Position numbers and translations under genes: made by a program
Notes under the pieces: model-generated
Told to the model about the DNA's origin: nothing
The model's database searches: none
Seen by the model: the letters and a program-made list of their open reading frames with translations, nothing else
Shown: positions 1 through 60,499 of the stretch, in pieces
How the letters are laid out: the number at the start of each line of letters is the position of its first letter
How positions within the stretch are numbered: position 1 is the first letter of the stretch
Assembly (NCBI GenBank): GCA_945860245.1
Contig: CAMAPO010000007.1
Coordinates: 1 to 60,499 of the forward strand
Length of the DNA stretch: 60,499 nucleotides
Direction of reading: 5' to 3'
Source of the DNA: Bifidobacterium breve
GTDB taxonomy: Bacteria > Actinomycetota > Actinomycetes > Nanopelagicales > Nanopelagicaceae

Positions 1-2772
1 AATGAGATGTGCCGCGAATCTGTAACTCGCCACGTCGGTGCCTTCGCAACGATGACCAACCGCATGGGTTTCTGGGTTGATTTTGATCAGGCCTATTGGA
101 CTATGGCTCCAGAATATGTAGAAAGTGTTTGGTGGAGCCTTAAAGAGATCTGGAAGAAAGGTCTCTTGGTTCAAGATCATCGCGTTGCTCCATATTGCCC
201 TCGTTGCGGCACCGGGCTCTCAGATCACGAACTCGCTCAAGGATATGAAACTGTTACTGATCCATCGGTTTATGTGCGCTTTCCAGTCACTTCGGGTGAA
301 CTAGCCGATCTTGGCGCTGCGCTCTTAGTTTGGACAACAACCCCTTGGACCTTAGTCTCAAATACCGCAATCGCCGTTAACCCAGAAGTTGATTACGTTG
401 TTGTTGAAGTTAGCCCAGAAGATAAACCAGAAGATAAACCAGAGATATTAGTTGTTGCAAAGCCGCTTATTTCCGCCCTTTCTGGTGACGTAAAGATTTT
501 AAAGACTGTTAAAGGTAAAGATCTAGAGCGCGTTACTTACAAGCGCCCCTTAGATTTAATTGATATCCCCGGTGCTCACTTTGTTGTACTTGCAAATTAT
601 GTGACCACCGAAGATGGAACTGGATTGGTCCATCAATCCCCTGCCTTTGGCGCAGATGACTTGGCGGTCTGTCGCGCTTATGGTTTGCCGGTTGTAAATC
701 CAATTGCACCTGATGGAACATTTTTGAGTGAAGTTCCTCTGATTGGAGGTCTCTTCTTTAAAGATGCCGATAAGACTTTGGTGAAAGAGTTGAAATCTCG
801 TGGCGTTCTTTATAAGCATCAACCATATGAGCACCCTTATCCGCATTGCTGGCGCTGCCACACCGCTCTGATTTATTATGCGCAACCATCTTGGTATATC
901 CGCACTACTTCAATTAAAGATGAACTGATTCGTGAGAACAACCAGACCAATTGGCACCCTGAAACTATTAAGACTGGGCGATATGGGGATTGGTTAAATA
1001 ACAATATTGACTGGGCGCTATCTCGCAATCGCTATTGGGGTACTCCCCTGCCAATCTGGCGTTGTGAAGATAAGCACGAAGTCTGTGTCGACTCACTTAA
1101 AGAGCTTGGGTCATTGGCCGGCAAAGAACTCTCCAAATTAGATCCGCACCGCCCATTTGTAGATGACATCACCTTCCCTTGCGCAACGTGCGGCCAGGAG
1201 ATGGTGCGAGTGCCAGAGGTAATCGATTGTTGGTATGACTCTGGCGCAATGCCATTTGCACAGTGGGGCTATCCACATAAGCACGGTTCTGTTGAGAAAT
1301 TTAAAGCCGCCTACCCTGCTGACTTCATCTGTGAAGCAATTGATCAGACCAGAGGTTGGTTCTATACCTTAATGACGATCGGTACCTTGGTCTTTGATAA
1401 ATCTTCTTATAAGAGCGTTCTCTGTCTCGGCCATATCTTAGATAAAGATGGTCGCAAAATGAGTAAACATCTTGGAAATGTAATCGAGCCAATCGCGCTT
1501 ATGGATCAGCATGGCGCTGATGCAGTGCGTTGGTACATGTTGGCAGCTGGATCGCCTTGGTCTGCGCGTCGCGTCGGCCACGATGCGATCAGCGATGTTG
1601 TTCGCAAAACTTTACTTACCTACTGGAACACAATCTCATTCCACACTTTATATGCCCAATCTTCTAACTTTGATATCTCACAGATTCCAGCGGTAAAGGA
1701 TCGCTCAATGATGGATCACTGGATCCTGAGCGAATTAAATTCTTTAATCGCAGAAGTTGATCTTGCCTACTCTGAATTTGATTCACAAAGTGCGGGCAGA
1801 GCCCTGGCTCGCTTTATCGATGACTTATCTAATTGGTATGTGCGTCGTTCGCGTCGCCGCTTCTGGGATGGTGATGTTGCAGCCCTGGGCACACTGCATG
1901 AGTGTCTGGTAACTCTTACTCAATTACTTTCACCAATAGTTCCTTTTATTACCGAACATGTCTGGCAGGAGGTTGTTAAACCGGCCAACGCTAGCGCTGT
2001 CGATTCAGTTCACCTAACTGATTTTCCCATCGCAGATAAATCGCTAATTAATTTGGAACTTAACTCGCAGGTAGCAATGACTCGTCGCGTAGTTGAATTG
2101 GGTCGCGCTGCGCGTGCAGAATCTGCAATCAAGATCCGTCAGCCTTTGCAGCGCGCCTTAATTTCTGCTGCTGGTTGGGCGAAACTACCAAGTGATATGC
2201 GCGAGCAGATCGCTGATGAGTTAAATGTGATCGACCTAGCCGATATCGCAGATGCCGATGGAGACTTGGTAAATATCTCGGTTAAAGCAAACTTTAAATC
2301 ACTCGGTGCCAAATACGGTAAAGATGTGCAAGAGATTTCGAAGGCGATCGCAGGCACTGATGCAACGTCGCTAGTTAAAACACTTCGCACGACCGGCAAA
2401 ACCAAGATTGCTACTTGGGAGATTGAACTCGGTGATTTGGTGATTACGGAAGTCCCAAAGAGCGGCTGGATGGTGGCTAGCCATGAGGGTGAGTCTGTGG
2501 CGCTCGATCTGGCGCTTAGCCAATCTCTAATTGATGCCGGCAATGTGCGCGAGGTGATTCGCTATATCCAGGAGCGCCGTAAAGGCGATGGCTTTGAAAT
2601 CTCTGATCGCATTAAAGTTCGCTGGAACGCTGAGGCGGCAATAGTTTCTGCGATTGCGCAATCAGCATCGCATATCAGTGAAGAAGTGCTGGCTCTGGAA
2701 TTTACACACGATCAGAGCCTGCCTGCTGGCGATAATGAACTGCAGATTAGTGCGGTCTTAATTAAAGCTTAA
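1..2772 (+). CDS. ileS: Isoleucyl-tRNA synthetase, 5'-truncated by window edge
   Basis: This class I aminoacyl-tRNA synthetase charges tRNA-Ile in the cytoplasm. The reading frame is open from base 1, so the true start and the HIGH motif lie outside the window; 923 codons are visible. Seen: the CP1 editing domain with VWTTTPWTL near the start, zinc-type cysteine clusters (CPRCG, CWRCH, CATCG), the class I signature DGRKMSKHLGN (about bases 1447-1480), then an anticodon-binding region and a long C-terminal domain typical of the actinobacterial form. A 12-bp in-frame duplication (415-438) repeats the residues PEDK inside the editing-domain region. The gene converges on the dcw cluster with only 5 nt to the yggT end. 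In many actinobacteria ileS follows divIVA at this place. Family assignment is secure. Confidence 0.97.
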   Translation, partial: NEMCRESVTRHVGAFATMTNRMGFWVDFDQAYWTMAPEYVESVWWSLKEIWKKGLLVQDHRVAPYCPRCGTGLSDHELAQGYETVTDPSVYVRFPVTSGELADLGAALLVWTTTPWTLVSNTAIAVNPEVDYVVVEVSPEDKPEDKPEILVVAKPLISALSGDVKILKTVKGKDLERVTYKRPLDLIDIPGAHFVVLANYVTTEDGTGLVHQSPAFGADDLAVCRAYGLPVVNPIAPDGTFLSEVPLIGGLFFKDADKTLVKELKSRGVLYKHQPYEHPYPHCWRCHTALIYYAQPSWYIRTTSIKDELIRENNQTNWHPETIKTGRYGDWLNNNIDWALSRNRYWGTPLPIWRCEDKHEVCVDSLKELGSLAGKELSKLDPHRPFVDDITFPCATCGQEMVRVPEVIDCWYDSGAMPFAQWGYPHKHGSVEKFKAAYPADFICEAIDQTRGWFYTLMTIGTLVFDKSSYKSVLCLGHILDKDGRKMSKHLGNVIEPIALMDQHGADAVRWYMLAAGSPWSARRVGHDAISDVVRKTLLTYWNTISFHTLYAQSSNFDISQIPAVKDRSMMDHWILSELNSLIAEVDLAYSEFDSQSAGRALARFIDDLSNWYVRRSRRRFWDGDVAALGTLHECLVTLTQLLSPIVPFITEHVWQEVVKPANASAVDSVHLTDFPIADKSLINLELNSQVAMTRRVVELGRAARAESAIKIRQPLQRALISAAGWAKLPSDMREQIADELNVIDLADIADADGDLVNISVKANFKSLGAKYGKDVQEISKAIAGTDATSLVKTLRTTGKTKIATWEIELGDLVITEVPKSGWMVASHEGESVALDLALSQSLIDAGNVREVIRYIQERRKGDGFEISDRIKVRWNAEAAIVSAIAQSASHISEEVLALEFTHDQSLPAGDNELQISAVLIKA

Positions 2773-2777
2773 GGATT

Positions 2778-3059
2778 TTAAAGTACAACTACTATTACGC
2801 CCTTAAGCAGACTGATTGCAATTAGCAACACGATAAAAGATAGATCGAGAGATACTCCACCTAAACGAAGTGGTGGCACAAATCTTCCAACGAATTTCAT
2901 CGGTGGGTCGGTGATTGCATATACAAATTCAAAGAAAGCGATCAGGAATGAATTAGGACGCCAGTTGCGCGCGAATATGCGCACGTAATCGATGATTAGG
3001 CGGATAAAGAGCGCATATTTAAATAAGTCAAGTAAAGTTAATAACAAGCTAGAGATCAT
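2778..3059 (-). CDS. yggT: YggT family membrane protein
   Basis: A 93-residue protein with hydrophobic segments at both ends and the loop signature of the YggT family (ITDPPMKFVGRFVPP in the middle). YggT proteins are small integral membrane proteins coded next to sepF in actinobacteria, cyanobacteria and firmicutes; the biochemical role is not settled, and a link to division or osmotic tolerance has been suggested. It is the last gene of the minus-strand division cluster, 25 nt after sepF. In most actinobacteria divIVA (wag31) follows next, but here the convergent ileS follows directly. The start at ATG 3059 is the only good one and keeps the first hydrophobic segment intact. Confidence 0.85.
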   Translation of the reverse strand: MISSLLLTLLDLFKYALFIRLIIDYVRIFARNWRPNSFLIAFFEFVYAITDPPMKFVGRFVPPLRLGGVSLDLSFIVLLIAISLLKGVIVVVL

Positions 3060-3084
3060 GGGGAATTAACTAATTCGCCGGGAG

Positions 3085-3549
3085 TTATGATTGGTTAAAG
3101 AAGCTTGCTTGTGCTGCCGCTGTCTTATCTTCGCTGCTCACATTTACATTGGCAGGTGAGAGAAGAAATACTTTATGGCTCACACGCTCAATGCGGCCGT
3201 GCAGTCCGAAAACTAACCCGCTGGCAAAGTCGACCAAGCGCTTACGCTCTGACTCCTCCATATCATCGAGATTAATGATCACCGGATTTCCTTCGCGATA
3301 GTGCTCACCCATCTTGCGCGCTTCGCTGTACGAGCGAGGTTGCAAAGTGATGATGTGATAGTTCGCTTCTGGTTGTGTTGATGGCGCAACTCCGATAGTT
3401 GAACCTACGACCGTAACTCCGGCTCGATCTCTTGTTCGCGAGACCTCGCGAGATGGACGTTCTGAGCGGACTGGAGTTGCTTCACCTTGGGCTTCTTCAT
3501 CGGTATCTACGAGTCCGAGATAGCCCATCATTTTATTGAGTGCTGACAT
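3085..3549 (-). CDS. sepF: Cell division protein SepF
   Basis: SepF binds the C-terminal tail of FtsZ and anchors the Z ring to the membrane; in actinobacteria it takes the place of FtsA. The 154-residue protein has an N-terminal amphipathic-like segment (MSALNKMMGYLGLV), an acidic and charged linker, and a C-terminal DUF552 fold with the family motifs ITLQPRSYSEARKMGEHYREG and VIINLDDMEESERKRLVDFASG in part. Length and domain order are normal. It lies 9 nt after yggS and upstream of yggT, the standard actinobacterial order. No FtsA or ZipA gene is present in the cluster, which agrees with SepF being the membrane anchor. Confidence 0.95.
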   Translation of the reverse strand: MSALNKMMGYLGLVDTDEEAQGEATPVRSERPSREVSRTRDRAGVTVVGSTIGVAPSTQPEANYHIITLQPRSYSEARKMGEHYREGNPVIINLDDMEESERKRLVDFASGLVFGLHGRIERVSHKVFLLSPANVNVSSEDKTAAAQASFFNQS

Positions 3550-3558
3550 AGGTAAAGG

Positions 3559-4245
3559 TTAAGGGTGATAAGCGCGTGAACCCAGGATTTGGCTACCTAT
3601 CCGCAGATGTGTCGCGCCATGGGCTATCGCTACTTCAAAGTCAGAACTCATTCCTGCGGATAAGGAAGCAGCCTCAGGAAAAGTGCCTATAAATCCTTGA
3701 TGGATATCGGAAATTTCTGTGAATGCGCGTAGATACTCGTAGGAAACAGGTGGAACGCACATCAGCCCTGCCAATTTAATATTTGGCAGATTAGCTACCT
3801 TTTCCGCAAGGGCAAGGATCTCTGCTGCAACCACTCCTCCACGATCTGGTGCGCCATCTAGCGATAGCTGAAGAAAAATTGAAATATCTTTCCCTAATTC
3901 ATTACAGATACGCGATAACTTCTGAGCATGATCTGAAGAATCGATGGAATGTATAAAACTTGCCCAGCCCGCAATCTCGCGCAATTTCCGACTCTGCACT
4001 TGTCCTTGGTAGTGCCAAGTTCCGCTCACTTGAGCAGATTTTTCAGCACCTTCCTCACTGCGATTTTCTCCGAAATTACTTATACCTAAACCCTGCAAAA
4101 TCTCGACATCACTTGTCGGATATGTCTTAGTGACTGCGATTAAAGTGATATCGCTGCAACTTCGATCAGCGTCGGCGGCAGCTGCCGCAATCTGCGCTTC
4201 GACTTTACTCAAGGCTTCTGCAATTTGATCTGCGCGCGATTTCAT
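3559..4245 (-). CDS. yggS: YggS/PROSC family pyridoxal phosphate homeostasis protein
   Basis: The protein (228 residues) is a PLP-binding alanine-racemase-like TIM barrel without known catalytic activity; the family buffers PLP and affects amino-acid homeostasis. Seen: LIAVTKTYP, which carries the PLP lysine, the NFGENR motif, WHYQGQVQSRK (the family's WHFIGxLQxNK site), and a C-terminal LRIGSQILGSR matching the phosphate-binding end. It overlaps pgeF by 4 nt (ATGA) and is followed by sepF, so the genes are probably translationally coupled. The neighbourhood ftsZ-pgeF-yggS-sepF is conserved across actinobacteria. Confidence 0.93.
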   Translation of the reverse strand: MKSRADQIAEALSKVEAQIAAAAADADRSCSDITLIAVTKTYPTSDVEILQGLGISNFGENRSEEGAEKSAQVSGTWHYQGQVQSRKLREIAGWASFIHSIDSSDHAQKLSRICNELGKDISIFLQLSLDGAPDRGGVVAAEILALAEKVANLPNIKLAGLMCVPPVSYEYLRAFTEISDIHQGFIGTFPEAASLSAGMSSDFEVAIAHGATHLRIGSQILGSRAYHP

Positions 4246-4907
4246 AGCCTAACTAGCCCCGCCTGTCTCCCGGTCACGCCATCGCGACGATATGAGAATA
4301 GATCTGAGTCTTCTACTGTGCACTTCTTTTCACTTGACTTCACCGAAACTTCGGCTTTTTGCAGTTCTCCATTGAGGGCCTTAGGTAAATCTAGCGCGAG
4401 TGACCCAGAAGATGTACGTGAGTCGGCAAGTGGAAATTGTGAGGTAACTTCCTGATGAATATCTGCGGATACTTCATAACACCTGCCACAGATTGCCGGT
4501 CCGATAGTTGCCAAAATATTTCGCGCCCCCATTTCGCGCATTATTTCGATGGTCTTAATCGCTACTTGATTTACCAAACCACGTCTTCCCACATGAACGG
4601 CGGCAACTGCCTCTTGCGAGGTTAACAGGAGTGGAATGCAATCAGCGACCATTACCGCCAAGGTGATTCCTGGTATTCCGGTTACCAGTGCATCGGCGGT
4701 TGGTTGCACATCGGTAATACTCTCAATTATCGCAACTCGGTTTCCATGAACTTGGCGCATAAATTGCACTGGGCCGTATATCTGACCAATTACCTCACGA
4801 TTGCGCAGAACATCTGCCGCTGCATCACCTACGTGATCTCCCAAATTGAAAGAGGTGTAAGCCCCTTGGCTGATGCCGCCGTGGCGGTTTGTAAATTTAA
4901 CAAGCAT
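4242..4907 (-). CDS. pgeF: Multicopper-laccase-domain protein PgeF (YfiH family)
   Basis: PgeF/YfiH proteins are cytoplasmic; members edit peptidoglycan precursors in E. coli and act as purine nucleoside phosphorylase/adenosine deaminase in other bacteria. The 221-residue protein shows the family motifs NRHGGIS and TSFNLGDHVGD at the N-terminus, MRQVHGN, VADCIPLLL with the metal-binding Cys, VHVGRRGL with the metal-binding His, and IGPAICGRCYEV. It sits 33 nt downstream of ftsZ and overlaps yggS by 4 nt, the usual actinobacterial arrangement. Whether the peptidoglycan editing or the purine role applies here cannot be told from sequence. Confidence 0.9.
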   Translation of the reverse strand: MLVKFTNRHGGISQGAYTSFNLGDHVGDAAADVLRNREVIGQIYGPVQFMRQVHGNRVAIIESITDVQPTADALVTGIPGITLAVMVADCIPLLLTSQEAVAAVHVGRRGLVNQVAIKTIEIMREMGARNILATIGPAICGRCYEVSADIHQEVTSQFPLADSRTSSGSLALDLPKALNGELQKAEVSVKSSEKKCTVEDSDLFSYRRDGVTGRQAGLVRL

Positions 4908-4940
4908 CGCTAACTCACTCGCAGATGGAGTGGGCCACTA

Positions 4941-6071
4941 TTACTTCATAAAGTCAGGTACATCGATCTCATCTTCGGCGACGAGATCTTCGAAGGTCAC
5001 TCGCTTACGAGGTGCGGTGTTATCCAGATCTAGCGCAACCGAGATGGGATCGTTAGATGGAATCGGATCAGCAATTCCCGTCAACGCTGAAGCATCGATA
5101 ACTGGCATTGAAACCTTCTTAGGCTGGCCGCCATCAAAGCCTGCAGCAATAACTGTTACGCGCACTTCATCCCCGAGGGCATCATCAATGGTTGTTCCAA
5201 AGATAATTCGGGCATTTGGGTGAGCGGCCGCTTGCACGAGTTCGCACGCCTCATTAATTTCAAACAGACCAAGATCAGATCCGCCGGCAACCGAAAGAAG
5301 AACTCCCATTGCACCATCGATGGATGCTTCAAGGAGTGGACTAGAAATTGCCAACTCGGCAGCGCGAGTTGCGCGGTTCTCTCCGCGCGCTGAACCTATT
5401 CCCATTAACGCTGAACCTGCATCAGTCATAACTGTCTTGACATCTGCAAAGTCCAAGTTGATTAAACCTGGCTGGGTAATTATTTCAGTGATTCCTTGTA
5501 CGCCAGAGAGCAAAACTTGATCAGCAGTTTTAAATGCATCTATCGCAGTTATATTCCGATCTGATATTGCTAAGAGCCGATCATTTGGAATAACAATTAA
5601 GGTATCGACTTCAGCACGTAAGAGTTCGATACCTTCATCTGCTTGCGATGCACGAATTTTGCCTTCAAATGAAAATGGACGTGTAACAACGCCAATTGTT
5701 AGGGCGCCAAGATCACGGGCAATCTTTGCAACGATTGGTGCCCCACCAGTTCCGGTACCACCACCCTCACCTGCGGTAACAAAAACCATGTCCGCACCAC
5801 GTAAAATTTCTTCAATATCTTCAGTGTGATCGATTGCCGCTTGTCTTCCTTTTTCGGGTGCAGCACCTGCACCAAGACCTTTAGTAGATGCACGACCGAT
5901 ATCTAACTTCACATCGGCATCACTCATCAAAAGATGTTGTGCATCAGTATTAATGGCAATGAACTCAACGCCCTTTAAACCAACATCAATCATTCGATTG
6001 ATTGCGTTAACTCCACCGCCACCAATTCCAACTACTTTGATGACAGCTAAATAATTCTGTGGTGCAGCCAC
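4941..6071 (-). CDS. ftsZ: Cell division GTPase FtsZ
   Basis: FtsZ is the tubulin-like GTPase that forms the division ring. The protein carries the N-terminal [13 protein letters not shown], the tubulin signature [10 protein letters not shown], the T7 loop region with [11 protein letters not shown], and a conserved C-terminal tail ([11 protein letters not shown]) that binds SepF. I choose GTG at 6071, not the longer ATG-initiated frame at 6101. A strong Shine-Dalgarno (AAAGGAGG at 6077-6084) sits 5 nt before this GTG, and [11 protein letters not shown] is the conserved N-terminus of actinobacterial FtsZ. That gives 376 residues. The gene is separated from ftsQ by about 165 nt containing a tandem repeat, so it may have its own promoter. 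Confidence 0.97.
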
Positions 6072-6076
6072 AAGTT

Positions 6077-6084
6077 CCTCCTTT
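6077..6084 (-). promoter_or_regulatory. Strong ribosome binding site deciding the ftsZ start
   Basis: The minus strand reads AAAGGAGG, a near-perfect anti-16S match, five bases before GTG 6071. It supports a start 30 nt downstream of the first in-frame ATG and is one of the strongest Shine-Dalgarno sites in the window, as expected for an abundant protein. Confidence 0.85.
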
Positions 6085-6188
6085 AGAACTGTAAACCTCA
6101 ACTTGAGAATTACATTTCTACGCTCTCTAATGACGGCAACGTAAGGCGTTATGAGTGCGAAAGCAAAGACCGACGCAAAGTATTTAGA

Positions 6189-6246
6189 ACTATTTAATCC
6201 GCTATTTAGCCAGCTATTTAGCCAGCTATTTAGCCAGCTATTTAAC
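6189..6246. repeat. 12-bp tandem repeat at the ftsQ stop codon
   Basis: The plus strand holds GCTATTTAGCCA at 6201-6212, 6213-6224 and 6225-6236, a partial copy at 6237-6246, and a degenerate copy at 6189-6200. The ftsQ stop codon (TAG, 6238-6240) lies in the first copy met by the ribosome. Because the unit is 12 bp, each further copy repeats AAA TAG in the same frame, giving a run of in-frame stops after ftsQ. This looks like slippage-driven amplification of the end of the gene. No known element family matches. Confidence 0.9.
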
Positions 6247-6939
6247 TATGGGTGCATTTGGGGCTGTGACATCGATCAACCGTATCGATTTATTTTCTGG
6301 CAGATCTAATAGAGCGGAAATGACTTTTATCTTAAGCAGAGTGTCTTTGCCATCTCCCCAAATTATTTGACGTGTGCGGCTATTGAATTTTCCGTCGATC
6401 ACTAAATTCGTAGGACTTCCTGCTGTTAAGCGATCTATTCCATCGCTAAATTCTTTTGGCATCTCCGTAAACACTTCGATCGCAATCAACCCGCTCGCCA
6501 CCGATGTTGCACTAACGCTTGGAAGTCCGCTTGGGAGTTCACCGGGCAGAATGAAGATTTTGCCCGAAGCATCAAGTGCCACTTGAGGTTTACCGGGTTC
6601 GGTGTATAGGGCAACTGGAACTCTTGGATATATCTCTACTGTGACTTTGCCGTTAAACCAGTTGCGAGCGATATCTGCTGATTCAACCCAGGAATTTGCT
6701 TTTAATCGATTTGAGAGCGCCCTTGAATCTACTCGAGCTAACTTATCCCCTGTTGATAGATCAAGACTTTTTGCGATCTCCCTCTCAGAAGTTAAAGTGG
6801 GCGCTCCACTGATTTCTATTTGTTTAACAGTTAACACAGAGGACCATCCAAGCAAATATGAGCCCGCTCCAAGGATTATTAACGTTGTTGTGATCGCCAA
6901 AATCGCTTTAGACGATTTGATCTGCAGTGCAAGTTTCAT
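6238..6939 (-). CDS. ftsQ: Cell division protein FtsQ
   Basis: FtsQ/DivIB is a bitopic membrane protein that joins FtsB and FtsL in the septal complex. The 233-residue protein has a short cytoplasmic N-terminus, one membrane segment at about residues 14-32, then a POTRA domain ([18 protein letters not shown]) and a beta domain with the typical [17 protein letters not shown] motif. It overlaps the murC stop by one base (TAATG on the minus strand), so translation is probably coupled. The stop codon lies inside a 12-bp tandem repeat that repeats the stop. Length is at the short end for the family. Confidence 0.92.
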
Positions 6940-8327
6940 TAATTAAATCGCCGCGTCAAGCCATCGCTAATTATTGGGGCGAGCGAATTAACATCACCTG
7001 CTCCAAGAGTTACGATTACATCACCTGGCTTGGCTTGGGCAATTACCCATTCCGATGCCTCAAAAAAATTTGGGATAAAGTGACCGTTGGTCATTTGTTC
7101 GACAATTGATTCGGAAGTGATTCCCGGAATCGGTACCTCGCTGGCGGCATAGACTTCTAGTAAAACAACTTCATCTGCCGCACTCAAGGCAGTTGCAAAT
7201 TGACTCATAAATGCTTTTGTTCGAGAGTAGCGATGTGGCTGGAAGATAACTATCAATCGTCCATCTCCGGCATATCGCTTAGCGGCCGCTAAGGTAACTG
7301 CAACTTCCGTCGGGTGATGTCCGTAGTCATCGATAATTCGAATGCCATGAACGGTTCCTTTCAATTCAAAGCGCCGCCCGGTTCCTTGAAAACTTGCTAA
7401 CCCATTTAACATTTCAGCGGCAGGTGCTCCCAGTGCTAACCCCATGGCAAGTGCTGCGCCGGCATTTAACACGTTGTGCAGCCCCGGAACTTTAAGTGAC
7501 ACGTTCCCGATGGCACGACCCTTCCAAAGAACCCGCGCAGTTGATCCCATCGGTAGTAAATTGATGGAGTCAATAAATAAATCTGCTCCCACGCTTGTTC
7601 CATATGAAATTAGATTCAAACCAATTACTGAGCTAGCCAGGTGTGCCGATCCAGAATCATCGGCGCAGTAGACGAGATATCCATCTTTAGAAATCGTTGC
7701 AGCAAAGTCAGCAAAGGCCTGCGTTACATCGGCTTCAGTAGCAAAGTAATCGACGTGATCATGTTCCACGTTGGTAACGATCGCAGCGAAAGGGCGATAC
7801 TCAATAAATGATCCATCAGATTCGTCAGCCTCGGCCACAAAGAGATCGCCAGTTCCGCGATGAGCATTTGATCCAGAAGAAGTTAGAGTTCCACCGATTG
7901 CAAAAGAGGGATCTAGGCCGCAAGCCTGAAAAGCCACTGTCAGCATCGATGAAGTAGTTGTCTTTCCGTGGGTGCCGGCTACCGCGATACTTCGCGAATC
8001 AGACATCAGAGTTGCCAGCGCCTGTGCTCGGGTGAGGATCGGTAGGCTCAATTCACGAGCACGTGCTAATTCAACATTATTTTGGCTAATCGCAGTTGAG
8101 TAGATAACAAAGTCTGCACCATCTACTTGAGATGCCAGATGTACGGGGTTAACTTCTGCACCCAGTGCTCCAAGTGCGCTTAATACAGTCGAATCCTTTG
8201 CATCAGAACCCGAGACCGTTATCGCATGTGAGAGCGCGATTCGCGCTAAGCCACTCATTCCGGCGCCGCCAATACCGATAAAGTGCAGGCGTTTACCTTT
8301 CCACGCACTCAATTCAATAGCCATCAA
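6939..8327 (-). CDS. murC: UDP-N-acetylmuramate--L-alanine ligase
   Basis: MurC adds L-Ala to UDP-MurNAc in the cytoplasmic stage of peptidoglycan synthesis. The 462-residue protein has the N-terminal Rossmann motif HFIGIGGAGMSGLA, the Mur ligase P-loop GTHGKTTT, a central ATPase domain (ADESDGSF, NVEHDHVDYF), and a C-terminal ligase domain with DDYGHHPTEV and FQPHRYSRTK. It overlaps murG upstream by 4 nt and ftsQ by 1 nt. A second ATG codon follows the first (Met-Met), and either could be used. Confidence 0.97.
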   Translation of the reverse strand: MMAIELSAWKGKRLHFIGIGGAGMSGLARIALSHAITVSGSDAKDSTVLSALGALGAEVNPVHLASQVDGADFVIYSTAISQNNVELARARELSLPILTRAQALATLMSDSRSIAVAGTHGKTTTSSMLTVAFQACGLDPSFAIGGTLTSSGSNAHRGTGDLFVAEADESDGSFIEYRPFAAIVTNVEHDHVDYFATEADVTQAFADFAATISKDGYLVYCADDSGSAHLASSVIGLNLISYGTSVGADLFIDSINLLPMGSTARVLWKGRAIGNVSLKVPGLHNVLNAGAALAMGLALGAPAAEMLNGLASFQGTGRRFELKGTVHGIRIIDDYGHHPTEVAVTLAAAKRYAGDGRLIVIFQPHRYSRTKAFMSQFATALSAADEVVLLEVYAASEVPIPGITSESIVEQMTNGHFIPNFFEASEWVIAQAKPGDVIVTLGAGDVNSLAPIISDGLTRRFN

Positions 8328-9406
8328 TCGTTCTTTCCAGATAGAGCGTGCTCCATAAAGTTAATAATCTTCTCGCTGGCATTTAGATCACTACCTGAAC
8401 CAGCAATTGGTGACGCTACAGATTTTTCTAATAGTCGGCCTAAATTACTTGAGACCCAAGCAGGCGAGAAGAGTTCTTGGTTTATGACTTCGCCACGTCC
8501 TTGCGCGATCACCTGGCTGGCGTTGTAGCGTTGTTCGCCATTTCCAATGGGTAGTGGAATGAAAAGTGAATACCGACCCAGAGCATTTATCTCAGAGCAG
8601 GATATTGCACCACTGCGACTGATGATTAAATCTGCTGCCAAATAGGCTATTGCCATATCCTCAATATATTCCGTCGACTTATAGCGTTCTTGAATCCTTG
8701 GTAGAGGATTTAATTTGCCAACCGCGTGTAAAAGCTGATTACCGTTGGAGAGCAAAGTGGGAAGTGATTTCTCAATAACAGAGTTAAGAGCGACTGATCC
8801 CTGGGAACCAAAGAAAGCGAGAATCAGCGGCGCATTTGGAGAAAAACCGAGGCTCGCTTTTGCGCTAGCGCGCGCCTTCGCCCAATCTGCGGTGCTATCG
8901 GTGAGCGCCTTTGCAACATCAGATCGCAGTGGAATCCCAGTGATTAAAGCTCGGCTTAACGCCCCATTCTGCACCGCTTGCGCAACTGCCACATTAGGAG
9001 TCAGGCGCGCTCCTAAGCGATTGGCAAAGCCAGGTTTGGCGTTTGCTTCATGGATAACAAATGGAATACCAAGTGATTTCGCCGCAAGATAGGAAGGGGC
9101 AGATACATATCCGCCGAAACCAATTAATAGATCAGCGCCCTTAATAATTTGACGTGCCGCCCCTAGCGCCTTTAAGAAAGCAGCAGGAGCGCTAATTACG
9201 GCGAGAGAAACTTTACGAGGCATTACAACTTTTGGGATATGGTGCAATTTAAAGTTGGCAGCAGGCACCAATTGATTTTCCAGCCCTTTAGCGGTTCCTA
9301 TAAATTCCAGAGAATCATTTGGGTATTTCTCTCGCCAAAGGCGGGCGATCGCAAGGGCAGGTTCCACATGTCCTGCAGTTCCACCACCTGCGAAGATAAT
9401 CTTCAT
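8324..9406 (-). CDS. murG: UDP-GlcNAc transferase MurG (lipid II synthesis)
   Basis: MurG transfers GlcNAc from UDP-GlcNAc onto lipid I at the inner face of the membrane, giving lipid II. The 360-residue GT28 protein begins with the glycine-rich lipid-I loop MKIIFAGGGTAGHVEPA and has the second loop IGFGGYVSAPS. The C-terminal UDP-GlcNAc site includes FGSQGS, SRSGAISCSEI and PLPIGNGEQRYNA; the last matches the family's HQ-x-NA region with E-Q. ATGA overlaps link it to ftsW and murC. Confidence 0.96.
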   Translation of the reverse strand: MKIIFAGGGTAGHVEPALAIARLWREKYPNDSLEFIGTAKGLENQLVPAANFKLHHIPKVVMPRKVSLAVISAPAAFLKALGAARQIIKGADLLIGFGGYVSAPSYLAAKSLGIPFVIHEANAKPGFANRLGARLTPNVAVAQAVQNGALSRALITGIPLRSDVAKALTDSTADWAKARASAKASLGFSPNAPLILAFFGSQGSVALNSVIEKSLPTLLSNGNQLLHAVGKLNPLPRIQERYKSTEYIEDMAIAYLAADLIISRSGAISCSEINALGRYSLFIPLPIGNGEQRYNASQVIAQGRGEVINQELFSPAWVSSNLGRLLEKSVASPIAGSGSDLNASEKIINFMEHALSGKND

Positions 9407-10581
9407 GATGTGCTTAATCTACGCCGTTCAATCGCCTTTTGTAATTCACCTTTAACTTCCGGGTCGCGTAAAGCGCTACCAAATACATATCCAAGACCAA
9501 CATAGAGAGAGATCAGCGCTGAACCACCATACGAAACAAAGGGAAGAGTAACGCCCACAACAGGTAACACGCTGGTAGCTGATCCAATATTAAGAATTGT
9601 TTGGATCGAAATCCAACTGCCAACTCCTGCACCCACATAGCGCGACATCGGATCTGTGCAGCGGAGTGAAATTTTAAAGATTGAAAAAATTAACGCTGCG
9701 AGCAAGGCAAGTACCGCAAGTGTTCCGAGTAGCCCTAACTCTTCACCGATTACTGCAAAGATAAAATCGGTATGCGCTTCTGCGAGATTGCCCCACTTTT
9801 GACGACTACCGCCCAGACCTACTCCAAAGATTCCACCGCTAGCAAGCCCCAATAAACTATGGGCGGGTTGCCACCCTGCATTCTTGTAATCTTCGGCTGC
9901 AAAAGGATCAAGAACTACTAGGAATCGTTGAGCGCGGTATCCAGCAGTTGCAATTAGAACGGCAAGAGTGATCGCACCTACTGCAACCAGAGAACCTAGT
10001 ACTCGCAATTCAATACCTGAGACAAAGAGTAAACCGCCAAGAATCGCAGCGATCACACAAGTGGTACCGAGGTCGCGACCTAGCATTACTAGCAACATCA
10101 CAAGAACGAAGCCGGGGCCGATCAAGAGAAATACATTTAAGCGCGTCTTTCCACTGCGCTCTTTGTTAGCCAACATATAGCTTGCCCAGAGTATTAAAAG
10201 AAATTTTGCTAACTCACTTGGCTGGATATCTACAAAGGGCAGAGCGATCCAGTTGGTATTTCCATTTACCGTTTTGCCAACACCTGGGATTTGGAGAATT
10301 AAGAGAACTACCGCTGAAAGTAGTAGCCCAAAACGAGCAAGTAGACGCCACTGGGTCAAGGTACGTTGCGAGAGAAAGATTGCTAATGGAATAGAAATCA
10401 CAAAGAAGGTTAATTGGCGCAGCACAATGGCAACTGCGCTACCTCTGGTATCGAGTGCGTGAATAGAAGATGCAGAGAAGACCATAACGAGTCCGATTAC
10501 CGATAACGAAAGTGCGCTAATGGCCAAGATGTAGAAACTATTTACCGGTTTTGCCAGAAATTTCTGGTTATTCGAACTCAT
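9403..10581 (-). CDS. ftsW: SEDS peptidoglycan glycosyltransferase FtsW
   Basis: FtsW is the septal SEDS polymerase that works with FtsI. The 392-residue protein has about ten membrane segments and the SEDS motifs GNTNWIALPFVDIQPSELAKF, LGRDLGTT and FIFAVIGEELGLLG (each visible in part), plus PFVSYGGSALI near the C-terminus. A short charged cytoplasmic tail follows (ERRRLSTS). It lies between murD and murG with 4-nt overlaps on both sides, the canonical dcw position, which favours FtsW over RodA. Confidence 0.96.
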   Translation of the reverse strand: MSSNNQKFLAKPVNSFYILAISALSLSVIGLVMVFSASSIHALDTRGSAVAIVLRQLTFFVISIPLAIFLSQRTLTQWRLLARFGLLLSAVVLLILQIPGVGKTVNGNTNWIALPFVDIQPSELAKFLLILWASYMLANKERSGKTRLNVFLLIGPGFVLVMLLVMLGRDLGTTCVIAAILGGLLFVSGIELRVLGSLVAVGAITLAVLIATAGYRAQRFLVVLDPFAAEDYKNAGWQPAHSLLGLASGGIFGVGLGGSRQKWGNLAEAHTDFIFAVIGEELGLLGTLAVLALLAALIFSIFKISLRCTDPMSRYVGAGVGSWISIQTILNIGSATSVLPVVGVTLPFVSYGGSALISLYVGLGYVFGSALRDPEVKGELQKAIERRRLSTS

Positions 10582-11963
10582 TTGTTCTCCTTTAGCGCTG
10601 CTTTTGCAAATCTATCGCCGCGGTCAGCGTATGAAAGAAATTGATCCATTGATGCGCACGCGGGTGCTAGCAAGACCGTGTCCCCTGCTTTAGCGCGCAT
10701 CTTCGCCGCTCGGACAACTGCCTCCATTAATGAATTATCTGAGCCACCCTTTTCGTACGATTGTGGCGCATCGATATAAACAATTTCTACATCTGGTGCA
10801 TTTGCTCGCAGCTCGGTGGCTATTAATTCACGATCAGCACCAATTAATATCGCAACTTTGATACGAGATTTACAACGCTTTACCAGATCAGCCATCTCGG
10901 CTCCTTTTGCCAAACCTCCTGCAATCCAGATTGCCGAGATAGTCGCCATTAGCGATGCGGCAGCAGCGTGTGGATTGGTGGCTTTGGAATCATTGACCCA
11001 ATTAATTTCATCCCTTGCATAAATATTTTCGATTCGATGGCGACCTAGTTTGAAATTCTGCAAAGCCAGACGTATCGACTCGTGAGAGATGCCCATTACT
11101 CGCGCTAACCCGGCCGCCGCCAAGGCGTTAGAAACGTTGTGCGGAACTGTTGGGATTACATCAACAAGTTCTGCAATCATCGCCGCTTCCTGTGGATCGC
11201 TGACGAAAGCGCGATCGACTAGCAGATCATCAATAACTCCAAGCTCACCTGGACCTGGTGTATCCAGAGAAAAGAACACTTTGCGCCCCTGCCAATTAGC
11301 AGTTCTAGAGAGAACCTCTGGATCATCTCCATTAAATATTCCGGTGCTCGCGCGATCTAATATTGCCAATTTTGCTTGGGCATATTGGGAAAATCCTCCG
11401 TGCCAGTCAACATGATCTTGGGCAATATTTAATATTGACGCTGCCACAAATGTCGCTTCACGCATCCAATGAAGTTGAAAAGATGAGAGTTCTAAAACAA
11501 GTACTTCATAATTTTCGGGGCTTTCTACACTTTCAATGACCGTGGTTCCAACGTTGCCACACGCGATCGCTGAAATACCACCTTCGCGCAGCATCGCAGC
11601 TGCCATCTCAACGGTCGTTGTCTTGCCGTTAGTTCCAGTGAGGGCAATCCAACGTTGGCTTGGGACCAGTTCGGCGCGAATTTGCCAGGCTAGATCTACC
11701 TCGTTTAACAATTCCACGCCAGAGCTCTCTGCTTCGATAATTAAACGATGATCAGATTTCCAACCTGGCGAGACTACTAGCGCATCAAAATTTGCTGCGC
11801 TATATAAATTTGTGCGGGCTACGCTAAAGCCTGCAACTTCAGATACTAGATCGTCAGCTAGTGATATCTGCGCTCCTCGTCTGGCGATCGAGCGAGCGAC
11901 AGCTAATCCAGTAACTCCTGCTCCGAGGATAAGAATCTTCTTATCTGTAAAAGTAGCGGCCAT
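10578..11963 (-). CDS. murD: UDP-MurNAc-L-alanine--D-glutamate ligase
   Basis: MurD adds D-Glu to UDP-MurNAc-L-Ala. The 461-residue protein has an N-terminal Rossmann domain (ILGAGVTGLAVARS), the P-loop TGTNGKTTT, NIAQDHVDWHG in the central domain, and a C-terminal domain with NDSKATNPHAA and LLAPACASMDQF, all diagnostic for MurD. It overlaps ftsW by 4 nt and is 12 nt downstream of mraY. Confidence 0.97.
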   Translation of the reverse strand: MAATFTDKKILILGAGVTGLAVARSIARRGAQISLADDLVSEVAGFSVARTNLYSAANFDALVVSPGWKSDHRLIIEAESSGVELLNEVDLAWQIRAELVPSQRWIALTGTNGKTTTVEMAAAMLREGGISAIACGNVGTTVIESVESPENYEVLVLELSSFQLHWMREATFVAASILNIAQDHVDWHGGFSQYAQAKLAILDRASTGIFNGDDPEVLSRTANWQGRKVFFSLDTPGPGELGVIDDLLVDRAFVSDPQEAAMIAELVDVIPTVPHNVSNALAAAGLARVMGISHESIRLALQNFKLGRHRIENIYARDEINWVNDSKATNPHAAAASLMATISAIWIAGGLAKGAEMADLVKRCKSRIKVAILIGADRELIATELRANAPDVEIVYIDAPQSYEKGGSDNSLMEAVVRAAKMRAKAGDTVLLAPACASMDQFLSYADRGDRFAKAALKENK

Positions 11964-11975
11964 AACGCGCCTTAC

Positions 11976-13034
11976 CTACTGTGTAACCCATTGGGCATAA
12001 AAGAGGCCAAGTCCTAGTGCTACACACAACCCTGCAATGATCCAGAAGCGCAAGACGATAGTTACCTCGCCCCAACCAATTAGTTCAAAGTGGTGTTGGA
12101 GTGGCGCCATCTTAAAGATGCGCTTCCCACCCGTTATTTTAAAGTAAAGAACTTGCAAAATTACGGATGCACTAATGATCACAAAGAGCCCACCTAGTGG
12201 AATTAGTAAGAGTTCAATTCTTAGTGATGTCGCAATACCGGCGAGTGCCCCGCCTAGGGCAAGCGATCCGGTATCTCCCATAAAAATTTTCGCTGGGGAT
12301 GCATTCCACCAAAGAAATCCAGCACACGCGCCAGCTAAAGCAGCAGATAAGACAGCTAAATCAAGTGGATCTCGCACCAAGTAACAGTTAGCACCGGGAG
12401 CAATTGCGCAACTCTGCCCAAACTGCCAAACGCCAATCAAGATATATGCGATAAAAGTCATAACAGCGGCTCCAGTTGCCAGTCCATCTAACCCATCGGT
12501 GAGATTGACGCCATTACTGGTTGCAGTCACCATAAGAACTACCCAGACAATTACCAGACCTGCGCCCAGGACCAGTGATGTATCGCGCACCGTAGAAAGA
12601 TTCTGCGAGATCGGAGTCAATCCATCACCATCTGGAAATTGGATTCCTAGGTAAGCGAAAATTGCCGCGAAGACTACCTGTCCAAGGATTTTCTGTTTTG
12701 CATTTAAACCTAGTGACTTTTGGCGTGAGACTTTCAACCAATCATCTAAGAAACCAACGAAGCCGAGCGCCGCCATTAATCCAAGAACCAAAAGCGCTGA
12801 TGTACTTATTGTGTTCTGAGTAAGCGCATGCGCAATAAAATATCCAACTGCGACGGCAAAGATAATAATTAAGCCACCCATTGTCGGAGTACCACGTTTG
12901 GTGTGGTGTGATGAAGGGCCATCATCGCGAATTATTTGACCATAACCACGTCGCGCAAGGAAGCGAATTAGGATTGGCGTACCGAAGAGCGAGATGAAGA
13001 GTGCAATTGCACCGGAGATTAGAATTTCTCTCAT
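11976..13034 (-). CDS. mraY: Phospho-MurNAc-pentapeptide transferase MraY
   Basis: MraY attaches phospho-MurNAc-pentapeptide to undecaprenyl phosphate to form lipid I. The 352-residue polytopic protein has about ten membrane segments, the N-terminal GTPTMGG motif, the acidic [17 protein letters not shown], and [12 protein letters not shown], which carry the catalytic aspartates, and PLQHHFEL with the HHH-type region. Spacing of 6 nt to murF upstream and 12 nt to murD downstream indicates a single operon. Confidence 0.97.
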
Positions 13035-13040
13035 TTTGCT

Positions 13041-14447
13041 TTATCGCTCCCCTTCTTCAAGATTTTCGGACTCTGCTTCAATCAATAAAATTATTTCTGC
13101 AACTATTACTTGTGCGAGTTCTTCAAACTTTTCAGCACGAGAAGCTTTTATCAGGACGACATCTCCAGCGCTCATCTGATGTACTAGTTGCAAAGCTTCT
13201 TCTTTCCTTTCGAAGAGATGGATCTCCGTTGCACTATTCGCGGTCAACTTCGCGGAGTACTCCGGAGCGCCAATACAGACCAAATGATCTATCCCTAACT
13301 CTGAAGCAAGGGTGCCAATATCTGCGTGGCGAGTGATTGAGGACTCGCCGAGTTCATGCATCTTTCCGAGAAATGCCCAAGATTGACCGCCGCGTTCTTG
13401 TGCAAATAGCACCAAGGTACGTAGCGCCGCCTCAGCAGATTCTGGACTTGAATTATAAGAATCATTTATCAAGACGACGCCGCGGAGTTCTTGGATCTCC
13501 ATGCGCCACTTGCTTCGGATATCTGATGTGGAAAGGGCGACTGCGATTTGATCAATAGATGCACCCACTGCAGTCGCGGCAGCCGCGGCAGCAAGGGCGT
13601 TGGCCACTTGGTGCACTCCGACAAGTCGTAGCCCAACCGCGGCACGACCAGCGCTAGTTACTAAATCAAAGTGTGGGCGCCCTTCACGGATCTCAACATC
13701 GGTTGCGCGAACATCTGCTGCGGTAGTCTCACCAAAAGTAATTATCTCCCCCTTATGGAGTGCGCCCATTTGTGGAGTGAAAGCATCATATTGTCCAAGA
13801 ATTGCGATAGCGCCAGGATCAAGTGATGAAATCATTTCAGACTTTGCTTGCGCAACTGCTTCGGCTGATCCGAACTCGCCAATGTGTGCGGTGCCGACTC
13901 TTAACACCATACCAATATTTGGTTTCGCCATCTGGCAAAGAAGAGCAATATCTCCGATGTGACGTGCCCCGATTTCTAAGATGCAGAATTTAGTATTTTC
14001 ATCACATTGCAAGAGGGTGATTGGCGTGCCTAGTTCGTTGTTGAAGTTTCCAGTCGGCGCAACCGTTCTACCTAAATTCTCCAAAATATGCTGCAATAAA
14101 TCTTTCGTCGTCGTTTTGCCTTGCGATCCAGTCAGTGCAATCACCTGTAAGTCTTTCAGCAAGTCTCGCACGTGTGCTGCTAATTTATTGAGAGCTGTCA
14201 GTACATCCGGTACAACGATGCACCGCTCGGATGAGGCTACGCTGACAATTGCAAGTACTGCACCTCGCGTAAACGCATCGGAAATAAAATTGTGCCCATC
14301 ACTCTTCTCACCTTTTAGAGCCAAGAAAATGGATCCTGTCGTAGCTTGGCTAGAATCAAATACTGGGGCCGTAGTTACAGTTACATCTGAGCCCTTAAGT
14401 TCGCCTCCCACAATTTGGGCAATATCTGAAGCCTGTAGCGCGATCAT
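13041..14447 (-). CDS. murF: UDP-MurNAc-tripeptide--D-Ala-D-Ala ligase
   Basis: MurF adds D-Ala-D-Ala to complete the UDP-MurNAc-pentapeptide. The 468-residue protein has the MurF N-terminal domain (GSIFLALKGEKSDGHNF), the P-loop TGSQGKTTTK, GNFNNELGTP (a MurF hallmark), RVGTAHIGEFGS, and DSYNSSPESAEAAL in the C-terminal domain. It overlaps murE by 4 nt. The D-Ala-D-Ala ligase gene (ddl) is not in the window. Confidence 0.97.
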   Translation of the reverse strand: MIALQASDIAQIVGGELKGSDVTVTTAPVFDSSQATTGSIFLALKGEKSDGHNFISDAFTRGAVLAIVSVASSERCIVVPDVLTALNKLAAHVRDLLKDLQVIALTGSQGKTTTKDLLQHILENLGRTVAPTGNFNNELGTPITLLQCDENTKFCILEIGARHIGDIALLCQMAKPNIGMVLRVGTAHIGEFGSAEAVAQAKSEMISSLDPGAIAILGQYDAFTPQMGALHKGEIITFGETTAADVRATDVEIREGRPHFDLVTSAGRAAVGLRLVGVHQVANALAAAAAATAVGASIDQIAVALSTSDIRSKWRMEIQELRGVVLINDSYNSSPESAEAALRTLVLFAQERGGQSWAFLGKMHELGESSITRHADIGTLASELGIDHLVCIGAPEYSAKLTANSATEIHLFERKEEALQLVHQMSAGDVVLIKASRAEKFEELAQVIVAEIILLIEAESENLEEGER

Positions 14448-15940
14448 TGCTTTGCCTCAATCGCCTGTGCCAGAACTAGCCGATCATCAAAATCAAATGT
14501 CTGACCCTTTATCTCTTGACCAAGCTCGTGGCCTTTTCCAAGAACTGCGACAGTATCGCCAGCTGCTGCAATTGATACCGCATATGCAATTGCGCTGGCG
14601 CGGTCTATTACTACCTGTGATGGTTGATCAACATTCACTCCATAGACCATTGCTTCCAGGATTGTTGTTGGATCTTCTGATCTTGGGTTATCACTGGTAA
14701 AGATTGCAATATCTGCATTCTCAATCAAACTCTTACCCATTAAAGGTCGCTTTGATGCATCGCGGTCTCCCCCACAACCCAAAACGGCTATCACTTTTCC
14801 AGATGTAAATTCACGTATAGATTTAAGAACATTGGAAACAGCATCAGGAGTATGTGCATAATCTACAAAAGCGCTGAAATTTTGGCCTACGGAAACTTCT
14901 TCTAACCTTCCGGCCGCCCCAGAAATCTTTGGAACTATGGCAGCGATATCAATTGGATCAACTCCAGATTCGACCGCGATCGCAATTGCCATCAATAAAT
15001 TATCGAAGTTATATCCGCCGCGCAATGAGGTTGTTGTTTCGATCAAGATTCCACCAGAGCCCCGAACTTTCAACTGCACTCGCTTAGAACTTGTATCAAT
15101 CTCAATGTAATGCCAGGTGGCCTTCGGATTTGTCCGCGCCAGGGATATAACTGGGATTTCAGTAGATGCCGCAAGCCTTGCACCGTATGGATCATCGATA
15201 TTGATACAGGCTAAATCTGTCATTGCAAAGTTAAAGAGCGCTGATTTTGCCGCGAAGTAACTTTCCATATCTCCGTGAAAATCTAAGTGGTCCTGTGTCA
15301 AATTTGTGAAGCCAGCAATCGCAAAATATGAACCTTCTAGTCGGTGTAATTGCAACGCGTGGCTTGAAGCTTCAATAACTAAATGGCGCATGTGGCGCTC
15401 TCTCATTACTGCGGCCAGCGCTTGTAAATCAGTAGCCTCTGGGGTCGTGCGTATGCTGCCGAGAATTTCACTACCGATTCGCGTCTCCACGGTGCCAATT
15501 AGCCCACATTCACGACGAGCTGCTTGAAAGATCTGGTGCAATAAAGTCGTTACGGTGGTTTTTCCGTTAGTCCCAGTTATGGCTATGCAATTTAGATCGC
15601 GCATTGGTGCGCTATATAAAAGCGCTGCAATCTGGCCAGCAATCATTCTCGGATCAGCAACGACCAAAATTGGCAGGCCTTTGATTAACTCTGCGCCGGC
15701 AGGATCGGTAAGCACAGCGATCGCTCCACGCTTTTTTGCGCTTTCTGCAAATTCTGCACCATGACGCTTGGCTCCTGGAATAGCGATAAATAAATCCCCA
15801 GGGAGTACATCACCATCGTTATGAGTAACTCCACTGATAGTGAGAGATGCTAATTCCGCTTGGTCAATCGAGCTATCCGCATTACAAGATTGCGCAATTT
15901 TAGCAAGCGTTACCGCTGGAGCGCTAAATGGTCGCATCAT
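14444..15940 (-). CDS. murE: UDP-MurNAc-dipeptide--diamino acid ligase MurE
   Basis: MurE adds the third stem amino acid. The 498-residue protein carries GDLFIAIPGAKRHGAEF, the P-loop TGTNGKTTV, RTTPEATDLQ, SSHALQLHRLEG, NLTQDHLDFHG, and a C-terminal TSDNPRSEDPTTI. The DNPR motif is typical of the meso-diaminopimelate-specific enzymes, so a DAP-type wall is the likely case. It overlaps ftsI and murF by 4 nt each. Two ATG codons stand in a row at the start. Confidence 0.97.
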   Translation of the reverse strand: MMRPFSAPAVTLAKIAQSCNADSSIDQAELASLTISGVTHNDGDVLPGDLFIAIPGAKRHGAEFAESAKKRGAIAVLTDPAGAELIKGLPILVVADPRMIAGQIAALLYSAPMRDLNCIAITGTNGKTTVTTLLHQIFQAARRECGLIGTVETRIGSEILGSIRTTPEATDLQALAAVMRERHMRHLVIEASSHALQLHRLEGSYFAIAGFTNLTQDHLDFHGDMESYFAAKSALFNFAMTDLACINIDDPYGARLAASTEIPVISLARTNPKATWHYIEIDTSSKRVQLKVRGSGGILIETTTSLRGGYNFDNLLMAIAIAVESGVDPIDIAAIVPKISGAAGRLEEVSVGQNFSAFVDYAHTPDAVSNVLKSIREFTSGKVIAVLGCGGDRDASKRPLMGKSLIENADIAIFTSDNPRSEDPTTILEAMVYGVNVDQPSQVVIDRASAIAYAVSIAAAGDTVAVLGKGHELGQEIKGQTFDFDDRLVLAQAIEAKQ

Positions 15941-17778
15941 CGCTTCTTTTCACTTGCCTGTGCAACTTTAACTTCAGAATCTTGGTTTTGCTTCTTAAGC
16001 AATTCCCTCTGCGTTAGCGCTACTGGCAGAACCTTGGTTCCTGTTGGAGCGACATGTTCGGATTGAAGAACGAAAGTCATAACCTTTTTAAAGACTGGGC
16101 CACCTAGTGAGCCGCCATAATAAGCGCCTTTAGGATCTTGAATAGTTACACTTATTACATACTTCGGCGCATCTGCAGGTGCAAAGCCGATAAAGGATGC
16201 CGTGTAACCGCTATAGCAAGCACAATCTGAGTTGTGGCGCATTGCAGTACCAGTTTTACCAGCAACTCGATAACCCGGAATCGCAGCACTAGGCGCAGTA
16301 CCTTGCCCCGACACAACTGACTCCATCATTATCCGTAATTGCTTGGCGGTCTCAGCGCTGATAACTCGCTCATTGAAGCGAGATACAGAAGCGGTGTACC
16401 TTCCTGATGAATCAGTTGTTCCGGCGATCACGGTTGGGGAAACTCGGACGCCATTATTAGCAATCGTTGCGAAGATACTTGTGGCCTGCATCGCCGTTAA
16501 CGCATAACCTTGACCAAATGCCACAGTTGGAGCGGTGGTTCCAGACCAATCGCTGACGGGCCGGAAGAGCCCGGCAGATTCACCAGGTAAACCTGACCCA
16601 GTGGATTTTCCAATTCCAAATTTAGATAGATAGTCGTGCAAAGTATCATTAGATAACATCTCACCAATTTTTATCGTTCCTGTGTTGGATGAGACTGCCA
16701 AGATTCCTGAAGTTGTTAAATACTGAACAGGATGAGGATCGTGATCGCGGAAAGTATCTCCACCGCGTTTGATTGAGTAAGGGACTTTCAAAACCGTTTC
16801 TGGAGTGATCTTCTTCTCTTCCAGCGCTGCTGCCAGAGTCATAACTTTTCCAGTCGATCCTGGCTCATAGACATCTTGCACCGATGGATTGCGCATTTGC
16901 GCTTCTGTGACTTTCTTAGTGTTATTTGGGTCAAAAGTCGGCGCAGTTGCATGTGCCAAGATCTGTCCTGTTTTGGGATCCATAACGATAACGGTGCCAC
17001 TTGAGGCGCGAGCTTTTCTTACCGCTTCTTGAATTGCATTTGCTGCGACCCATTGCACGTCGCGATCAATGGTCAATCGAATAGTTGTTCCTTTTTTGGC
17101 GGCAATTATCTCGTTTTGTGATCCAGGAATTTCCGCTCCTAAGCCACGCGCGTATGAATATCGGCCATCGGTGCCAGTGATTGTGGAGTTCATACTTGAT
17201 TCAATTCCGGTTGCGCCAATGCCGTCTTGGCGCACAAAACCAACCAGCGATGAAACTAGAGAACCGGATGGATATTCGCGGATGTAATTTCTCTCAGAAA
17301 AGAAACCAACAATTCTTTTGTCAAAGTTCTCTTTGCTCAATGATGCGTTAAATGAGTCAATTGCGGCGCTTAGATCACGCCAAACTGCCGGTTTAGCGCT
17401 CCTTGTAACCAATGCGTAACGCTTGGTTCCTGTGATTGCGCTCTGAACTTGTGCCACCGTCATACCCAGATAAGGAGCAGCAAAGTTAGCTGTCCTACCT
17501 GCATCGGTAATTAAAGTCTGATCAACCACAATATTTATCGCAGAGACGCTACGGGCGAAAGCTATTCCATTGATATCGGTAATTTCACCCCGCGCTGCTG
17601 GAATTCCACGAGTTAATTTCATCTCATTCGCAGCTTTAGCGCGATAATCGCTGGCCTGAACGGCTTGAATTTGAATGAGTCGGGCGGCAAATAACAGGAA
17701 GAATATAAAGATAAAAATAACTAGAGCGCGGATTCTAGAAGTGGCGAGATTTAAATTACCCACGTTTGATCTCTCCAT
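15937..17778 (-). CDS. ftsI: Septal penicillin-binding protein FtsI (PBP3)
   Basis: FtsI is the class B transpeptidase that crosslinks septal peptidoglycan with FtsW. The 613-residue protein has a short cytoplasmic end, one membrane segment (about residues 16-36), the dimerisation domain (RGEITDINGIAFA), and the transpeptidase motifs SxxK in EPGSTGKV, SxN in SSNTG and KTG in VAGKTGTA. The annotated ATG at 17778 overlaps ftsL by 23 nt. A GTG at 17763 lies 7 nt after GGAGAG and is an equally good or better start. No PASTA domain is present at the C-terminus. Confidence 0.95.
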   Translation of the reverse strand: MERSNVGNLNLATSRIRALVIFIFIFFLLFAARLIQIQAVQASDYRAKAANEMKLTRGIPAARGEITDINGIAFARSVSAINIVVDQTLITDAGRTANFAAPYLGMTVAQVQSAITGTKRYALVTRSAKPAVWRDLSAAIDSFNASLSKENFDKRIVGFFSERNYIREYPSGSLVSSLVGFVRQDGIGATGIESSMNSTITGTDGRYSYARGLGAEIPGSQNEIIAAKKGTTIRLTIDRDVQWVAANAIQEAVRKARASSGTVIVMDPKTGQILAHATAPTFDPNNTKKVTEAQMRNPSVQDVYEPGSTGKVMTLAAALEEKKITPETVLKVPYSIKRGGDTFRDHDPHPVQYLTTSGILAVSSNTGTIKIGEMLSNDTLHDYLSKFGIGKSTGSGLPGESAGLFRPVSDWSGTTAPTVAFGQGYALTAMQATSIFATIANNGVRVSPTVIAGTTDSSGRYTASVSRFNERVISAETAKQLRIMMESVVSGQGTAPSAAIPGYRVAGKTGTAMRHNSDCACYSGYTASFIGFAPADAPKYVISVTIQDPKGAYYGGSLGGPVFKKVMTFVLQSEHVAPTGTKVLPVALTQRELLKKQNQDSEVKVAQASEKKR

Positions 17779-18175
17779 TTGCTAAGGCCTGCTCTGCCGC
17801 ATCCAAATTAAGGAAAACCAGCGAATTTGAGGGACGCATTCCTAGCGATTGCGCCTTAGCTGCTAAAGCTTCTGGAGATGAGGCAGCTTCGATCTGGCGG
17901 TTAATTGCTTCGCGTTGATCTGCTACAACTTTTGCTTCGGCTTTTAATTCAGAAAGCGTAAAAGCATCTTGCGCCAAGAGAATATTTACGGCAAGCAGTA
18001 TCAGTAGCCCAACTCCTGCAACTGCTGATAGGAAAGTTGCAAAGAATCGATGAGTTGCTTGTGTTCCTTCTGAAACACTTGGTACTAATTTTAGAAATAC
18101 TTGAACTGATTTTTCTGTGATTTTTTGAAACGGCACACGAGGCGCTTTTATCGCAGTTGAATTTAGAAGCGCCAT
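17756..18175 (-). CDS. ftsL: FtsL-type septum protein
   Basis: A small bitopic protein between rsmH and ftsI, the constant place of ftsL. The 139 residues comprise about 45 cytoplasmic residues, one membrane segment (FLSAVAGVGLLILLAVNILLA in part) and a coiled-coil-like extracytoplasmic region (ELKAEAKVVADQREAINRQIEAA in part). It ends with LGMRPSNSLVFLNL, a motif shared by actinobacterial FtsL proteins. Sequence conservation of FtsL is low, so the call rests on topology and position. It starts directly after the rsmH stop. Confidence 0.85.
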   Translation of the reverse strand: MALLNSTAIKAPRVPFQKITEKSVQVFLKLVPSVSEGTQATHRFFATFLSAVAGVGLLILLAVNILLAQDAFTLSELKAEAKVVADQREAINRQIEAASSPEALAAKAQSLGMRPSNSLVFLNLDAAEQALANGEIKRG

Positions 18176-19132
18176 TTATGCCGCCACCTTTTCAATTGCA
18201 CGCAGACGCACGGAGGCTGAACGCGGATTCGTCGCTAACTCTTGATCTGATGGTGTTTCTCCAGATTTTGAAACAAGGGCAAATTTGGCGGCAAATTCTG
18301 GAAGGTCAACTGGCAAATTTCTTGGACTCTTAGAAGTTGATCTTTCAACGAATATCTCTTTAACAATGCGATCTTCTAGTGACTGGAAGGAGAGAACAAC
18401 TACACGCCCTCCGATAGTTAACAGATCCAGCGCAATCGGCAGAGCGCGAGTAATCGCTCCGAGCTCATCATTTGCTTCGATACGTAGCGCCTGGAAAGTG
18501 CGCTTCGCCGGATTTCCTCCAGTGCGACGCGTTGCGGCAGGAATACTCTCTTTAACTAATGCAGCTAATTCTTGTGTTGAGTTAAGCGGGGCTTTCGCGC
18601 GTGCTTTTACTATGTTTTCAACAATGCGGGTTGCAAATTTCTCTTCACCAAATGTGCGCAATATCTTTACCAGCGCACCGGGTGCATAGGTATTAACGAT
18701 CTCTGATGCCGTGATTCCACGGCTGCGATCCATTCGCATATCAAGTGGTGCATCTTGGGAGTAAGAAAAGCCGCGATCGACTTCATCTAGTTGCATTGAA
18801 GAGACTCCAAGGTCAAATAAGATGCCATTTACTTCGTTAATTCCATGCGCTGCAGCCACTTCACCAAGCTGATCAAAGATCGCGTGTGCACTCTTGAAGC
18901 GATCACCAAAGCGAGCAAGTCGTGCACCGGCACGGTCGAGTGCGATCTGATCGCGGTCAATTCCAATTACGGTAAGAGATGGGAATTTTTCAAGAAGTGC
19001 TTCGGTATGGCCGCCTAAACCAAGAGTGCAATCAATGATTACTGGTTTTTTATTTAGCAAGATAGTTGGAGAAAGTAGTTCAATGCAACGTTCTAGCATT
19101 ACAGATATATGTTGCGCACTTGCATTGTTCAT
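18176..19132 (-). CDS. rsmH: 16S rRNA (cytosine1402-N4)-methyltransferase RsmH (MraW)
   Basis: RsmH methylates N4 of C1402 in the decoding region of 16S rRNA. The 318-residue protein shows HISVMLERCIELL, the SAM motif DCTLGLGGHTEALL, GIDRDQIAL, FDLGVSSMQLD, RGFSYSQDAPLDMRMD and VLSFQSLEDRIVK, which together are diagnostic. Its leader contains the structured mraW-type RNA and an AT-rich stretch with GGGGGAG before ATG 19132. It is followed immediately by ftsL. Confidence 0.97.
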   Translation of the reverse strand: MNNASAQHISVMLERCIELLSPTILLNKKPVIIDCTLGLGGHTEALLEKFPSLTVIGIDRDQIALDRAGARLARFGDRFKSAHAIFDQLGEVAAAHGINEVNGILFDLGVSSMQLDEVDRGFSYSQDAPLDMRMDRSRGITASEIVNTYAPGALVKILRTFGEEKFATRIVENIVKARAKAPLNSTQELAALVKESIPAATRRTGGNPAKRTFQALRIEANDELGAITRALPIALDLLTIGGRVVVLSFQSLEDRIVKEIFVERSTSKSPRNLPVDLPEFAAKFALVSKSGETPSDQELATNPRSASVRLRAIEKVAA

Positions 19133-19185
19133 CTACTCCCCCATTTCCTTATCTTGTTAATTTAATTGTTAACTCTTTTTTAACT

Positions 19186-19291
19186 CATCTCTCATCTCTG
19201 GTCACCGCCGGCCGACGGATCTAACGAAAGTGACACCGGGGAAGGGGTGTCACTGCCGGCTTTAGGTCGGCGGTGGCCACAAATGAGAGCG
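19186..19291 (-). ncRNA. mraW-type structured leader RNA between mraZ and rsmH
   Basis: The minus-strand transcript has a long outer stem: the arms at about 19266-19289 and 19189-19216 share CTCTCAT..TGG.CACCGCC..CGAC complementarity. Inside is a perfect 9-bp hairpin, AGTGACACC (19229-19237) with GGTGTCACT (19246-19254), closing a loop that reads CCTTCCCC in the RNA. A self-complementary GCCGGC occurs on both sides (19207-19212, 19255-19260), so alternative pairing is possible. The element is much more GC-rich than its flanks and ends about 57 nt before the rsmH start. An mraW RNA motif at exactly this place is known from Actinobacteria as a predicted cis-regulator. I identify it by position and architecture, not by a covariance search. 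Confidence 0.8.
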
Positions 19292-19315
19292 CTATTAAGT
19301 TTTTATTTAGTTGTT

Positions 19316-19747
19316 TTAAAAGAGGCCAGGAAAGATCTCCTCTGAAACTTCAGCAAAACCCTTTTCGCGATCTGATAGGTATGAATTCCAAGAAGTGCTA
19401 TCCCAAATTTCAACGCGCGTATTTGCACCGATAACAACGCAATCTTTTTCAAGTCCGGCATATGTGCGAAGCCCCGCAGGAATAGTTACGCGACCTTGGC
19501 GATCAGGAATTTCATCGTGCGCGCCAGCAAACATCACGCGCATGTAATCGCGCGCATTCTTTGATGTAACCGGTGCTTGGCGCAGAGTTTCAGTGATAGT
19601 TGCAAATTCAGTAGATGGAAAGACGTACAAGCAACGCTCTTGTCCTTTGGTAATTACCAAACCAGCGGAGAGCTCTTCGCGAAATTTCGCAGGAAGGATT
19701 AAACGGCCTTTTTCATCAAGGCGCGGCTCGTGGGTGCCAAGAAACAT
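19316..19747 (-). CDS. mraZ: Transcriptional regulator MraZ
   Basis: MraZ is an AbrB-fold DNA-binding protein that forms ring oligomers and autoregulates the dcw operon by binding repeated TGGGN boxes. The 143-residue protein has two SpoVT/AbrB-like halves with the conserved motifs [21 protein letters not shown] (in part) and [17 protein letters not shown]. It is the first gene of the dcw cluster. A 10-bp-period array of matching boxes lies 53-130 nt upstream, which supports autoregulation in this organism. Confidence 0.96.
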
Positions 19748-19799
19748 CTCTTCTGGCCCCCTTCCCCAGGTTCCAGCGCGGGAGATCCCGCTTAATCCC

Positions 19800-19874
19800 C
19801 CACTTTACTCCACTTTCCTCCTTTTTCAACCACCTATCACCACTTATCTCCCATCACAGCCCCAGCGCTCCCCA
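19800..19874 (-). promoter_or_regulatory. Predicted MraZ operator: 10-bp-period TGGG/GTGG box array
   Basis: On the minus strand GTGG occurs with its complement CCAC at 19800, 19810, 19830 and 19840, and TGGG or GGGG-type boxes at 19850, 19860 and 19870. Only the 19820 position is degenerate. The strict 10-bp period puts all boxes on one face of the helix. Known MraZ operators are TGGGN repeats separated by 5 nt, the same period. The array lies 53-127 nt upstream of the mraZ start. A promoter is expected here but I cannot place its -10 with confidence. Confidence 0.8.
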
Positions 19875-19889
19875 CCAGTTTTTCGGCAT

Positions 19890-19917
19890 AAAAAAAGCCC
19901 CCGCCGGTAGCGAGGGC
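19890..19917 (-). terminator. Rho-independent terminator of the DUF3040 gene
   Basis: The minus strand reads GCCCTCGC, a 5-nt loop, GCGGGGGC, then seven T residues. The stem is 8 bp with one G-U pair. It lies 19 nt after the stop of the DUF3040 gene and separates it from the mraZ promoter region. Confidence 0.88.
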
Positions 19918-19935
19918 AAGAATTGGGTTGTGGCG

Positions 19936-20307
19936 TCAGCCGTTATTTCGTTGATCCCAACGATCTTCCATCCCTTTAGTAAAGCCCTTGGTAAATGAGC
20001 GGCGAGCGCGCTTAGGAGACCCACCAACCAGACCGAGCTTGGATTTACTCCGAGTCAAACTGTTGATCAGCAGGATCACGCCAACCAGGGCAACTAAGAA
20101 GCCACTTACCCCGACGAGCGTCATCTGAGCGATGAGGCCGGCAAATAGGATGGCGAAGCCACCGAGCAAGGCAGCGATGGCGATACCGATAGATGCGCTA
20201 AATCGTGAAGTTGCACCGCTTAACGTTGAGACAAGGCGCGGGTCATCAGCAGATAACGCCTCTTCCATCTCGGCAAGTAAGCGTTGTTCGCGATCAGAAA
20301 GTGCCAT
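19936..20307 (-). CDS. DUF3040 family membrane protein
   Basis: A 123-residue protein of the actinobacteria-specific DUF3040 family, function unknown. The start at ATG 20307 gives the conserved N-terminus MALSDREQRLLAEMEEAL, so I prefer it to the longer frame from 20370. After this amphipathic N-terminal helix come two membrane segments (about residues 41-84) and a basic tail with KRARRSFTKGFTKGMEDRW. DUF3040 genes commonly sit next to dinB or mraZ in actinobacteria. The gene is 75 nt downstream of dinB and ends in a clear terminator, so it may share the SOS transcript or have its own promoter. Confidence 0.85.
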   Translation of the reverse strand: MALSDREQRLLAEMEEALSADDPRLVSTLSGATSRFSASIGIAIAALLGGFAILFAGLIAQMTLVGVSGFLVALVGVILLINSLTRSKSKLGLVGGSPKRARRSFTKGFTKGMEDRWDQRNNG

Positions 20308-20382
20308 ATCCCCACAATAGAACATCTTTGCGCCAAGGGCTAGTTGATTGCCCGCCCTCTTTAATCTCACCTTACTCTCACC

Positions 20383-21567
20383 TTAATCTCCGTGCTCTTC
20401 TTCCTGATCCCCTGGCTTTATTAAGCGCCCCGGGCGAACGCTGCCACGCCCAAAACGCGCTTTCGCCTGATCTATCGCACTTTCAGCTTCTCGCCAACCC
20501 TTTTCGCGCGCCCCTAGGACTAGTTGTTCTGGTGAATCTTCCTGCAGGTTCTCAAGTGAGACTCCGACTAAACGCAGCCGCGCGCGCTCGATCTTTAGGG
20601 CCAGATAGAGCGACTTAACTACTTCATATACCTCGTGCGTGCTGTCAATTGGAAGCGGCAAGGTTTTCGAGCGATTGATAGTTGAGAAATCTGCAAAGCG
20701 CACCTTGATTGAGATCGTCTTGGCAAATAAACCTTTCTCGCGCAATCGTGCTGTCGACTTTTCAGTCATACGCAGAAACTCTTGCAAGATTTCAATTGGG
20801 TTATCTAGATCATTGGGAAATGTTTCGGCTGCGGAAATACTTTTATCTGGCTCCTCCGGTGTTACATCGCGATAATCGCGCCCCCAGGCAAGTTCATATA
20901 AAGATGCACCGGAAGCATCACCGAGTGCACGAATCAAAGTAGCGCGCGGAGTATTTGCGATATCAGCCACCGTATGAAGTCCGAGTCTTTCCAGTTGCTC
21001 AGCGGTCTTTGGGCCAACTCCCCAGATTACGCCAACCGGAAGTGGATGCAGAAAGGTGAGAATGCGATCGGCGGTTATCTCAAGCATGCCATTTGGTTTG
21101 CAATTTTGGGATGCCAACTTGGCAATGAATTTTGATGGTGCAATTCCCACCGAACAAGTGATGCCTTCCTCTTTCTCAACACGGGCACGAATAGCAGTTG
21201 CGATCTCGCGGCCGGTGCCGAGTAATTTACGGGCACCGGTCACATCAAGAAAGGCTTCATCAAGTGAGATCGGTTCAACTAACGGTGTGTATGCAGCAAA
21301 AATCTGCATGACACGTTCTGAAATTTCTGAATATCGGTGATGATCAGGTGCAATAAAGATCGCTTGTGGCGCCATTCTCTGAGCACGACCCACAGGCATC
21401 GCAGCGCGAATGCCAAATTTGCGAGCGGCATAGTTTGCAGATAAGACAACGCCACGTGCACCTGCGCCAACGACAACTGCTTTGCCGCGAAGTTCGGGGT
21501 GATCGAGTTCGGCAACAGATGCGTAGAAAGCATCCATATCAACGTGCAGAATCGTGGCCTGCGTCAT
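20383..21567 (-). CDS. dinB: DNA polymerase IV (Y-family, DinB)
   Basis: DinB is an error-prone translesion polymerase. The start at ATG 21567 overlaps the dnaE2 stop by 4 nt and gives the family N-terminus ILHVDMDAFYASVAEL. Catalytic acidic residues are present in DMDAFYASV and in SLDEAFLDV, so this is an active polymerase and not the catalytically dead ImuB found beside dnaE2 in many bacteria. Other motifs are YAARKFGIRAAMP, SVGIAPSKFIAKLAS, a helix-hairpin-helix region with GVGPKTAEQLERLG, and a little-finger domain. The 394-residue length is normal. It is probably cotranscribed with the DUF6504 gene and dnaE2 under LexA control. Confidence 0.95.
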   Translation of the reverse strand: MTQATILHVDMDAFYASVAELDHPELRGKAVVVGAGARGVVLSANYAARKFGIRAAMPVGRAQRMAPQAIFIAPDHHRYSEISERVMQIFAAYTPLVEPISLDEAFLDVTGARKLLGTGREIATAIRARVEKEEGITCSVGIAPSKFIAKLASQNCKPNGMLEITADRILTFLHPLPVGVIWGVGPKTAEQLERLGLHTVADIANTPRATLIRALGDASGASLYELAWGRDYRDVTPEEPDKSISAAETFPNDLDNPIEILQEFLRMTEKSTARLREKGLFAKTISIKVRFADFSTINRSKTLPLPIDSTHEVYEVVKSLYLALKIERARLRLVGVSLENLQEDSPEQLVLGAREKGWREAESAIDQAKARFGRGSVRPGRLIKPGDQEEEHGD

Positions 21568-24500
21568 CTCTGCATCGCTTGCTGTACTAATTGGCGCGAC
21601 CATTTTTCATAAGCTGCACGTAGATCCCAAGCCCCGTTGGCGTTGATAGAGATGCCGCGATCACCGGTTCTACGAGTTTTGCCACGGACTAACAATATGG
21701 ATGAACTGTAGAGAGTGGAAGCAAATCCCTCTTGGGCATCAGAGAAAAATGTGGAATCAGTACATCCATAACCATCATCGAGAGTTAAGAAGATTACGCG
21801 CCGCCCCGAACGCACTGGTGGGGTCTGCATCGCGACTTTAATTCCTGCCACAAGTACTTCACTCTGAGATCGCAGCGAAAGTAAATCCGATGATTTAACA
21901 GCGCCGATCGCATTTAGGAATGGCGCATAGAACTCGAGCATATGGTGGCTGATATCCATTCCTAAACGCTCTACTTCGTTGCGCACCTTTTCAGCAGCGC
22001 CCATCGCAGGCAAACCACTTGCTTCAACATCAGGGGGTGCAAAGCCAAAGACCATCTGGGACCCGCCAATATTGGCAACCGGGGAGCGAGTTAAATCAGA
22101 TAAGTGGAGTAATAAATCACGGTGATTTATCACGCCATCTTTTAGTGAATGCACTTGGTCAAGGGCACCGGTCATAATTAAAGTTTCGATAACTGGATGC
22201 GATGCCCCTGATCTGCGATAGAAATCAGCGAGGTCAAGATAGGGACGGCCCGCGATTATCGAAGCGACTTCTTTATCGCTGATTCCTGAGACTGAAGTAA
22301 GCGCGATCCGCACGCTCTCACCGCCACCCTTATCTCTTTCTACTGTGTATTGACTGCCTGAAAAATTAATATCAAGTGGCGCTAAACCAACTCCAAGTTG
22401 GCGCGCTTCATCAATCATTAAACGTTTCGGGTACATACCTGGATCATGAGTTAAAACACCTGCGATAAATGCTGCAGGGTAATGAGTTTTTAAGTAAGCA
22501 GATTGATATGTAGGAAGTGCGAAAGCTGCCGCATGTGCTTTACAGAAACCAAAAGATGCAAAGGCGCGAAGGACCTCCCAGATTTCAGTAATCGTGATCA
22601 ACTCATAACCGCGCGCTGTGGCGGAAGGAAAGAACCAATCGCAGACTTCTTGTTGGCCTTCCTTGCTGCCTAAAGCGCGCCGTTTTTCATCGGCAGCGGC
22701 AAGTGAGATACCAGTCATCACCGCGATAATCGAGATAACTTGTTCGTGAAAGACCACCACGCCTTCGGTCTGCGCCAAGATCGAATAAAGATCAGGGTGG
22801 ATTATCTGCGCCTTGGTCCAGCCGTGGCGAGCGTTAAGAAATGGCCTGATCATGTCACTTTTAACTGGGCCAGGGCGAAAGAGTGAGATATCGATAATTA
22901 AATCGCTAAAAGTTTTCGGCGCTAACTTTCCGACTAGTTCACGTTGTCCGGGGCTTTCTACTTGGAAGATACCTAAGGTGCGCGTTGATTGGATTAACTC
23001 GTAAGTTGCGGCGTCATCAAGTGGCACAGCATCGATATCTAAATCAATATCAGCAACGCGTTTTATCTCGTGCACTGCATGGGCGATTGTCGATTGCATC
23101 CGCACGCCCAAAATATCTAGCTTTAATAACCCAATTTCTTCTACGCCATCTTTATCAAATTCCACCATTGGATAACCACTGGCGTTAAATTGAACTGGCG
23201 CGCGATCTAATAGCCCAGCATCAGATAAAACAACTGCGCAAGGGTGCATCGCTAAATGGCGTGGCAATCCATCTAGGCGCTGTGCCAGCGAAATCGCCAT
23301 CACGGTAAGGGGCGCAGATAAGTTAAGTGAGCGAAGTTCGGGAAGTGATTTAAGGGTTGCCTCAATATTACGGGCGCGGATATGCGGCAGAGATTTAGCG
23401 ATTAGGTCTATCTCCATCGCCGGCAACCCAAGTGCTGCGCCAACATCGCGGATTGCATTTCGCGCGCGGTAGGTGTCGACCATGGAAACAGTTGCACAAC
23501 GCGAAAGTGCTTGTGGCGATCGCCAATCAGTATCGCCATATCTTTTAAAGACCAGGTCATAGATTTCTAAGCGGCGCGCAGATTCCACATCTATATCAAT
23601 ATCAGGAAGCGCCCTGCGCAGTGGTGAACAGAAACGCTCCATCAATAAACCGTGTTGCATCGGATCAACTCCTGAAATACCAAGCAAATGACAGATCAGT
23701 GAACCGGCACCACTGCCACGTGCTGCCACCCGAATATTTTTCTCCCGCGCCATACCGGTGATATCGGCAACGGTTAAGAAATATGGTTCGTATCCCAGTG
23801 TTGCAACGGTGGCGAGCTCATCATCTAGCCGTGCACGAGCTTTATTGATTGTGGCTGAATCGTTGTAGCGCCAATTAATTCCGGATTCACAGCGTGTGCG
23901 CAGCAAGGTGCGCATCGCACTTGCCGAATCTGCCCCGACTATATGGGCCTCAGGTAGGTGAATTCCTCCTAAACCAAGATCGCGTTGTGGGGAAAGAAGT
24001 GCGCGCTCGGCCCATTGGCGGGTGGTGTTTAAAAGATCGCGTGGAGTGCGTTCTCCGGCGGCGCGGGCAATTTCAGCAGCGAGTGAAGCCATCTGATCAC
24101 TCGATTTTAAATAACCTTCGGCATTGCGCCGTTCCAGATGGCGTTGATGTAACGGAACTAATTGGCGGGCGCAATCTAAAATATCGGCAACTGGTCCATC
24201 TGCCGCATCGCACATCCGCACCGCATTTGTGATTACCGCATCGATATCGTGATCGCGGGCGAAGATAAGTGAGCGAGCAGCATGTCCAGTTGAGAATGGG
24301 CCGTTGCCCGCAACTAAGTGCGATACGCAATCTATTGCTTGATCGCCAAAGAGTGACCGGGTCTTATTAAATATATCAAGTGCGATATCAATACGGTGTA
24401 GCGCTAGCGCTTGGCTAACTGGTGATTCTGGGCCATGCAGTAAATGCAATTGGGTTGAATATTGGCTAAAGCGTTGCAAGAAATCTAAAGTCAGAATCGG

Positions 24501-24848
24501 TGTGCGATCGGCGGCATTCATATTAAGGCCACTTAATAAACGCACCAGCGCGCGCCATCCCCCATCGCCGTGGGCCAAGATAGTCACACGTGGTAAATCT
24601 TTAGCGGGCACACTTTTAAGATTTGGATCAGCTAATAAATCAATAGCCAGGTTTATTCCAATAATTGGAGCGATACCAAATTCCAGACAAGCGCTAGCAA
24701 AACGGATCGCACCTGATAAGCCATCGCGATCGGTGAGGGCGAGCGCCGGTGATTCAAATTGCGCAGCGCGTTCTACAAGATCACGTGGTTGGGTGGTGCC
24801 GTATTTAAGTGAGAAAGCACTTGATGTCCGTAAATGTATGAAGCTCAT
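21564..24848 (-). CDS. dnaE2: Error-prone DNA polymerase III alpha subunit DnaE2
   Basis: DnaE2 is the non-essential C-family polymerase used for damage-induced mutagenesis. The 1094-residue protein begins with a PHP domain (FIHLRTSSAFSLKYG). The palm carries the catalytic motifs LPDIDIDVE and GLLKLDILGVRM, followed by SIIAVMTGIS-type finger sequence, FGFCKAHAAAFALPTYQSAYLK, a helix-hairpin-helix region, and a C-terminal OB fold. It is shorter than the replicative DnaE1 and sits in an operon with dinB, which supports DnaE2. The first PHP metal motif (HxH) is altered to HLR, so PHP exonuclease activity is doubtful. An 11-bp repeat fills the gap from the DUF6504 gene. Confidence 0.95.
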   Translation of the reverse strand: MSFIHLRTSSAFSLKYGTTQPRDLVERAAQFESPALALTDRDGLSGAIRFASACLEFGIAPIIGINLAIDLLADPNLKSVPAKDLPRVTILAHGDGGWRALVRLLSGLNMNAADRTPILTLDFLQRFSQYSTQLHLLHGPESPVSQALALHRIDIALDIFNKTRSLFGDQAIDCVSHLVAGNGPFSTGHAARSLIFARDHDIDAVITNAVRMCDAADGPVADILDCARQLVPLHQRHLERRNAEGYLKSSDQMASLAAEIARAAGERTPRDLLNTTRQWAERALLSPQRDLGLGGIHLPEAHIVGADSASAMRTLLRTRCESGINWRYNDSATINKARARLDDELATVATLGYEPYFLTVADITGMAREKNIRVAARGSGAGSLICHLLGISGVDPMQHGLLMERFCSPLRRALPDIDIDVESARRLEIYDLVFKRYGDTDWRSPQALSRCATVSMVDTYRARNAIRDVGAALGLPAMEIDLIAKSLPHIRARNIEATLKSLPELRSLNLSAPLTVMAISLAQRLDGLPRHLAMHPCAVVLSDAGLLDRAPVQFNASGYPMVEFDKDGVEEIGLLKLDILGVRMQSTIAHAVHEIKRVADIDLDIDAVPLDDAATYELIQSTRTLGIFQVESPGQRELVGKLAPKTFSDLIIDISLFRPGPVKSDMIRPFLNARHGWTKAQIIHPDLYSILAQTEGVVVFHEQVISIIAVMTGISLAAADEKRRALGSKEGQQEVCDWFFPSATARGYELITITEIWEVLRAFASFGFCKAHAAAFALPTYQSAYLKTHYPAAFIAGVLTHDPGMYPKRLMIDEARQLGVGLAPLDINFSGSQYTVERDKGGGESVRIALTSVSGISDKEVASIIAGRPYLDLADFYRRSGASHPVIETLIMTGALDQVHSLKDGVINHRDLLLHLSDLTRSPVANIGGSQMVFGFAPPDVEASGLPAMGAAEKVRNEVERLGMDISHHMLEFYAPFLNAIGAVKSSDLLSLRSQSEVLVAGIKVAMQTPPVRSGRRVIFLTLDDGYGCTDSTFFSDAQEGFASTLYSSSILLVRGKTRRTGDRGISINANGAWDLRAAYEKWSRQLVQQAMQR

Positions 24849-24854
24849 TTTTTA

Positions 24855-24887
24855 ACTCAAACCTGAATCAGACCTGGATCAGACCTG
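24855..24887. repeat. 11-bp tandem repeat at the DUF6504 stop codon
   Basis: On the minus strand CAGGTCTGATC, CAGGTCTGATT and CAGGTTTGAGT follow each other. The DUF6504 stop (TGA, 24879-24881) lies in the first unit. Since 11 is not a multiple of three, the TGA of each following unit falls in another frame, so all three frames are closed within 33 nt. The array occupies most of the gap before the dnaE2 start. Confidence 0.85.
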
Positions 24888-25160
24888 TTTTACGATCCAG
24901 GAACCTGTGATCTCATCGCGTTCGAGTTGAAAAGTATTTAACGCACCGATAGGTGCAGCTTCGACGGTCCATAAAGCACGTGCGCCATCATCAGGGCGAT
25001 AGATGCCATCGCTTACTCGGTTCCACCAGCCGCCCGCTTCACACCAACGCGAGAGAACGGCGTGGATGCGAAAGCGTTTGCCGCGAAAGGTAAATTCAAT
25101 AGGTGTAGCCGCTCCATCTGAGATGACATCGTGAGCGGGAGCAACTTCTGGGAGTGACAT
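24879..25160 (-). CDS. DUF6504 family protein, first gene of the mutagenesis operon
   Basis: A 93-residue protein of the actinobacterial DUF6504 family; the function is unknown to me. ATG 25160 gives MSLPEVAPAHDVI at the N-terminus; the longer frame upstream would run through the LexA box and is rejected. Seen: a beta-rich core with PIEFTFRGKRFRIHAVLSRW, several tryptophans (WWNRV, ALWTVEA) and a C-terminal LERDEITGSWIVKQV. It has no signal peptide or membrane segment. Relatives occur next to dnaE2, dinB or imuB-like genes, so a role in translesion synthesis, perhaps as an accessory or single-strand DNA-contacting protein, is an inference from context only. Confidence 0.8.
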   Translation of the reverse strand: MSLPEVAPAHDVISDGAATPIEFTFRGKRFRIHAVLSRWCEAGGWWNRVSDGIYRPDDGARALWTVEAAPIGALNTFQLERDEITGSWIVKQV

Positions 25161-25191
25161 TTTTACGTGCCTCAAGCCTTCCTGTAGATAT

Positions 25192-25207
25192 TCGAACAAG
25201 TGTTCGA
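25192..25207. promoter_or_regulatory. LexA (SOS) box
   Basis: TCGAACAAGTGTTCGA matches the Gram-positive/actinobacterial LexA consensus CGAACRNRYGTTYG at every fixed position and sits 31 nt upstream of the DUF6504 start. It predicts DNA-damage induction of the DUF6504 gene, dnaE2 and dinB. Confidence 0.92.
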
Positions 25208-25259
25208 AAAGTAACCCAAGGCTCTGACATTGGCAAGGCGCGCACCACGCCACGCTCAA

Positions 25260-25281
25260 GATAGTTGAAAGTTCAACTATC
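25260..25281. promoter_or_regulatory. MarR-type palindromic operator upstream of doxX
   Basis: A perfect 10-bp inverted repeat, GATAGTTGAA then two bases then TTCAACTATC, lies 65 nt before the doxX start and in the divergent region shared with the SOS operon. The AGTTGAA/TTCAACT core resembles sites bound by MarR-family repressors that control DoxX-type genes. No MarR gene is in the window. Confidence 0.7.
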
Positions 25282-25346
25282 TCCCCTACAATTGCCCGAG
25301 TCAGAACACAGACCAACCAAAATAGAAAAGACTAACAAGGAGATCC

Positions 25347-25775
25347 ATGGACGCAGTACTCGTAATCGGCCGAATTCTTTTCGCACTTATCTTCATCACA
25401 TCAGGAATCGCTCACTTTGCAAAGCTTGAAATGATGACCGGCTATGCCAAATACAAGAAGTTGCCTGCTGCAAAACTCGGCGTAATGGTCAGCGGCCTCT
25501 TCTTCATTCTCGGCGGTGTATATGTGGCACTCGGTTTCTGGGTAGACCTCGGCGCTCTCTTGCTAGCAATCACATTGGTACTTGCTGCGGTTATCTTCCA
25601 TAACTTTTGGGCTGAAGCTGATGCAACTGCAAAGCAGAATGAAATGATCGCTTTCAATAAGGATCTAGCTCTGGCTGGTGCTTCTCTAATCATCTTCGCA
25701 CTTATCTACAGCGGTGCAGTTTCAGCAGATGCTTTCGGGCCACACCTTGGAAATATCTCTTTCTTTAACAAGTAA
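25347..25775 (+). CDS. DoxX family membrane protein
   Basis: A 142-residue integral membrane protein of the DoxX/SURF4-like family with four membrane segments. The N-terminus VLVIGRILFALIFITSGIAHF is the family signature (in part); the loop KYKKLPAAKLGVMVSGLFFILGG matches the second helix region. Family members act in membrane redox or detoxification functions (for example with an SodA/SseA complex in mycobacteria), but the role here is unknown. ATG 25347 follows AAGGAG at good spacing. It has its own operator-like palindrome upstream and a strong terminator downstream, so it is likely a single-gene unit. Confidence 0.85.
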   Translation: MDAVLVIGRILFALIFITSGIAHFAKLEMMTGYAKYKKLPAAKLGVMVSGLFFILGGVYVALGFWVDLGALLLAITLVLAAVIFHNFWAEADATAKQNEMIAFNKDLALAGASLIIFALIYSGAVSADAFGPHLGNISFFNK

Positions 25776-25787
25776 AGAAACCTTCAC

Positions 25788-25825
25788 CGAAACGGCTCCC
25801 AAAAATGGGGGCCGTTTCGCTTTTT
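25788..25825 (+). terminator. Rho-independent terminator after doxX
   Basis: CGAAACGGCTCCC pairs with GGGGGCCGTTTCG over 13 bp (one G-T wobble) around an AAAAAT loop, followed by CTTTTT. It lies 13 nt after the doxX stop and only 17 nt before the next gene. Confidence 0.93.
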
Positions 25826-25842
25826 GGTGAGAGCATTGAGAA

Positions 25843-26583
25843 ATGGAAACCCTGCTGGCAATTATCTCTGGTGGGGTAATTGGCGCAGTTCTCGGCTTAG
25901 TTGGCGCCGGTGGAGCGATGCTCTCGGTTCCGATTTTGATGTATGGCTTTGGTTTTGATCCTAAAGCCGCAACTACCGCAGCGCTAGCCGTCGTCTTACT
26001 TGCTGCGCTATCCGGGTTAATTCCTAGAGCGCTAAAAAAACAAGTTCTGTATCGCGATGCATTTGTTATCTGGGGTATCGGATCAATTACCAACTTAGGT
26101 TTTTCATCAATCGTTGACCAGATACCGGATGCAGTAATTACAACTGGATTTGCTGGCGTCTTAATCTTGGCAGGTACCTCGATGCTGCGGCCGCCAAAGT
26201 TAGATGAACAGAAGCGAATGCCCTTTCCTGTCTTGGTCGTTTTATCGCTATTCATCGGCACGTTAACTGGACTCTTTGGTATTGGTGGTGGATTCCTTGC
26301 GATTCCAGTACTAGTTCTCTACTTTGGTACTCCACAAATTGTCGCTGCCGGAACTTCGCTCTTAATTATCGTCATTAACTCACTAACCGCTTTTGTTGGC
26401 CACCGCTCACAATGGGCTGATGTGCAATGGCATATTCCGATTCTGATGGGAGCATCTGCCACTGTCATTGCCCAGGTTGCATCACAGCTAGCCCACATGA
26501 CTTCACCAGTAGTACTGCGCAGAGCATTTGCCTATCTGCTATTTGCGATTTCTATCTTTACCATATTTGAAACTTATCTTTAA
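25843..26583 (+). CDS. TauE/SafE family sulfite/anion exporter-like permease
   Basis: A 246-residue membrane protein with about eight segments in two related halves: GGVIGAVLGLVGAGGAMLSVPIL in part and IGTLTGLFGIGGGFLAIPVLVLYFG in part. The glycine-rich GxxxGxxGxGGG motif in each half is the TauE/SafE (DUF81) signature. Members export sulfite, sulfoacetate or other organic anions; the substrate cannot be assigned. It begins just after the doxX terminator, so its promoter must overlap that terminator or readthrough is used. Its stop overlaps the convergent MFS gene by 4 nt. Confidence 0.88.
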   Translation: METLLAIISGGVIGAVLGLVGAGGAMLSVPILMYGFGFDPKAATTAALAVVLLAALSGLIPRALKKQVLYRDAFVIWGIGSITNLGFSSIVDQIPDAVITTGFAGVLILAGTSMLRPPKLDEQKRMPFPVLVVLSLFIGTLTGLFGIGGGFLAIPVLVLYFGTPQIVAAGTSLLIIVINSLTAFVGHRSQWADVQWHIPILMGASATVIAQVASQLAHMTSPVVLRRAFAYLLFAISIFTIFETYL

Positions 26584-27791
26584 GGAGTGAGTGTCTTAAT
26601 CCCCCGCGATAAATAGCCAGAGAGAATTAGCATCGCAACCGGATAAATCATGCCAATCGAAAGATTTGTAAACTGAGAAATTATCCCAGTCACAGTTGGA
26701 CCGAAGAAGAAACCAGCGATTCCGATAACGCCGACGCGTGAAATAGCAACTGCTGGAGCGATACCTGGAATTTTGGTCGCTGCCAAAATAAATGCTGGAA
26801 ACATCGGACCGATACCAAGTCCGGCCGCAATAAAACCAATATTGACAATCACCAGCGCGGTCGTGGAATGTGTTGCAGATAGCGGAATCGCAATCGCCAT
26901 CGCAACTCCCCAGATTATTCCTCCAAAATATCCGCCCAGCTTTACAAGGCGTGCAGGCCCAAAGTGATCAAGTGCGCGATCGCCTAAGAAACGACTTACG
27001 ATCATGGCTAGCGAGAATGAAGCAAAGGCGGATGCGTAAACACCTTTCTCGTATCCCATCTCATCGCGCAACAAGATTGCACCCCAGTCACTGGCCGCGC
27101 CTTCGCCGACCAAGCTAGCTAGTAGCCCAACACCCAGCAACCAGAGTGGCATAACGCTCTTGCCGAAGAATGGAATTTTTGCCTCGTGTTCATCTTCGCC
27201 TTTATGGCCGTCAATTGCCGAAGATAATAAGAATCTTGCAGCAATCAGATATGCAATCACGGAGATGATGGCGATTGCCAAGAGATTTGCACGTGGTGAA
27301 ACCTGACGCGTAATCAATCCGCCAATAACGGTAGTTAAAAATGCGCCAGCGCTCCACATCCCATGAAATGAAGACATATATCTGCGTCCCAGAATTTTTT
27401 CAACCACAGTTCCCTGGTAGTTGTAACACATATCAATTAGCGCATAACCCAGACCCATTGTGTATAGAGTGAAAAATAGCGCTGCCGCATTTGTTGAAAG
27501 CGCCATCCCTGCCAAGCCTGCCGGCATAATCAATACACCCAGAAAAATTGTTCTCTGCGAGCCAAAGGTATGCATTAAGCGTCCGGCTAGCTGAGCACCA
27601 GTAATCGAGCCAAAGGTGCTGCCGATAAGCACGAATCCAAAAGCGCCATTTGATAAACCAATAGCATCTTTAATTTCTGGAATACGTGGCACCCATCCCA
27701 TAGAGACTATTCCAAGCAGTAAGAAAGAGATCCATAAAGAATTTCGGGCTAATTTTCCACGGTGAAGTAGATCGCTCGCTTCTACAGACAT
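26580..27791 (-). CDS. MFS transporter, YbjJ-like
   Basis: A 403-residue major facilitator protein with twelve membrane segments. Seen: SMGWVPRIPEIKDAIGLSNG at the first loop (in part), GRLMHTFGSQRTIFLGV as the cytoplasmic motif A region between segments 2 and 3, a charged central loop (DGHKGEDEHEAKIPF) and a second half with SRFLGDRALDHFGPARLVKLGG. The arrangement resembles the YbjJ/fucose-permease-like subgroup of unknown substrate. It stands alone on the minus strand between two plus-strand genes. Confidence 0.85.
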   Translation of the reverse strand: MSVEASDLLHRGKLARNSLWISFLLLGIVSMGWVPRIPEIKDAIGLSNGAFGFVLIGSTFGSITGAQLAGRLMHTFGSQRTIFLGVLIMPAGLAGMALSTNAAALFFTLYTMGLGYALIDMCYNYQGTVVEKILGRRYMSSFHGMWSAGAFLTTVIGGLITRQVSPRANLLAIAIISVIAYLIAARFLLSSAIDGHKGEDEHEAKIPFFGKSVMPLWLLGVGLLASLVGEGAASDWGAILLRDEMGYEKGVYASAFASFSLAMIVSRFLGDRALDHFGPARLVKLGGYFGGIIWGVAMAIAIPLSATHSTTALVIVNIGFIAAGLGIGPMFPAFILAATKIPGIAPAVAISRVGVIGIAGFFFGPTVTGIISQFTNLSIGMIYPVAMLILSGYLSRGIKTLTP

Positions 27792-27813
27792 TTGCCAAGG
27801 GTATCCTGCATCT

Positions 27814-28302
27814 ATGGATGGGATATTGGAAAAGGCGGCGGTAAAACGTTTTATTCAGGCTGCCACAGATCTTGGAGTAAAGGGAGAAGTCACAGTTCTA
27901 GCAGATACAGCCCGCACCGCAGTCGATGCCGCTAACGGTTTAGGCATAGAAGTCGGACAGATTGCATCTTCGCTAATCTTTAAATTACCTTCCGGCAATC
28001 CGCTCTTAATTATCACCAGTGGTCGCCATCGCGTTGAAACAGAATTGGTTGCCAAGAATTTAGGAATCCCCGAACTAGGACGAGCCGATGCGAATTATGT
28101 AAAAGAGATATCTGGTTACTCAGTTGGCGGCGTGAGCCCATTGGGGTGGATTTCAAAGCCAGAAATAATCCTTATTGATCAAGCGTTAAACGATTATGAA
28201 GTTATCTGGGCGGCATCTGGCCATCCGCACGCCGTTTATCCAACTTCATTTACCGAACTAATTACCTGCACCGGCGCAACACCGATGGTTGTTGGAGACT
28301 AA
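27814..28302 (+). CDS. YbaK/EbsC family aminoacyl-tRNA deacylase
   Basis: The 162-residue protein is a YbaK-like trans-editing deacylase, a family that hydrolyses mischarged Cys-tRNA-Pro or Ala-tRNA-Pro. Seen: QIASSLIFKLPSGNPLLIITSG, with the substrate-binding lysine region FK (in part), ISGYSVGGVSPLGW with the family GGxxP motif, and IWAASGHPHAVYPTSFTEL at the C-terminus. Which tRNA it edits is not known. The gene starts 22 nt from the divergent MFS start, so the two share a very short promoter region. Its stop codon is the first unit of a CTAA repeat that abuts arsC. Confidence 0.88.
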   Translation: MDGILEKAAVKRFIQAATDLGVKGEVTVLADTARTAVDAANGLGIEVGQIASSLIFKLPSGNPLLIITSGRHRVETELVAKNLGIPELGRADANYVKEISGYSVGGVSPLGWISKPEIILIDQALNDYEVIWAASGHPHAVYPTSFTELITCTGATPMVVGD

Positions 28303-28314
28303 CTAACTAACTAG
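28299..28314. repeat. CTAA tetranucleotide repeat at the junction of two convergent stops
   Basis: The plus strand reads four CTAA/CTAG units. The plus-strand gene ends with TAA at 28300-28302; further TAA codons at 28304 and 28308 and TAG at 28312 close the other frames. On the minus strand the arsC stop TAG (28305-28303) and another TAG at 28301-28299 occur in the same units. The two genes abut with no spacer. Confidence 0.85.
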
Positions 28315-28701
28315 TTCGGAAAGTAATTTCTCTACTCGCAATTTAATATCATCGCGAATTATGCGCACTGATTCAATTCCCTGACCTGCCGGATCATCGA
28401 GTACCCAATCTTCATAACGCTTGCCAGGATAGTAAGGACAGGCATCGCCACAACCCATTGTGATCACTGCATCAGATGCTTGAACAGCCTCCGGCGTTAA
28501 AATCTTTGGCGTGTTATTTGCAATATCTATACCGAGTTCGGCCATTGCTTCAACGGCAATCGGGTTGATTGAATCTTTAGGTGCAGAGCCCGCTGAGAGA
28601 ACTTCTACCCGACCTTGGCCGAGCTCGCGCATAAAGCCGGCCGCCATTTGAGAACGCCCGGCGTTGTGTACGCAAACGAAAAGAACTGATGGCTTGCTCA
28701 T
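28303..28701 (-). CDS. arsC: Arsenate reductase, LMW-phosphatase type (ArsC)
   Basis: This cytoplasmic enzyme reduces arsenate to arsenite. The 132-residue protein has the LMW-PTP loop VCVHNAGRSQMA with catalytic Cys10 and Arg16 (CX5R), and TMGCGDACPYYPGKRYEDW with Cys84 and Cys88 followed by DDPAG. The second motif resembles the actinobacterial mycothiol/mycoredoxin-dependent ArsC enzymes, but the electron donor cannot be decided from sequence. It overlaps the upstream aquaglyceroporin gene by 4 nt, forming a two-gene unit. No arsR, arsB or acr3 gene is nearby. Confidence 0.92.
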   Translation of the reverse strand: MSKPSVLFVCVHNAGRSQMAAGFMRELGQGRVEVLSAGSAPKDSINPIAVEAMAELGIDIANNTPKILTPEAVQASDAVITMGCGDACPYYPGKRYEDWVLDDPAGQGIESVRIIRDDIKLRVEKLLSELVS

Positions 28702-29363
28702 TTCTTCTTCTTACCTTTGCTGCTAAGTGATTGGCTAAGTACCAATCCAAGCACTGCACCAATTAACTGGGCGGCGATAAATGGTGCGATTGATTCTGGC
28801 GCTATCCCTGCGAAGGTATCTGACCAGCCGCGTGCGAAGGTAACCGCCGGGTTGGCAAATGAAGTTGAAGAAGTAAAGAAAATAGCGGCGCCAATCCAGC
28901 AGGCAACCAACGCTGGAATCTTCTTCTCACGTTTTTGGTCAATAGCGATAAATATTGTGAAAATTAAACCTGCAGTTGCGATGATCTCGCTTAATAGTAA
29001 ATGGTTGCCACTTCGCACATTTGTTGAGGCGGTGAAGACCGGTAGATCAAAGAGGAGATTGGCTAAGCCAGCGCCGGTGAGTGCACCAAGAAATTGGGCG
29101 AAGATAAACTGCAAGGTCTGGCCGAGCGATATTTCGCGCTTGTAGGCAACTATTAAAGTTACGAGTGGGTTGAAATGTGCACCGCTGATATCGGCGAGTA
29201 AGGTAATTAGCAGATATAAAATCGCTGCCGTGGCAATTGAGTTGATTAATAGCTGCACTGCGGTGTCGGTGGAAAGGTTCTGGGCCATTTTTCCTGAGCC
29301 GATTACGGTCATCACCAGAACGGCACTGCCTAAGAATTCTGCGCCTACCTTACGAATCTTCAT
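28698..29363 (-). CDS. MIP family channel (aquaglyceroporin), ars-linked
   Basis: A 221-residue major intrinsic protein with six membrane segments and two half-helices carrying the pore motifs GAHFNPLVTL (NPL in place of the first NPA) and SFANPAVTFARG (NPA). I choose ATG 29363, which gives MKIRKVGAEFLGS; the frame is open to 29423. Linkage to arsC by a 4-nt overlap suggests that it conducts arsenite out of the cell, as AqpS does in Sinorhizobium; that role is an inference. The C-terminus is very basic (SSKGKKKK). It is divergent from the hydrolase gene across 66 nt. Confidence 0.88.
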   Translation of the reverse strand: MKIRKVGAEFLGSAVLVMTVIGSGKMAQNLSTDTAVQLLINSIATAAILYLLITLLADISGAHFNPLVTLIVAYKREISLGQTLQFIFAQFLGALTGAGLANLLFDLPVFTASTNVRSGNHLLLSEIIATAGLIFTIFIAIDQKREKKIPALVACWIGAAIFFTSSTSFANPAVTFARGWSDTFAGIAPESIAPFIAAQLIGAVLGLVLSQSLSSKGKKKK

Positions 29364-29429
29364 TGCCCCATCATTGCCTATCTTTGACCGTGAAAAAGCG
29401 CGCGGCACAGAGTAATATTTCAATTTAAT

Positions 29430-30233
29430 ATGAACATTACGTTAACGCTGCAGCCTTCCAAGATGGACGCGGCTCCCCATATCGCGCTAATTCATGGCAT
29501 GGGATCAGCGGCAACTGCTTGGAAGCCGCTAACGCCATATCTCTTAGATCGATTTAACGTCATTACCTTAGATTTACCAGGTCACGGAGAATCAGGATTT
29601 ACCCAGGGCCAGGCAATGGATCCGATTTCTATAGCTGAGCAAGTTGTTAAAGAGATTGAGAATGAATTTGGATCAATTGAATTTGATCTAGTTGGTAACT
29701 CTTGGGGTGGATGGATCGCGTTGGAGATGGCAGCGCTTTTTCCAGAGAAAATAGGTAGCGTAACCGCACTGGCTCCTGCGGGGTTCTGGCTGGCATCTTA
29801 TGTGCAGCGAGCTCCCGGAACCGCAACGATGCGCTCGCTGGCAAAAAATTCTTCTTCGCTATCTACAATTTTCTTAAAGTATGAGTGGGCGCGCAAAATT
29901 GGATTCGCAGATGTTAGTCCTCGTTGGCACGAATTTTCATATGAGCTCTGCCTTGATGCCACCGTCGCGATGAGCAAATCTGCCGGATACCTTCCAGCAT
30001 GGGATGGAATGTTAAGTAAGCGCTTTGATTCCAAAATTGATTCAAATATTCCCGTGAAAATTATCTTTGGTGATTCCGATAGCACCTTGCCAGAAACCAC
30101 TTGCCAGGAACGAGCAATGGCGCCGAAACATTCGCAATGGATCACACTTGCAGAGTGCGGACACGCGCCGATGTGGGATAACGTAGAGACGGTTGCTGGC
30201 CATATTTTGGAGAACGCTGGAATTAGGCGATGA
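29430..30233 (+). CDS. Alpha/beta hydrolase at the head of the carotenoid arm
   Basis: A 267-residue alpha/beta-fold hydrolase. Seen: oxyanion-loop region LIHGMGSAATAWK, LDLPGHGESG, nucleophile elbow GNSWGGW (Ser), acid residue in FGDSDSTLPE, and the catalytic His in ECGHAPMWDN. No signal peptide is seen. It overlaps the crtA-like gene by 4 nt (ATGA), so it belongs to the carotenoid operon, and it is probably its first gene; a TAATAT sequence at 29413-29418 could be a -10 element giving a nearly leaderless transcript. The substrate is unknown; an ester or acyl group on a carotenoid glycoside would fit the context but nothing in the sequence proves it. Confidence 0.85.
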   Translation: MNITLTLQPSKMDAAPHIALIHGMGSAATAWKPLTPYLLDRFNVITLDLPGHGESGFTQGQAMDPISIAEQVVKEIENEFGSIEFDLVGNSWGGWIALEMAALFPEKIGSVTALAPAGFWLASYVQRAPGTATMRSLAKNSSSLSTIFLKYEWARKIGFADVSPRWHEFSYELCLDATVAMSKSAGYLPAWDGMLSKRFDSKIDSNIPVKIIFGDSDSTLPETTCQERAMAPKHSQWITLAECGHAPMWDNVETVAGHILENAGIRR

Positions 30234-30895
30234 GCGCGCCAGCAGTAACAGTTATTTATTTTTGGAAAATCAAATCTCGCAATATCGCTTTCGCACTTGT
30301 GCGAATGGCGCTAGACCGAGGTGCACTTCGCAGGGTTAAAGGCGTCACTTTTGCCAAGATGCTTGGTACTGGCAAAGGTGAAACATTTACTCCGCGTGAT
30401 GCCGATGCCAATCAGTGGGGTGCGCTGATAGTGATTGATAGCGCCAATTTACAAGCGCTCGATAATTCAAGGTTGATTAAGAGATGGCGCGCTCACTCGC
30501 TTTCAGAAGTTAGATATTTATTAGATCCAATCTCATCTCACGGGCTGTGGGCAAAGGTAAATCCCTTCGCGTACTCATCTGAAAAAAGTGATGGGGAAAT
30601 AGTTGCCATTACTCGCGCTCGGATTAAATGGTTTCAAAATTTCCGATTTTGGCGTGCTGTCCCGCCTGTGACTGCCAGCCTGCATTCTTCTGCCGGATTA
30701 ATAACCACGATCGGGATCGGTGAAGCCCCGATCGGATTACAAGGAACTTTCTCCCACTGGAAAACAGGTGCTGACCTGCGCAACTTTGCATACAAGGGAG
30801 CAGCGCATCAAGTAGCGATTGCCGCAACAGAGCGCCATCAATGGTATGCCGAGGAACTCTTCGCCCGCTTTGCGGTACGCGATATTCGCGGCTGA
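30230..30895 (+). CDS. crtA: Spheroidene monooxygenase-like protein (CrtA family)
   Basis: The 221-residue protein matches the CrtA family, which inserts a keto group at C-2 of acyclic carotenoids. Motifs seen: VTVIYFWKIKSRNIAFAL at the N-terminus, KMLGTGKGETFTPRDAD, NQWGALIVID, SSHGLWAKVNPF, AITRARIKW, IGIGEAPIGLQGTFSHW and the C-terminal WYAEELFARFAVRDI. It lacks membrane segments. In a cluster with CruF and a CrtD-like desaturase, a 2-keto (or related) product on a 1-hydroxylated end is the natural prediction. It is coupled to the upstream hydrolase gene and lies 48 nt before cruF. Confidence 0.85.
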   Translation: MSAPAVTVIYFWKIKSRNIAFALVRMALDRGALRRVKGVTFAKMLGTGKGETFTPRDADANQWGALIVIDSANLQALDNSRLIKRWRAHSLSEVRYLLDPISSHGLWAKVNPFAYSSEKSDGEIVAITRARIKWFQNFRFWRAVPPVTASLHSSAGLITTIGIGEAPIGLQGTFSHWKTGADLRNFAYKGAAHQVAIAATERHQWYAEELFARFAVRDIRG

Positions 30896-30943
30896 AAATA
30901 CTTAAAATTACTAAGTAATGAGTAAGTAGGGCAGACTTAGCCC

Positions 30944-31747
30944 ATGTCGATTCGCCATTACTCACCACGTCGTAATAGCCGTCGCGGAATCTCATCCCGA
31001 GCGCAGTTTTTACTAAATCTAACTTTAGGTATCGCTATCCTGTTGCAGGTTAGCTACCCCTTGCTAAATGGCGAAGTGCTGCGCGTCGTAACAATTGCTA
31101 CCGTTTATTGGGGCGCAGGTGCGATGGCGCTGCATGCGTTACTTGCTTACGGGCCACGATATGCATTCACTTATCTCGGGATAACTCTCTCCTTTGGATA
31201 TTTCATTGAATTACTTGGCGTTAAAACTGGCTGGCCATTTGGGATTTATTCCTATGATCCATCACTCGGTCCACAAATCTTCGATGTTCCGATGGTTGTT
31301 CCATTTGCATGGGCGATGATCGCCCATCCCGTACTTTGCGCAGCTCGTCGTGTTGCAGGCAGTTGGGTATTTTTATACGGCGGTTTTGGCTTAATGGCTT
31401 ATGACTTCTTCCTAGATCCACAAATGGTTTCTGCTGGGCGCTGGACTTGGGAAGTTACCGGCGCTCATGTTCCTTTCACCCCAGATGTTCCGCTATCAAA
31501 TGCTTTTGGTTGGTTGTTATCTGGGATGGCGCTAATCGCCGTACTGCATATATTCCTGCCACACGATCGACGTAAGGTAAGTGCCAGTCTTGCCGCGATA
31601 GATATCTTTCTAATTTGGACTTGGTTTGCTGGAGTTATCTCCAACTTATTCTTCTTTGCGCGTCCAGGGGTTGCTCTTCTCTTCGGATTAACTTTTGGCT
31701 TAGTTCTGTTGCCTTATATATTTTCGCGCTGGCTCGGCCGTCCTTAA
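30944..31747 (+). CDS. cruF: Carotenoid 1,2-hydratase CruF family (DUF422)
   Basis: CruF adds water across the 1',2' double bond of the psi end of carotenoids. The 267-residue protein has about seven membrane segments and the family motifs FGYFIELLGVKTGWPFGIYSY (in part), GPQIFDVPMVVPFAWAMI, and AYDFFLDPQMVSAGRWTWE, followed by VPLSNAFGWLLSGM. The N-terminus is basic (RHYSPRRNSRRG). It is 8 nt upstream of the glycosyltransferase gene. No clear Shine-Dalgarno stands before its ATG. Confidence 0.9.
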   Translation: MSIRHYSPRRNSRRGISSRAQFLLNLTLGIAILLQVSYPLLNGEVLRVVTIATVYWGAGAMALHALLAYGPRYAFTYLGITLSFGYFIELLGVKTGWPFGIYSYDPSLGPQIFDVPMVVPFAWAMIAHPVLCAARRVAGSWVFLYGGFGLMAYDFFLDPQMVSAGRWTWEVTGAHVPFTPDVPLSNAFGWLLSGMALIAVLHIFLPHDRRKVSASLAAIDIFLIWTWFAGVISNLFFFARPGVALLFGLTFGLVLLPYIFSRWLGRP

Positions 31748-31754
31748 TAATTAG

Positions 31755-32822
31755 ATGTCTACTGCGCTCTTAATATTATCCGCTCTGCTACTTTTGATCA
31801 CTGCAGTCAATTTTTTTACAATTCGTCGGCCTAAGTCGACCCCTCAAATAAATACGCCTGTAACAGTCTTGATTCCAGTGCGTAATGAAGCGGAGAATGT
31901 CACCGAGCTAATCGCTTGCCTCACGAGGCAGAGCCATATTGAGAAATTAGAGATTATCTTTATCGATGACTCATCAGAAGATGGCACCGGCAAATTACTC
32001 AGTGATGCTAAATCTGCTGGTGCGCCAATAACTATAGTTAACGCTTCGACCTTGCCAAATAATTGGTTAGGCAAACCTTGGGCGCTACAACAGGGTTTCT
32101 TAGCAGCGCGCGGTGAAATCATCGTGACCTTAGATGCTGATGTGCGCCTTCTTCCGACAGCGATTGCCCAGACTGTTGCCATGTTAGGCGCGCGCGATTT
32201 CATCTCGGCGTATCCAAAGCAAATTGCAATTACTTTCGCCGAGCGTTTGGTGCAACCCCTGTTGCAATGGTCCTGGATGACGACAGTCCCCTTACGCGTT
32301 GCCGAAAGATCTAGCCGGACTTCCCTAGCTGTTGCCAATGGTCAATTCTTTGTAGTCAAAAAGAGTGCGCTCGATCAAGTCACTGGCTTCCAACTAATTT
32401 CTACAGAAGTTCTCGACGATATGAAGTTGGCGCGGGCTTTAATCTCATCTGGGGCGCATGGTGGAGTCGCCGATGGTTCCACTCTTGCCCAGACGCGTAT
32501 GTATAAAAACTTTGCTGAGATCAAATCTGGATACGGTAAATCGCTATGGAGCGCTTTTTCAAATCCGTTAGGTGCCTTACTTGCCATCGCATTCATTTTT
32601 CTAACTGGAATTGCGCCGGTTCTAATCTGGTTTAGCGGCAATCCAATCGGGCTCTTTACTTACCAATTGATTGTTTTAACCCGCTTACTAAGCGCACAGC
32701 GCTCTGGCGGGCGATTACTGGATTCACTTCTGCATCCAATTTCATCAGCCATCTTGATCTACTTAATTATCTATAGTTGGCGTATGCGCGGCAAAGTTCA
32801 GTGGAAGGGGCGCACCTTATGA
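31755..32822 (+). CDS. GT2 family glycosyltransferase, CruG-like
   Basis: A 355-residue membrane-associated family 2 glycosyltransferase. One N-terminal membrane segment precedes the GT-A domain with VTVLIPVRNEAENV, IIFIDDSSEDGTG, TLDADVRL (DxD), NGQFFVVKK, EVLDDMKLARAL and a QTRMYKNF acceptor-region motif; two or three membrane segments follow. CruG-type enzymes glycosylate the 2'-hydroxyl of myxol; the related position here (C-1 or C-2 hydroxyl) is unknown. Context between cruF and a CrtD-like gene makes a carotenoid acceptor likely. Its stop overlaps the next start by 4 nt. Confidence 0.85.
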   Translation: MSTALLILSALLLLITAVNFFTIRRPKSTPQINTPVTVLIPVRNEAENVTELIACLTRQSHIEKLEIIFIDDSSEDGTGKLLSDAKSAGAPITIVNASTLPNNWLGKPWALQQGFLAARGEIIVTLDADVRLLPTAIAQTVAMLGARDFISAYPKQIAITFAERLVQPLLQWSWMTTVPLRVAERSSRTSLAVANGQFFVVKKSALDQVTGFQLISTEVLDDMKLARALISSGAHGGVADGSTLAQTRMYKNFAEIKSGYGKSLWSAFSNPLGALLAIAFIFLTGIAPVLIWFSGNPIGLFTYQLIVLTRLLSAQRSGGRLLDSLLHPISSAILIYLIIYSWRMRGKVQWKGRTL

Positions 32823-34327
32823 GCGCTACCAAAGAACTCGTTGCAGTAATTGGCGCCGGAATGGGTGGAATGTGCACTGCAGCGCGATTAGCTAAAGCGG
32901 GTTATGAAGTAACGGTCTTTGAATCATCGGATCGCCACGGCGGAAAATGTCGGACCGAATGGATCGGTAATTACGCTTTTGATACAGGGCCTTCACTATT
33001 AACGCTACCCGCTGTCTATCGTGATTTTTTTCAACGTACCGGTGATGTAATGGGTCGGGTAGTTGAATTGCAACCAGTTAGCCCATCTTTTGATTATCGT
33101 TTCGCCGACGGCAGTGATGTGCGTTTCGCTAATTTGTCGCGCAAGGAAACGCTGGCGGCAATCGATAAATCTTTCGGAAATTTGGCAGCCCAAGAATGGG
33201 ATCAGATAATGCACCGAGCCGAAGCGATGTGGGATGTCTCGCGCGAGCCATTTATTGAATCAGAGCTGCGCTCAGTGCTCTCGCTTTTAAAGCGTCCTAC
33301 TTTACTGCGCGACCTGCGAATAATTGCTCCCTGGAAAACATTACGCGATCTAAAGGTAAGGGATCAAAGGTTGCGCAAAATTCTTGATCGTTATGCAACC
33401 TATAGCGGATCTGACCCACGTGTTGCTCCCGCGGTGCTTGCATCAATTGCATTTGTGGAAGAAGCATTTGGCGCTTGGCATATTAAAGGTGGCGTTGGGA
33501 AGCTAGCCGATGCGGTTTATCAACGGTCTTTAGACCGCGGCGTAAAATTTGAATTTAACACTTCAGTCACTCAGATAAATCATGATGGCAAAACCACGAC
33601 TGGAATCTCCCTGGCTGATGGTCGCGTACTGGATTATTCGATCGTCGTAGCAAATGCCGATGCAACTGCGGTCTACAGCAAATTGATAACTGGCAAAGTT
33701 AAGAAGTTACGCAGAGAACGCGCAAAGTTAGCCAAAGCAGATCCCTCACTTGCTGGCTTCTCATTGCTGCTGGGCCTGCGCCCCAGTAAAAATCCAACTG
33801 GGCTCTCCCATCACAACATCTTCTTTCCAGATGATTATGACGCTGAGTTTGGAGATATCTTCGATCGCAAGCAACCAGTGCAAGATCCAACAATTTATCT
33901 TTGCGCTCCGCAGGATGAATCAATGGTCAAGCACTCCGGCCATGAGGCGTGGTTTGTATTGGTAAATGCCCCACGCCACGATTTAAAAGATGGCTTTAAC
34001 TGGAACGATGCAGATTTTAACCACCATTATGCGATGCAAATTATTGATTCACTTGAATCTCGCGGGATCTCAATTCGTGATCGCCTAGAAGTATTGGAGA
34101 TCCGCACACCTGCCGATTTAGAGCGGACTGTTGCCGCCCCTGGTGGTGCAATCTATGGAACCTCCAGCAACGGTGCACGTTCTGCCTTCATGCGCGCTAA
34201 GAATCGTTCACCTTTACAAGGTTTATATTGCGTAGGAGGATCAGCGCATCCGGGTGGCGGGCTGCCGTTAGTTGGTTTAAGCGCCGAGATTGTTGCGCAA
34301 GCTATTGTGGGCAAAGCGAGCCACTAA
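32819..34327 (+). CDS. CrtI-family carotenoid desaturase, probably 3,4-desaturase (CrtD-like)
   Basis: A 502-residue FAD-dependent enzyme of the phytoene desaturase superfamily. The start at ATG 32819 (preceded by GGAAGGGG) gives the dinucleotide fold VAVIGAGMGGMCTAARLA; the longer frame from 32777 overlaps the glycosyltransferase and is rejected. Other motifs: FDTGPSLLTLP, YATYSGSDPRVAPA, IKGGVGKLADAV and the C-terminal FAD motif GLYCVGGSAHPGGGLPLVGLSAE. It is clearly paralogous to the crtI 3 kb downstream. Linked to cruF it best fits a 1-hydroxycarotenoid 3,4-desaturase; a CrtO-like ketolase is possible but less likely because CrtA is present. Confidence 0.82.
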   Translation: MSATKELVAVIGAGMGGMCTAARLAKAGYEVTVFESSDRHGGKCRTEWIGNYAFDTGPSLLTLPAVYRDFFQRTGDVMGRVVELQPVSPSFDYRFADGSDVRFANLSRKETLAAIDKSFGNLAAQEWDQIMHRAEAMWDVSREPFIESELRSVLSLLKRPTLLRDLRIIAPWKTLRDLKVRDQRLRKILDRYATYSGSDPRVAPAVLASIAFVEEAFGAWHIKGGVGKLADAVYQRSLDRGVKFEFNTSVTQINHDGKTTTGISLADGRVLDYSIVVANADATAVYSKLITGKVKKLRRERAKLAKADPSLAGFSLLLGLRPSKNPTGLSHHNIFFPDDYDAEFGDIFDRKQPVQDPTIYLCAPQDESMVKHSGHEAWFVLVNAPRHDLKDGFNWNDADFNHHYAMQIIDSLESRGISIRDRLEVLEIRTPADLERTVAAPGGAIYGTSSNGARSAFMRAKNRSPLQGLYCVGGSAHPGGGLPLVGLSAEIVAQAIVGKASH

Positions 34328-34909
34328 GCCAAAACTAATTATCTGCAGTATTGCGAGAATTGAGATAGTTAAAAGAACTAGATTTATACCGAGAGCGAAA
34401 GAAACAAGTGCGATAAAGATAAAACTGGCTCTCACCGGACGCTCTGCAGGAGTAACCACACCAACATCGCTGATTCCTAGCCCACCTAATCTGGCCCGCG
34501 CATACTCTTGAGTTGAGGCAATTACATATATGCCAAGTACTAACCAGGCTGGGGCTCCGATTCGATAGGCAACGTAAAACCAGAGCGCTTCGCTGATGCG
34601 GTCGGCGCTTGCATCCAAAATTGCACCGAATGAACTTTGTCGCTTTTGGTAAATAGCGACGCTGCCATCAATACCATCGGCGTAAAGTGAGAGAACTAGC
34701 AGTGGAATAACCCAAGCAGAGAGTGGATTTGCAGCCATTGCAACTGCGAAGAGAACTCCCAGCAGAGTCAGAACATTTGGGGTGACATGTAACTTAGAGA
34801 GAAACCCGGCTGATGAAAACGAAATTGCCAACCAGGCCTTTACTATTCCTTTGATTTCGGCTCCCCCGTGCAGTGCACTCCAGGTGGAGTTAAATTCTTC
34901 TCTGTTCAC
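34277..34909 (-). CDS. CDP-alcohol phosphatidyltransferase family protein
   Basis: A 210-residue membrane protein with about six segments and a CDP-alcohol phosphotransferase motif of the form D-x2-DG-x2-A-x9-G-x3-D-x3-D (from YADGIDGSVA to GAILDASAD). The residue after Ala that is normally Arg is Ile here (DGSVAI), while the four aspartates are kept. Family members make phosphatidylglycerol phosphate, phosphatidylinositol phosphate and similar lipids; the product is not known. It overlaps metF by 4 nt and its end overlaps the convergent desaturase gene by 51 nt. Confidence 0.8.
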   Translation of the reverse strand: MNREEFNSTWSALHGGAEIKGIVKAWLAISFSSAGFLSKLHVTPNVLTLLGVLFAVAMAANPLSAWVIPLLVLSLYADGIDGSVAIYQKRQSSFGAILDASADRISEALWFYVAYRIGAPAWLVLGIYVIASTQEYARARLGGLGISDVGVVTPAERPVRASFIFIALVSFALGINLVLLTISILAILQIISFGLVARFAHNSLRNNLGA

Positions 34910-35775
34910 GGCCTTTTCTTATCTTTGATCTGCGCAAATATTTCGCGCGTCGCGGTAGATGTATTCATCGTGTAGAAATGTAAGCCAGGTACTCCAGCGG
35001 CAAGCAACTCTTCACACAGTTTAGTTGCCAAATCTACGCCTAACTTGCGCACATCATCTGAGTTATCTTTTATCTTTTCGAAGGCGGCAGAAATTTCGCT
35101 AGGAATCGGGGTTCCGCTTAATTCAGCCATTCGATTTAATTGATTTACATTTGTAACTGGCAATATTCCGGCAATAATCGGAAGTTGCGATCCACGCGCC
35201 GATAATTTATCAACCAGCGCTTCCCATTTATCTACTTCAAAGAAGAATTGAGTCGTGGCAAAAGTTGCTCCAGCTGCTTCCTTGCGGATTAGCGTTTCAA
35301 TATCGCCAGCAGAATCTCCATTTGATGCCGGGTGGCCATCCGGAAAAGCCGCAACGCCAATTGTGAAGCCGCCAAAATCTGCCGCAAGGGAAACTAATTC
35401 CTCTGCATGATTTAGACCACCTGCAGTTGGCGACCAAGGTGCGCGCGGACCACCTGCGGGATCACCGCGAAGTGCCAAAATGTTATTAATGCCTGCAGCT
35501 TTGTAGCGAGTTAAAATCTCGAGTAATTCATCGCGCGTTGATCCGACGCAAGTTAGATGCGCGACAACTGGCAATTTTGTATGTTCGGTAATTTCCGAAG
35601 TTACGCGAATTGTGCGATCACGCGTTGATCCGCCAGCGCCGTAGGTAACTGATATGAAGTCAGGGGCGATCGGCTCAAGGGCGGTAATTGCGCTCCAGAG
35701 GCGGGTTTCACCCTCTTGATCCTTAGGTGGGAAGAATTCAAAGGAGTATGTGACCGCTTCCCCAACTCGTTTCAT
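34906..35775 (-). CDS. metF: Methylenetetrahydrofolate reductase
   Basis: MetF reduces 5,10-methylene-THF to 5-methyl-THF for methionine synthesis. The start at ATG 35775 is chosen because GGAG stands 6 nt before it and because YSFEFFPPKDQEGETRLW follows closely, as in the family. Other motifs: DFISVTYGAGGSTRD, HLTCVGSTRDEL, NILALRGDPAGG, ATTQFFFEVDKW, and GILPVTNVNQL. The protein of 289 residues is a normal bacterial MetF barrel. It is divergent from crtE with almost no spacer, and forms a pair with the phosphotransferase gene. Confidence 0.95.
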   Translation of the reverse strand: MKRVGEAVTYSFEFFPPKDQEGETRLWSAITALEPIAPDFISVTYGAGGSTRDRTIRVTSEITEHTKLPVVAHLTCVGSTRDELLEILTRYKAAGINNILALRGDPAGGPRAPWSPTAGGLNHAEELVSLAADFGGFTIGVAAFPDGHPASNGDSAGDIETLIRKEAAGATFATTQFFFEVDKWEALVDKLSARGSQLPIIAGILPVTNVNQLNRMAELSGTPIPSEISAAFEKIKDNSDDVRKLGVDLATKLCEELLAAGVPGLHFYTMNTSTATREIFAQIKDKKRP

Positions 35776-35809
35776 GCGCATCTCCATGCGGTCAGGGTAC
35801 CGTTGCGCC

Positions 35810-36895
35810 GTGGTTAACGATGCGCGTGGCACGCTCCTTGAGATACGTGAGCAGGTTCAAGGCGAACTCACCACATATTTAGCGTTGCAACGCGAATACC
35901 TTGGTGCGATCGGTTCTGAATTAATCCCGGTCTGCGATGCCCTTGAGTCATTTCTTCTTGAAGGCGGTAAACGTCTGCGGCCACTTTTTGCCTATGCCGG
36001 TTTCTGTGCAACAGGTGCCAAACCAACATCGGCAGATATTCGCGCCTTCACTAGCCTTGAATTGTTGCAAGCATGCGCGCTAATTCACGATGATCTGATG
36101 GATCGTTCCGACACTCGACGTGGTAAACCAGCAATTCATCGCCACTTTGAAAATTTACATCAATCTGAGGCGATGGCTGGCCTAGCCGATCAATTCGGTG
36201 AATCTGCGGCGGTATTACTCGGTGATCTGGCACTTGTTTGGTCAGATCATTTACTCCACACATCTGGCGTTGCCAGCGATGCGCTGCTCTCTGCGCTTTC
36301 GGTACACGATGAGATGCGCATTGAGTTAATGGCTGGTCAATATTTAGATGTGCGTGAAGCTGGTGAGAAATCCCCAAGTGTGGATCGTTCACTGCGCATC
36401 GCCAGATATAAATCTGGAAAGTACACAATCGAACGCCCACTGCATTTAGGTGTAGCGCTGGCAATTGCGGATACGGCAAAGAGCAAAGATCTTATAAATA
36501 TTTTGAGTGCGTATGGGCTACCGCTCGGTGAAGCCTTCCAATTGCGCGATGACATGCTCGGAATTTTCGGTGATCCATCAGTCACTGGTAAGCCAGCCGG
36601 TGATGATCTTCGCGAAGGCAAGCGAACTGTGCTGATGGCGATGACCTTTGAACGCGCAGATCCGGCCACCAAAGCCACGATCTCCGCAGCCCTAGGTCGT
36701 GAGGATCTAACTTCTGATCAAATTGATGAGGTTCGCGCCTTAATTACCGCAACGGGTGCTGTTAAAGATGTCGAAGATCTCATCGATGGCCTACTTTCCA
36801 ACGCGCTAACTGCCGCAAACTCTGATGAAATTGCACCCTCAGCCCGCGAGTTACTTGTTGAACTTGCAACTAGCGCAATACGTAGGAGCCATTAA
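35810..36895 (+). CDS. crtE: Geranylgeranyl diphosphate synthase (polyprenyl synthetase)
   Basis: CrtE condenses isopentenyl diphosphate units to the C20 carotenoid precursor. The 361-residue protein has the first aspartate motif HDDLMDRSDTRRG, the lysine-arginine motif GGKRLRP, and the second aspartate motif LRDDMLGIFGD followed by GKPAGDDLREGKRT. The start is uncertain: GTG 35810 is chosen because ATG 35774 and ATG 35786 lie within or at the metF start and none has a clear Shine-Dalgarno. It is followed directly by crtI. The context identifies the chain length as C20 with fair confidence. Confidence 0.9.
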   Translation: MVNDARGTLLEIREQVQGELTTYLALQREYLGAIGSELIPVCDALESFLLEGGKRLRPLFAYAGFCATGAKPTSADIRAFTSLELLQACALIHDDLMDRSDTRRGKPAIHRHFENLHQSEAMAGLADQFGESAAVLLGDLALVWSDHLLHTSGVASDALLSALSVHDEMRIELMAGQYLDVREAGEKSPSVDRSLRIARYKSGKYTIERPLHLGVALAIADTAKSKDLINILSAYGLPLGEAFQLRDDMLGIFGDPSVTGKPAGDDLREGKRTVLMAMTFERADPATKATISAALGREDLTSDQIDEVRALITATGAVKDVEDLIDGLLSNALTAANSDEIAPSARELLVELATSAIRRSH

Positions 36896-38380
36896 GTGTC
36901 TGCCCGAGTAAAAGGTCCCACCGATCACGTTGTCGTAGTCGGTGCAGGTCTTGCTGGTTTAAGTGCCGCACTTCGTTTAGCGGGTGCAGGACGCAAAGTT
37001 ACAGTTATTGAGCGCGAGAGCGTTCCGGGTGGTCGCAACGGTTTGCTAGAAAAAGATGGCTTCTCATTTGATACTGGACCTTCTGTTCTGACCATGCCTT
37101 CCCTTATTCAAGATGCATTTAGCTGCGTCGGTGAAGATATGAAAGATTGGCTAGAGCTTTCACCGCTTAAACCGCTCTATCGCGCTTTTTATCACGATGG
37201 TTCACAAATTGATGTGCACGCCAATACCGCCGAGATGGAAGAAGAGATCCGTCGCACGGTGAGTGCTGAAGAAGCGCTGGGTTATCGCAGATACGTCGAA
37301 TTTGTAACTAAGTTATATAAGTACGAGATGAACGATTTCATCGATCGTAATATTGATTCACCATTTAACTTGCTCACCCCTAACTTGGCACGTTTGATTG
37401 CACTTGGCGGATTTAGAAGACTCTCCCCTAAAGTAAATCAATTCTTAAAAGACCCTCGCCTACAAAAGGTTTACTCATTTCAGGCGATGTATGCCGGCGT
37501 TAGCCCACAGCAAGCCTTGGCAATTTATGCGGTAATCGCCTATATGGATTCAGTTAACGGAGTTTTCTTTCCGAAGGGTGGAATGCATGCAGTACCGCGC
37601 GCACTTGCTGCGGCAGCGCAAAAGCATGGCGTGACTTTTAAATACAACACAACGGTGACCAAATTGGATATTGCAAATGGGCGGGCTAAGGCGGTAATCA
37701 CCGATACTGGCGAACGCATTGAATGCGATGTTGTTGTAATGAATCCAGATCTGCCGGTTGTTTGGCGCGAACTATTAGGTAAGACGCCACTTTCGGTGAA
37801 ACGCCTTAAGTACTCACCATCTTGCGCCACTCTCTTGGTCGGCTCTTCCAAGAAATACGATCACGTTGCCCACCACAACATCCACTTCGGAGAATCTTGG
37901 GATGGCGTATTCGATGAATTAATCAAGAAGAAGACCTTGATGACCGATCCTTCTGTCCTAGTAACAATTCCGACCAAAGATGATCCATCACTTGCGCCGG
38001 CGGGCAAAGAGAATTATTACGTTCTCTTCCCAACGCCAAATTTATCCGCCGATATTGATTGGAAGACGCAAGCTCGTCCATATCGCGATCACATGATTAA
38101 GACGCTCGAAGATCGCGGATACACGGGCTTTGGTGACGCTATCGAAACTGAAGTAATGACCACACCTCTTGATTGGCAGGACCAAGGCATGGAACGTGGC
38201 GCACCTTTTGCAAGTGCACATACCTTCTTTCAGACAGGCCCTTTCCGCCCAAAGAATATTGCAGCAGGTTTTGAGAATGTGGTCTTTGCCGGTTCCGGTA
38301 CACAACCTGGCGTTGGCGTTCCAATGGTTTTGATCTCTGGTCGTCTGGCGGCGGAGCGAATCGTGGGTCCGGTTAAGTAA
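36896..38380 (+). CDS. crtI: Phytoene desaturase
   Basis: CrtI is the FAD-dependent desaturase that converts phytoene to lycopene or a more desaturated product. The 494-residue protein starts with GTG right after the crtE stop, with AGGAG nine nt before it. Seen: the FAD fold VVVVGAGLAGLSAALRLAG, GGRNGLLEKDGFSFDTGPSVLTMP in part, FQAMYAGVSPQQALAIYAVIAYMD in part, FPKGGMHAVPRAL, and the C-terminal motif GSGTQPGVGVPMVLISGRLAAERI in part, which is the bacterial-type desaturase signature. How many steps it performs cannot be told. Confidence 0.95.
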   Translation: MSARVKGPTDHVVVVGAGLAGLSAALRLAGAGRKVTVIERESVPGGRNGLLEKDGFSFDTGPSVLTMPSLIQDAFSCVGEDMKDWLELSPLKPLYRAFYHDGSQIDVHANTAEMEEEIRRTVSAEEALGYRRYVEFVTKLYKYEMNDFIDRNIDSPFNLLTPNLARLIALGGFRRLSPKVNQFLKDPRLQKVYSFQAMYAGVSPQQALAIYAVIAYMDSVNGVFFPKGGMHAVPRALAAAAQKHGVTFKYNTTVTKLDIANGRAKAVITDTGERIECDVVVMNPDLPVVWRELLGKTPLSVKRLKYSPSCATLLVGSSKKYDHVAHHNIHFGESWDGVFDELIKKKTLMTDPSVLVTIPTKDDPSLAPAGKENYYVLFPTPNLSADIDWKTQARPYRDHMIKTLEDRGYTGFGDAIETEVMTTPLDWQDQGMERGAPFASAHTFFQTGPFRPKNIAAGFENVVFAGSGTQPGVGVPMVLISGRLAAERIVGPVK

Positions 38381-39286
38381 GTGAATGAATTAAACGCTGC
38401 CGGAATTTATGATCCGCAACTGCGCGCATCTTATGAAGAGTGCAAGCGTTTAAATTCTCTCCACGGTAAGACCTATTATCTGGCAACCTTGCTGCTTCCT
38501 GCTGCTAAGCGTCCATTTGTTCACGCCTTGTATGGTTTTGCGCGATATGCCGATGAAATTGTTGATGACCTATCTTCAACGTTGACGCCTGCTGAGAAAG
38601 CAGAGGTGCTAAGCAAGTGGAGTTCAGAAGTTTTAGCAGGACTTAAATCTGGGACTACCAGTGATGCAGTTGGTAAGGCGCTAATTGATACAGTGCAACG
38701 CTTTGCAATTCCGCATCAACACTTTATAGATTTTCTACACTCAATGGAGATGGATCTGACCATCACGCAATATAAAACTTACGAAGATCTATATAAATAC
38801 GTATATGGCTCGGCAGCGGTAATTGGCTTGGAAATGGTGCCAATTTTGGGAGGCGATACCGTTAATTCGTTAGCTGCCGCTAAAGATCTAGGTGTCGCTT
38901 TTCAATTAGCTAACTTCATCCGCGATGTTGCCGAAGATCTAGACCGTGGCCGTATTTATCTACCACTTGATGAATTGGCAGAACATGGCGTAACTCCTGA
39001 GATGCTATTTGCCCGCAAGTTGACCCCCGAAATAATTAGCGCTTTAAAGTTTCAGATATCCCGAGTCAGGCAATTACAAAAGGCGGCAGAGCCAGGCATC
39101 GCGCTATTGGATAAGACCAGCCGGCCGTGTATCCGCGCAGCAAGTGAGCTCTACTGTGGAATTGTTGATGAGGTTGAAAAGATTGGCTATGACATCTTTG
39201 ATAAACGCGCGAAAACTTCTACCTCCCGCCGCGCACGAGTGGCTGCACGCGCCTATATCGACGCAGTTATCGCTCGCATCGGCTAA
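38381..39286 (+). CDS. crtB: Phytoene synthase
   Basis: CrtB joins two geranylgeranyl diphosphates to phytoene. The 301-residue protein starts with GTG directly after the crtI stop. Motifs: FVHALYGFARYADEIVDDL with the first DxxxD site, YGSAAVIGLEMVPILG, and FQLANFIRDVAEDLDRGRIYLP with the second aspartate motif. It ends the core carotenoid operon; the TPP riboswitch of the next gene begins only a few bases after its stop. Confidence 0.96.
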   Translation: MNELNAAGIYDPQLRASYEECKRLNSLHGKTYYLATLLLPAAKRPFVHALYGFARYADEIVDDLSSTLTPAEKAEVLSKWSSEVLAGLKSGTTSDAVGKALIDTVQRFAIPHQHFIDFLHSMEMDLTITQYKTYEDLYKYVYGSAAVIGLEMVPILGGDTVNSLAAAKDLGVAFQLANFIRDVAEDLDRGRIYLPLDELAEHGVTPEMLFARKLTPEIISALKFQISRVRQLQKAAEPGIALLDKTSRPCIRAASELYCGIVDEVEKIGYDIFDKRAKTSTSRRARVAARAYIDAVIARIG

Positions 39287-39292
39287 AGTATT

Positions 39293-39379
39293 TAATGCGG
39301 GAGCCGCTAATACGGCTGAGAGGATCTGAGATTCAGATCGACCGCTTGACCCATCCGATAATGCGGATGCGGAAAGGAA
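39293..39379 (+). ncRNA. Thiamine pyrophosphate (TPP) riboswitch
   Basis: The leader shows the THI-element core: GCGGGAGCCG, a short loop, CGGCTGAGAGG (conserved GGCUGAGA), a variable P3a hairpin (GATCTGAGATTCAGATC), GACCGC closing the GCGG arm, and TTGACCCATCCG-ATAAT-GCGGATGCGG-AAAGGA corresponding to the conserved pyrophosphate-sensing helix. The 3' end overlaps the AAAGGA ribosome binding site 7 nt before the GTG start of the transporter gene, so control is probably at translation initiation with repression by TPP. Identification is by eye, not by covariance model. Confidence 0.92.
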
Positions 39380-39385
39380 TTATTT

Positions 39386-39997
39386 GTGCCATCTATATTT
39401 AATTTTCTATCTTATACTTTGATAATAATCTGGGGTTATGAACTTTCCTATTTAGAATTCGTTGCCTTAATCGCATCTTTAATCGGCGTAGCACTCGGCA
39501 TCACCGGCAGACGTATAACTTGGCCCTGGTGGGCAATTAGCTCCATCCTTTACGGGATCCTATTTTTACAATGGGAACTCTTTGCCAGCGCCGCATTGCA
39601 AATTGTCTTTATCATCGCCGCACTTTTTGGTTGGTTTGGCTGGGAACCAACTGGGGCTAAACCGGGACCGCTAAAAAATAAATACCGCGCAACCACCCTG
39701 GTTGCCATAATTTTGGCAACCCTGGCGCTTGCTCCAATTCTAAAAAGTTGGGGCGCGGCATCAACGTATGCTGATGCAGTTTTATTCTTTGGTTCCCTTG
39801 CCGCCCAATTTTTTATGGTCTATCAAAAGTATGAAACTTGGATACTCTGGTTAGTAGTTGATGCGGGATATGTTGCCCTCTATGCCACACAGGATCTCTT
39901 ATTCACATCACTACTTTATTTAGTTTTCACAATTCTGGCGGCACTGGGATGGGGTAAATGGTATGGATCTCATCGCAGCGCTATCCGATCTATGTAA
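39386..39997 (+). CDS. pnuT: PnuC-family vitamin transporter, predicted thiamine transporter PnuT
   Basis: A 203-residue membrane protein with about seven segments, of the PnuC family (facilitators for nicotinamide riboside, riboflavin or thiamine). Seen: ELSYLEFVALIASLIGVALGI in part, ITWPWWAISSILYGILFLQW in part, FGWFGWEPTG, MVYQKYETWILWLVVDAGYV in part. The start is GTG 39386 with AAAGGA before it. The TPP riboswitch in the leader makes thiamine the likely substrate, which is the definition of PnuT. PnuC-type uptake needs intracellular phosphorylation to trap the vitamin, and the next gene is a kinase-like protein overlapping by 35 nt. Confidence 0.88.
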   Translation: MPSIFNFLSYTLIIIWGYELSYLEFVALIASLIGVALGITGRRITWPWWAISSILYGILFLQWELFASAALQIVFIIAALFGWFGWEPTGAKPGPLKNKYRATTLVAIILATLALAPILKSWGAASTYADAVLFFGSLAAQFFMVYQKYETWILWLVVDAGYVALYATQDLLFTSLLYLVFTILAALGWGKWYGSHRSAIRSM

Positions 39998-40499
39998 GGA
40001 ACGGAATTCGCCCATCATTGCAATTGATGGGCCGGCTGGCGCTGGTAAAACTACTTTGGCGCACGAAATTTATTTAGCGCTATCGGTGCAGATGTCTGTG
40101 AATGTTTTCCATATGGATGATTTATACGATGGTTGGGATAACGCGCTCGGTGAGGATTTGACGAAGGTATTGCTTTATTTAACTGATCAACATAAAGGAA
40201 ATAGACCAGCCAAAATCAAGAAATATAACTGGACTACCTCTTCTTTCGAAGAGAGTGAGCAACTAGCACCAGCAGATTTGCTGATTCTGGAGGGCGTTGG
40301 AAGCGGTGATAAAGAGCTGCAAGATGATTTAGCGGCTTTGATCTGGATAGATATCGACCCAGAAATTGGCGTGAAACGAGTCATTGATCGCGACGGAGCG
40401 CAAGTCGCAGATGAAATGAAAAGGTGGCTTGGCACACAGCAGAAATATTTCTCTCAACACTCAACGCGTGAAAAGGCAGATTTCATACTAACTACATAA
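39963..40499 (+). CDS. P-loop kinase, uridine-kinase-like, in a TPP-switched operon
   Basis: A 178-residue P-loop protein of the uridine kinase-like group. Seen: Walker A IAIDGPAGAGKTTLA at residues 20-34, a hydrophobic strand with FHMDDLYDGWD (residues of the Asp-Asp type that bind the acceptor), LLILEGVGSG as the second strand, and RVIDRDG as a lid-like arginine region. It overlaps pnuT by 35 nt and is thus under the TPP riboswitch. By context it is a candidate thiamine kinase or pyrophosphokinase that traps imported thiamine; it does not look like the standard thiamine pyrophosphokinase fold. The assignment is an inference. Confidence 0.82.
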   Translation: MDLIAALSDLCKERNSPIIAIDGPAGAGKTTLAHEIYLALSVQMSVNVFHMDDLYDGWDNALGEDLTKVLLYLTDQHKGNRPAKIKKYNWTTSSFEESEQLAPADLLILEGVGSGDKELQDDLAALIWIDIDPEIGVKRVIDRDGAQVADEMKRWLGTQQKYFSQHSTREKADFILTT

Positions 40500-40509
40500 A
40501 ATTGTAGAT

Positions 40510-42441
40510 ATGTCTGACCTTACTGGCGAGCTAATTGATGGGCGCTATCAACTCATCCGCCAGATGGCAGCCGGTGGTATGGCCACAATTTATGAGGCGC
40601 TAGATACTCGCCTTGATCGCAAAGTTGCTGTAAAGATTATGCATCCGCACTTAGCGCAAGATGAGCAATTTGTAGAGCGCTTTATCCGCGAAGCTAAAGC
40701 ATCTGCTGCCTTATCGCATCCAAATATTGTCTCCGTTCAGGATCAGGGATGGAATCAGCACGGTAGTCCAGCAGTCTTTTTAGTAATGGAGTTAGTTGAG
40801 GGCCACACGCTGCGCGAATATTTAAATGAACAAGGTGCGTTGACAGTTTCCGCGGGGATTAAATTCTTACTACCTGTGTTAAGCGCTTTAGCAGCAGCGC
40901 ATAAGGTAGGAATCGTCCATCGCGACATTAAGCCAGACAATATCCTTATCTCTAAGGAAGGCAGAATTAAGATAGCCGACTTCGGATTGGCTAAAGGTCC
41001 ACTTCTTGGAACGACTATGACTGCCGAATCGAGCATTGTCTTAGGGAGCGTTTCATACCTCTCCCCCGAACAAGTACAACGCGGTATCGCTGATTCCCGT
41101 AGCGATGTGTATTCAGCAGGAATTACCGCCTTTGAAATATTTACAGGTGAAAAACCTTATGCCGGTGCAGAACCAATTCAAATTGCATATATGCATGTCA
41201 ATGAACGCATTCCGCTAATGAGCACCAAGCGCAGCGGGATTCCGCCAGAATTAGACCAACTAATTTATCGCGCAACTAATTCAGATCCCGATGCCCGCCC
41301 TAGCAATGGCGCTGAATTCCATCAAGCCCTAACCGCAATTTCTCAAGCGCTTGATCCAACACAGAAACAACTAAGTCTCGAGTTAGATATACCTATTGCT
41401 CCGATGCGCCCGGCATCGCAGAAACCATCTCGCCGGGAACGGGCGCGAATCGAAAAGGAAAAAACTGTGGCGCTAAAGAAGATAGAAAATACTGGAGAAA
41501 ATAAGAAGCCGCAAAGTAAAGAGACGACCGCTCAACTGCGTAAAAAGAAGAAGATCAGTAAGCGCGTTCGCCGTAATCGCTATATAGCAGCTGGGTTAGC
41601 AGTCATGCTCGGAGTTGTTGGTTGGTATGCCCTGGTTGGCCCAGGTTCTAAAGTTGTGGTGCCATCCATTGTTGGCGCTACTGAAAAGGAAGCGAATAAA
41701 TCACTCGGCCCACTTGGACTAACACTAGTAATCTCCGAAAAGAGATTTGACGAAGATATTTCAACAGGAAAAATTATCGAATCAGATCCTTCAGGTGGAG
41801 GCAAACTCGATCCCGGTGGCGCAGTAAAGGTAGTTATCTCAAAAGGTCCAGAACGTTATGAAATTCCATCCTTAGTTGGCTTAACTCCTGAAGCAGCCGT
41901 TAATTCACTAGCGAAATACCCCGTAAAAGTTGGCGAGTTAAAGGAAGTATTTAATGAGAAGACCCCCAAAGGTTTTGTGATTTCGACTTCTCCTGCTGCT
42001 GGCGAGAAGGTAAAGCGCGATGCGACTATCGATTTGCTAGTTAGCAAAGGGGTAGAGACTTTTGATGTTGCTTCCTATGTCGGTAAATCCGCTGATCAAG
42101 CCCTTAACGAGTTAACCGAAGCCGGATTTGATGTAGATACAGTTTCTCAATACAGCGAAAAAGATCCCGGAGAGGTTATTTCTCAACTTCCTTCGGGCGG
42201 TGCACCGCTAGAAAAAGGCGCAAAGATTACTTTGACTATTTCCAAGGGGTCGCAATACGTCGCTATCCCTAATGTCTCCTCTTTAACCGAAGCAAAGGCA
42301 CGCGCAGCACTTAACGATCTCGAACTTAAAGTTGTGGTCAAAAAAATTGGCGCTAAGAAGGTGAAGCAGGTAATAAACATCTCGCCTAAAGAAGGCACTA
42401 AGGTCAAACGAGGCAGTACGGTAACTATCACTGTAGGGTAA
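40510..42441 (+). CDS. pknB: Serine/threonine protein kinase with four PASTA domains
   Basis: PknB-type kinases sense muropeptides or lipid II and regulate cell wall synthesis and division. The 643-residue protein has a kinase domain (about residues 9-275) with VAVKIMHPHLA (ATP lysine), catalytic loop HRDIKPDNILI and ADFGLAK. A charged juxtamembrane region follows (lysine-rich), then one membrane segment at about residues 356-376 and four extracytoplasmic PASTA repeats that each end in a VxVVxSKG-type motif. In other actinobacteria pknB lies in a cluster with pbpA and rodA, but here it is alone between the kinase-like gene and nfo. Confidence 0.95.
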   Translation: MSDLTGELIDGRYQLIRQMAAGGMATIYEALDTRLDRKVAVKIMHPHLAQDEQFVERFIREAKASAALSHPNIVSVQDQGWNQHGSPAVFLVMELVEGHTLREYLNEQGALTVSAGIKFLLPVLSALAAAHKVGIVHRDIKPDNILISKEGRIKIADFGLAKGPLLGTTMTAESSIVLGSVSYLSPEQVQRGIADSRSDVYSAGITAFEIFTGEKPYAGAEPIQIAYMHVNERIPLMSTKRSGIPPELDQLIYRATNSDPDARPSNGAEFHQALTAISQALDPTQKQLSLELDIPIAPMRPASQKPSRRERARIEKEKTVALKKIENTGENKKPQSKETTAQLRKKKKISKRVRRNRYIAAGLAVMLGVVGWYALVGPGSKVVVPSIVGATEKEANKSLGPLGLTLVISEKRFDEDISTGKIIESDPSGGGKLDPGGAVKVVISKGPERYEIPSLVGLTPEAAVNSLAKYPVKVGELKEVFNEKTPKGFVISTSPAAGEKVKRDATIDLLVSKGVETFDVASYVGKSADQALNELTEAGFDVDTVSQYSEKDPGEVISQLPSGGAPLEKGAKITLTISKGSQYVAIPNVSSLTEAKARAALNDLELKVVVKKIGAKKVKQVINISPKEGTKVKRGSTVTITVG

Positions 42442-42445
42442 GCAA

Positions 42446-43303
42446 ATGCCTAAAACCTCACCGCGTATCGGCGCACATACGCCAACTTCTGGAGGTATGG
42501 CCAAGCGCGCTATCGCCTATGCCGAAACTATCGGCGCTGAAGCGATGCAGGTATTTACCTCCAACCCACGTGGTTGGGCGATGCCCGAGACAAATCACGA
42601 AGCAGATGCGCTCTTTCGCGAGAAAGCTGCCGCGTTAGATATCGAAACTTATGTCCATGCACCCTTTTTAATTAATTTAGGTTCTCCAACCGAAGGCACC
42701 TACTTAAATTCACTCGCCTCAACTGAATTTTCACTTAAGCGCGGCAAAGAAATCGGGGCTCTTGGAGTTGTGGTTCACACCGGTTCTGCAGTTAATGAAG
42801 ATTTTATTGATAAGGCTTGGAAGCAGATACATAAAGGGATGATGCCAATACTTAACGCGCTCACCGATGATTCCCCGATGCTGCTGCTAGAACCAACTGC
42901 TGGACAAGGACAGTCACTGGTAAAGCGGTTAGAAGATTTAGAGAATTACCTAAAGGCTTTGGAGTATCACCCAAAAGTTGGGATCTGCTTAGATACCTGC
43001 CACGTCTTTGCGGCAGGACATGACATCGCTAAAAAGGGTGGCATGAAAGAGACGCTAGATCTCTTGGTAGAAGTTGCCGGAGCCGAGCGCATTCAATTGA
43101 TCCACGCCAATGATTCAATGGATGTTTGTGGCGCACTTAAAGATCGCCACCAAAATATTGGTGATGGCTTTATCGGAGTTGATCCATTTAAAGAGTTACT
43201 CAAGCACCCTGCGGTCAAGAACGCGCCACTTATTTTGGAGACGCCGGGTATGGAGCCAGAGCACGGTAAAGAGGTTGCGTTACTAAAAGGTTTACGTGGA
43301 TGA
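42446..43303 (+). CDS. nfo: Endonuclease IV (AP endonuclease)
   Basis: Nfo cuts the DNA backbone 5' of abasic sites in base excision repair. The 285-residue TIM-barrel protein shows IGAHTPTSGGMAKRA, QVFTSNPRGW, YVHAPFLINLGSP, VVVHTGSA, LLLEPTAGQG, GICLDTCHVFAAGHD, IHANDSMDVCGALKDRHQNIGDG and LILETPG, which carry the His, Glu and Asp ligands of the three zinc ions. It starts 4 nt after pknB, and its stop overlaps the next start by 4 nt. Confidence 0.95.
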   Translation: MPKTSPRIGAHTPTSGGMAKRAIAYAETIGAEAMQVFTSNPRGWAMPETNHEADALFREKAAALDIETYVHAPFLINLGSPTEGTYLNSLASTEFSLKRGKEIGALGVVVHTGSAVNEDFIDKAWKQIHKGMMPILNALTDDSPMLLLEPTAGQGQSLVKRLEDLENYLKALEYHPKVGICLDTCHVFAAGHDIAKKGGMKETLDLLVEVAGAERIQLIHANDSMDVCGALKDRHQNIGDGFIGVDPFKELLKHPAVKNAPLILETPGMEPEHGKEVALLKGLRG

Positions 43304-44160
43304 ACGCTCGCCATCAACTGCAATTAAAGCTCGCTCCTTGGGCCTTACTTGCTGTCTCTGCCTCATGGGGCGGCGCATTTGTATTGATGAAACCGGCGAT
43401 CGAGCGACAATCAGTAAATAGTTTTTTAGCTACTCGATTTGTTGTGGCTGTAGTTGTAATGATTTTGATCCGTCCAAGTGTTCTGCGAAAGATAAATAAA
43501 GAGTTGCTCCTCAAAGGCTCCCTCGCTGGTCTATTTCTCGGCACAGGTTATATATTCCAAACTTTAGGTCTGGCTCGTACCGGAGCTGCGATAACCGGCT
43601 TCGTTACTGGCCTTTACGTTGTGCTCACTCCCCTAATCGCCGCACTCTTCCTTAAAGAGAGAATTAGAGCATTTACCTGGTTCTGCGTTGTGCTGGCGAC
43701 TGTTGGCTTAGCTCTTCTCTCTCTACGCGGTTGGTCAGTCGGACTCGGTGAAGCGCTAGTTTTTGTTAGTGCAATTGCTTTCGCCGCACATATAGTTTCC
43801 TTAAGTAAATGGAGTTTTGGGCTAGATGCTTATGCTCTCACCATTGTGCAGTTAACAATTTGCGCGCTCTTAACCGGATTTATTTCAATTGGTCAAGGTT
43901 ATGAAAAACCTACTGATGCCGGTGTTTGGGGCGTTGTGGTGTTTACTGCGGTTATCTGCACTGCAGTCGCCTTCATAGTTCAAACTTGGTCACAGGCACA
44001 TATGAGCTCTACCAAAGTCGCCGTTATTATGACAATGGAAGTCGTCTTTGCCGCGCTCTTTGCCCTCTTATTTGGTGGAGAATCTCTGACGCTACAAGTC
44101 GCAATTGGTGGCGCTCTGGTCGTGCTCGCCATGTATTTGATAGTCATGAAAGAAGCGTGA
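43300..44160 (+). CDS. EamA/DMT family transporter
   Basis: A 286-residue membrane protein with ten predicted segments in two EamA repeats. Seen: ALLAVSASWGGAFVLMKPAI at the start, GYIFQTLGLARTGAAITGFVTGLYVVLTPL in part, and the second half with FIVQTWSQAHMSSTKVAVIMTMEVVFAALF in part. DMT transporters move amino acids, nucleotides or other metabolites, often outward; the substrate is unknown. It overlaps nfo by 4 nt and is 12 nt before the threonine aldolase gene. Confidence 0.88.
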   Translation: MNARHQLQLKLAPWALLAVSASWGGAFVLMKPAIERQSVNSFLATRFVVAVVVMILIRPSVLRKINKELLLKGSLAGLFLGTGYIFQTLGLARTGAAITGFVTGLYVVLTPLIAALFLKERIRAFTWFCVVLATVGLALLSLRGWSVGLGEALVFVSAIAFAAHIVSLSKWSFGLDAYALTIVQLTICALLTGFISIGQGYEKPTDAGVWGVVVFTAVICTAVAFIVQTWSQAHMSSTKVAVIMTMEVVFAALFALLFGGESLTLQVAIGGALVVLAMYLIVMKEA

Positions 44161-44172
44161 GAGGCTGATCCA

Positions 44173-45213
44173 ATGAAGACGCCAATCGACTTACGATCTG
44201 ACACCGTAACTCGCCCTTCGCAAGCGATGCGTGAGGCGATGGCGCAAGCGCCAGTCGGCGATGATGTCTATGGCGATGATCCAACTGTAAATTCACTTGA
44301 AGAACGCGTTGCCACAATGTTTGGCAAGGAATCTGGAGTCTTTACACCAACGGGTTCACTCGCAAATCAGTTGGCGATCCGGATGCTGGTGGCACCTGGT
44401 GAAGAGCTGCTAGCCGAATCTAATTCCCATATAGTGCGAGCTGAACTTGGAGCAGCTGCGGTATTTAGCGGTATTACAACTCGTACTTGGCCGGCGAAAA
44501 ACGGGCTGCTTATCGCCAAGGATGCACTCGATCTAGCCCGTCCAAATTCTGGTCCATATCTGGTTTCTACTACAGCTATCGCTGTTGAAAATACCCATAA
44601 TTTCGGCGGCGGAACCGTGCAACCTTTGGAAGAGATTAAAGTGCTTCGTAAAGGCGCAGATGAATTAGGTCTGGCACTGCATTTAGATGGGGCGCGAATT
44701 TGGAATGCGCATGTGGCAAGTGGAGTGGCCTTAGATGAGTACGGAAAATATTTTGACACTATTAGCGTCTGCCTATCTAAAGGGCTAGGCGCTCCAATTG
44801 GTTCAATAATGCTCGGTGATAAAGAGCTAGTAACGAAAGCACGCATCTGGCGTAAGCGTTACGGGGCGGGCATGCGCCAAGTTGGATTATTGGCAGGGGC
44901 TGCGCATTACGCACTCGATAATAATATTGCTCGTTTATCAGAAGACCATCGCCGTGCAAAAGAGTTAGCAGTTGCGATCGCCAGTGTAGATAAATCATTC
45001 CTTGATCCTGCACTAGTTGAAACCAATATTGTTGGGTTAGATCTGGCAAATGCGCTATTTACTGCAGCCGAATTTGCTGCGCGCTGTAAAGAAGCCGGAC
45101 TTTGGATCAGCGCACTTGGACCAAAATACGCACGCCTAGTTACTCACTTAGATTTCGATGATGAGCAATGTAAAGCGGCGATAGAAATATTAAAGTGCGC
45201 CCTCGTGGCGTAG
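44173..45213 (+). CDS. ltaE: Threonine aldolase family PLP enzyme
   Basis: The enzyme cleaves threonine or allo-threonine to glycine and acetaldehyde. The 346-residue fold-type I PLP protein shows IDLRSDTVTRPSQAMREAM, VGDDVYGDDPTVNSLEE, FTPTGSLANQLAIR, ENTHNFGGGTV, LHLDGARIWNAHVASG with the PLP Asp and Arg, and SVCLSKGLGAPIGSIM with the Schiff-base lysine. Stereochemical preference (L-low-specificity or L-allo) is not evident. Its end overlaps the convergent ogt by 24 nt. Confidence 0.93.
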   Translation: MKTPIDLRSDTVTRPSQAMREAMAQAPVGDDVYGDDPTVNSLEERVATMFGKESGVFTPTGSLANQLAIRMLVAPGEELLAESNSHIVRAELGAAAVFSGITTRTWPAKNGLLIAKDALDLARPNSGPYLVSTTAIAVENTHNFGGGTVQPLEEIKVLRKGADELGLALHLDGARIWNAHVASGVALDEYGKYFDTISVCLSKGLGAPIGSIMLGDKELVTKARIWRKRYGAGMRQVGLLAGAAHYALDNNIARLSEDHRRAKELAVAIASVDKSFLDPALVETNIVGLDLANALFTAAEFAARCKEAGLWISALGPKYARLVTHLDFDDEQCKAAIEILKCALVA

Positions 45214-45720
45214 TAACCACTCTTTCTTACTTAGACCATAGGCGTAGTTTCCGAGCGCTCCCCCAGTTTTGACGATGCGATGACACGGAACAACAAGTGC
45301 GATGGCATTCTTTGCACAGGCAGATCCTGCAGCACGCACCGCAGCTGTTGAACCGGAACGATCTGCGAGATCGGCATAAGAAAGCGTTTTACCAGCTTTC
45401 ACTTTGCGCATCGCCTTCCAGGCTGCTTGTGAAAATTGCGCACCTGGCTGACGAACCACAATCCCATTTATCGCATCAATATCGCCAGCAAAGTAATCAC
45501 TTAGTAAATCTGAGATCACCGCAATCTTAGAAACTTCTTTAAAACCTTTGGCGTAATCGAATTCATCTACGCCATCTTTAAGCGCTTTGATACTCGAAAT
45601 ATTTAAACCCAGCAGAATTTGTTCATCGGCGATTAAATTTAAAACTCCAATTGGAGATTTGAATTGAGATATCTGCAGTGGCACGTGCGCTAAATTAGCG
45701 ATCACGCAGCATTTCGGCAA
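45190..45720 (-). CDS. ogt: Methylated-DNA--protein-cysteine methyltransferase
   Basis: Ogt removes O6-alkyl groups from guanine by transfer to its own cysteine. The 176-residue protein has an N-terminal RNase-H-like domain (FKSPIGVLNLIADEQ), the DNA-binding helix (VRQPGAQFSQAAWKAMRKV in part, GKTLSYADLADRSGS), and the active-site motif VVPCHRIVKTGGALGNYAYGL in part. The start is unclear: the frame opens with TTG 45720, which overlaps aroG by 26 nt, and GTG 45705 and GTG 45687 are alternatives. It probably belongs to the aroG transcript. Confidence 0.92.
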   Translation of the reverse strand: MPKCCVIANLAHVPLQISQFKSPIGVLNLIADEQILLGLNISSIKALKDGVDEFDYAKGFKEVSKIAVISDLLSDYFAGDIDAINGIVVRQPGAQFSQAAWKAMRKVKAGKTLSYADLADRSGSTAAVRAAGSACAKNAIALVVPCHRIVKTGGALGNYAYGLSKKEWLLRHEGAL

Positions 45721-47053
45721 CTAAAAATGCGAGTTCTAAAGATTGCGAGTGGTTAAGGCGTGGGTCGCAGGCGCTTTCATAGCGGCTGGCCAAATCACTT
45801 TCCGAGATCTGTTCTCCTCCACCTAAACATTCGGTAACATCGTCGCCAGTTAATTCAATGTGAATTCCGCCTGGATGAGTGCCCAAACCTTTGTGGACTT
45901 CGAAGAATCCCTTTACCTCATTCATAACATCATCAAAGCGACGAGTCTTATAGCCGGTGGCCGCCTCAAAAGTATTGCCGTGCATTGGGTCGCAAACCCA
46001 GAGAACTTGCGCTCCAGACTTTGTAACACCATCAACAAGTGCGGGAAGAGCTTCGCGAATTTTTCCAGCGCCCATACGAGTAATAAATGTTAAGCGGCCT
46101 GGTTCGCGATTTGGATCTAAGCGATCAATTAACCGCAGAGCATCATCAACTGTGGACTTAGGGCCAAGTTTTACACCGATTGGATTACGAACCTTGGATG
46201 CAAAATCAATATGTGCACCATCTAATTGACGAGTTCTTTCACCAATCCATAAAAAGTGCGCCGAAACATCGTATGGGAGTTGAGTACGTGAATCTATGCG
46301 AGTTAGCGCCTTCTCGTACTCCATAATTAACGCTTCATGGCTAGAGTAGAAATCAACAGATTTAAATGAATCTGGATCAACGCCAGCGGATTTCATAAAG
46401 TCTAAAGCACGACCAATTTCACGCGCCATTTGTTCGTATCGATCGCCGACGGATGAATCGCGGATAAATCCCTTATTCCATTCATGCACCTGACGCAGAT
46501 CAGCGAATCCACCTTGAGTAAATGCGCGAACTAAGTTAAGGGTTGCCGCTGATGTATTGTAAACACGGACCATACGATTGGGATCTGGTGTACGAGATAC
46601 TTCAGTGAATTCCAGATCATTTACCGCATCGCCACGGTAGGCCGGAAGAGTTACATCTCCACGAGTTTCCAGATCATTCGAGCGTGGTTTAGCAAATTGC
46701 CCAGCCATACGACCAACTTTTACTACCGGCAGACTGGAGTAATACTGCAAGACCGCTGCCATTTGCAGAATCGTTTTAATGCGATTGCGAATGGAATCCG
46801 CGGTGGCTGCAACAAAAGTTTCTGCACAATCTCCACCTTGTAACCAAAAGGCGCGACCAGCAGCGGCTTCTGCAATTTTCGCTTTTAGATCATCACACTC
46901 ACCAGCAAAAACTAACGGTGGGAAAGATTTTAACTCAGCGACCGCCTTCTTTACCGGCTCACCATCAGCACCACCTGGCCATTGCGGTTGTTGCGCCGCA
47001 ACCAACCCAGGGGTGAAGAGGTTATCTAATGAAGTCGGGGATGAAGTAGTCAT
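45695..47053 (-). CDS. aroG: Class II 3-deoxy-7-phosphoheptulonate (DAHP) synthase
   Basis: DAHP synthase joins phosphoenolpyruvate and erythrose 4-phosphate as the first step of the shikimate pathway. The 452-residue protein is the class II (plant-like, mycobacterial AroG) form: PGLVAAQQPQWPGG, FVFAGECD-type PPLVFAGECDDLK, FWLQGGDCAETF with the metal Cys, VGRMAGQFAKPRS, SSHEALIMEYE, FLWIGERTRQLDGAH, VGVKLGPKST-type IGVKLGPKST, and WVCDPMHGNT. Class II enzymes are the rule in actinobacteria. Confidence 0.96.
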   Translation of the reverse strand: MTTSSPTSLDNLFTPGLVAAQQPQWPGGADGEPVKKAVAELKSFPPLVFAGECDDLKAKIAEAAAGRAFWLQGGDCAETFVAATADSIRNRIKTILQMAAVLQYYSSLPVVKVGRMAGQFAKPRSNDLETRGDVTLPAYRGDAVNDLEFTEVSRTPDPNRMVRVYNTSAATLNLVRAFTQGGFADLRQVHEWNKGFIRDSSVGDRYEQMAREIGRALDFMKSAGVDPDSFKSVDFYSSHEALIMEYEKALTRIDSRTQLPYDVSAHFLWIGERTRQLDGAHIDFASKVRNPIGVKLGPKSTVDDALRLIDRLDPNREPGRLTFITRMGAGKIREALPALVDGVTKSGAQVLWVCDPMHGNTFEAATGYKTRRFDDVMNEVKGFFEVHKGLGTHPGGIHIELTGDDVTECLGGGEQISESDLASRYESACDPRLNHSQSLELAFLVAEMLRDR

Positions 47054-47095
47054 GGGATTAAGAGTAGTTTGATCAGATACTTTCTCGGGTGAGAA

Positions 47096-48121
47096 TTATC
47101 CGAAGAAGATCTCTGACTCCTTGTAACGCTCAATCGGTACAGTCTTTAACTTCTCTGTTGCGCTTGCCAGCGGCACGCGAACGATATCGGTGCCATGCAG
47201 AGCAACCATCTTGCCCCAATCTCCTTCAGATGCGGCAGTGATCGCTTGCAATCCAAAGCGAGTAGCGAGAACACGGTCAAATGCAGTTGGTGTACCGCCA
47301 CGTTGGATATGGCCTAGTACAGATGTACGTGCCTCTTTACCTGTCTTGGCTTCAATCTGCTTCGACAACCACTCACCGATTCCAGATAGCTTTACGTGAC
47401 CGAATGCATCTAACTCTGAATCTTTGGTAATCATGTCGCCATCTTGTGGGATCGCACCTTCGGCGATGACGATAATTGGTGCGAAACCATCCTTGAAACG
47501 TGATTGAACCCATTCGCAGACTTTATCTACTGAGAATTTAACTTCTGGGATCAAGATACAAGTTGCTCCGCCTGCCATACCTGAGTGAAGTGCGATCCAA
47601 CCAGCATGGCGGCCCATTACTTCAACAACAAGTGCGCGGTGATGCGATTCTGCAGTTGTATGTAAACGATCGATCGCTTCAACTGCGATATTTACAGATG
47701 TATCAAAACCAAATGTGTAATCAGTGTTGTTTAGATCGTTATCAATTGTCTTTGGAACGCCAATTACCTTTACGCCAAGTGAATCTAATTTTGTGGCTAC
47801 GCCGAGCGTATCTTCGCCACCGATTGCGATCAGCGCATCGATACCTTGATCAGCCAGGTTCTGCTTGATGCGTTCGACGCCATTTTCAATTTTAAAAGGG
47901 TTGGTGCGCGATGAACCTAAAATGGTTCCGCCGCGAGGCAAGATGCCACGGGTGGACTCGAGAGTAAGTTCCATTGTGTAATTCTCAAGTGGGCCTTTCC
48001 AGCCATCACGAAAGCCAACGAACTCGTGGCCATATTCTTTTACACCTTTACGAACTACCGCGCGGATAACCGCATTTAGACCAGGGCAATCTCCACCACC
48101 TGTAAGGACGCCAATACGCAT
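47096..48121 (-). CDS. pfp: 6-phosphofructokinase, predicted pyrophosphate-dependent
   Basis: The enzyme phosphorylates fructose 6-phosphate in glycolysis. The 341-residue protein has GVLTGGGDCPGLNAVIR, GTILGSSRTNPF, GGEDTLG, VPKTIDNDL, VEVMGRHAGWIAL and GHIQRGGTPTAFDR. By E. coli PFK-1 numbering, residue 104 is Asp (in GGEDT) and 124 is Lys (in PKTIDND). ATP enzymes have Gly at both places; Asp104 and Lys124 mark PPi enzymes such as that of Amycolatopsis methanolica. I therefore predict PPi as phosphoryl donor, which would make the step reversible. GGAG stands before ATG 48121. It is divergent from xylB. Confidence 0.93.
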   Translation of the reverse strand: MRIGVLTGGGDCPGLNAVIRAVVRKGVKEYGHEFVGFRDGWKGPLENYTMELTLESTRGILPRGGTILGSSRTNPFKIENGVERIKQNLADQGIDALIAIGGEDTLGVATKLDSLGVKVIGVPKTIDNDLNNTDYTFGFDTSVNIAVEAIDRLHTTAESHHRALVVEVMGRHAGWIALHSGMAGGATCILIPEVKFSVDKVCEWVQSRFKDGFAPIIVIAEGAIPQDGDMITKDSELDAFGHVKLSGIGEWLSKQIEAKTGKEARTSVLGHIQRGGTPTAFDRVLATRFGLQAITAASEGDWGKMVALHGTDIVRVPLASATEKLKTVPIERYKESEIFFG

Positions 48122-48185
48122 GAAAAACTCCAGTTCAAAAGTTGTTAAATCTAGGATCTTGGGAGGATATAAAGATCAAAAAGTA

Positions 48186-48197
48186 GTCAACGTTGAC
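48186..48197. promoter_or_regulatory. LacI-like palindrome upstream of xylB
   Basis: GTCAACGTTGAC is a perfect 12-bp palindrome with a central CG, the form of many LacI-family operators. It lies 22 nt before the xylB start in the 98-nt divergent region between pfp and xylB. A single site was found; no regulator gene is adjacent. Confidence 0.55.
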
Positions 48198-48219
48198 AGG
48201 CACAGTCTAGCCTTGCCCC

Positions 48220-49644
48220 ATGGCTAATCTAAAACTCATCGCGGGCGTGGATTCCTCAACACAATCCTGCAAAGTGGTAATTCGTGATGCAGCCTCTGGT
48301 GAGTTATTGCGCGAAGGCCGCGCTATCCACCCCGATGGCACTGAAGTAAATCCAGCGCTTTGGGTAAGCGCGCTAGATACTGCGATCAAAGATGCCGGTG
48401 GAATCGCTGATGTAGAAGCAATCTCAATCGGCGGACAACAACACGGCATGGTCGCCTTGGATGAAAAGGGTGCAGTAATCCGTGACGCTCTGCTGTGGAA
48501 TGACACGCGATCAGCAGCTGCGGCAGATGCTTTAAATTCTGAAATTGGTGGCCCGACAGAAATGGCAAAGCAGGTTGGTTCGGTACTGGTTGCATCATTT
48601 ACCGCCACAAAGTTGCGTTGGCTGGCAGATGCTGAGAAAGATAACGCTGCCAAAGTTGCCGGTGTTGCGCTGCCCCACGATTGGTTATCTTGGCAGTTGC
48701 AGCACTCTCCAAATGAAGCGAAAGATTTCAGCAAATTGTTTTCAGATCGTAGCGAAGCATCAGGTACTGGTTACTTTGATCCAACAACTTCTAAATATCG
48801 CCGCGACATTCTGGCGCTGGCGCTACGTACTGATCGCGAGATTCACCTGCCAAAAATTATTAGCCCGGCAGATTTTGGTGGCACAACGCCAAGTGGAGTA
48901 AAGATCGCACCCGGCGCGGGAGATAACGCTGCCGCCGCTCTTGGTATTCAAGCCCAACCCGGCGACGTTGTTGTTTCATTAGGAACCAGCGGAACCGCAT
49001 TTGCAGTATCAGATACACCAACTCACGATTCATCTGGCGCAGTTGCCGGCTTTGCAGATGCCACAGGTCGTTTCTTGCCACTGGTATGCACCCTTAATGC
49101 AGCTCGCATCTTGGATGCGGCAACACGGATACTCGGAAAATCTCACGATGAAGTTGGGGCACTTGCTTTGTCAGCAAAGCCAGGTGCAAATGGTTTATCA
49201 CTGCTTCCTTACTTTGAAGGTGAGCGAACGCCTAATCGCCCAAGTGCAACCGGTGTATTTAGTGGAATGAATTTAAATAACTCTAATCCTGCAGATATCG
49301 CCCGTGCCATGGTGGAAGGAATGCTCTGTGGTTTAGTAGATGCAGTTGATGCTCTGGAACAATTGGGAGTTAGTGTTAATCGCATAATTTTGATTGGTGG
49401 GGCAGCAAAGAATCCAGCAGTTTCACAGATTGCGGCAGCGCTATTCGGTCGCGAAGTTTTACTTCCACCTGCTGGTGAATATGTCGCAAATGGCGCAGCT
49501 CGCCAAGCCGCTTGGGCCCTCCTTGGCGGAGAAACCGCCCCAGTGTGGGATTTAGGAAAGATCGAAAAAGTTTCCGCTGTTGCAACGCCAGATGTTGTAC
49601 TGCGTTATCGCACTTTGCGTGACCAGACTCAAAACTGGAAATAG
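48220..49644 (+). CDS. xylB: Xylulokinase (FGGY family)
   Basis: XylB phosphorylates D-xylulose to xylulose 5-phosphate. The 474-residue FGGY-family kinase has the N-terminal phosphate loop [29 protein letters not shown] (a xylulokinase hallmark), LLWNDTRSA, the second-domain phosphate motif [11 protein letters not shown], and [15 protein letters not shown] with the adenosine site. No Shine-Dalgarno is visible before ATG 48220, so leaderless translation or a weak site is likely. A LacI-like palindrome lies upstream. No xylose isomerase gene is in the window. Confidence 0.93.
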
Positions 49645-49657
49645 AAAGAGAGTAAAA

Positions 49658-50581
49658 ATGTCACTTGCCCCAGAGATAATCAAACAACTCGCAGATCAAA
49701 AAGCTGCGGGACTTCCTGACTTCTGGGAAGTACCAGTGTCGGTAAGTCGTGAGTTAAGTCAAAGCTGGGTAGCATTTGCTGGTAACCCAGAGCCGATCTA
49801 TTCCGTTACCAATAGATTTATACCTGGTCCCACATCTGATCTTCCAATTCGCATCTACCGTCCCAATGCAGATCAAAGCGCACCCGCTTTGGTCTACTTC
49901 CACGGTGGAGGGTGGGTTTTAAACTTCTTAGATACTTATGATGCTGCTCTACATCGCCTCGCAAATCAAAGTGGCTCGGTAGTTATCAGCGTTAATTATC
50001 AGAAGGCTCCAGAGCACCCTTTCCCAATCCCCTTTGATGATTGTTATGCCACTTTGCTCTGGGTCAAATCACATTGGCAAGATCTGGGAATCGATCCAAA
50101 TCGCTTAGGAGTTGGTGGAGATAGCGCTGGAGGAAATTTGGCTGCTGCTGTAGCAATCAAGTCACGAGATGAATCAATACCATTACGCTATCAATTACTA
50201 GTTTATCCGTGCACCGATCGCGACTTTACGACGAAGTCCTACAACGAATTTGCTACAGATTTTGGGTTAAGCACCCAGGCGATGAAGTGGTTCTGGGAGC
50301 AATATCTGCAAGGAGATCAGCACGATGAGAATGCCTATGCAGTGCCTATGCGCGCAAAGAGCTTAGCCGGAGTTGCGCCATCTATAGTAATTACTGCGCA
50401 ATACGACCCTTTAGTGAGTGATTCTGAAAATTACAGTGCGAAGTTGGCAGGTGATGGAGTCGAAGTTATTTATCGTGAATTTCCAGGCATGAATCATGGC
50501 TTCTTTGGCAATGTGGAGGCAACGCCTTCATCGCATCTCGCCCTTGACTTTGCTGCGTTGGAAATTGCTAATAAAGTATAA
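49658..50581 (+). CDS. Alpha/beta hydrolase of the hormone-sensitive lipase (esterase) family
   Basis: A 307-residue cytoplasmic esterase of family IV. Seen: HGGGWV oxyanion hole, VSVNYQKAPEHPFPIPFDD-type motif, GVGGDSAGGNLAAA with the nucleophile Ser, the acid in TAQYDPLVSDSE and the base in GMNHGFFGN. The start at ATG 49658 follows AAAGAGAG and comes 13 nt after xylB; the frame extends upstream into xylB but that part is a shadow. Likely substrates are short-chain esters; cotranscription with xylB might point to acetylated sugars, which is speculation. Confidence 0.9.
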   Translation: MSLAPEIIKQLADQKAAGLPDFWEVPVSVSRELSQSWVAFAGNPEPIYSVTNRFIPGPTSDLPIRIYRPNADQSAPALVYFHGGGWVLNFLDTYDAALHRLANQSGSVVISVNYQKAPEHPFPIPFDDCYATLLWVKSHWQDLGIDPNRLGVGGDSAGGNLAAAVAIKSRDESIPLRYQLLVYPCTDRDFTTKSYNEFATDFGLSTQAMKWFWEQYLQGDQHDENAYAVPMRAKSLAGVAPSIVITAQYDPLVSDSENYSAKLAGDGVEVIYREFPGMNHGFFGNVEATPSSHLALDFAALEIANKV

Positions 50582-50685
50582 ATCTCACCTATTAACGATG
50601 AACTGCGGCGATGCGTTACTATCGCGCTCTATCACATTTCTTTGCGCTAATTAAATCTCTATTGAGCACTGGGGTAATCTTAAAA

Positions 50686-51558
50686 ATGTCGCGCCGCAAT
50701 ACCATTCTCTTTCTTCTCGCCGGCTTCCTTTGGGGCATTCCCTATCTCTTTATCCGCGTTGCCGTAGATCCCGAGACTGGTTTCTCCCCAGCGATCGTTG
50801 TCTTTATACGCGTCTTTATCGGTGCGCTAATCCTTGTTCCGATCTCCATTTACGATAAATCACTCTTTGTCGCGATTAAAGGCTGGAAATACATCGCGGT
50901 CTATGCCCTCTTTGAACTGGTAATTCCCTGGATCTTGATCGGCACCGCAGAACAGTCGATCTCTTCTGGGCTAGCCGGATTACTCGTTGCATCCGTTCCA
51001 ATCTTTTCGACAATTATCTCTTCAATGTACGGAGATAAATCGGTCTGGCACCCGCGCCGCTTATTTGGAATGGCTATTGGATTTCTCGGCGTTTTCTTAC
51101 TTGTGGGAATCGAGAGTTTTACTGGTTCATCAGATCCGATTGCAATCTTTATGATGCTCGGCGCTTCGGTCGGATATGCCTACGCCGTTATCTATATAAC
51201 TCGCAAGATGCCCGGCGTCTCAGGCGTTGCAATTAATGCGATAGCAATGGCCATGACCGCTCTCTTCTATTCGCCAGCGCTCTTCTTGCTCTGGCCAGAT
51301 CATAAAATCAGCCTCAGCGCGACTTACTCTGTAATCGCTTTAGGAGTTTTCTCAACCGGTATCGCCTTCGCGGTTTTCTTCACAGTCATGGCAGAGATTG
51401 GGCCAACTCGCGCTTCGTTGGTTACTTATATGAATACCGCCTTTGCCGTTGTACTAGGGGTCTTAATACTTAGCGAACCGCTGACAATCGGAATTGTTGT
51501 TGGGCTACCACTTGTTCTAATCGGTTCTTATCTCGCCAGCAGAAAAGTAAACGCTTAA
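50686..51558 (+). CDS. EamA/DMT family transporter
   Basis: A 290-residue protein with ten membrane segments in two EamA repeats. The start at ATG 50686 gives MSRRNTILFLLAGFLWGIPY, with a membrane segment right at the N-terminus as usual; the longer frame from 50611 adds 25 residues without family likeness. Seen: FRVFIGALIL-type VFIRVFIGALILVPI, EQSISSGLAGLLVASVPIF and the second-half ATYSVIALGVFSTGIAF and GPTRASLVTYMNTAFAVVLG. The substrate is unknown. It ends 1 nt before the convergent era stop. Confidence 0.87.
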   Translation: MSRRNTILFLLAGFLWGIPYLFIRVAVDPETGFSPAIVVFIRVFIGALILVPISIYDKSLFVAIKGWKYIAVYALFELVIPWILIGTAEQSISSGLAGLLVASVPIFSTIISSMYGDKSVWHPRRLFGMAIGFLGVFLLVGIESFTGSSDPIAIFMMLGASVGYAYAVIYITRKMPGVSGVAINAIAMAMTALFYSPALFLLWPDHKISLSATYSVIALGVFSTGIAFAVFFTVMAEIGPTRASLVTYMNTAFAVVLGVLILSEPLTIGIVVGLPLVLIGSYLASRKVNA

Positions 51559-51559
51559 A

Positions 51560-52477
51560 TTAGTTTTCTCCAAAACCTAAACGCTGTAAAAGTTTCGGAT
51601 CGCGTTGCCATTCCTTAGAAACTTTTACGTGCAACCCTAAGAAGATACGTGCGCCAAGTTCGCGTTCGATATCAGCACGAGCTCGCATTCCAATATCTTT
51701 TAATCTCTCACCTTTATGTCCCAAGATGATGCCGGTCTGGGAATCGCGCTCAACATGTATCGTTGCGTGAATATCAAAGAATGGTCGTGAGCCAATCTTC
51801 TCGCGCTCTGCCATCTCATCAATTGTCACCATAATCGAATGCGGAAGCTCTTCACGCGCATCCCGCATCGCAGCCTCACGAATTAACTCGCAGATCAACT
51901 GGTCTTGACCTTGATCACTCGTCATATCTTCAGGGTAGAAAGCCGGACCAATCGGGAGCGCTTTACCGATTAGTTCGGCTAGTAATTCAATTTGTGAGTG
52001 AATGGCTGCTGATACTGGGACGATTTCATCCCAAGTAAATCCTTTTGCTAAGGCGTTGATACCGACAAGACGCAACGCTAACTTCTCTTTAGAGATTAAA
52101 TCTGTCTTTGTCACGAGCGCGAACTTCTTAGCGCGGGGGTGTTTTGCAATCTCTTGCGCTAAGAAAATATCACCTGCTCCTGAAGTCTCATCTGCTGGCA
52201 AGCACATCAACACGATATCAACTGAATCTAAACTTTCACCAACCACCGCATTTAAGCGATGACCTAAGAGCGTTTTCGGCTTATGAATTCCAGGAGTATC
52301 AACAAGAACTGCTTGAAAGGTTGGCTGATTTACTATGCCGCGAATCGCATGGCGCGTGGTATTTGGATGAGGCGATGTAATCGAAATCTTGCTTCCAACC
52401 AAGGCATTAATGAGAGTCGATTTTCCAGTATTTGGGCGCCCCACAATTGCGACGAAGCCAGAACGGAATTCACTCAT
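51560..52477 (-). CDS. era: GTPase Era
   Basis: Era binds the 3' end of 16S rRNA and is needed for 30S assembly. The 305-residue protein has G1 VGRPNTGKSTLIN, the switch TTRHAIRG, G3 VDTPGIHKPK, G4 TKTDLISK, and a C-terminal KH domain with GLKG-type ILGHKGERLKDIGMRAR followed by FLGLHVKVSKEWQRD. Length is normal. In many actinobacteria era follows ybeY and a hemolysin gene; here it stands alone after dprA. Confidence 0.96.
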   Translation of the reverse strand: MSEFRSGFVAIVGRPNTGKSTLINALVGSKISITSPHPNTTRHAIRGIVNQPTFQAVLVDTPGIHKPKTLLGHRLNAVVGESLDSVDIVLMCLPADETSGAGDIFLAQEIAKHPRAKKFALVTKTDLISKEKLALRLVGINALAKGFTWDEIVPVSAAIHSQIELLAELIGKALPIGPAFYPEDMTSDQGQDQLICELIREAAMRDAREELPHSIMVTIDEMAEREKIGSRPFFDIHATIHVERDSQTGIILGHKGERLKDIGMRARADIERELGARIFLGLHVKVSKEWQRDPKLLQRLGFGEN

Positions 52478-52505
52478 GCGCTTATTCTCTCACTTCGCGC
52501 ACTCT

Positions 52506-52533
52506 TTACCTAAAGCCCACAACTTACCTAAAG
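52506..52533. repeat. Direct repeat carrying the dprA stop codon twice in frame
   Basis: TTACCTAAAG occurs at 52506-52515 and 52524-52533, 18 bp apart. The dprA stop (TAG, minus strand 52530-52528) lies in the second copy, and the first copy repeats CTT TAG in the same frame 18 nt downstream. Confidence 0.75.
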
Positions 52534-53394
52534 GGATGTGATTAGCTCTACTGCATCTGCAACTGATGTAACGATCTCCGCAGCACGTTCGCCGATTAAT
52601 CGGTGGCAGCCCTCAGAAGTTGGAGTAGTTATCGGACCTGGTATCGCCATTACGGGGCGCATTAATTCTGCCGCATCGCGTGCGGTGCGTAGTGATCCAG
52701 AACGAAAAGCGGCTTCCACAACCAAAGTCGCTTGTGCTAACCCAGCGATAAGGCGATTGCGAGTTAGAAAACGTGAAGGAATTGCGTGTGCTCCAGGTAG
52801 AACTTCAGATACCAGTGCACCGTTTTCTGCAATTTCGGCAAAGAGCCGCGCATTACCTGCTGGATAGGCCACATCTATTCCTGCCGCCAAAACTGCAATC
52901 GTGCGACCTTCCGCAATTAACGCACCTTTATGGGCTGCTGAATCAATGCCGTATGCACCCCCACTTACGATGCTCCACTCGCGATCAACAAATCCAGCAG
53001 CGAAATCTCCTGCAATTCGGATCCCGTACGCAGTGGGATTTCTAGTTCCAACGATGGCGAGTGATCTATCAGAGAGTGCGGATACATCTCCTTTGACAAC
53101 TAACCCGATTGGGATAGCGTTTAAATCATTTAACGCAACCGGCCAATCTGTTGAATGCGGCGTCAAGAACACTGCACCAGATTTCTCCAGCAACGCCTCT
53201 AATCTGTCGATGTCAACAGACTTGGCTCGATTGATCAGGATGTTAAATTTCTTAGGGTCATATGTTTCGTTTAAGAGCCGCTCATAAACGTCGAGTGCTC
53301 CAAATTCTCTTACTTCATTACTCCAATAGACCTGACCGCCTTCAATAACCGAAAAGAGCGCTAGATGTGCACGGTGCTGTGCTTCTTTTTTCAT
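52528..53394 (-). CDS. dprA: DNA processing protein DprA
   Basis: DprA loads RecA onto single-stranded DNA during uptake or recombination. The 288-residue protein contains the SAM-like N-terminal part and the Rossmann-like core with LAIVGTRNPTAYG, SGGAYGIDSAAHKGAL, TIAVLAAGIDVAYPAGN, SEVLPGAHAIPSRFLTRNRLIAGL in part and EAAFRSGSLRTARDA. It ends after the core without the C-terminal winged helix of longer DprA proteins. The start is placed at ATG 53394 (MKKEAQHRA); an in-frame GTG further up is less likely. The comM/yifB and yraN genes that usually stand between rnhB and dprA in actinobacteria are missing here. Confidence 0.93.
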   Translation of the reverse strand: MKKEAQHRAHLALFSVIEGGQVYWSNEVREFGALDVYERLLNETYDPKKFNILINRAKSVDIDRLEALLEKSGAVFLTPHSTDWPVALNDLNAIPIGLVVKGDVSALSDRSLAIVGTRNPTAYGIRIAGDFAAGFVDREWSIVSGGAYGIDSAAHKGALIAEGRTIAVLAAGIDVAYPAGNARLFAEIAENGALVSEVLPGAHAIPSRFLTRNRLIAGLAQATLVVEAAFRSGSLRTARDAAELMRPVMAIPGPITTPTSEGCHRLIGERAAEIVTSVADAVELITSL

Positions 53395-53458
53395 AGCGCG
53401 CAGGCTAGGCCCCACCACAGCCGGTGATGAAGCTAATTACTTTAGATGTGGGTAATTT

Positions 53459-54061
53459 TTACAGAAGTGCTGCGATATTGGCAAAGGAGCGGCGATGTTC
53501 TATGCACGGGCCATGCGCTTGCAAGGATTCGGTATGGACTTTAGTGATATAGCCCTTATGTTGAGCAAAGCCGTATTCAGGAAATTGCAAATCTAAATCT
53601 CGCATAATCCGATCTCGTGTCACTTTCGCGATTATGGAGGCTGCGCTAATACAAGTTACAACTTGGTCGCCTTTCCAGACCGCAACGTTGGGAATTGCCA
53701 ATCCCTCAATGGCATAGCCATCAGTTAAAACGTAACTCGGTGTGATTGCTAAACCTTGTACTGCACGTCGCATACCATCGAGATTTGCTGCGTGTACACC
53801 TCGTTGATCTACCTCTGCAGCTGGAACGATAATCACGCTGACGGCTAGCGCAGCGCTAGTTACAACGTTAAATAACTTTTCGCGTTCTGCCTCAGATACA
53901 TCTTTAGAATCTCTAACTTGCGATAGTTCTGGTGCAAAGGGATCAGCCAATACGACTGAGGCGATTACTAGAGGTCCAGCGCAAGCGCCACGCCCTGCTT
54001 CATCAACGCCTGCAAGCGGGGTGATTCCGGCATCAATTAGCAGCGATTCAATAACCTTCAT
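53459..54061 (-). CDS. rnhB: Ribonuclease HII
   Basis: RNase HII cuts RNA in RNA/DNA hybrids and single ribonucleotides in DNA. The 200-residue protein has LAGVDEAGRGACAGPLVIA with the catalytic Asp and Glu, DSKDVSEAEREKLF, GMRRAVQGL, VLTDGYAI, KGDQVVTCISAASIIAKVTRDRIM in part and HKGYITKVH. It starts 19 nt after lepB and lies 64 nt before dprA. Confidence 0.95.
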   Translation of the reverse strand: MKVIESLLIDAGITPLAGVDEAGRGACAGPLVIASVVLADPFAPELSQVRDSKDVSEAEREKLFNVVTSAALAVSVIIVPAAEVDQRGVHAANLDGMRRAVQGLAITPSYVLTDGYAIEGLAIPNVAVWKGDQVVTCISAASIIAKVTRDRIMRDLDLQFPEYGFAQHKGYITKVHTESLQAHGPCIEHRRSFANIAALL

Positions 54062-54080
54062 ACGCTAGCTTTCGTAGAAA

Positions 54081-54734
54081 TTATTTCAGAGAAGAGAATG
54101 AGTCAACTAGGCTCAAGTTTTTAATCGGCCAGATTATTCCCACAACTTTTCCAGTAATTTTGGAGGTAGGAACCATTCCGTTATTTATATCGTCTTGATG
54201 AAAGCGTGAATCAGCGCTGGCACCACGGTGATCGCCCATAACCCAGATCTTTCCCGCCGGAACAGTTACGTTAAAATTGGTATCACTTGCAGTATTTCCT
54301 GCAAAAATATATGGCTCATCTATTTCGACGCCATTAATCATTAACTTTTTACCTTTTGAGCAACATTCAACTTTATCGCCAGCAACGCCAATAACTCGCT
54401 TCACCAAGTACTGCTTAGTTGGGTTTGGCAATACTCCAACGGCAACAAAGGCATCTTTAACTTTTGCTAGGTATTTATTTTCGTCGGCAACGTACGGCTC
54501 TGGCAGCCAATTGTCAGGATCACGAAAGACCACAACATCGCCGCGCCCGATTGACTTTCCGATGAATGGAACTTTATTTACTGCTACGCGATCATTGACC
54601 TGAAGCGTGTTCTCCATAGATCCAGAAGGAATAAAGAAGAATTGAACTAGAAAAGTCTTTATGACAATAGAAACTCCGAGCGCAACTATTACCAGTATAG
54701 GAAACTCGCGTAAAAGCGAGCCCTTACGTCGCAT
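54081..54734 (-). CDS. lepB: Signal peptidase I
   Basis: LepB removes signal peptides from exported proteins at the outer face of the membrane. The 217-residue S26 protease has a basic N-terminus (MRRKGSLLREF), one membrane segment, the catalytic Ser in FIPSGSMENTLQ, the catalytic Lys in YLVKRVIGVAGDKVE, and the box E region MGDHRGASADSRFH. It follows rplS by 13 nt, the usual actinobacterial order rplS-lepB-rnhB. Confidence 0.95.
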   Translation of the reverse strand: MRRKGSLLREFPILVIVALGVSIVIKTFLVQFFFIPSGSMENTLQVNDRVAVNKVPFIGKSIGRGDVVVFRDPDNWLPEPYVADENKYLAKVKDAFVAVGVLPNPTKQYLVKRVIGVAGDKVECCSKGKKLMINGVEIDEPYIFAGNTASDTNFNVTVPAGKIWVMGDHRGASADSRFHQDDINNGMVPTSKITGKVVGIIWPIKNLSLVDSFSSLK

Positions 54735-54747
54735 TGAAAGAAGTTAC

Positions 54748-55287
54748 TTATTCAGCCGGCTTGTTTTCGGTTGCAGCTTCAGCTTCAACCGCAACTTCTG
54801 CGACATCTTCAACTTCAACCGCAACTTCTGCAGTCGCAGCTTCAGCAACTGGCGTCTCTGCCACGACTTCAACCACAGCCGGTGCCTCTACAACAACCTC
54901 AGCAACCGGAGTTGAAAGAATTCCATCACCGTAACCCTCGATGCCATCGCGCTTTTCGCGGATCTTGGCAGCCTTACCGCGCAAGTCGCGTAGGTAGTAA
55001 AGCTTGGCGCGACGTACATCGCCCTTCTTTACTAGTTCAATCTTTTCAATAACTGGTGTGTGAACTGGGAAGGTACGTTCTACTCCTACGCCGTAAGAAA
55101 CCTTACGGATTGTGAAAGTTTCGCGAACGCCATCGCCTTGGCGACGGATGACAATTCCTTGGAAGACCTGGATACGGCTCTTGCTACCTTCGATAACGCG
55201 AACGTGGACCTTGAGTTCATCGCCTGCGCGAAATTGTGGGATGTCCTTGCGAAGTGACTTCGCATCAACGGCATCAAGAATATTCAT
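54748..55287 (-). CDS. rplS: 50S ribosomal protein L19 with a long acidic C-terminal tail
   Basis: L19 sits at the 30S-50S interface. ATG 55287 follows GAGG and gives [19 protein letters not shown]; the longer frame from 55392 is rejected. The conserved core ([22 protein letters not shown] in part, [28 protein letters not shown]) ends near residue 112, the normal length of the protein. About 65 further residues follow, rich in Ala, Val and Glu with repeated VAE and VEA units and no aromatic residues after the first dozen. The tail is low-complexity, and its DNA holds repeated units (for example CTTCAACCGCAACTTCTGC twice). No frameshift is needed for this extension. Confidence 0.95.
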
Positions 55288-55486
55288 CGTCTGGTCCTCA
55301 TCTAGGTAAAGCCTTTTCAAGCTTTTGTAAGCTTTTTCTAAAGCTGATTGCAGCGCGGCCATATCTGCCGTGCAGACTGCGTATCTTGCCACACATCAGG
55401 CTCCCAGCGTAAATCGGCTAAATCCCCCGTTCAGTCCAAGACCTTCCTCACCTATTTTTTCGCCCTTGGCAGGTATTCTCGCCCAC

Positions 55487-56392
55487 ATGAGTGAGCTGCG
55501 CTTAACTGGCAAGACCCCCGATGGGGTGCACATAGCGCTCACCGATAACGACGGTGCCGAATTTACATTACGTATCAGTGACACCCTGCGCGCCACCGTT
55601 AACCAACCGCGCCTTACCTCTGTTCCCGTTGCAGACGAAAACGCAGTAATGAGCGTTAAAGATATACAACGTCGCCTGCGCGCTGGTGAAACTATGGATG
55701 CAATTGCGCGTGACGGAAATATTTCAGTAGATAAAGTTGAACGTTTCTCTGGTCCGATTTTACAAGAGCGTTTATTTATTGTTGATCAAGTCCATTCGCT
55801 AACACCGCGTCGCGACAGTAAAGATAGTGGCCGTGATGCACTTACCTTTCTAGATATTGTCATATCTAAATTAGCCCCGCGAGGTGTTGATGTTGATTCC
55901 CTAGATTGGAATACTTGGCGCTTAGAAGATGGCACTTGGACAATCGAACTCCACTACCCAAATCGTGATGGATTAGGTTCAGCGCAATTTATTTACGATA
56001 CACACCGTCGCACTATCTCACCGCTCGATGACAACGCCGCTTGGATGATGGGTGAAGACGCACCGGTACGCCGCATTGAACCCGGACTTATCTACTCAGA
56101 GCCAACTCACCCATCGCGCGCTGCGGAAAGAACCGAAACAAGAGAGCCCATTCGCATCGACAGCGCACCCATACGCAGCATCGCATCATCATTAGATGAT
56201 CTGCCTGATAATGACCCTACAGATGAAGAGTTTGCAGCAGAAGTTTCACGTGCGACCCCACGCTTGGTTTCCATCCGTGAGAACCCAACGCCTGGCGATA
56301 AGCAAGATGGAATCACTGCGCGAGCCAAGGTTCCGTCATGGGATGAAATTATGTTTGGCCAAAAGCCTAAAGATGATGCAGATAAAGAGTAA
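55487..56392 (+). CDS. sepH: Septation protein SepH (DUF3071)
   Basis: SepH is an actinobacterial FtsZ-binding protein that promotes Z-ring assembly. The 301-residue protein has the DUF3071 N-terminal domain with a helix-turn-helix-like stretch (MDAIARDGNISVDKVERFSGP), then WNTWRLEDGTWTIELHYPN, and a disordered acidic C-terminus. The start at ATG 55487 gives MSELRLTGKTPDGVHIALT. TATTCT at about 55474-55479 stands only some 8 nt before this ATG and no Shine-Dalgarno is present, so a leaderless mRNA is plausible. It is divergent from rplS over 199 nt. Confidence 0.9.
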   Translation: MSELRLTGKTPDGVHIALTDNDGAEFTLRISDTLRATVNQPRLTSVPVADENAVMSVKDIQRRLRAGETMDAIARDGNISVDKVERFSGPILQERLFIVDQVHSLTPRRDSKDSGRDALTFLDIVISKLAPRGVDVDSLDWNTWRLEDGTWTIELHYPNRDGLGSAQFIYDTHRRTISPLDDNAAWMMGEDAPVRRIEPGLIYSEPTHPSRAAERTETREPIRIDSAPIRSIASSLDDLPDNDPTDEEFAAEVSRATPRLVSIRENPTPGDKQDGITARAKVPSWDEIMFGQKPKDDADKE

Positions 56393-56397
56393 GTAAT

Positions 56398-57501
56398 TTA
56401 GGAAATCACTGCGCGCAAAAGCGGTACATAGCTTTCAATATCGCTTGCTCCCCCGTGGTGGCCAATCATCACACCTTCTTGCTTTTCACGTTGGGCTTCG
56501 ATCAAAATCAAATCACTGTGTGCGACTGCAATGACATCTCCCATGCGATCTGCGGCATCGGCAGATACTGAATTGCCAAATATTTCTGCGGCAATGGCCT
56601 GATCACGGGTGTAGATGCTCGCCTTCTCCCCCAAAAACTCTTCCCAGGCAGATGCCACATCTGCAATTGCAGATGCACTTGCGCCCTCGTTTAAGTAAAG
56701 GTGGCGCGCCCGTGGCTCGCCTGCAATTGTGGTGATATTTTCTGCCAATTTATTGTCCTGCCCAATCACAATTTTTTCTCCCACATTAAGCATGCCGTGA
56801 TCGGAGGTTAACCATAAACGAGTTTGCCGCGGGAGTTTTTGCAGCAGAGTGGCAACAAGTTGGTCAATTCCAGTCAGCGCGGCCAACCACTTATCAGAAC
56901 CCACTCCATCGCTGTGGCCAGCAACATCTAGATCATTTACATAGAGATAAACAAAGGCTGGGGTTTCCTTTAGTGCAGCAGTAGTTTCAGTAATTAAATC
57001 AGCGTGCGCATTGGCACCGCGATATTTAGCGCCGCGGAAAACAGCGCGCGTGAAACCGGTATCTTCATAGCGCTTTGCTGCAACATGTGTAACACTAATA
57101 TTTTGAGCAACTGCGCGCTCGAATAAAGTGGTAACTGGTTGCCAGATATAAGGATCTACTCGCTCATCCCACTTAAGTGAATTTAAAATTCGCCCACCGC
57201 TACGTGGCACTTGTACTGTGTAACCAAGCATCCCGTGTTCTCCAGGATTTACTCCAGTTGTTAAAGTCGCCAAACTTGTTGCGGTAGTTGAAGGAAAAGT
57301 AGTCTTAACTGCTCCGTGGCGTATTAACGATGAGAGCGTTGGGATGTAGTTTGCATATTTAGCAACGGCATCTGCGCCTAAGCCATCAACCAAAAATAGT
57401 AGTTCGCGCCCAACTGGACTCGGTCCGCATTGAATCTGGTCGCTTGTATCTGCTAACCCTAGGCTGGCAAAGAGCGAAGGAGTGATTTGCGACAGATGCA
57501 C
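56398..57501 (-). CDS. Nucleotide pyrophosphatase/phosphodiesterase family protein
   Basis: A 367-residue enzyme of the alkaline phosphatase superfamily. Seen: LLFLVDGLGADAVAKY with the first metal Asp, HGAVKTTFPSTTATSLATLTTG with the nucleophile Thr (in part), NPGEHGMLGYTVQVPRSGG, VYLYVNDLDVAGHSDG with the second metal site, WLTSDHGMLNVGEK, and MIGHHGG near the C-terminus. It lacks a signal peptide and is probably cytoplasmic. Relatives stand next to sepH and dut or thymidine genes in actinobacteria; the natural substrate is not known. Its stop is 5 nt from that of sepH. Confidence 0.88.
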   Translation of the reverse strand: MHLSQITPSLFASLGLADTSDQIQCGPSPVGRELLFLVDGLGADAVAKYANYIPTLSSLIRHGAVKTTFPSTTATSLATLTTGVNPGEHGMLGYTVQVPRSGGRILNSLKWDERVDPYIWQPVTTLFERAVAQNISVTHVAAKRYEDTGFTRAVFRGAKYRGANAHADLITETTAALKETPAFVYLYVNDLDVAGHSDGVGSDKWLAALTGIDQLVATLLQKLPRQTRLWLTSDHGMLNVGEKIVIGQDNKLAENITTIAGEPRARHLYLNEGASASAIADVASAWEEFLGEKASIYTRDQAIAAEIFGNSVSADAADRMGDVIAVAHSDLILIEAQREKQEGVMIGHHGGASDIESYVPLLRAVIS

Positions 57502-57533
57502 AGAGGTATCTTCTCACGGGTAAGGTTGGGGTT

Positions 57534-58445
57534 ATGAGCCACCGTATGCCATTTACTCCATCACCGGAGGTAGCAGCAGCGTTGGCTGAAGGACGTCCCA
57601 TAGTTGCCCTCGAATCAACGATTATCAGCCACGGATTACCGCGGCCACAGAATTTAGAAGTCGCATGTGAAGTCGAAGATGTCGTGCGTGATCACGGCGC
57701 AGTGCCGGCAACTATTGCCTTGTTAGATGGCGTCGTGCACATTGGACTAACTGATAACCAATTAAAAGCGATCGCCAATCGTGATGACATTGCTAAAGCA
57801 TCAAGCCGTGATCTGGCCATGATCGCAGCGACCGGCAAATCAGCCGCGACAACTGTTGCCGCAACAGCTCACTTAGCAGCACTTGCTGGTATCCGCGTCT
57901 TTGCAACCGGTGGTTTAGGCGGAGTCCATCGCGATGCTAATGAAACTTTCGATGAGTCCGCTGATTTAACCGCGCTCTCGCAATTAGATATAACTGTCGT
58001 TTGCGCCGGCGTTAAATCAATTTTAGATGTTGCTGCAACGCTTGAACGCCTGGAAACTTTGGCTATTGGCGTGGTTGGCTATAAAACGATCGCCTTTCCG
58101 GGTTTTTATCTAACTGATTCAGGTTTCACGATTGAACATCAAGTAAATAGCGCCGCTGAAATTGCCAAGATTATCCACGCCCGCGAATTACTGCGCACAA
58201 ATAAGAGCGCTTTAATCGTTGCTAATCCCGTTAAGCATGAGATGAATCGCAAGCGCCACGACGCTATTTTAAAGAGCGGTCTAACTGCTGCCCGAAAGGC
58301 GGGAATTATTGGCAAAGCGGTCACCCCTTTCTTGCTAGAGCATTTCCACACTGCAAGCGAAGGTGAATCACTTTCAGTAAATATCGAGATCATTAAATCT
58401 AATTCAGCGCTAGCAGCTGATATTGCGGTAGCAAAGCAGCACTGA
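57534..58445 (+). CDS. psuG: Pseudouridine-5'-phosphate glycosidase
   Basis: PsuG cleaves the C-glycosidic bond of pseudouridine 5'-phosphate to uracil and ribose 5-phosphate. The 303-residue protein has IVALESTIISHGLPRPQN, GAVPATIALLDGVVHIGL, KASSRDLAMI, TTVAATAHLAALAGIRVFATGGLGGVHRDA in part with the catalytic Lys region, GVKSILDVAATLERLET and VGYKTIAFPGFY. It is followed without a gap by the kinase gene, which supplies its substrate. Confidence 0.95.
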   Translation: MSHRMPFTPSPEVAAALAEGRPIVALESTIISHGLPRPQNLEVACEVEDVVRDHGAVPATIALLDGVVHIGLTDNQLKAIANRDDIAKASSRDLAMIAATGKSAATTVAATAHLAALAGIRVFATGGLGGVHRDANETFDESADLTALSQLDITVVCAGVKSILDVAATLERLETLAIGVVGYKTIAFPGFYLTDSGFTIEHQVNSAAEIAKIIHARELLRTNKSALIVANPVKHEMNRKRHDAILKSGLTAARKAGIIGKAVTPFLLEHFHTASEGESLSVNIEIIKSNSALAADIAVAKQH

Positions 58446-59351
58446 ATGTCAGTTAACGTGCTCTGCATCGGTGATGTAATGCTTGATGTAATTGCACGCA
58501 TAGATGTTTCTCCCCAAAAAATAAATTACGGCAGCGACACCACAAGTCGCATCAGCACCAATGGCGGTGGTGCAGCTGGCAATGTTGCTGCCTGGCTGAC
58601 TCGCACAAACGCCGAAAGCACAATCATCAGCCACGTGGGCGATGATCCCGCTGGCGCAGCACTCATCGCCGAGTTTGATGCCTTGGGCGTTACTCACGAA
58701 AATTTGGTTATCGCAGGTGAGCCATCAGGAGTTGTTGTAGTACTTGTGGATTCATCTGGTGAGCGCACAATGTTTCCCGACAAGGGCGCTAACTCAACTT
58801 TAAAGTTAGCCGATTTACCGCCTCTTGATAATTACCAAGCCGTTTATATCTCGGGTTACGCCCTCCTTAATCCACTATCGCGCCCTGGAGTGTTGGCGAT
58901 GATCGAGAGAATACGCGCTGATTCGATTCCGATTTACTTTGACCCAGCATCTGTTGGTGCAATAAAAGATGTATCCGATAAGGAAATTCATGATTGGTTC
59001 GCGCTGATGAACGTTCTTCTGCTCAACGAAGAAGAATCTATCTTTCTCACCGGGCTAATCGATATTGAACGTGCGCTAGATTATTTATTGGAATATAGCG
59101 AAGTAGTAGTAATCAAACGCGGCTCACTTGGTGCGATCGCCAAAGCACGTGGCTATGACTCAATCAGCGTTCCTGCTATCTCCACAACTGTGGTCGACAC
59201 AACTGGGGCTGGCGATAGTTTCGCAGCAGGATTTATTGCAACTTATGCTTCAAACCACGATCTCACCGCGGCGATGACCGCCGGAACTGAATTGGCGGCC
59301 CAATGTGTTGCAATCGTCGGCGGTAGACCGCGTGTAGGTGCCGCAATTTAG
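58446..59351 (+). CDS. psuK: PfkB family kinase, probably pseudouridine kinase
   Basis: A 301-residue ribokinase-family protein. Seen: VLCIGDVMLDVIARI at the N-terminus, STNGGGAAGNVAAWLTR (PfkB signature 1), ISHVGDDPAGAAL, VVIKRGSLGAIAK and the catalytic DTTGAGDSFAAGF (PfkB signature 2). It starts at the base after the psuG stop. In this context it most likely phosphorylates pseudouridine (PsuK), giving a complete salvage route for this RNA-derived nucleoside; ribokinase or adenosine kinase activity cannot be excluded from sequence. Confidence 0.88.
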   Translation: MSVNVLCIGDVMLDVIARIDVSPQKINYGSDTTSRISTNGGGAAGNVAAWLTRTNAESTIISHVGDDPAGAALIAEFDALGVTHENLVIAGEPSGVVVVLVDSSGERTMFPDKGANSTLKLADLPPLDNYQAVYISGYALLNPLSRPGVLAMIERIRADSIPIYFDPASVGAIKDVSDKEIHDWFALMNVLLLNEEESIFLTGLIDIERALDYLLEYSEVVVIKRGSLGAIAKARGYDSISVPAISTTVVDTTGAGDSFAAGFIATYASNHDLTAAMTAGTELAAQCVAIVGGRPRVGAAI

Positions 59352-59376
59352 CTAGTTCACTTGGCAGAATGCCCGC

Positions 59377-60499
59377 ATGGCTACGAAGAAGACGCCGACT
59401 GCAACCAAGGCTAAAAAAGTGGTTGGTCCAAAACCTGGCGAATACCCCGGCAAGATTGTTGATATCGATGTCTCATCTGAAATGTCAGAATCATTCTTGG
59501 AATATGCATACTCAGTAATTTATTCACGCGCTCTACCTGATGCGCGTGATGGTTTAAAACCAGTGCATCGTCGCATCTTGCACCAGATGGCAGATATGGG
59601 TCTGCGTCCAGAACGCGGCCATGTAAAGAGTGCACGCGTTGTTGGTGAAGTAATGGGTAAGTTGCACCCACACGGTGACGGTGCAATTTACGATGCCTTG
59701 GTACGTATGGCGCAATCTTTTTCAATGCAGGTGCCGCTCATTGATGGCCACGGAAACTTTGGCTCACTCGACTCTGGCCCTGCTGCGATGCGTTACACCG
59801 AAGCGCGCTTGGCACAAGCTGCCATGGCGATGGTTGCTGAAGCCGATGAAGACACTGTTGATTTTGGTCCAAATTACGATGGTCAATTACTTGAGCCGCT
59901 TGTCTTGCCTGCCGCATATCCAAACTTGTTGGTAAATGGCGGATCCGGAATCGCTGTTGGAATGGCGACAAATATGGCGCCCCATAACTTAGGGGAAGTA
60001 ATCGCTGCAACTAAGTTCTTAATTGATAACCCCAAGGCCACACTTAATCAATTGATGAAACATATTCCTGGCCCTGATTTTCCAACAGGTGGAGAGTTAG
60101 TTGGTGCAGAAGGTGTTCGTGAAGCATATGCAACCGGTAAAGGCTCCTTTAAGGTGCGCGCTAGCGTTGAAATCAGCAAAGTTACATCTCGCAAAATGGG
60201 TATCACGATCAAAGAGTTGCCATTTAATATCGGGCCTGAAAAAGTGGTTGAACGTATTGCCGATCTTGCTAAGGCGAAGAAAATTCAAGGCATTTCCGAC
60301 ATTATCGATCTAACTGATGGCAAGACCGGCACCAACGTGGTTATTGAGCTAAAGAATGGCTTTGAGCCAGAGGCGGTACTCGAACAACTCTTTAAGTTAA
60401 CTCCTATGGAAGATGCTTTTGCGATAAACGCAGTTGCACTCGTTAAGGGCCGCCCGCAGACCCTTGGTTTGAAGGAACTTCTACAAGTATTTATCGATC
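59377..60499 (+). CDS. parC: DNA topoisomerase IV subunit A / gyrase A-type protein, 3'-truncated by window edge
   Basis: The A subunit carries the DNA cleavage and religation site of type IIA topoisomerases. The frame is open from ATG 59377 to the window end (374 codons seen). After a lysine-rich N-terminus come SSEMSESFLEYAYSVIYSRALPDARDGLKPVHRR in part, HPHGDGAIYDALVRMAQ (the quinolone-region helix, with Gly at the GyrA Ser83 position), LIDGHGNFGSLDSGPAAMRYTEARLA in part with the active Tyr, and VNGGSGIAVGMATNMAPHNL in part. SGPAAMRYTE fits the ParC-type of actinobacteria, but GyrA is not excluded without the C-terminal domain. Confidence 0.92.
   Translation, partial: MATKKTPTATKAKKVVGPKPGEYPGKIVDIDVSSEMSESFLEYAYSVIYSRALPDARDGLKPVHRRILHQMADMGLRPERGHVKSARVVGEVMGKLHPHGDGAIYDALVRMAQSFSMQVPLIDGHGNFGSLDSGPAAMRYTEARLAQAAMAMVAEADEDTVDFGPNYDGQLLEPLVLPAAYPNLLVNGGSGIAVGMATNMAPHNLGEVIAATKFLIDNPKATLNQLMKHIPGPDFPTGGELVGAEGVREAYATGKGSFKVRASVEISKVTSRKMGITIKELPFNIGPEKVVERIADLAKAKKIQGISDIIDLTDGKTGTNVVIELKNGFEPEAVLEQLFKLTPMEDAFAINAVALVKGRPQTLGLKELLQVFID

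Follow-up and report, generated by a model that had tools for sequence, protein, structure and literature searches.

The DNA segment preceding mraZ carries a conserved row of eight short boxes that appears to be a genuine MraZ operator of eight registers, with more boxes than the three or four that are customary and a position shifted upstream of the -10 element. The boxes (P1 to P8, Table 1) lie within the window, the whole stretch of 60,499 nucleotides that was analyzed. They are direct repeats with a consensus of about GTGGNG on the strand that runs in the direction of transcription, one of the eight being degenerate. The features expected of an MraZ operator, namely phased repeats on the same strand, a place in the dcw cluster just before mraZ, overlap with a promoter and conservation, are all found here. 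The nearest named relatives of the window are Candidatus Planktophila and other freshwater actinobacteria, and the window itself is Ca. Planktophila-like.

Counted by the common TGG, the steps of the array are 10, 11, 11, 10, 10, 10 and 10 bp, with a mean of 10.3 bp. A strict 10-bp phase, as claimed by the original prediction, is rejected because two of the steps measure 11 bp. That prediction had listed complements of the boxes at 10-bp intervals. CCAC is indeed found at 19800, 19810, 19830 and 19840 and CCCA at 19850, but the last two CCCA are located at 19861 and 19871, and not at 19860 and 19870. Since CCAC and CCCA are one base out of register, the mixed listing conceals the register shift. 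The position described as broken, 19820, carries AGG in place of TGG; its box is not absent, because GG is retained at this register (-20) in 96/96 relatives, so that it represents a weakened box instead of a missing one.

A chain of seven TGG, allowing one miss and steps of either 10 or 11 bp, was matched by none of 20000 dinucleotide shuffles of the 143-bp segment, and by 1 of 20000 when 9-bp steps were also allowed. Chance arising from a G-rich composition is rejected by these shuffles. A phase of strictly 10 bp gives only a weak signal: without a break the chain reaches 2, a length attained by 5274 of 20000 shuffles, and with one miss it reaches 4, attained by 53 of 20000. A scan of both strands of the 60-kb window revealed no chain longer than 4 outside the array, and the same method, applied to E. 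coli as a positive control, recovers the three boxes of that species, spaced exactly 10 bp apart. In a search of the genome, the core AAGTGGNNTAAAGTGG was matched without mismatches at the array alone; two mismatches yielded seven further matches, a total of 8 vs 9 in the backward control. A pattern of three strict GTGG gave no match in the genome, and this pattern would miss the mraZ array as well.

Table 1. Features of the mraZ upstream region. Registers are counted from P1, and fractions give the relatives that carry the triplet.
Feature	Coordinates	Strand	Details
mraZ, 143 aa	19316..19747	-	DXXXR twice (D11-R15, D82-R86)
Possible leader hairpin downstream of -10	19780..19801	-	ViennaRNA fold of 19801-19748
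Box P1 (AGTGGGGG)	19797..19804	-	TGG at 19802; overlaps -10 end; TGG 96/96, P1 being the anchor
-10 hexamer TAAAGT	19802..19807	-	Promoter scan; 16-bp spacer
Box P2 (AGTGGAGT)	19807..19814	-	TGG at 19812; in promoter spacer; register -10: NGG 96/96 (TGG 77, GGG 19)
Box P3, degenerate (AAAGGAGG)	19817..19824	-	AGG at 19822; register -20: NGG 96/96 (AGG 66, TGG 23, GGG 7)
-35 hexamer TTGAAA	19824..19829	-	Promoter scan, only match in 221 bp; shuffles mean 0.1
Box P4 (GGTGGTTG)	19827..19834	-	TGG at 19832; abuts -35; register -30: TGG 96/96
Box P5 (AGTGGTGA)	19837..19844	-	TGG at 19842; register -40: NGG 96/96, TGG 91/96
Box P6 (GATGGGAG)	19848..19855	-	TGG at 19853; register -50..-52: NGG 90/96, TGG 26/96
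Box P7 (GCTGGGGC)	19859..19866	-	TGG at 19864; register -60..-62: NGG 93/96, TGG 69/96
Box P8 (GGTGGGGA)	19869..19876	-	TGG at 19874; register -70..-73: NGG 75/96, TGG 61/96
Terminator of upstream DUF3040 gene	19897..19917	-	9-bp stem then T7
DUF3040 gene	19936-20313	-	Pfam PF11239

The protein encoded next to the array is a full member of the MraZ family by Pfam, NCBIfam and fold. It matches the family models PF02381 with 134.6 bits and TIGR00242 with 131.8 bits (cut-off 98.35), and its predicted monomer (mean pLDDT 86.4) shares the fold of MraZ from M. pneumoniae and M. genitalium with Z values of 18.7-20.9. Both copies of the DXXXR motif are kept, and D11, R15, D82 and R86 are invariant in an alignment of 28 sequences. 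Downstream on the minus strand, mraZ is followed by mraW/rsmH, ftsL (FtsL_Actino) and a penicillin-binding transpeptidase, and so stands in the dcw cluster. The intergenic region between mraZ and mraW (19178-19296, minus strand) aligns to the full 107-position model of the Rfam mraW RNA (RF01746) with 39.7 bits and an E-value of 1.1e-06, a score that falls under the curated gathering score of 50; at the gathering score, Rfam has no match within 17000-22000.

An independent scan predicts one sigma-70-like site, TTGAAA-16-TAAAGT at 19829-19802, inside the array. P1 overlaps the end of the predicted -10 element, P2 and P3 occupy the spacer, P4 abuts the -35 element and P5 through P8 lie upstream. 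The 16-bp spacer is kept in 18/18 anchored sequences of the family and in 35/37 of the class. The array begins about 20 bp past the terminator of the DUF3040 gene. Directly upstream of DUF3040 and mraZ are the genes for DNA polymerase IV and a DnaE-type error-prone polymerase (20383-24848, minus strand). Inverted repeats are seen by eye in many relatives near the site of the possible leader hairpin.

Relatives were drawn from genome searches at the genus, order and class levels and from a named-contig search. The resulting 131 loci were reduced to 96 distinct upstream regions, which take in sister genera of the same family, by dropping one with less than 60 bp upstream, six whose upstream part was too short, and exact duplicates over 180 bp. 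Anchoring was done on the box overlapping the -10 element, TA[AG]AGTGG, which is found in 96/96. With respect to this anchor, GG is present at -10, -20, -30 and -40 in all 96 relatives, and the distal registers are somewhat more variable (Table 1). The original prediction named relatives lacking the phased boxes as an outcome that would speak against it; the relatives have them, NGG occupying eight of eight registers in 69/96, seven in 24 and six in 3. The count of eight needs this looser NGG word, since only 10/96 have a chain with at least seven TGG. The distal boxes are frequently AGGG or GGGG instead of TGG, and thus their affinity may be low. Exactly one of P2 and P3 (19807-19824) departs from TGG in 88/96 relatives; this trade-off is suggestive, with two to three independent pairs scorable on average on the tree and a sign test that is not significant.

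A comparison with the class reveals a difference in the placement of the boxes relative to the promoter. Class sequences were anchored by TTG..TA..TGG, and not by GG at -10; 12/49 class, 2/20 family and 13/24 phylum sequences were left unanchored. As in the window, the typical actinomycete promoter reads TTGAC/TTGAAA-16-TANNGT and holds TGG boxes in the same register. Among the 37 anchored class sequences, TGG stands at -20, -10, 0 (the anchor) and +10 in 32, 37, 37 and 32, respectively; the -30 register holds it in 14 and the -40 register in 2. By contrast, the window has lost the +10 box (TGG in 0/96 of the genus set) and has added boxes from -30 to -72. The class-type site pattern with a +10 box was found in 66/246 genomes of the class, a number that includes some chance matches judged by their letters, as does the backward control, and in 0/26 of the window's own family.

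Long box arrays are not private to the Planktophila genus set. TGG chains of 7-9 also occur in seven genomes (L209, L210, L215 and L276-L280) of f18, a different family within the class. Chains of this length are present in 5/5 fetched stretches (L276-L280, of which L279 and L210 are one genome); those of L209 and L215 comprise 8 TGG. The f18 chains run from -62 (or from -30, where the contig is cut short) to +21 or +31; unlike the window, they extend both ways and keep the +10 box. In 14/49 class sequences a pair on the opposite strand, CCACN6CCAC, is located upstream, at -95 to -97 from P1 in eight of the 14; it is absent from the 20 family sequences, and could represent an additional MraZ site in inverted orientation.

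The operators of E. coli, the Mollicutes and B. cenocepacia are shorter. In E. coli, the direct GTGGG boxes are likewise on the coding strand beside mraZ at 10-bp spacing, but they are three in number and lie near the start codon, downstream of a -10 element whose position was read by eye, whereas those of the window run from the -10 upstream. According to the available part of one source, E. coli MraZ is an autorepressor acting on repeated boxes, and repeats have also been defined in mycoplasmas; the Mollicute operators combine MraZ with repeated boxes, AAAGTG[T/G] (PMC8475190). They have half as many boxes as the array described here. In B. cenocepacia, the MraZ-bound fragment of PmraBc contains, in the part of the source available, four 7-nt repeats with 3-nt spacers (PMC7761207), positioned downstream of the -10 and in this respect unlike the window. 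Two MraZ-DNA complexes of M. genitalium, 9sz7 and 9r4j, are known here by their titles, the former being titled '4 box promoter'. With four boxes as the class norm, three in the E. coli control and four in that title, the array is about twice as long as usual, in agreement with the original prediction, whose overall interpretation is partly supported. A literature search that covered few subscription papers returned nothing on Planktophila MraZ operators, nor on any array exceeding four boxes.

The proximal boxes are far better conserved than the distal ones among the 96 relatives, and an array of four boxes is the norm of the class. Both observations would suit an operator limited to the proximal four or five boxes, the distal G-rich boxes being leftover or neutral. 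We regard this as improbable, because the distal boxes hold the helical register across lineages. The stricter word NGGG fills the three distal registers in 82, 81 and 67 of 96 relatives vs 2-9 in three off-register control windows. In a register test on 73 representatives that are less than 75% alike in the upstream part, 173/219 distal NGGG registers are filled vs a shuffled mean of 56.7 and a maximum of 72. The spacing between TGG and TGG in these representatives is 10 bp in 40 pairs and 11 bp in 11 pairs, each other spacing from 5 to 16 accounting for at most 8, and all 40 TGGN7TGG pairs have their 3' member at -50..-52, -61..-62 or -72. The shuffles ignore shared descent, for which the scattered register changes on the tree allow in part. 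A FastTree tree was built with 130 genus and family rows that passed the length and duplicate filters, the anchor requiring GG at P2 and P4. The register of the 5'-most pair, present in 52 rows, changes about 14 times on this tree, with shifts of at least one whole turn; some of the changes reflect the gain of an extra box, not an indel. Leader length, measured between P1 and the start codon and used as a control, varies freely on the tree and is not quantised.

The distal boxes might alternatively be bound by another regulator than MraZ, such as an MtrA-like response regulator; MtrA binds a 100-bp fragment upstream of mraZ in Dietzia, according to the accessible part of the report (PMC9602371). 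Because the distal boxes have the TGG word, the orientation and the helical register of the core boxes, we consider the involvement of such a regulator very unlikely. Small, too, is the chance that MraZ activates the promoter instead of repressing it, or does both depending on dose. The loss of the +10 box that other actinomycetes have, and a row whose greater part lies upstream of the -35 element, would accommodate such a role, but P1 through P4 nonetheless overlap the -35 and -10 elements, E. coli MraZ is described as a repressor, and the M. genitalium mutant and the M. gallisepticum work point to control of the cluster in the portion of the source available (PMC8475190). Finally, a G-quadruplex formed by the G-runs and controlling the promoter, a mechanism claimed for S. 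aureus mraZ in the available part of PMC11796246, is hardly credible: although the distal boxes are G-rich and 31/96 relatives, vs 20% of shuffles, have a four-run motif when loops of at most 7 are allowed, the array sequence itself has no four-run motif (runs of three or more G) at a loop limit of either 7 or 12, the core boxes are GG and not GGG, and a quadruplex needs no 10-bp register.

The segment is thus best explained, with good probability, as an autorepression operator of eight boxes for MraZ. This reading is supported by the sequence, its conservation, the register constraint, the overlap with the predicted promoter and the genuine adjoining mraZ; binding of MraZ to all eight boxes, repression and stoichiometry are what we infer from it. 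The boxes form one direct repeat per helical turn along the transcription strand. P1 through P4 extend over the -10 element, the spacer and the upstream edge of the predicted -35 element, so that MraZ bound there would occlude RNA polymerase at the mraZ-mraW-ftsL-ftsI promoter. P5 through P8, which reach to about -79 from the likely start, lie on the same face of the DNA and probably increase affinity and cooperativity, either through additional subunits of the same ring or through a second one. The register lock of the distal boxes fits one continuous protein assembly on this face.

If the MraZ ring has eight members, the eight boxes, which span about 82 bp, could conceivably be read by one subunit each, with the DNA fully wrapped in a nucleosome-like repression complex. 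We consider this arrangement rather unlikely; if true, it would represent the wrap of a single ring, vs the half-ring contact made by a four-box site.

The E. coli operator is downstream of the -10 element, that of most sampled actinomycetes straddles it and that of Planktophila is upstream, which suggests that the position of the operator with respect to the promoter has shifted as lineages diverged. With this array, one protein family offers natural operators with three boxes, with four, and with eight or more, and the way in which an MraZ ring reads a row of boxes can be tested by shortening a natural array or altering its phase. The array also bears on the control of the main cell-division operon in abundant freshwater bacteria with small genomes.

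Follow-up and report, generated by a model that had tools for sequence, protein, structure and literature searches.

A predicted thiamine-salvage operon of acI actinobacteria that joins a TPP riboswitch and a PnuC-family importer to a candidate P-loop thiamine kinase

The DNA analyzed here (the window, 60,499 nucleotides) belongs, as contig C7, to an assembly of 1.39 Mb. Its source genome is a Candidatus Planktophila-like member of the Nanopelagicaceae (acI), and the named relatives in this family include both Candidatus Planktophila lacus and acI strain IMCC26103. On the forward strand of the window, a slot bordered on the left by crtB (38381-39286) and on the right by a gene for a pknB-like PASTA Ser/Thr protein kinase (40510-42441) holds a TPP riboswitch aptamer (39287-39391), a GTG-initiated pnuT gene for a PnuC-family predicted thiamine importer (39386-39997), and a gene for a 178-amino acid, PRK06547-like P-loop kinase that we predict to phosphorylate thiamine (39963-40499). 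A sequence-only reading of this DNA had placed a TPP riboswitch, a pnuT-like gene and a P-loop kinase gene in operon order with a 35-nt overlap between the genes, and all three elements are found at the positions it gave, the overlap being exactly 35 nt. A second pnuT-kinase copy occurs in the same assembly (G000:C36:2254-2787, locus L002); it lies on a 5.5-kb contig that is 97.6% identical to another species, so it was rejected as a genuine duplicate and is probably bin contamination.

The riboswitch was matched to RF00059 (39287-39391, + strand) by a covariance model search of 301 nt, with 39.1 bits and an E value of 1.8e-6. This element does not reach the RF00059 gathering score of 54.3 bits, its relatives score 31-42 bits, and standard annotation misses the riboswitch because its score lies under gathering. 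An Rfam scan of the whole window at the gathering threshold missed it, an RF00059 search of the source genome returned no match, and the survey of riboswitches in family genomes needed a family-specific model (R1). The P1 stem of the aptamer (39287-39300) is unconserved in the family, which is probably why the riboswitch scores low in Rfam and escapes standard annotation. The match is not a chance one, because orthologous sites recur 5' of pnuT in relatives, with compensatory changes in P3a and P4/P5 in a 23-sequence alignment that covers many genera. When the structure was placed on 15 Planktophila-type sequences, 99.7% of cells were paired (20-39% in slid controls) and 29 double-change cells were observed, versus 12.1 in shuffles. 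The CUGAGA pyrimidine sensor is present and the P2/P3 and P4/P5 helices are preserved via compensatory change; judged by these comparisons, the window element is a divergent RF00059 variant. An overlap between the riboswitch and the pnuT ribosome-binding site had also been claimed, and it is borne out because the 3' strand of P4 (G39371-G39372), within the P4/P5 pyrophosphate-sensor hairpin (39348-39378), forms the 5' part of the Shine-Dalgarno sequence GGAAAGGA (39371-39378), which ends seven bases 5' of the GTG at 39386. The P4 hairpin would therefore be expected to sequester the ribosome-binding site.

The pnuT product contains a full-length NMN_transporter domain (PF04973, 125.1 bits, E 3.8e-36, positions 1-174 of 175) that scores above the cut-off. 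Its predicted substrate, thiamine, follows from the riboswitch and from a 2017 paper which described acI as thiamine auxotrophs and put forward, as PnuT, a PnuC-like gene preceded by a THI element (PMC5301498); acI auxotrophies and thiamine transporters are also treated in PMC5574706, and PnuT in PMC5613172. The order riboswitch-pnuT-kinase was found in every inspected genus with pnuT, so the gene pair, whose conservation the sequence-only reading had asked about, holds across these genera. The gap or overlap between the two genes is always small, the first conserved motif of the kinase beginning -1 to 95 nt from the pnuT stop at 43 loci, and this spacing would fit translational coupling.

The kinase had been described as a uridine-kinase-like protein with a Walker A and a DD motif that is unlike the standard thiamine pyrophosphokinase. 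This description agrees with the presence of GPAGAGKT and MDDLY, with a UCK/PRK/PanK-group P-loop fold in a structure search that used an AlphaFold2 model (pLDDT 94.8), and with the finding of no TPK_catalytic (PF04263) match in the kinase. The closest solved folds are 1rz3 (Z 18.1), UCK2 (Z 17.9) and the Tth uridine kinase (Z 17.6), and other matches include pantothenate kinases (Z about 16-18), phosphoribulokinases and NRK1 (Z 12.0); with rows that differ by a Z of under 1 counted as tied, the fold names no substrate because the top values are tied. The best NCBIfam match is NF005115 / PRK06547 hypothetical protein, which covers nearly the full length (1e-25) at 90.1 bits and misses the curated cut-off of 173, as other actinobacterial relatives also do (78-146 bits). 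The equivalog cut-offs for uridine kinase (Udk) are missed (37.9 vs 220.3 for TIGR00235 and 45.1 vs 180 for PRK05480). Position 93, which follows the [YF]D[FW] motif and which we take to be equivalent to the His/Tyr base-specificity residue of uridine kinase, is variable, with His in 2/41 sequences. The invariant residues are the Walker A loop, D52, Y55, G57, W58, W90, E110-G111, R139 and R143-D144. A search of viral contigs found no relatives.

To place this enzyme in a pathway, five markers (the kinase, PnuC-type genes, ThiL, TPK_catalytic and ThiE) were profiled in the same 201 family genomes. The kinase is present in 186, PnuC-type genes in 185 and ThiL in 190, and ThiE scores above the cut-off in 7. 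Whether kinase-bearing genomes also have a TPK has a clear answer, as PF04263 was found in 0/201. A genome with ThiL that lacks ThiE and TPK needs a source of thiamine monophosphate (TMP), for which a thiamine kinase is the simplest candidate. Good genomes (completeness of 90% or more, contamination of 5% or less) number 99, and the kinase is missing from just three of them, G005, G020 and G032, each of which is ThiE-positive (Fisher's test p = 6e-5, uncorrected for relatedness); the kinase absences in Nanopelagicaceae may represent only one or two evolutionary events. In the whole set, G044 and G014 are likewise ThiE-positive and kinase-negative, and each of the other ten genomes without the kinase has a completeness below 90%.

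The lack of a canonical TPK in the family would also suit a pyrophosphokinase with a new fold that makes TPP from thiamine in one step (thiamine + ATP -> TPP + AMP), a single enzyme that would close the pathway and leave ThiL unneeded for salvage. However, ThiL is kept in 98/99 of the good, streamlined genomes, nearly all of them without ThiE, where it would then have no obvious substrate, and the fold relatives of the kinase transfer one phosphate, so we regard this reaction as improbable. A thiamine kinase is favored over it because ThiL is kept. The closed genome G091 encodes just one further clear homologue, a PRK09270-type kinase, and an APH-like protein considered as a ThiK weakly resembles methylthioribose kinase; this APH-like protein is the one alternative candidate left for a thiamine kinase, though an unlikely one.

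The kinase is also found in genomes that appear to take up thiamine by other means. For example, in 11 genomes without the pnuT unit (G011, G021, G033, G077, G094, G101, G112, G118, G154, G160 and G182, from genera g4, g7, g8, g12 and g16), a TPP riboswitch precedes a gene for a ThiB-family substrate-binding protein of a ThiB-type ABC importer, and the kinase is present in 11/11 and ThiE in 0/11 of them. Because these ThiB-importer genomes keep the kinase, it goes with thiamine uptake in general and not specifically with PnuT. Two genomes are positive for both ThiE and the kinase: in G003, thiC and thiB each follow a TPP switch, and in G076 the same is true of a thiC-like gene and of the gene for the alternative importer, a YkoE-like protein (PF09819) that may carry HMP and hence offers weaker support. 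In the ThiE-positive, kinase-negative G005, TPP switches precede thiO and the HMP permease gene cytX. Exceptions to the pattern are G155 and G165, which keep the kinase with only doubtful riboswitch matches and no importer identified, and G100, which keeps it with no riboswitch match.

In the kinase-bearing family members inspected, the kinase gene is flanked by crt genes on one side and pknB on the other, whether or not pnuT is present. The same slot in ThiE-positive relatives contains thiE, a Rv2175c-like gene, thiO, thiS and thiG (g6) or thiE and thiO (g15), and thiE and thiO also lie beside pknB in f19, whose genomes are of Streptomyces size, and in families f2, f17 and f39. We infer that the slot is an ancestral actinobacterial thiamine locus where riboswitch-pnuT-kinase has taken the place of the biosynthetic genes. 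Since the kinase stays alone in the slot of pnuT-less genomes, it could be argued that it lies behind pnuT only because both occupy an ancient crt-pknB position. This explanation is very improbable, given that family f39 has the pair at a different locus (riboswitch-pnuT-kinase lies at an unrelated site in the ThiE-negative G328), that the tight pnuT-kinase overlap extends across genera, and that the slot itself appears to be the ancestral thiamine locus. The ThiE-positive f39 genome G337 is not among the kinase-bearing genomes. Three further observations concern this region. A lycopene cyclase gene pair adjoins the slot in g4 (L045 4257-4900) and g6 (L297 10847-11475) and is absent there in the window; a TPP switch lies between thiE and thiO in g6 and g15; and thiE/thiO occur beside pknB, often with crt or metF, in several Actinomycetia families (L297 10847-16682, L298-L302, L304, L306, L308).

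Beyond the family, the kinase was found in 161/251 Actinomycetia genomes sampled, mostly beside unrelated, non-thiamine genes. Outside the order it is present in 30/57 ThiE-negative versus 105/167 ThiE-positive genomes, so no class-wide association between ThiE loss and the kinase was found (Fisher p = 0.21). Most of its invariant residues persist across the class, the common active-site signature being W58, W90, D52, E110, R139 and R143-D144. Matches to PF04263 above the cut-off occur in 94/246 Actinomycetia genomes; all are pieces of ~40 amino acids (e.g. G273:C57:4168-4284), most in ORFs of ~400 amino acids that we presume to encode SteA-like proteins, and they were rejected as TPK, leaving no full-length TPK in the class sample. 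Automatic annotation could mistake these partial matches for TPK. A ThiBPQ-like cluster adjoining the kinase at L201 was also rejected, as it is closer to phosphonate-type ABC transporters. In f6 and f40 (L200, L206), the neighbors of the kinase gene include hydantoinase/oxoprolinase-type and CoA-transferase-like genes (identified by eye), which might hint at another substrate.

Given its class-wide occurrence with no link to ThiE loss outside the order, this protein may be a thiamine kinase throughout the actinobacteria, or it may have a different function and have been recruited in Nanopelagicales. The first option, in which the PRK06547-like family would be a general P-loop thiamine kinase of Actinomycetia unrelated to ThiK and TPK, is one that we propose only tentatively, at somewhat below even chances. 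Because the active-site signature is the same class-wide, the thiamine reading weakens if the ancestral substrate differs. The kinase could instead act on a nucleoside, nicotinamide riboside, pantothenate or a sugar in acI as well and owe its place in the operon to something else, with TMP obtained by direct uptake or from another enzyme; the non-thiamine contexts across the class and the proximity of its fold to uridine kinase, pantothenate kinase and phosphoribulokinase are in keeping with this, and in enterics TMP and TPP can be transported by ThiBPQ systems. Yet in the family genomes the pnuT-kinase pair is preceded by what is usually the only TPP riboswitch found, an independent riboswitch-pnuT-kinase unit exists in f39, the kinase survives the importer swap and occupies a former thi slot, and the His/Tyr specificity position of uridine kinase is unconserved. 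A different substrate is thus unlikely, although it deserves more weight than the other two alternatives discussed above.

Genomic context makes thiamine kinase the most likely identity of this enzyme, and the window probably encodes a thiamine-salvage operon, a reading that we hold with reasonable confidence. When TPP is scarce, the ribosome-binding site would be free and pnuT and the overlapping kinase gene would be translated together. PnuT would import free thiamine, the P-loop kinase would use ATP to convert it to TMP and so trap it in the cell, and ThiL, encoded elsewhere, would convert TMP to TPP, which would bind the riboswitch and shut the operon. The kinase would in this way supply the TMP formerly supplied by thiE in prototrophic ancestors; its substrate and product, as well as the sense of riboswitch control, are predictions. 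The sequence-only reading had suggested a non-orthologous thiamine kinase or pyrophosphokinase. Comparative genomics gives good support to its proposal of a thiamine-phosphorylating kinase through the absence of TPK in the family, the conserved gene pair, a presence that tracks thiamine uptake and the former thiE slot, and its pyrophosphokinase option is disfavored by the retention of ThiL. As acI are thiamine auxotrophs without an annotated enzyme that phosphorylates the imported vitamin, naming a candidate opens this gap to experiment. If the prediction is true, it would add a third fold for thiamine phosphorylation, give a function to a class-wide actinobacterial protein family, and provide a case in which a salvage operon controlled by a TPP riboswitch took over the very site of a biosynthetic locus.

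Several known systems share features with this one. The enterobacterial ThiK/YcfN catalyzes the reaction predicted here (thiamine + ATP -> TMP, followed by ThiL), but it has an aminoglycoside-phosphotransferase-like fold, whereas the acI enzyme is a P-loop kinase. In gut Bacteroides, PnuT works with a thiamine pyrophosphokinase under TPP riboswitch control and the vitamin is trapped by phosphorylation; PnuC-type thiamine uptake, riboswitch control and (as predicted) trapping are shared with acI, but TPK (PF04263) is absent here and the predicted acI route has two steps through ThiL. The pairing of PnuC with nicotinamide riboside kinase likewise combines a PnuC-family facilitator with a uridine-kinase-like P-loop kinase, and the acI unit differs in being TPP-regulated, in its thiamine locus and in its predicted substrate. 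NF005115/PRK06547, the best NCBIfam match but one below the cut-off, is a family without an assigned function. The nearest precedent is from the same lineage, as PMC5301498 describes acI, which it reports to outnumber all other bacteria in most freshwater lakes, as having a riboswitch-PnuC-family arrangement with predicted thiamine transport and as missing nearly all thiamine de novo and salvage enzymes. The passages on thiamine in that paper and in PMC5574706 do not mention the kinase, and a literature search found no paper on a PRK06547-like kinase. The riboswitch and PnuT of acI were already described in PMC5301498, and the kinase appears to be the new part.
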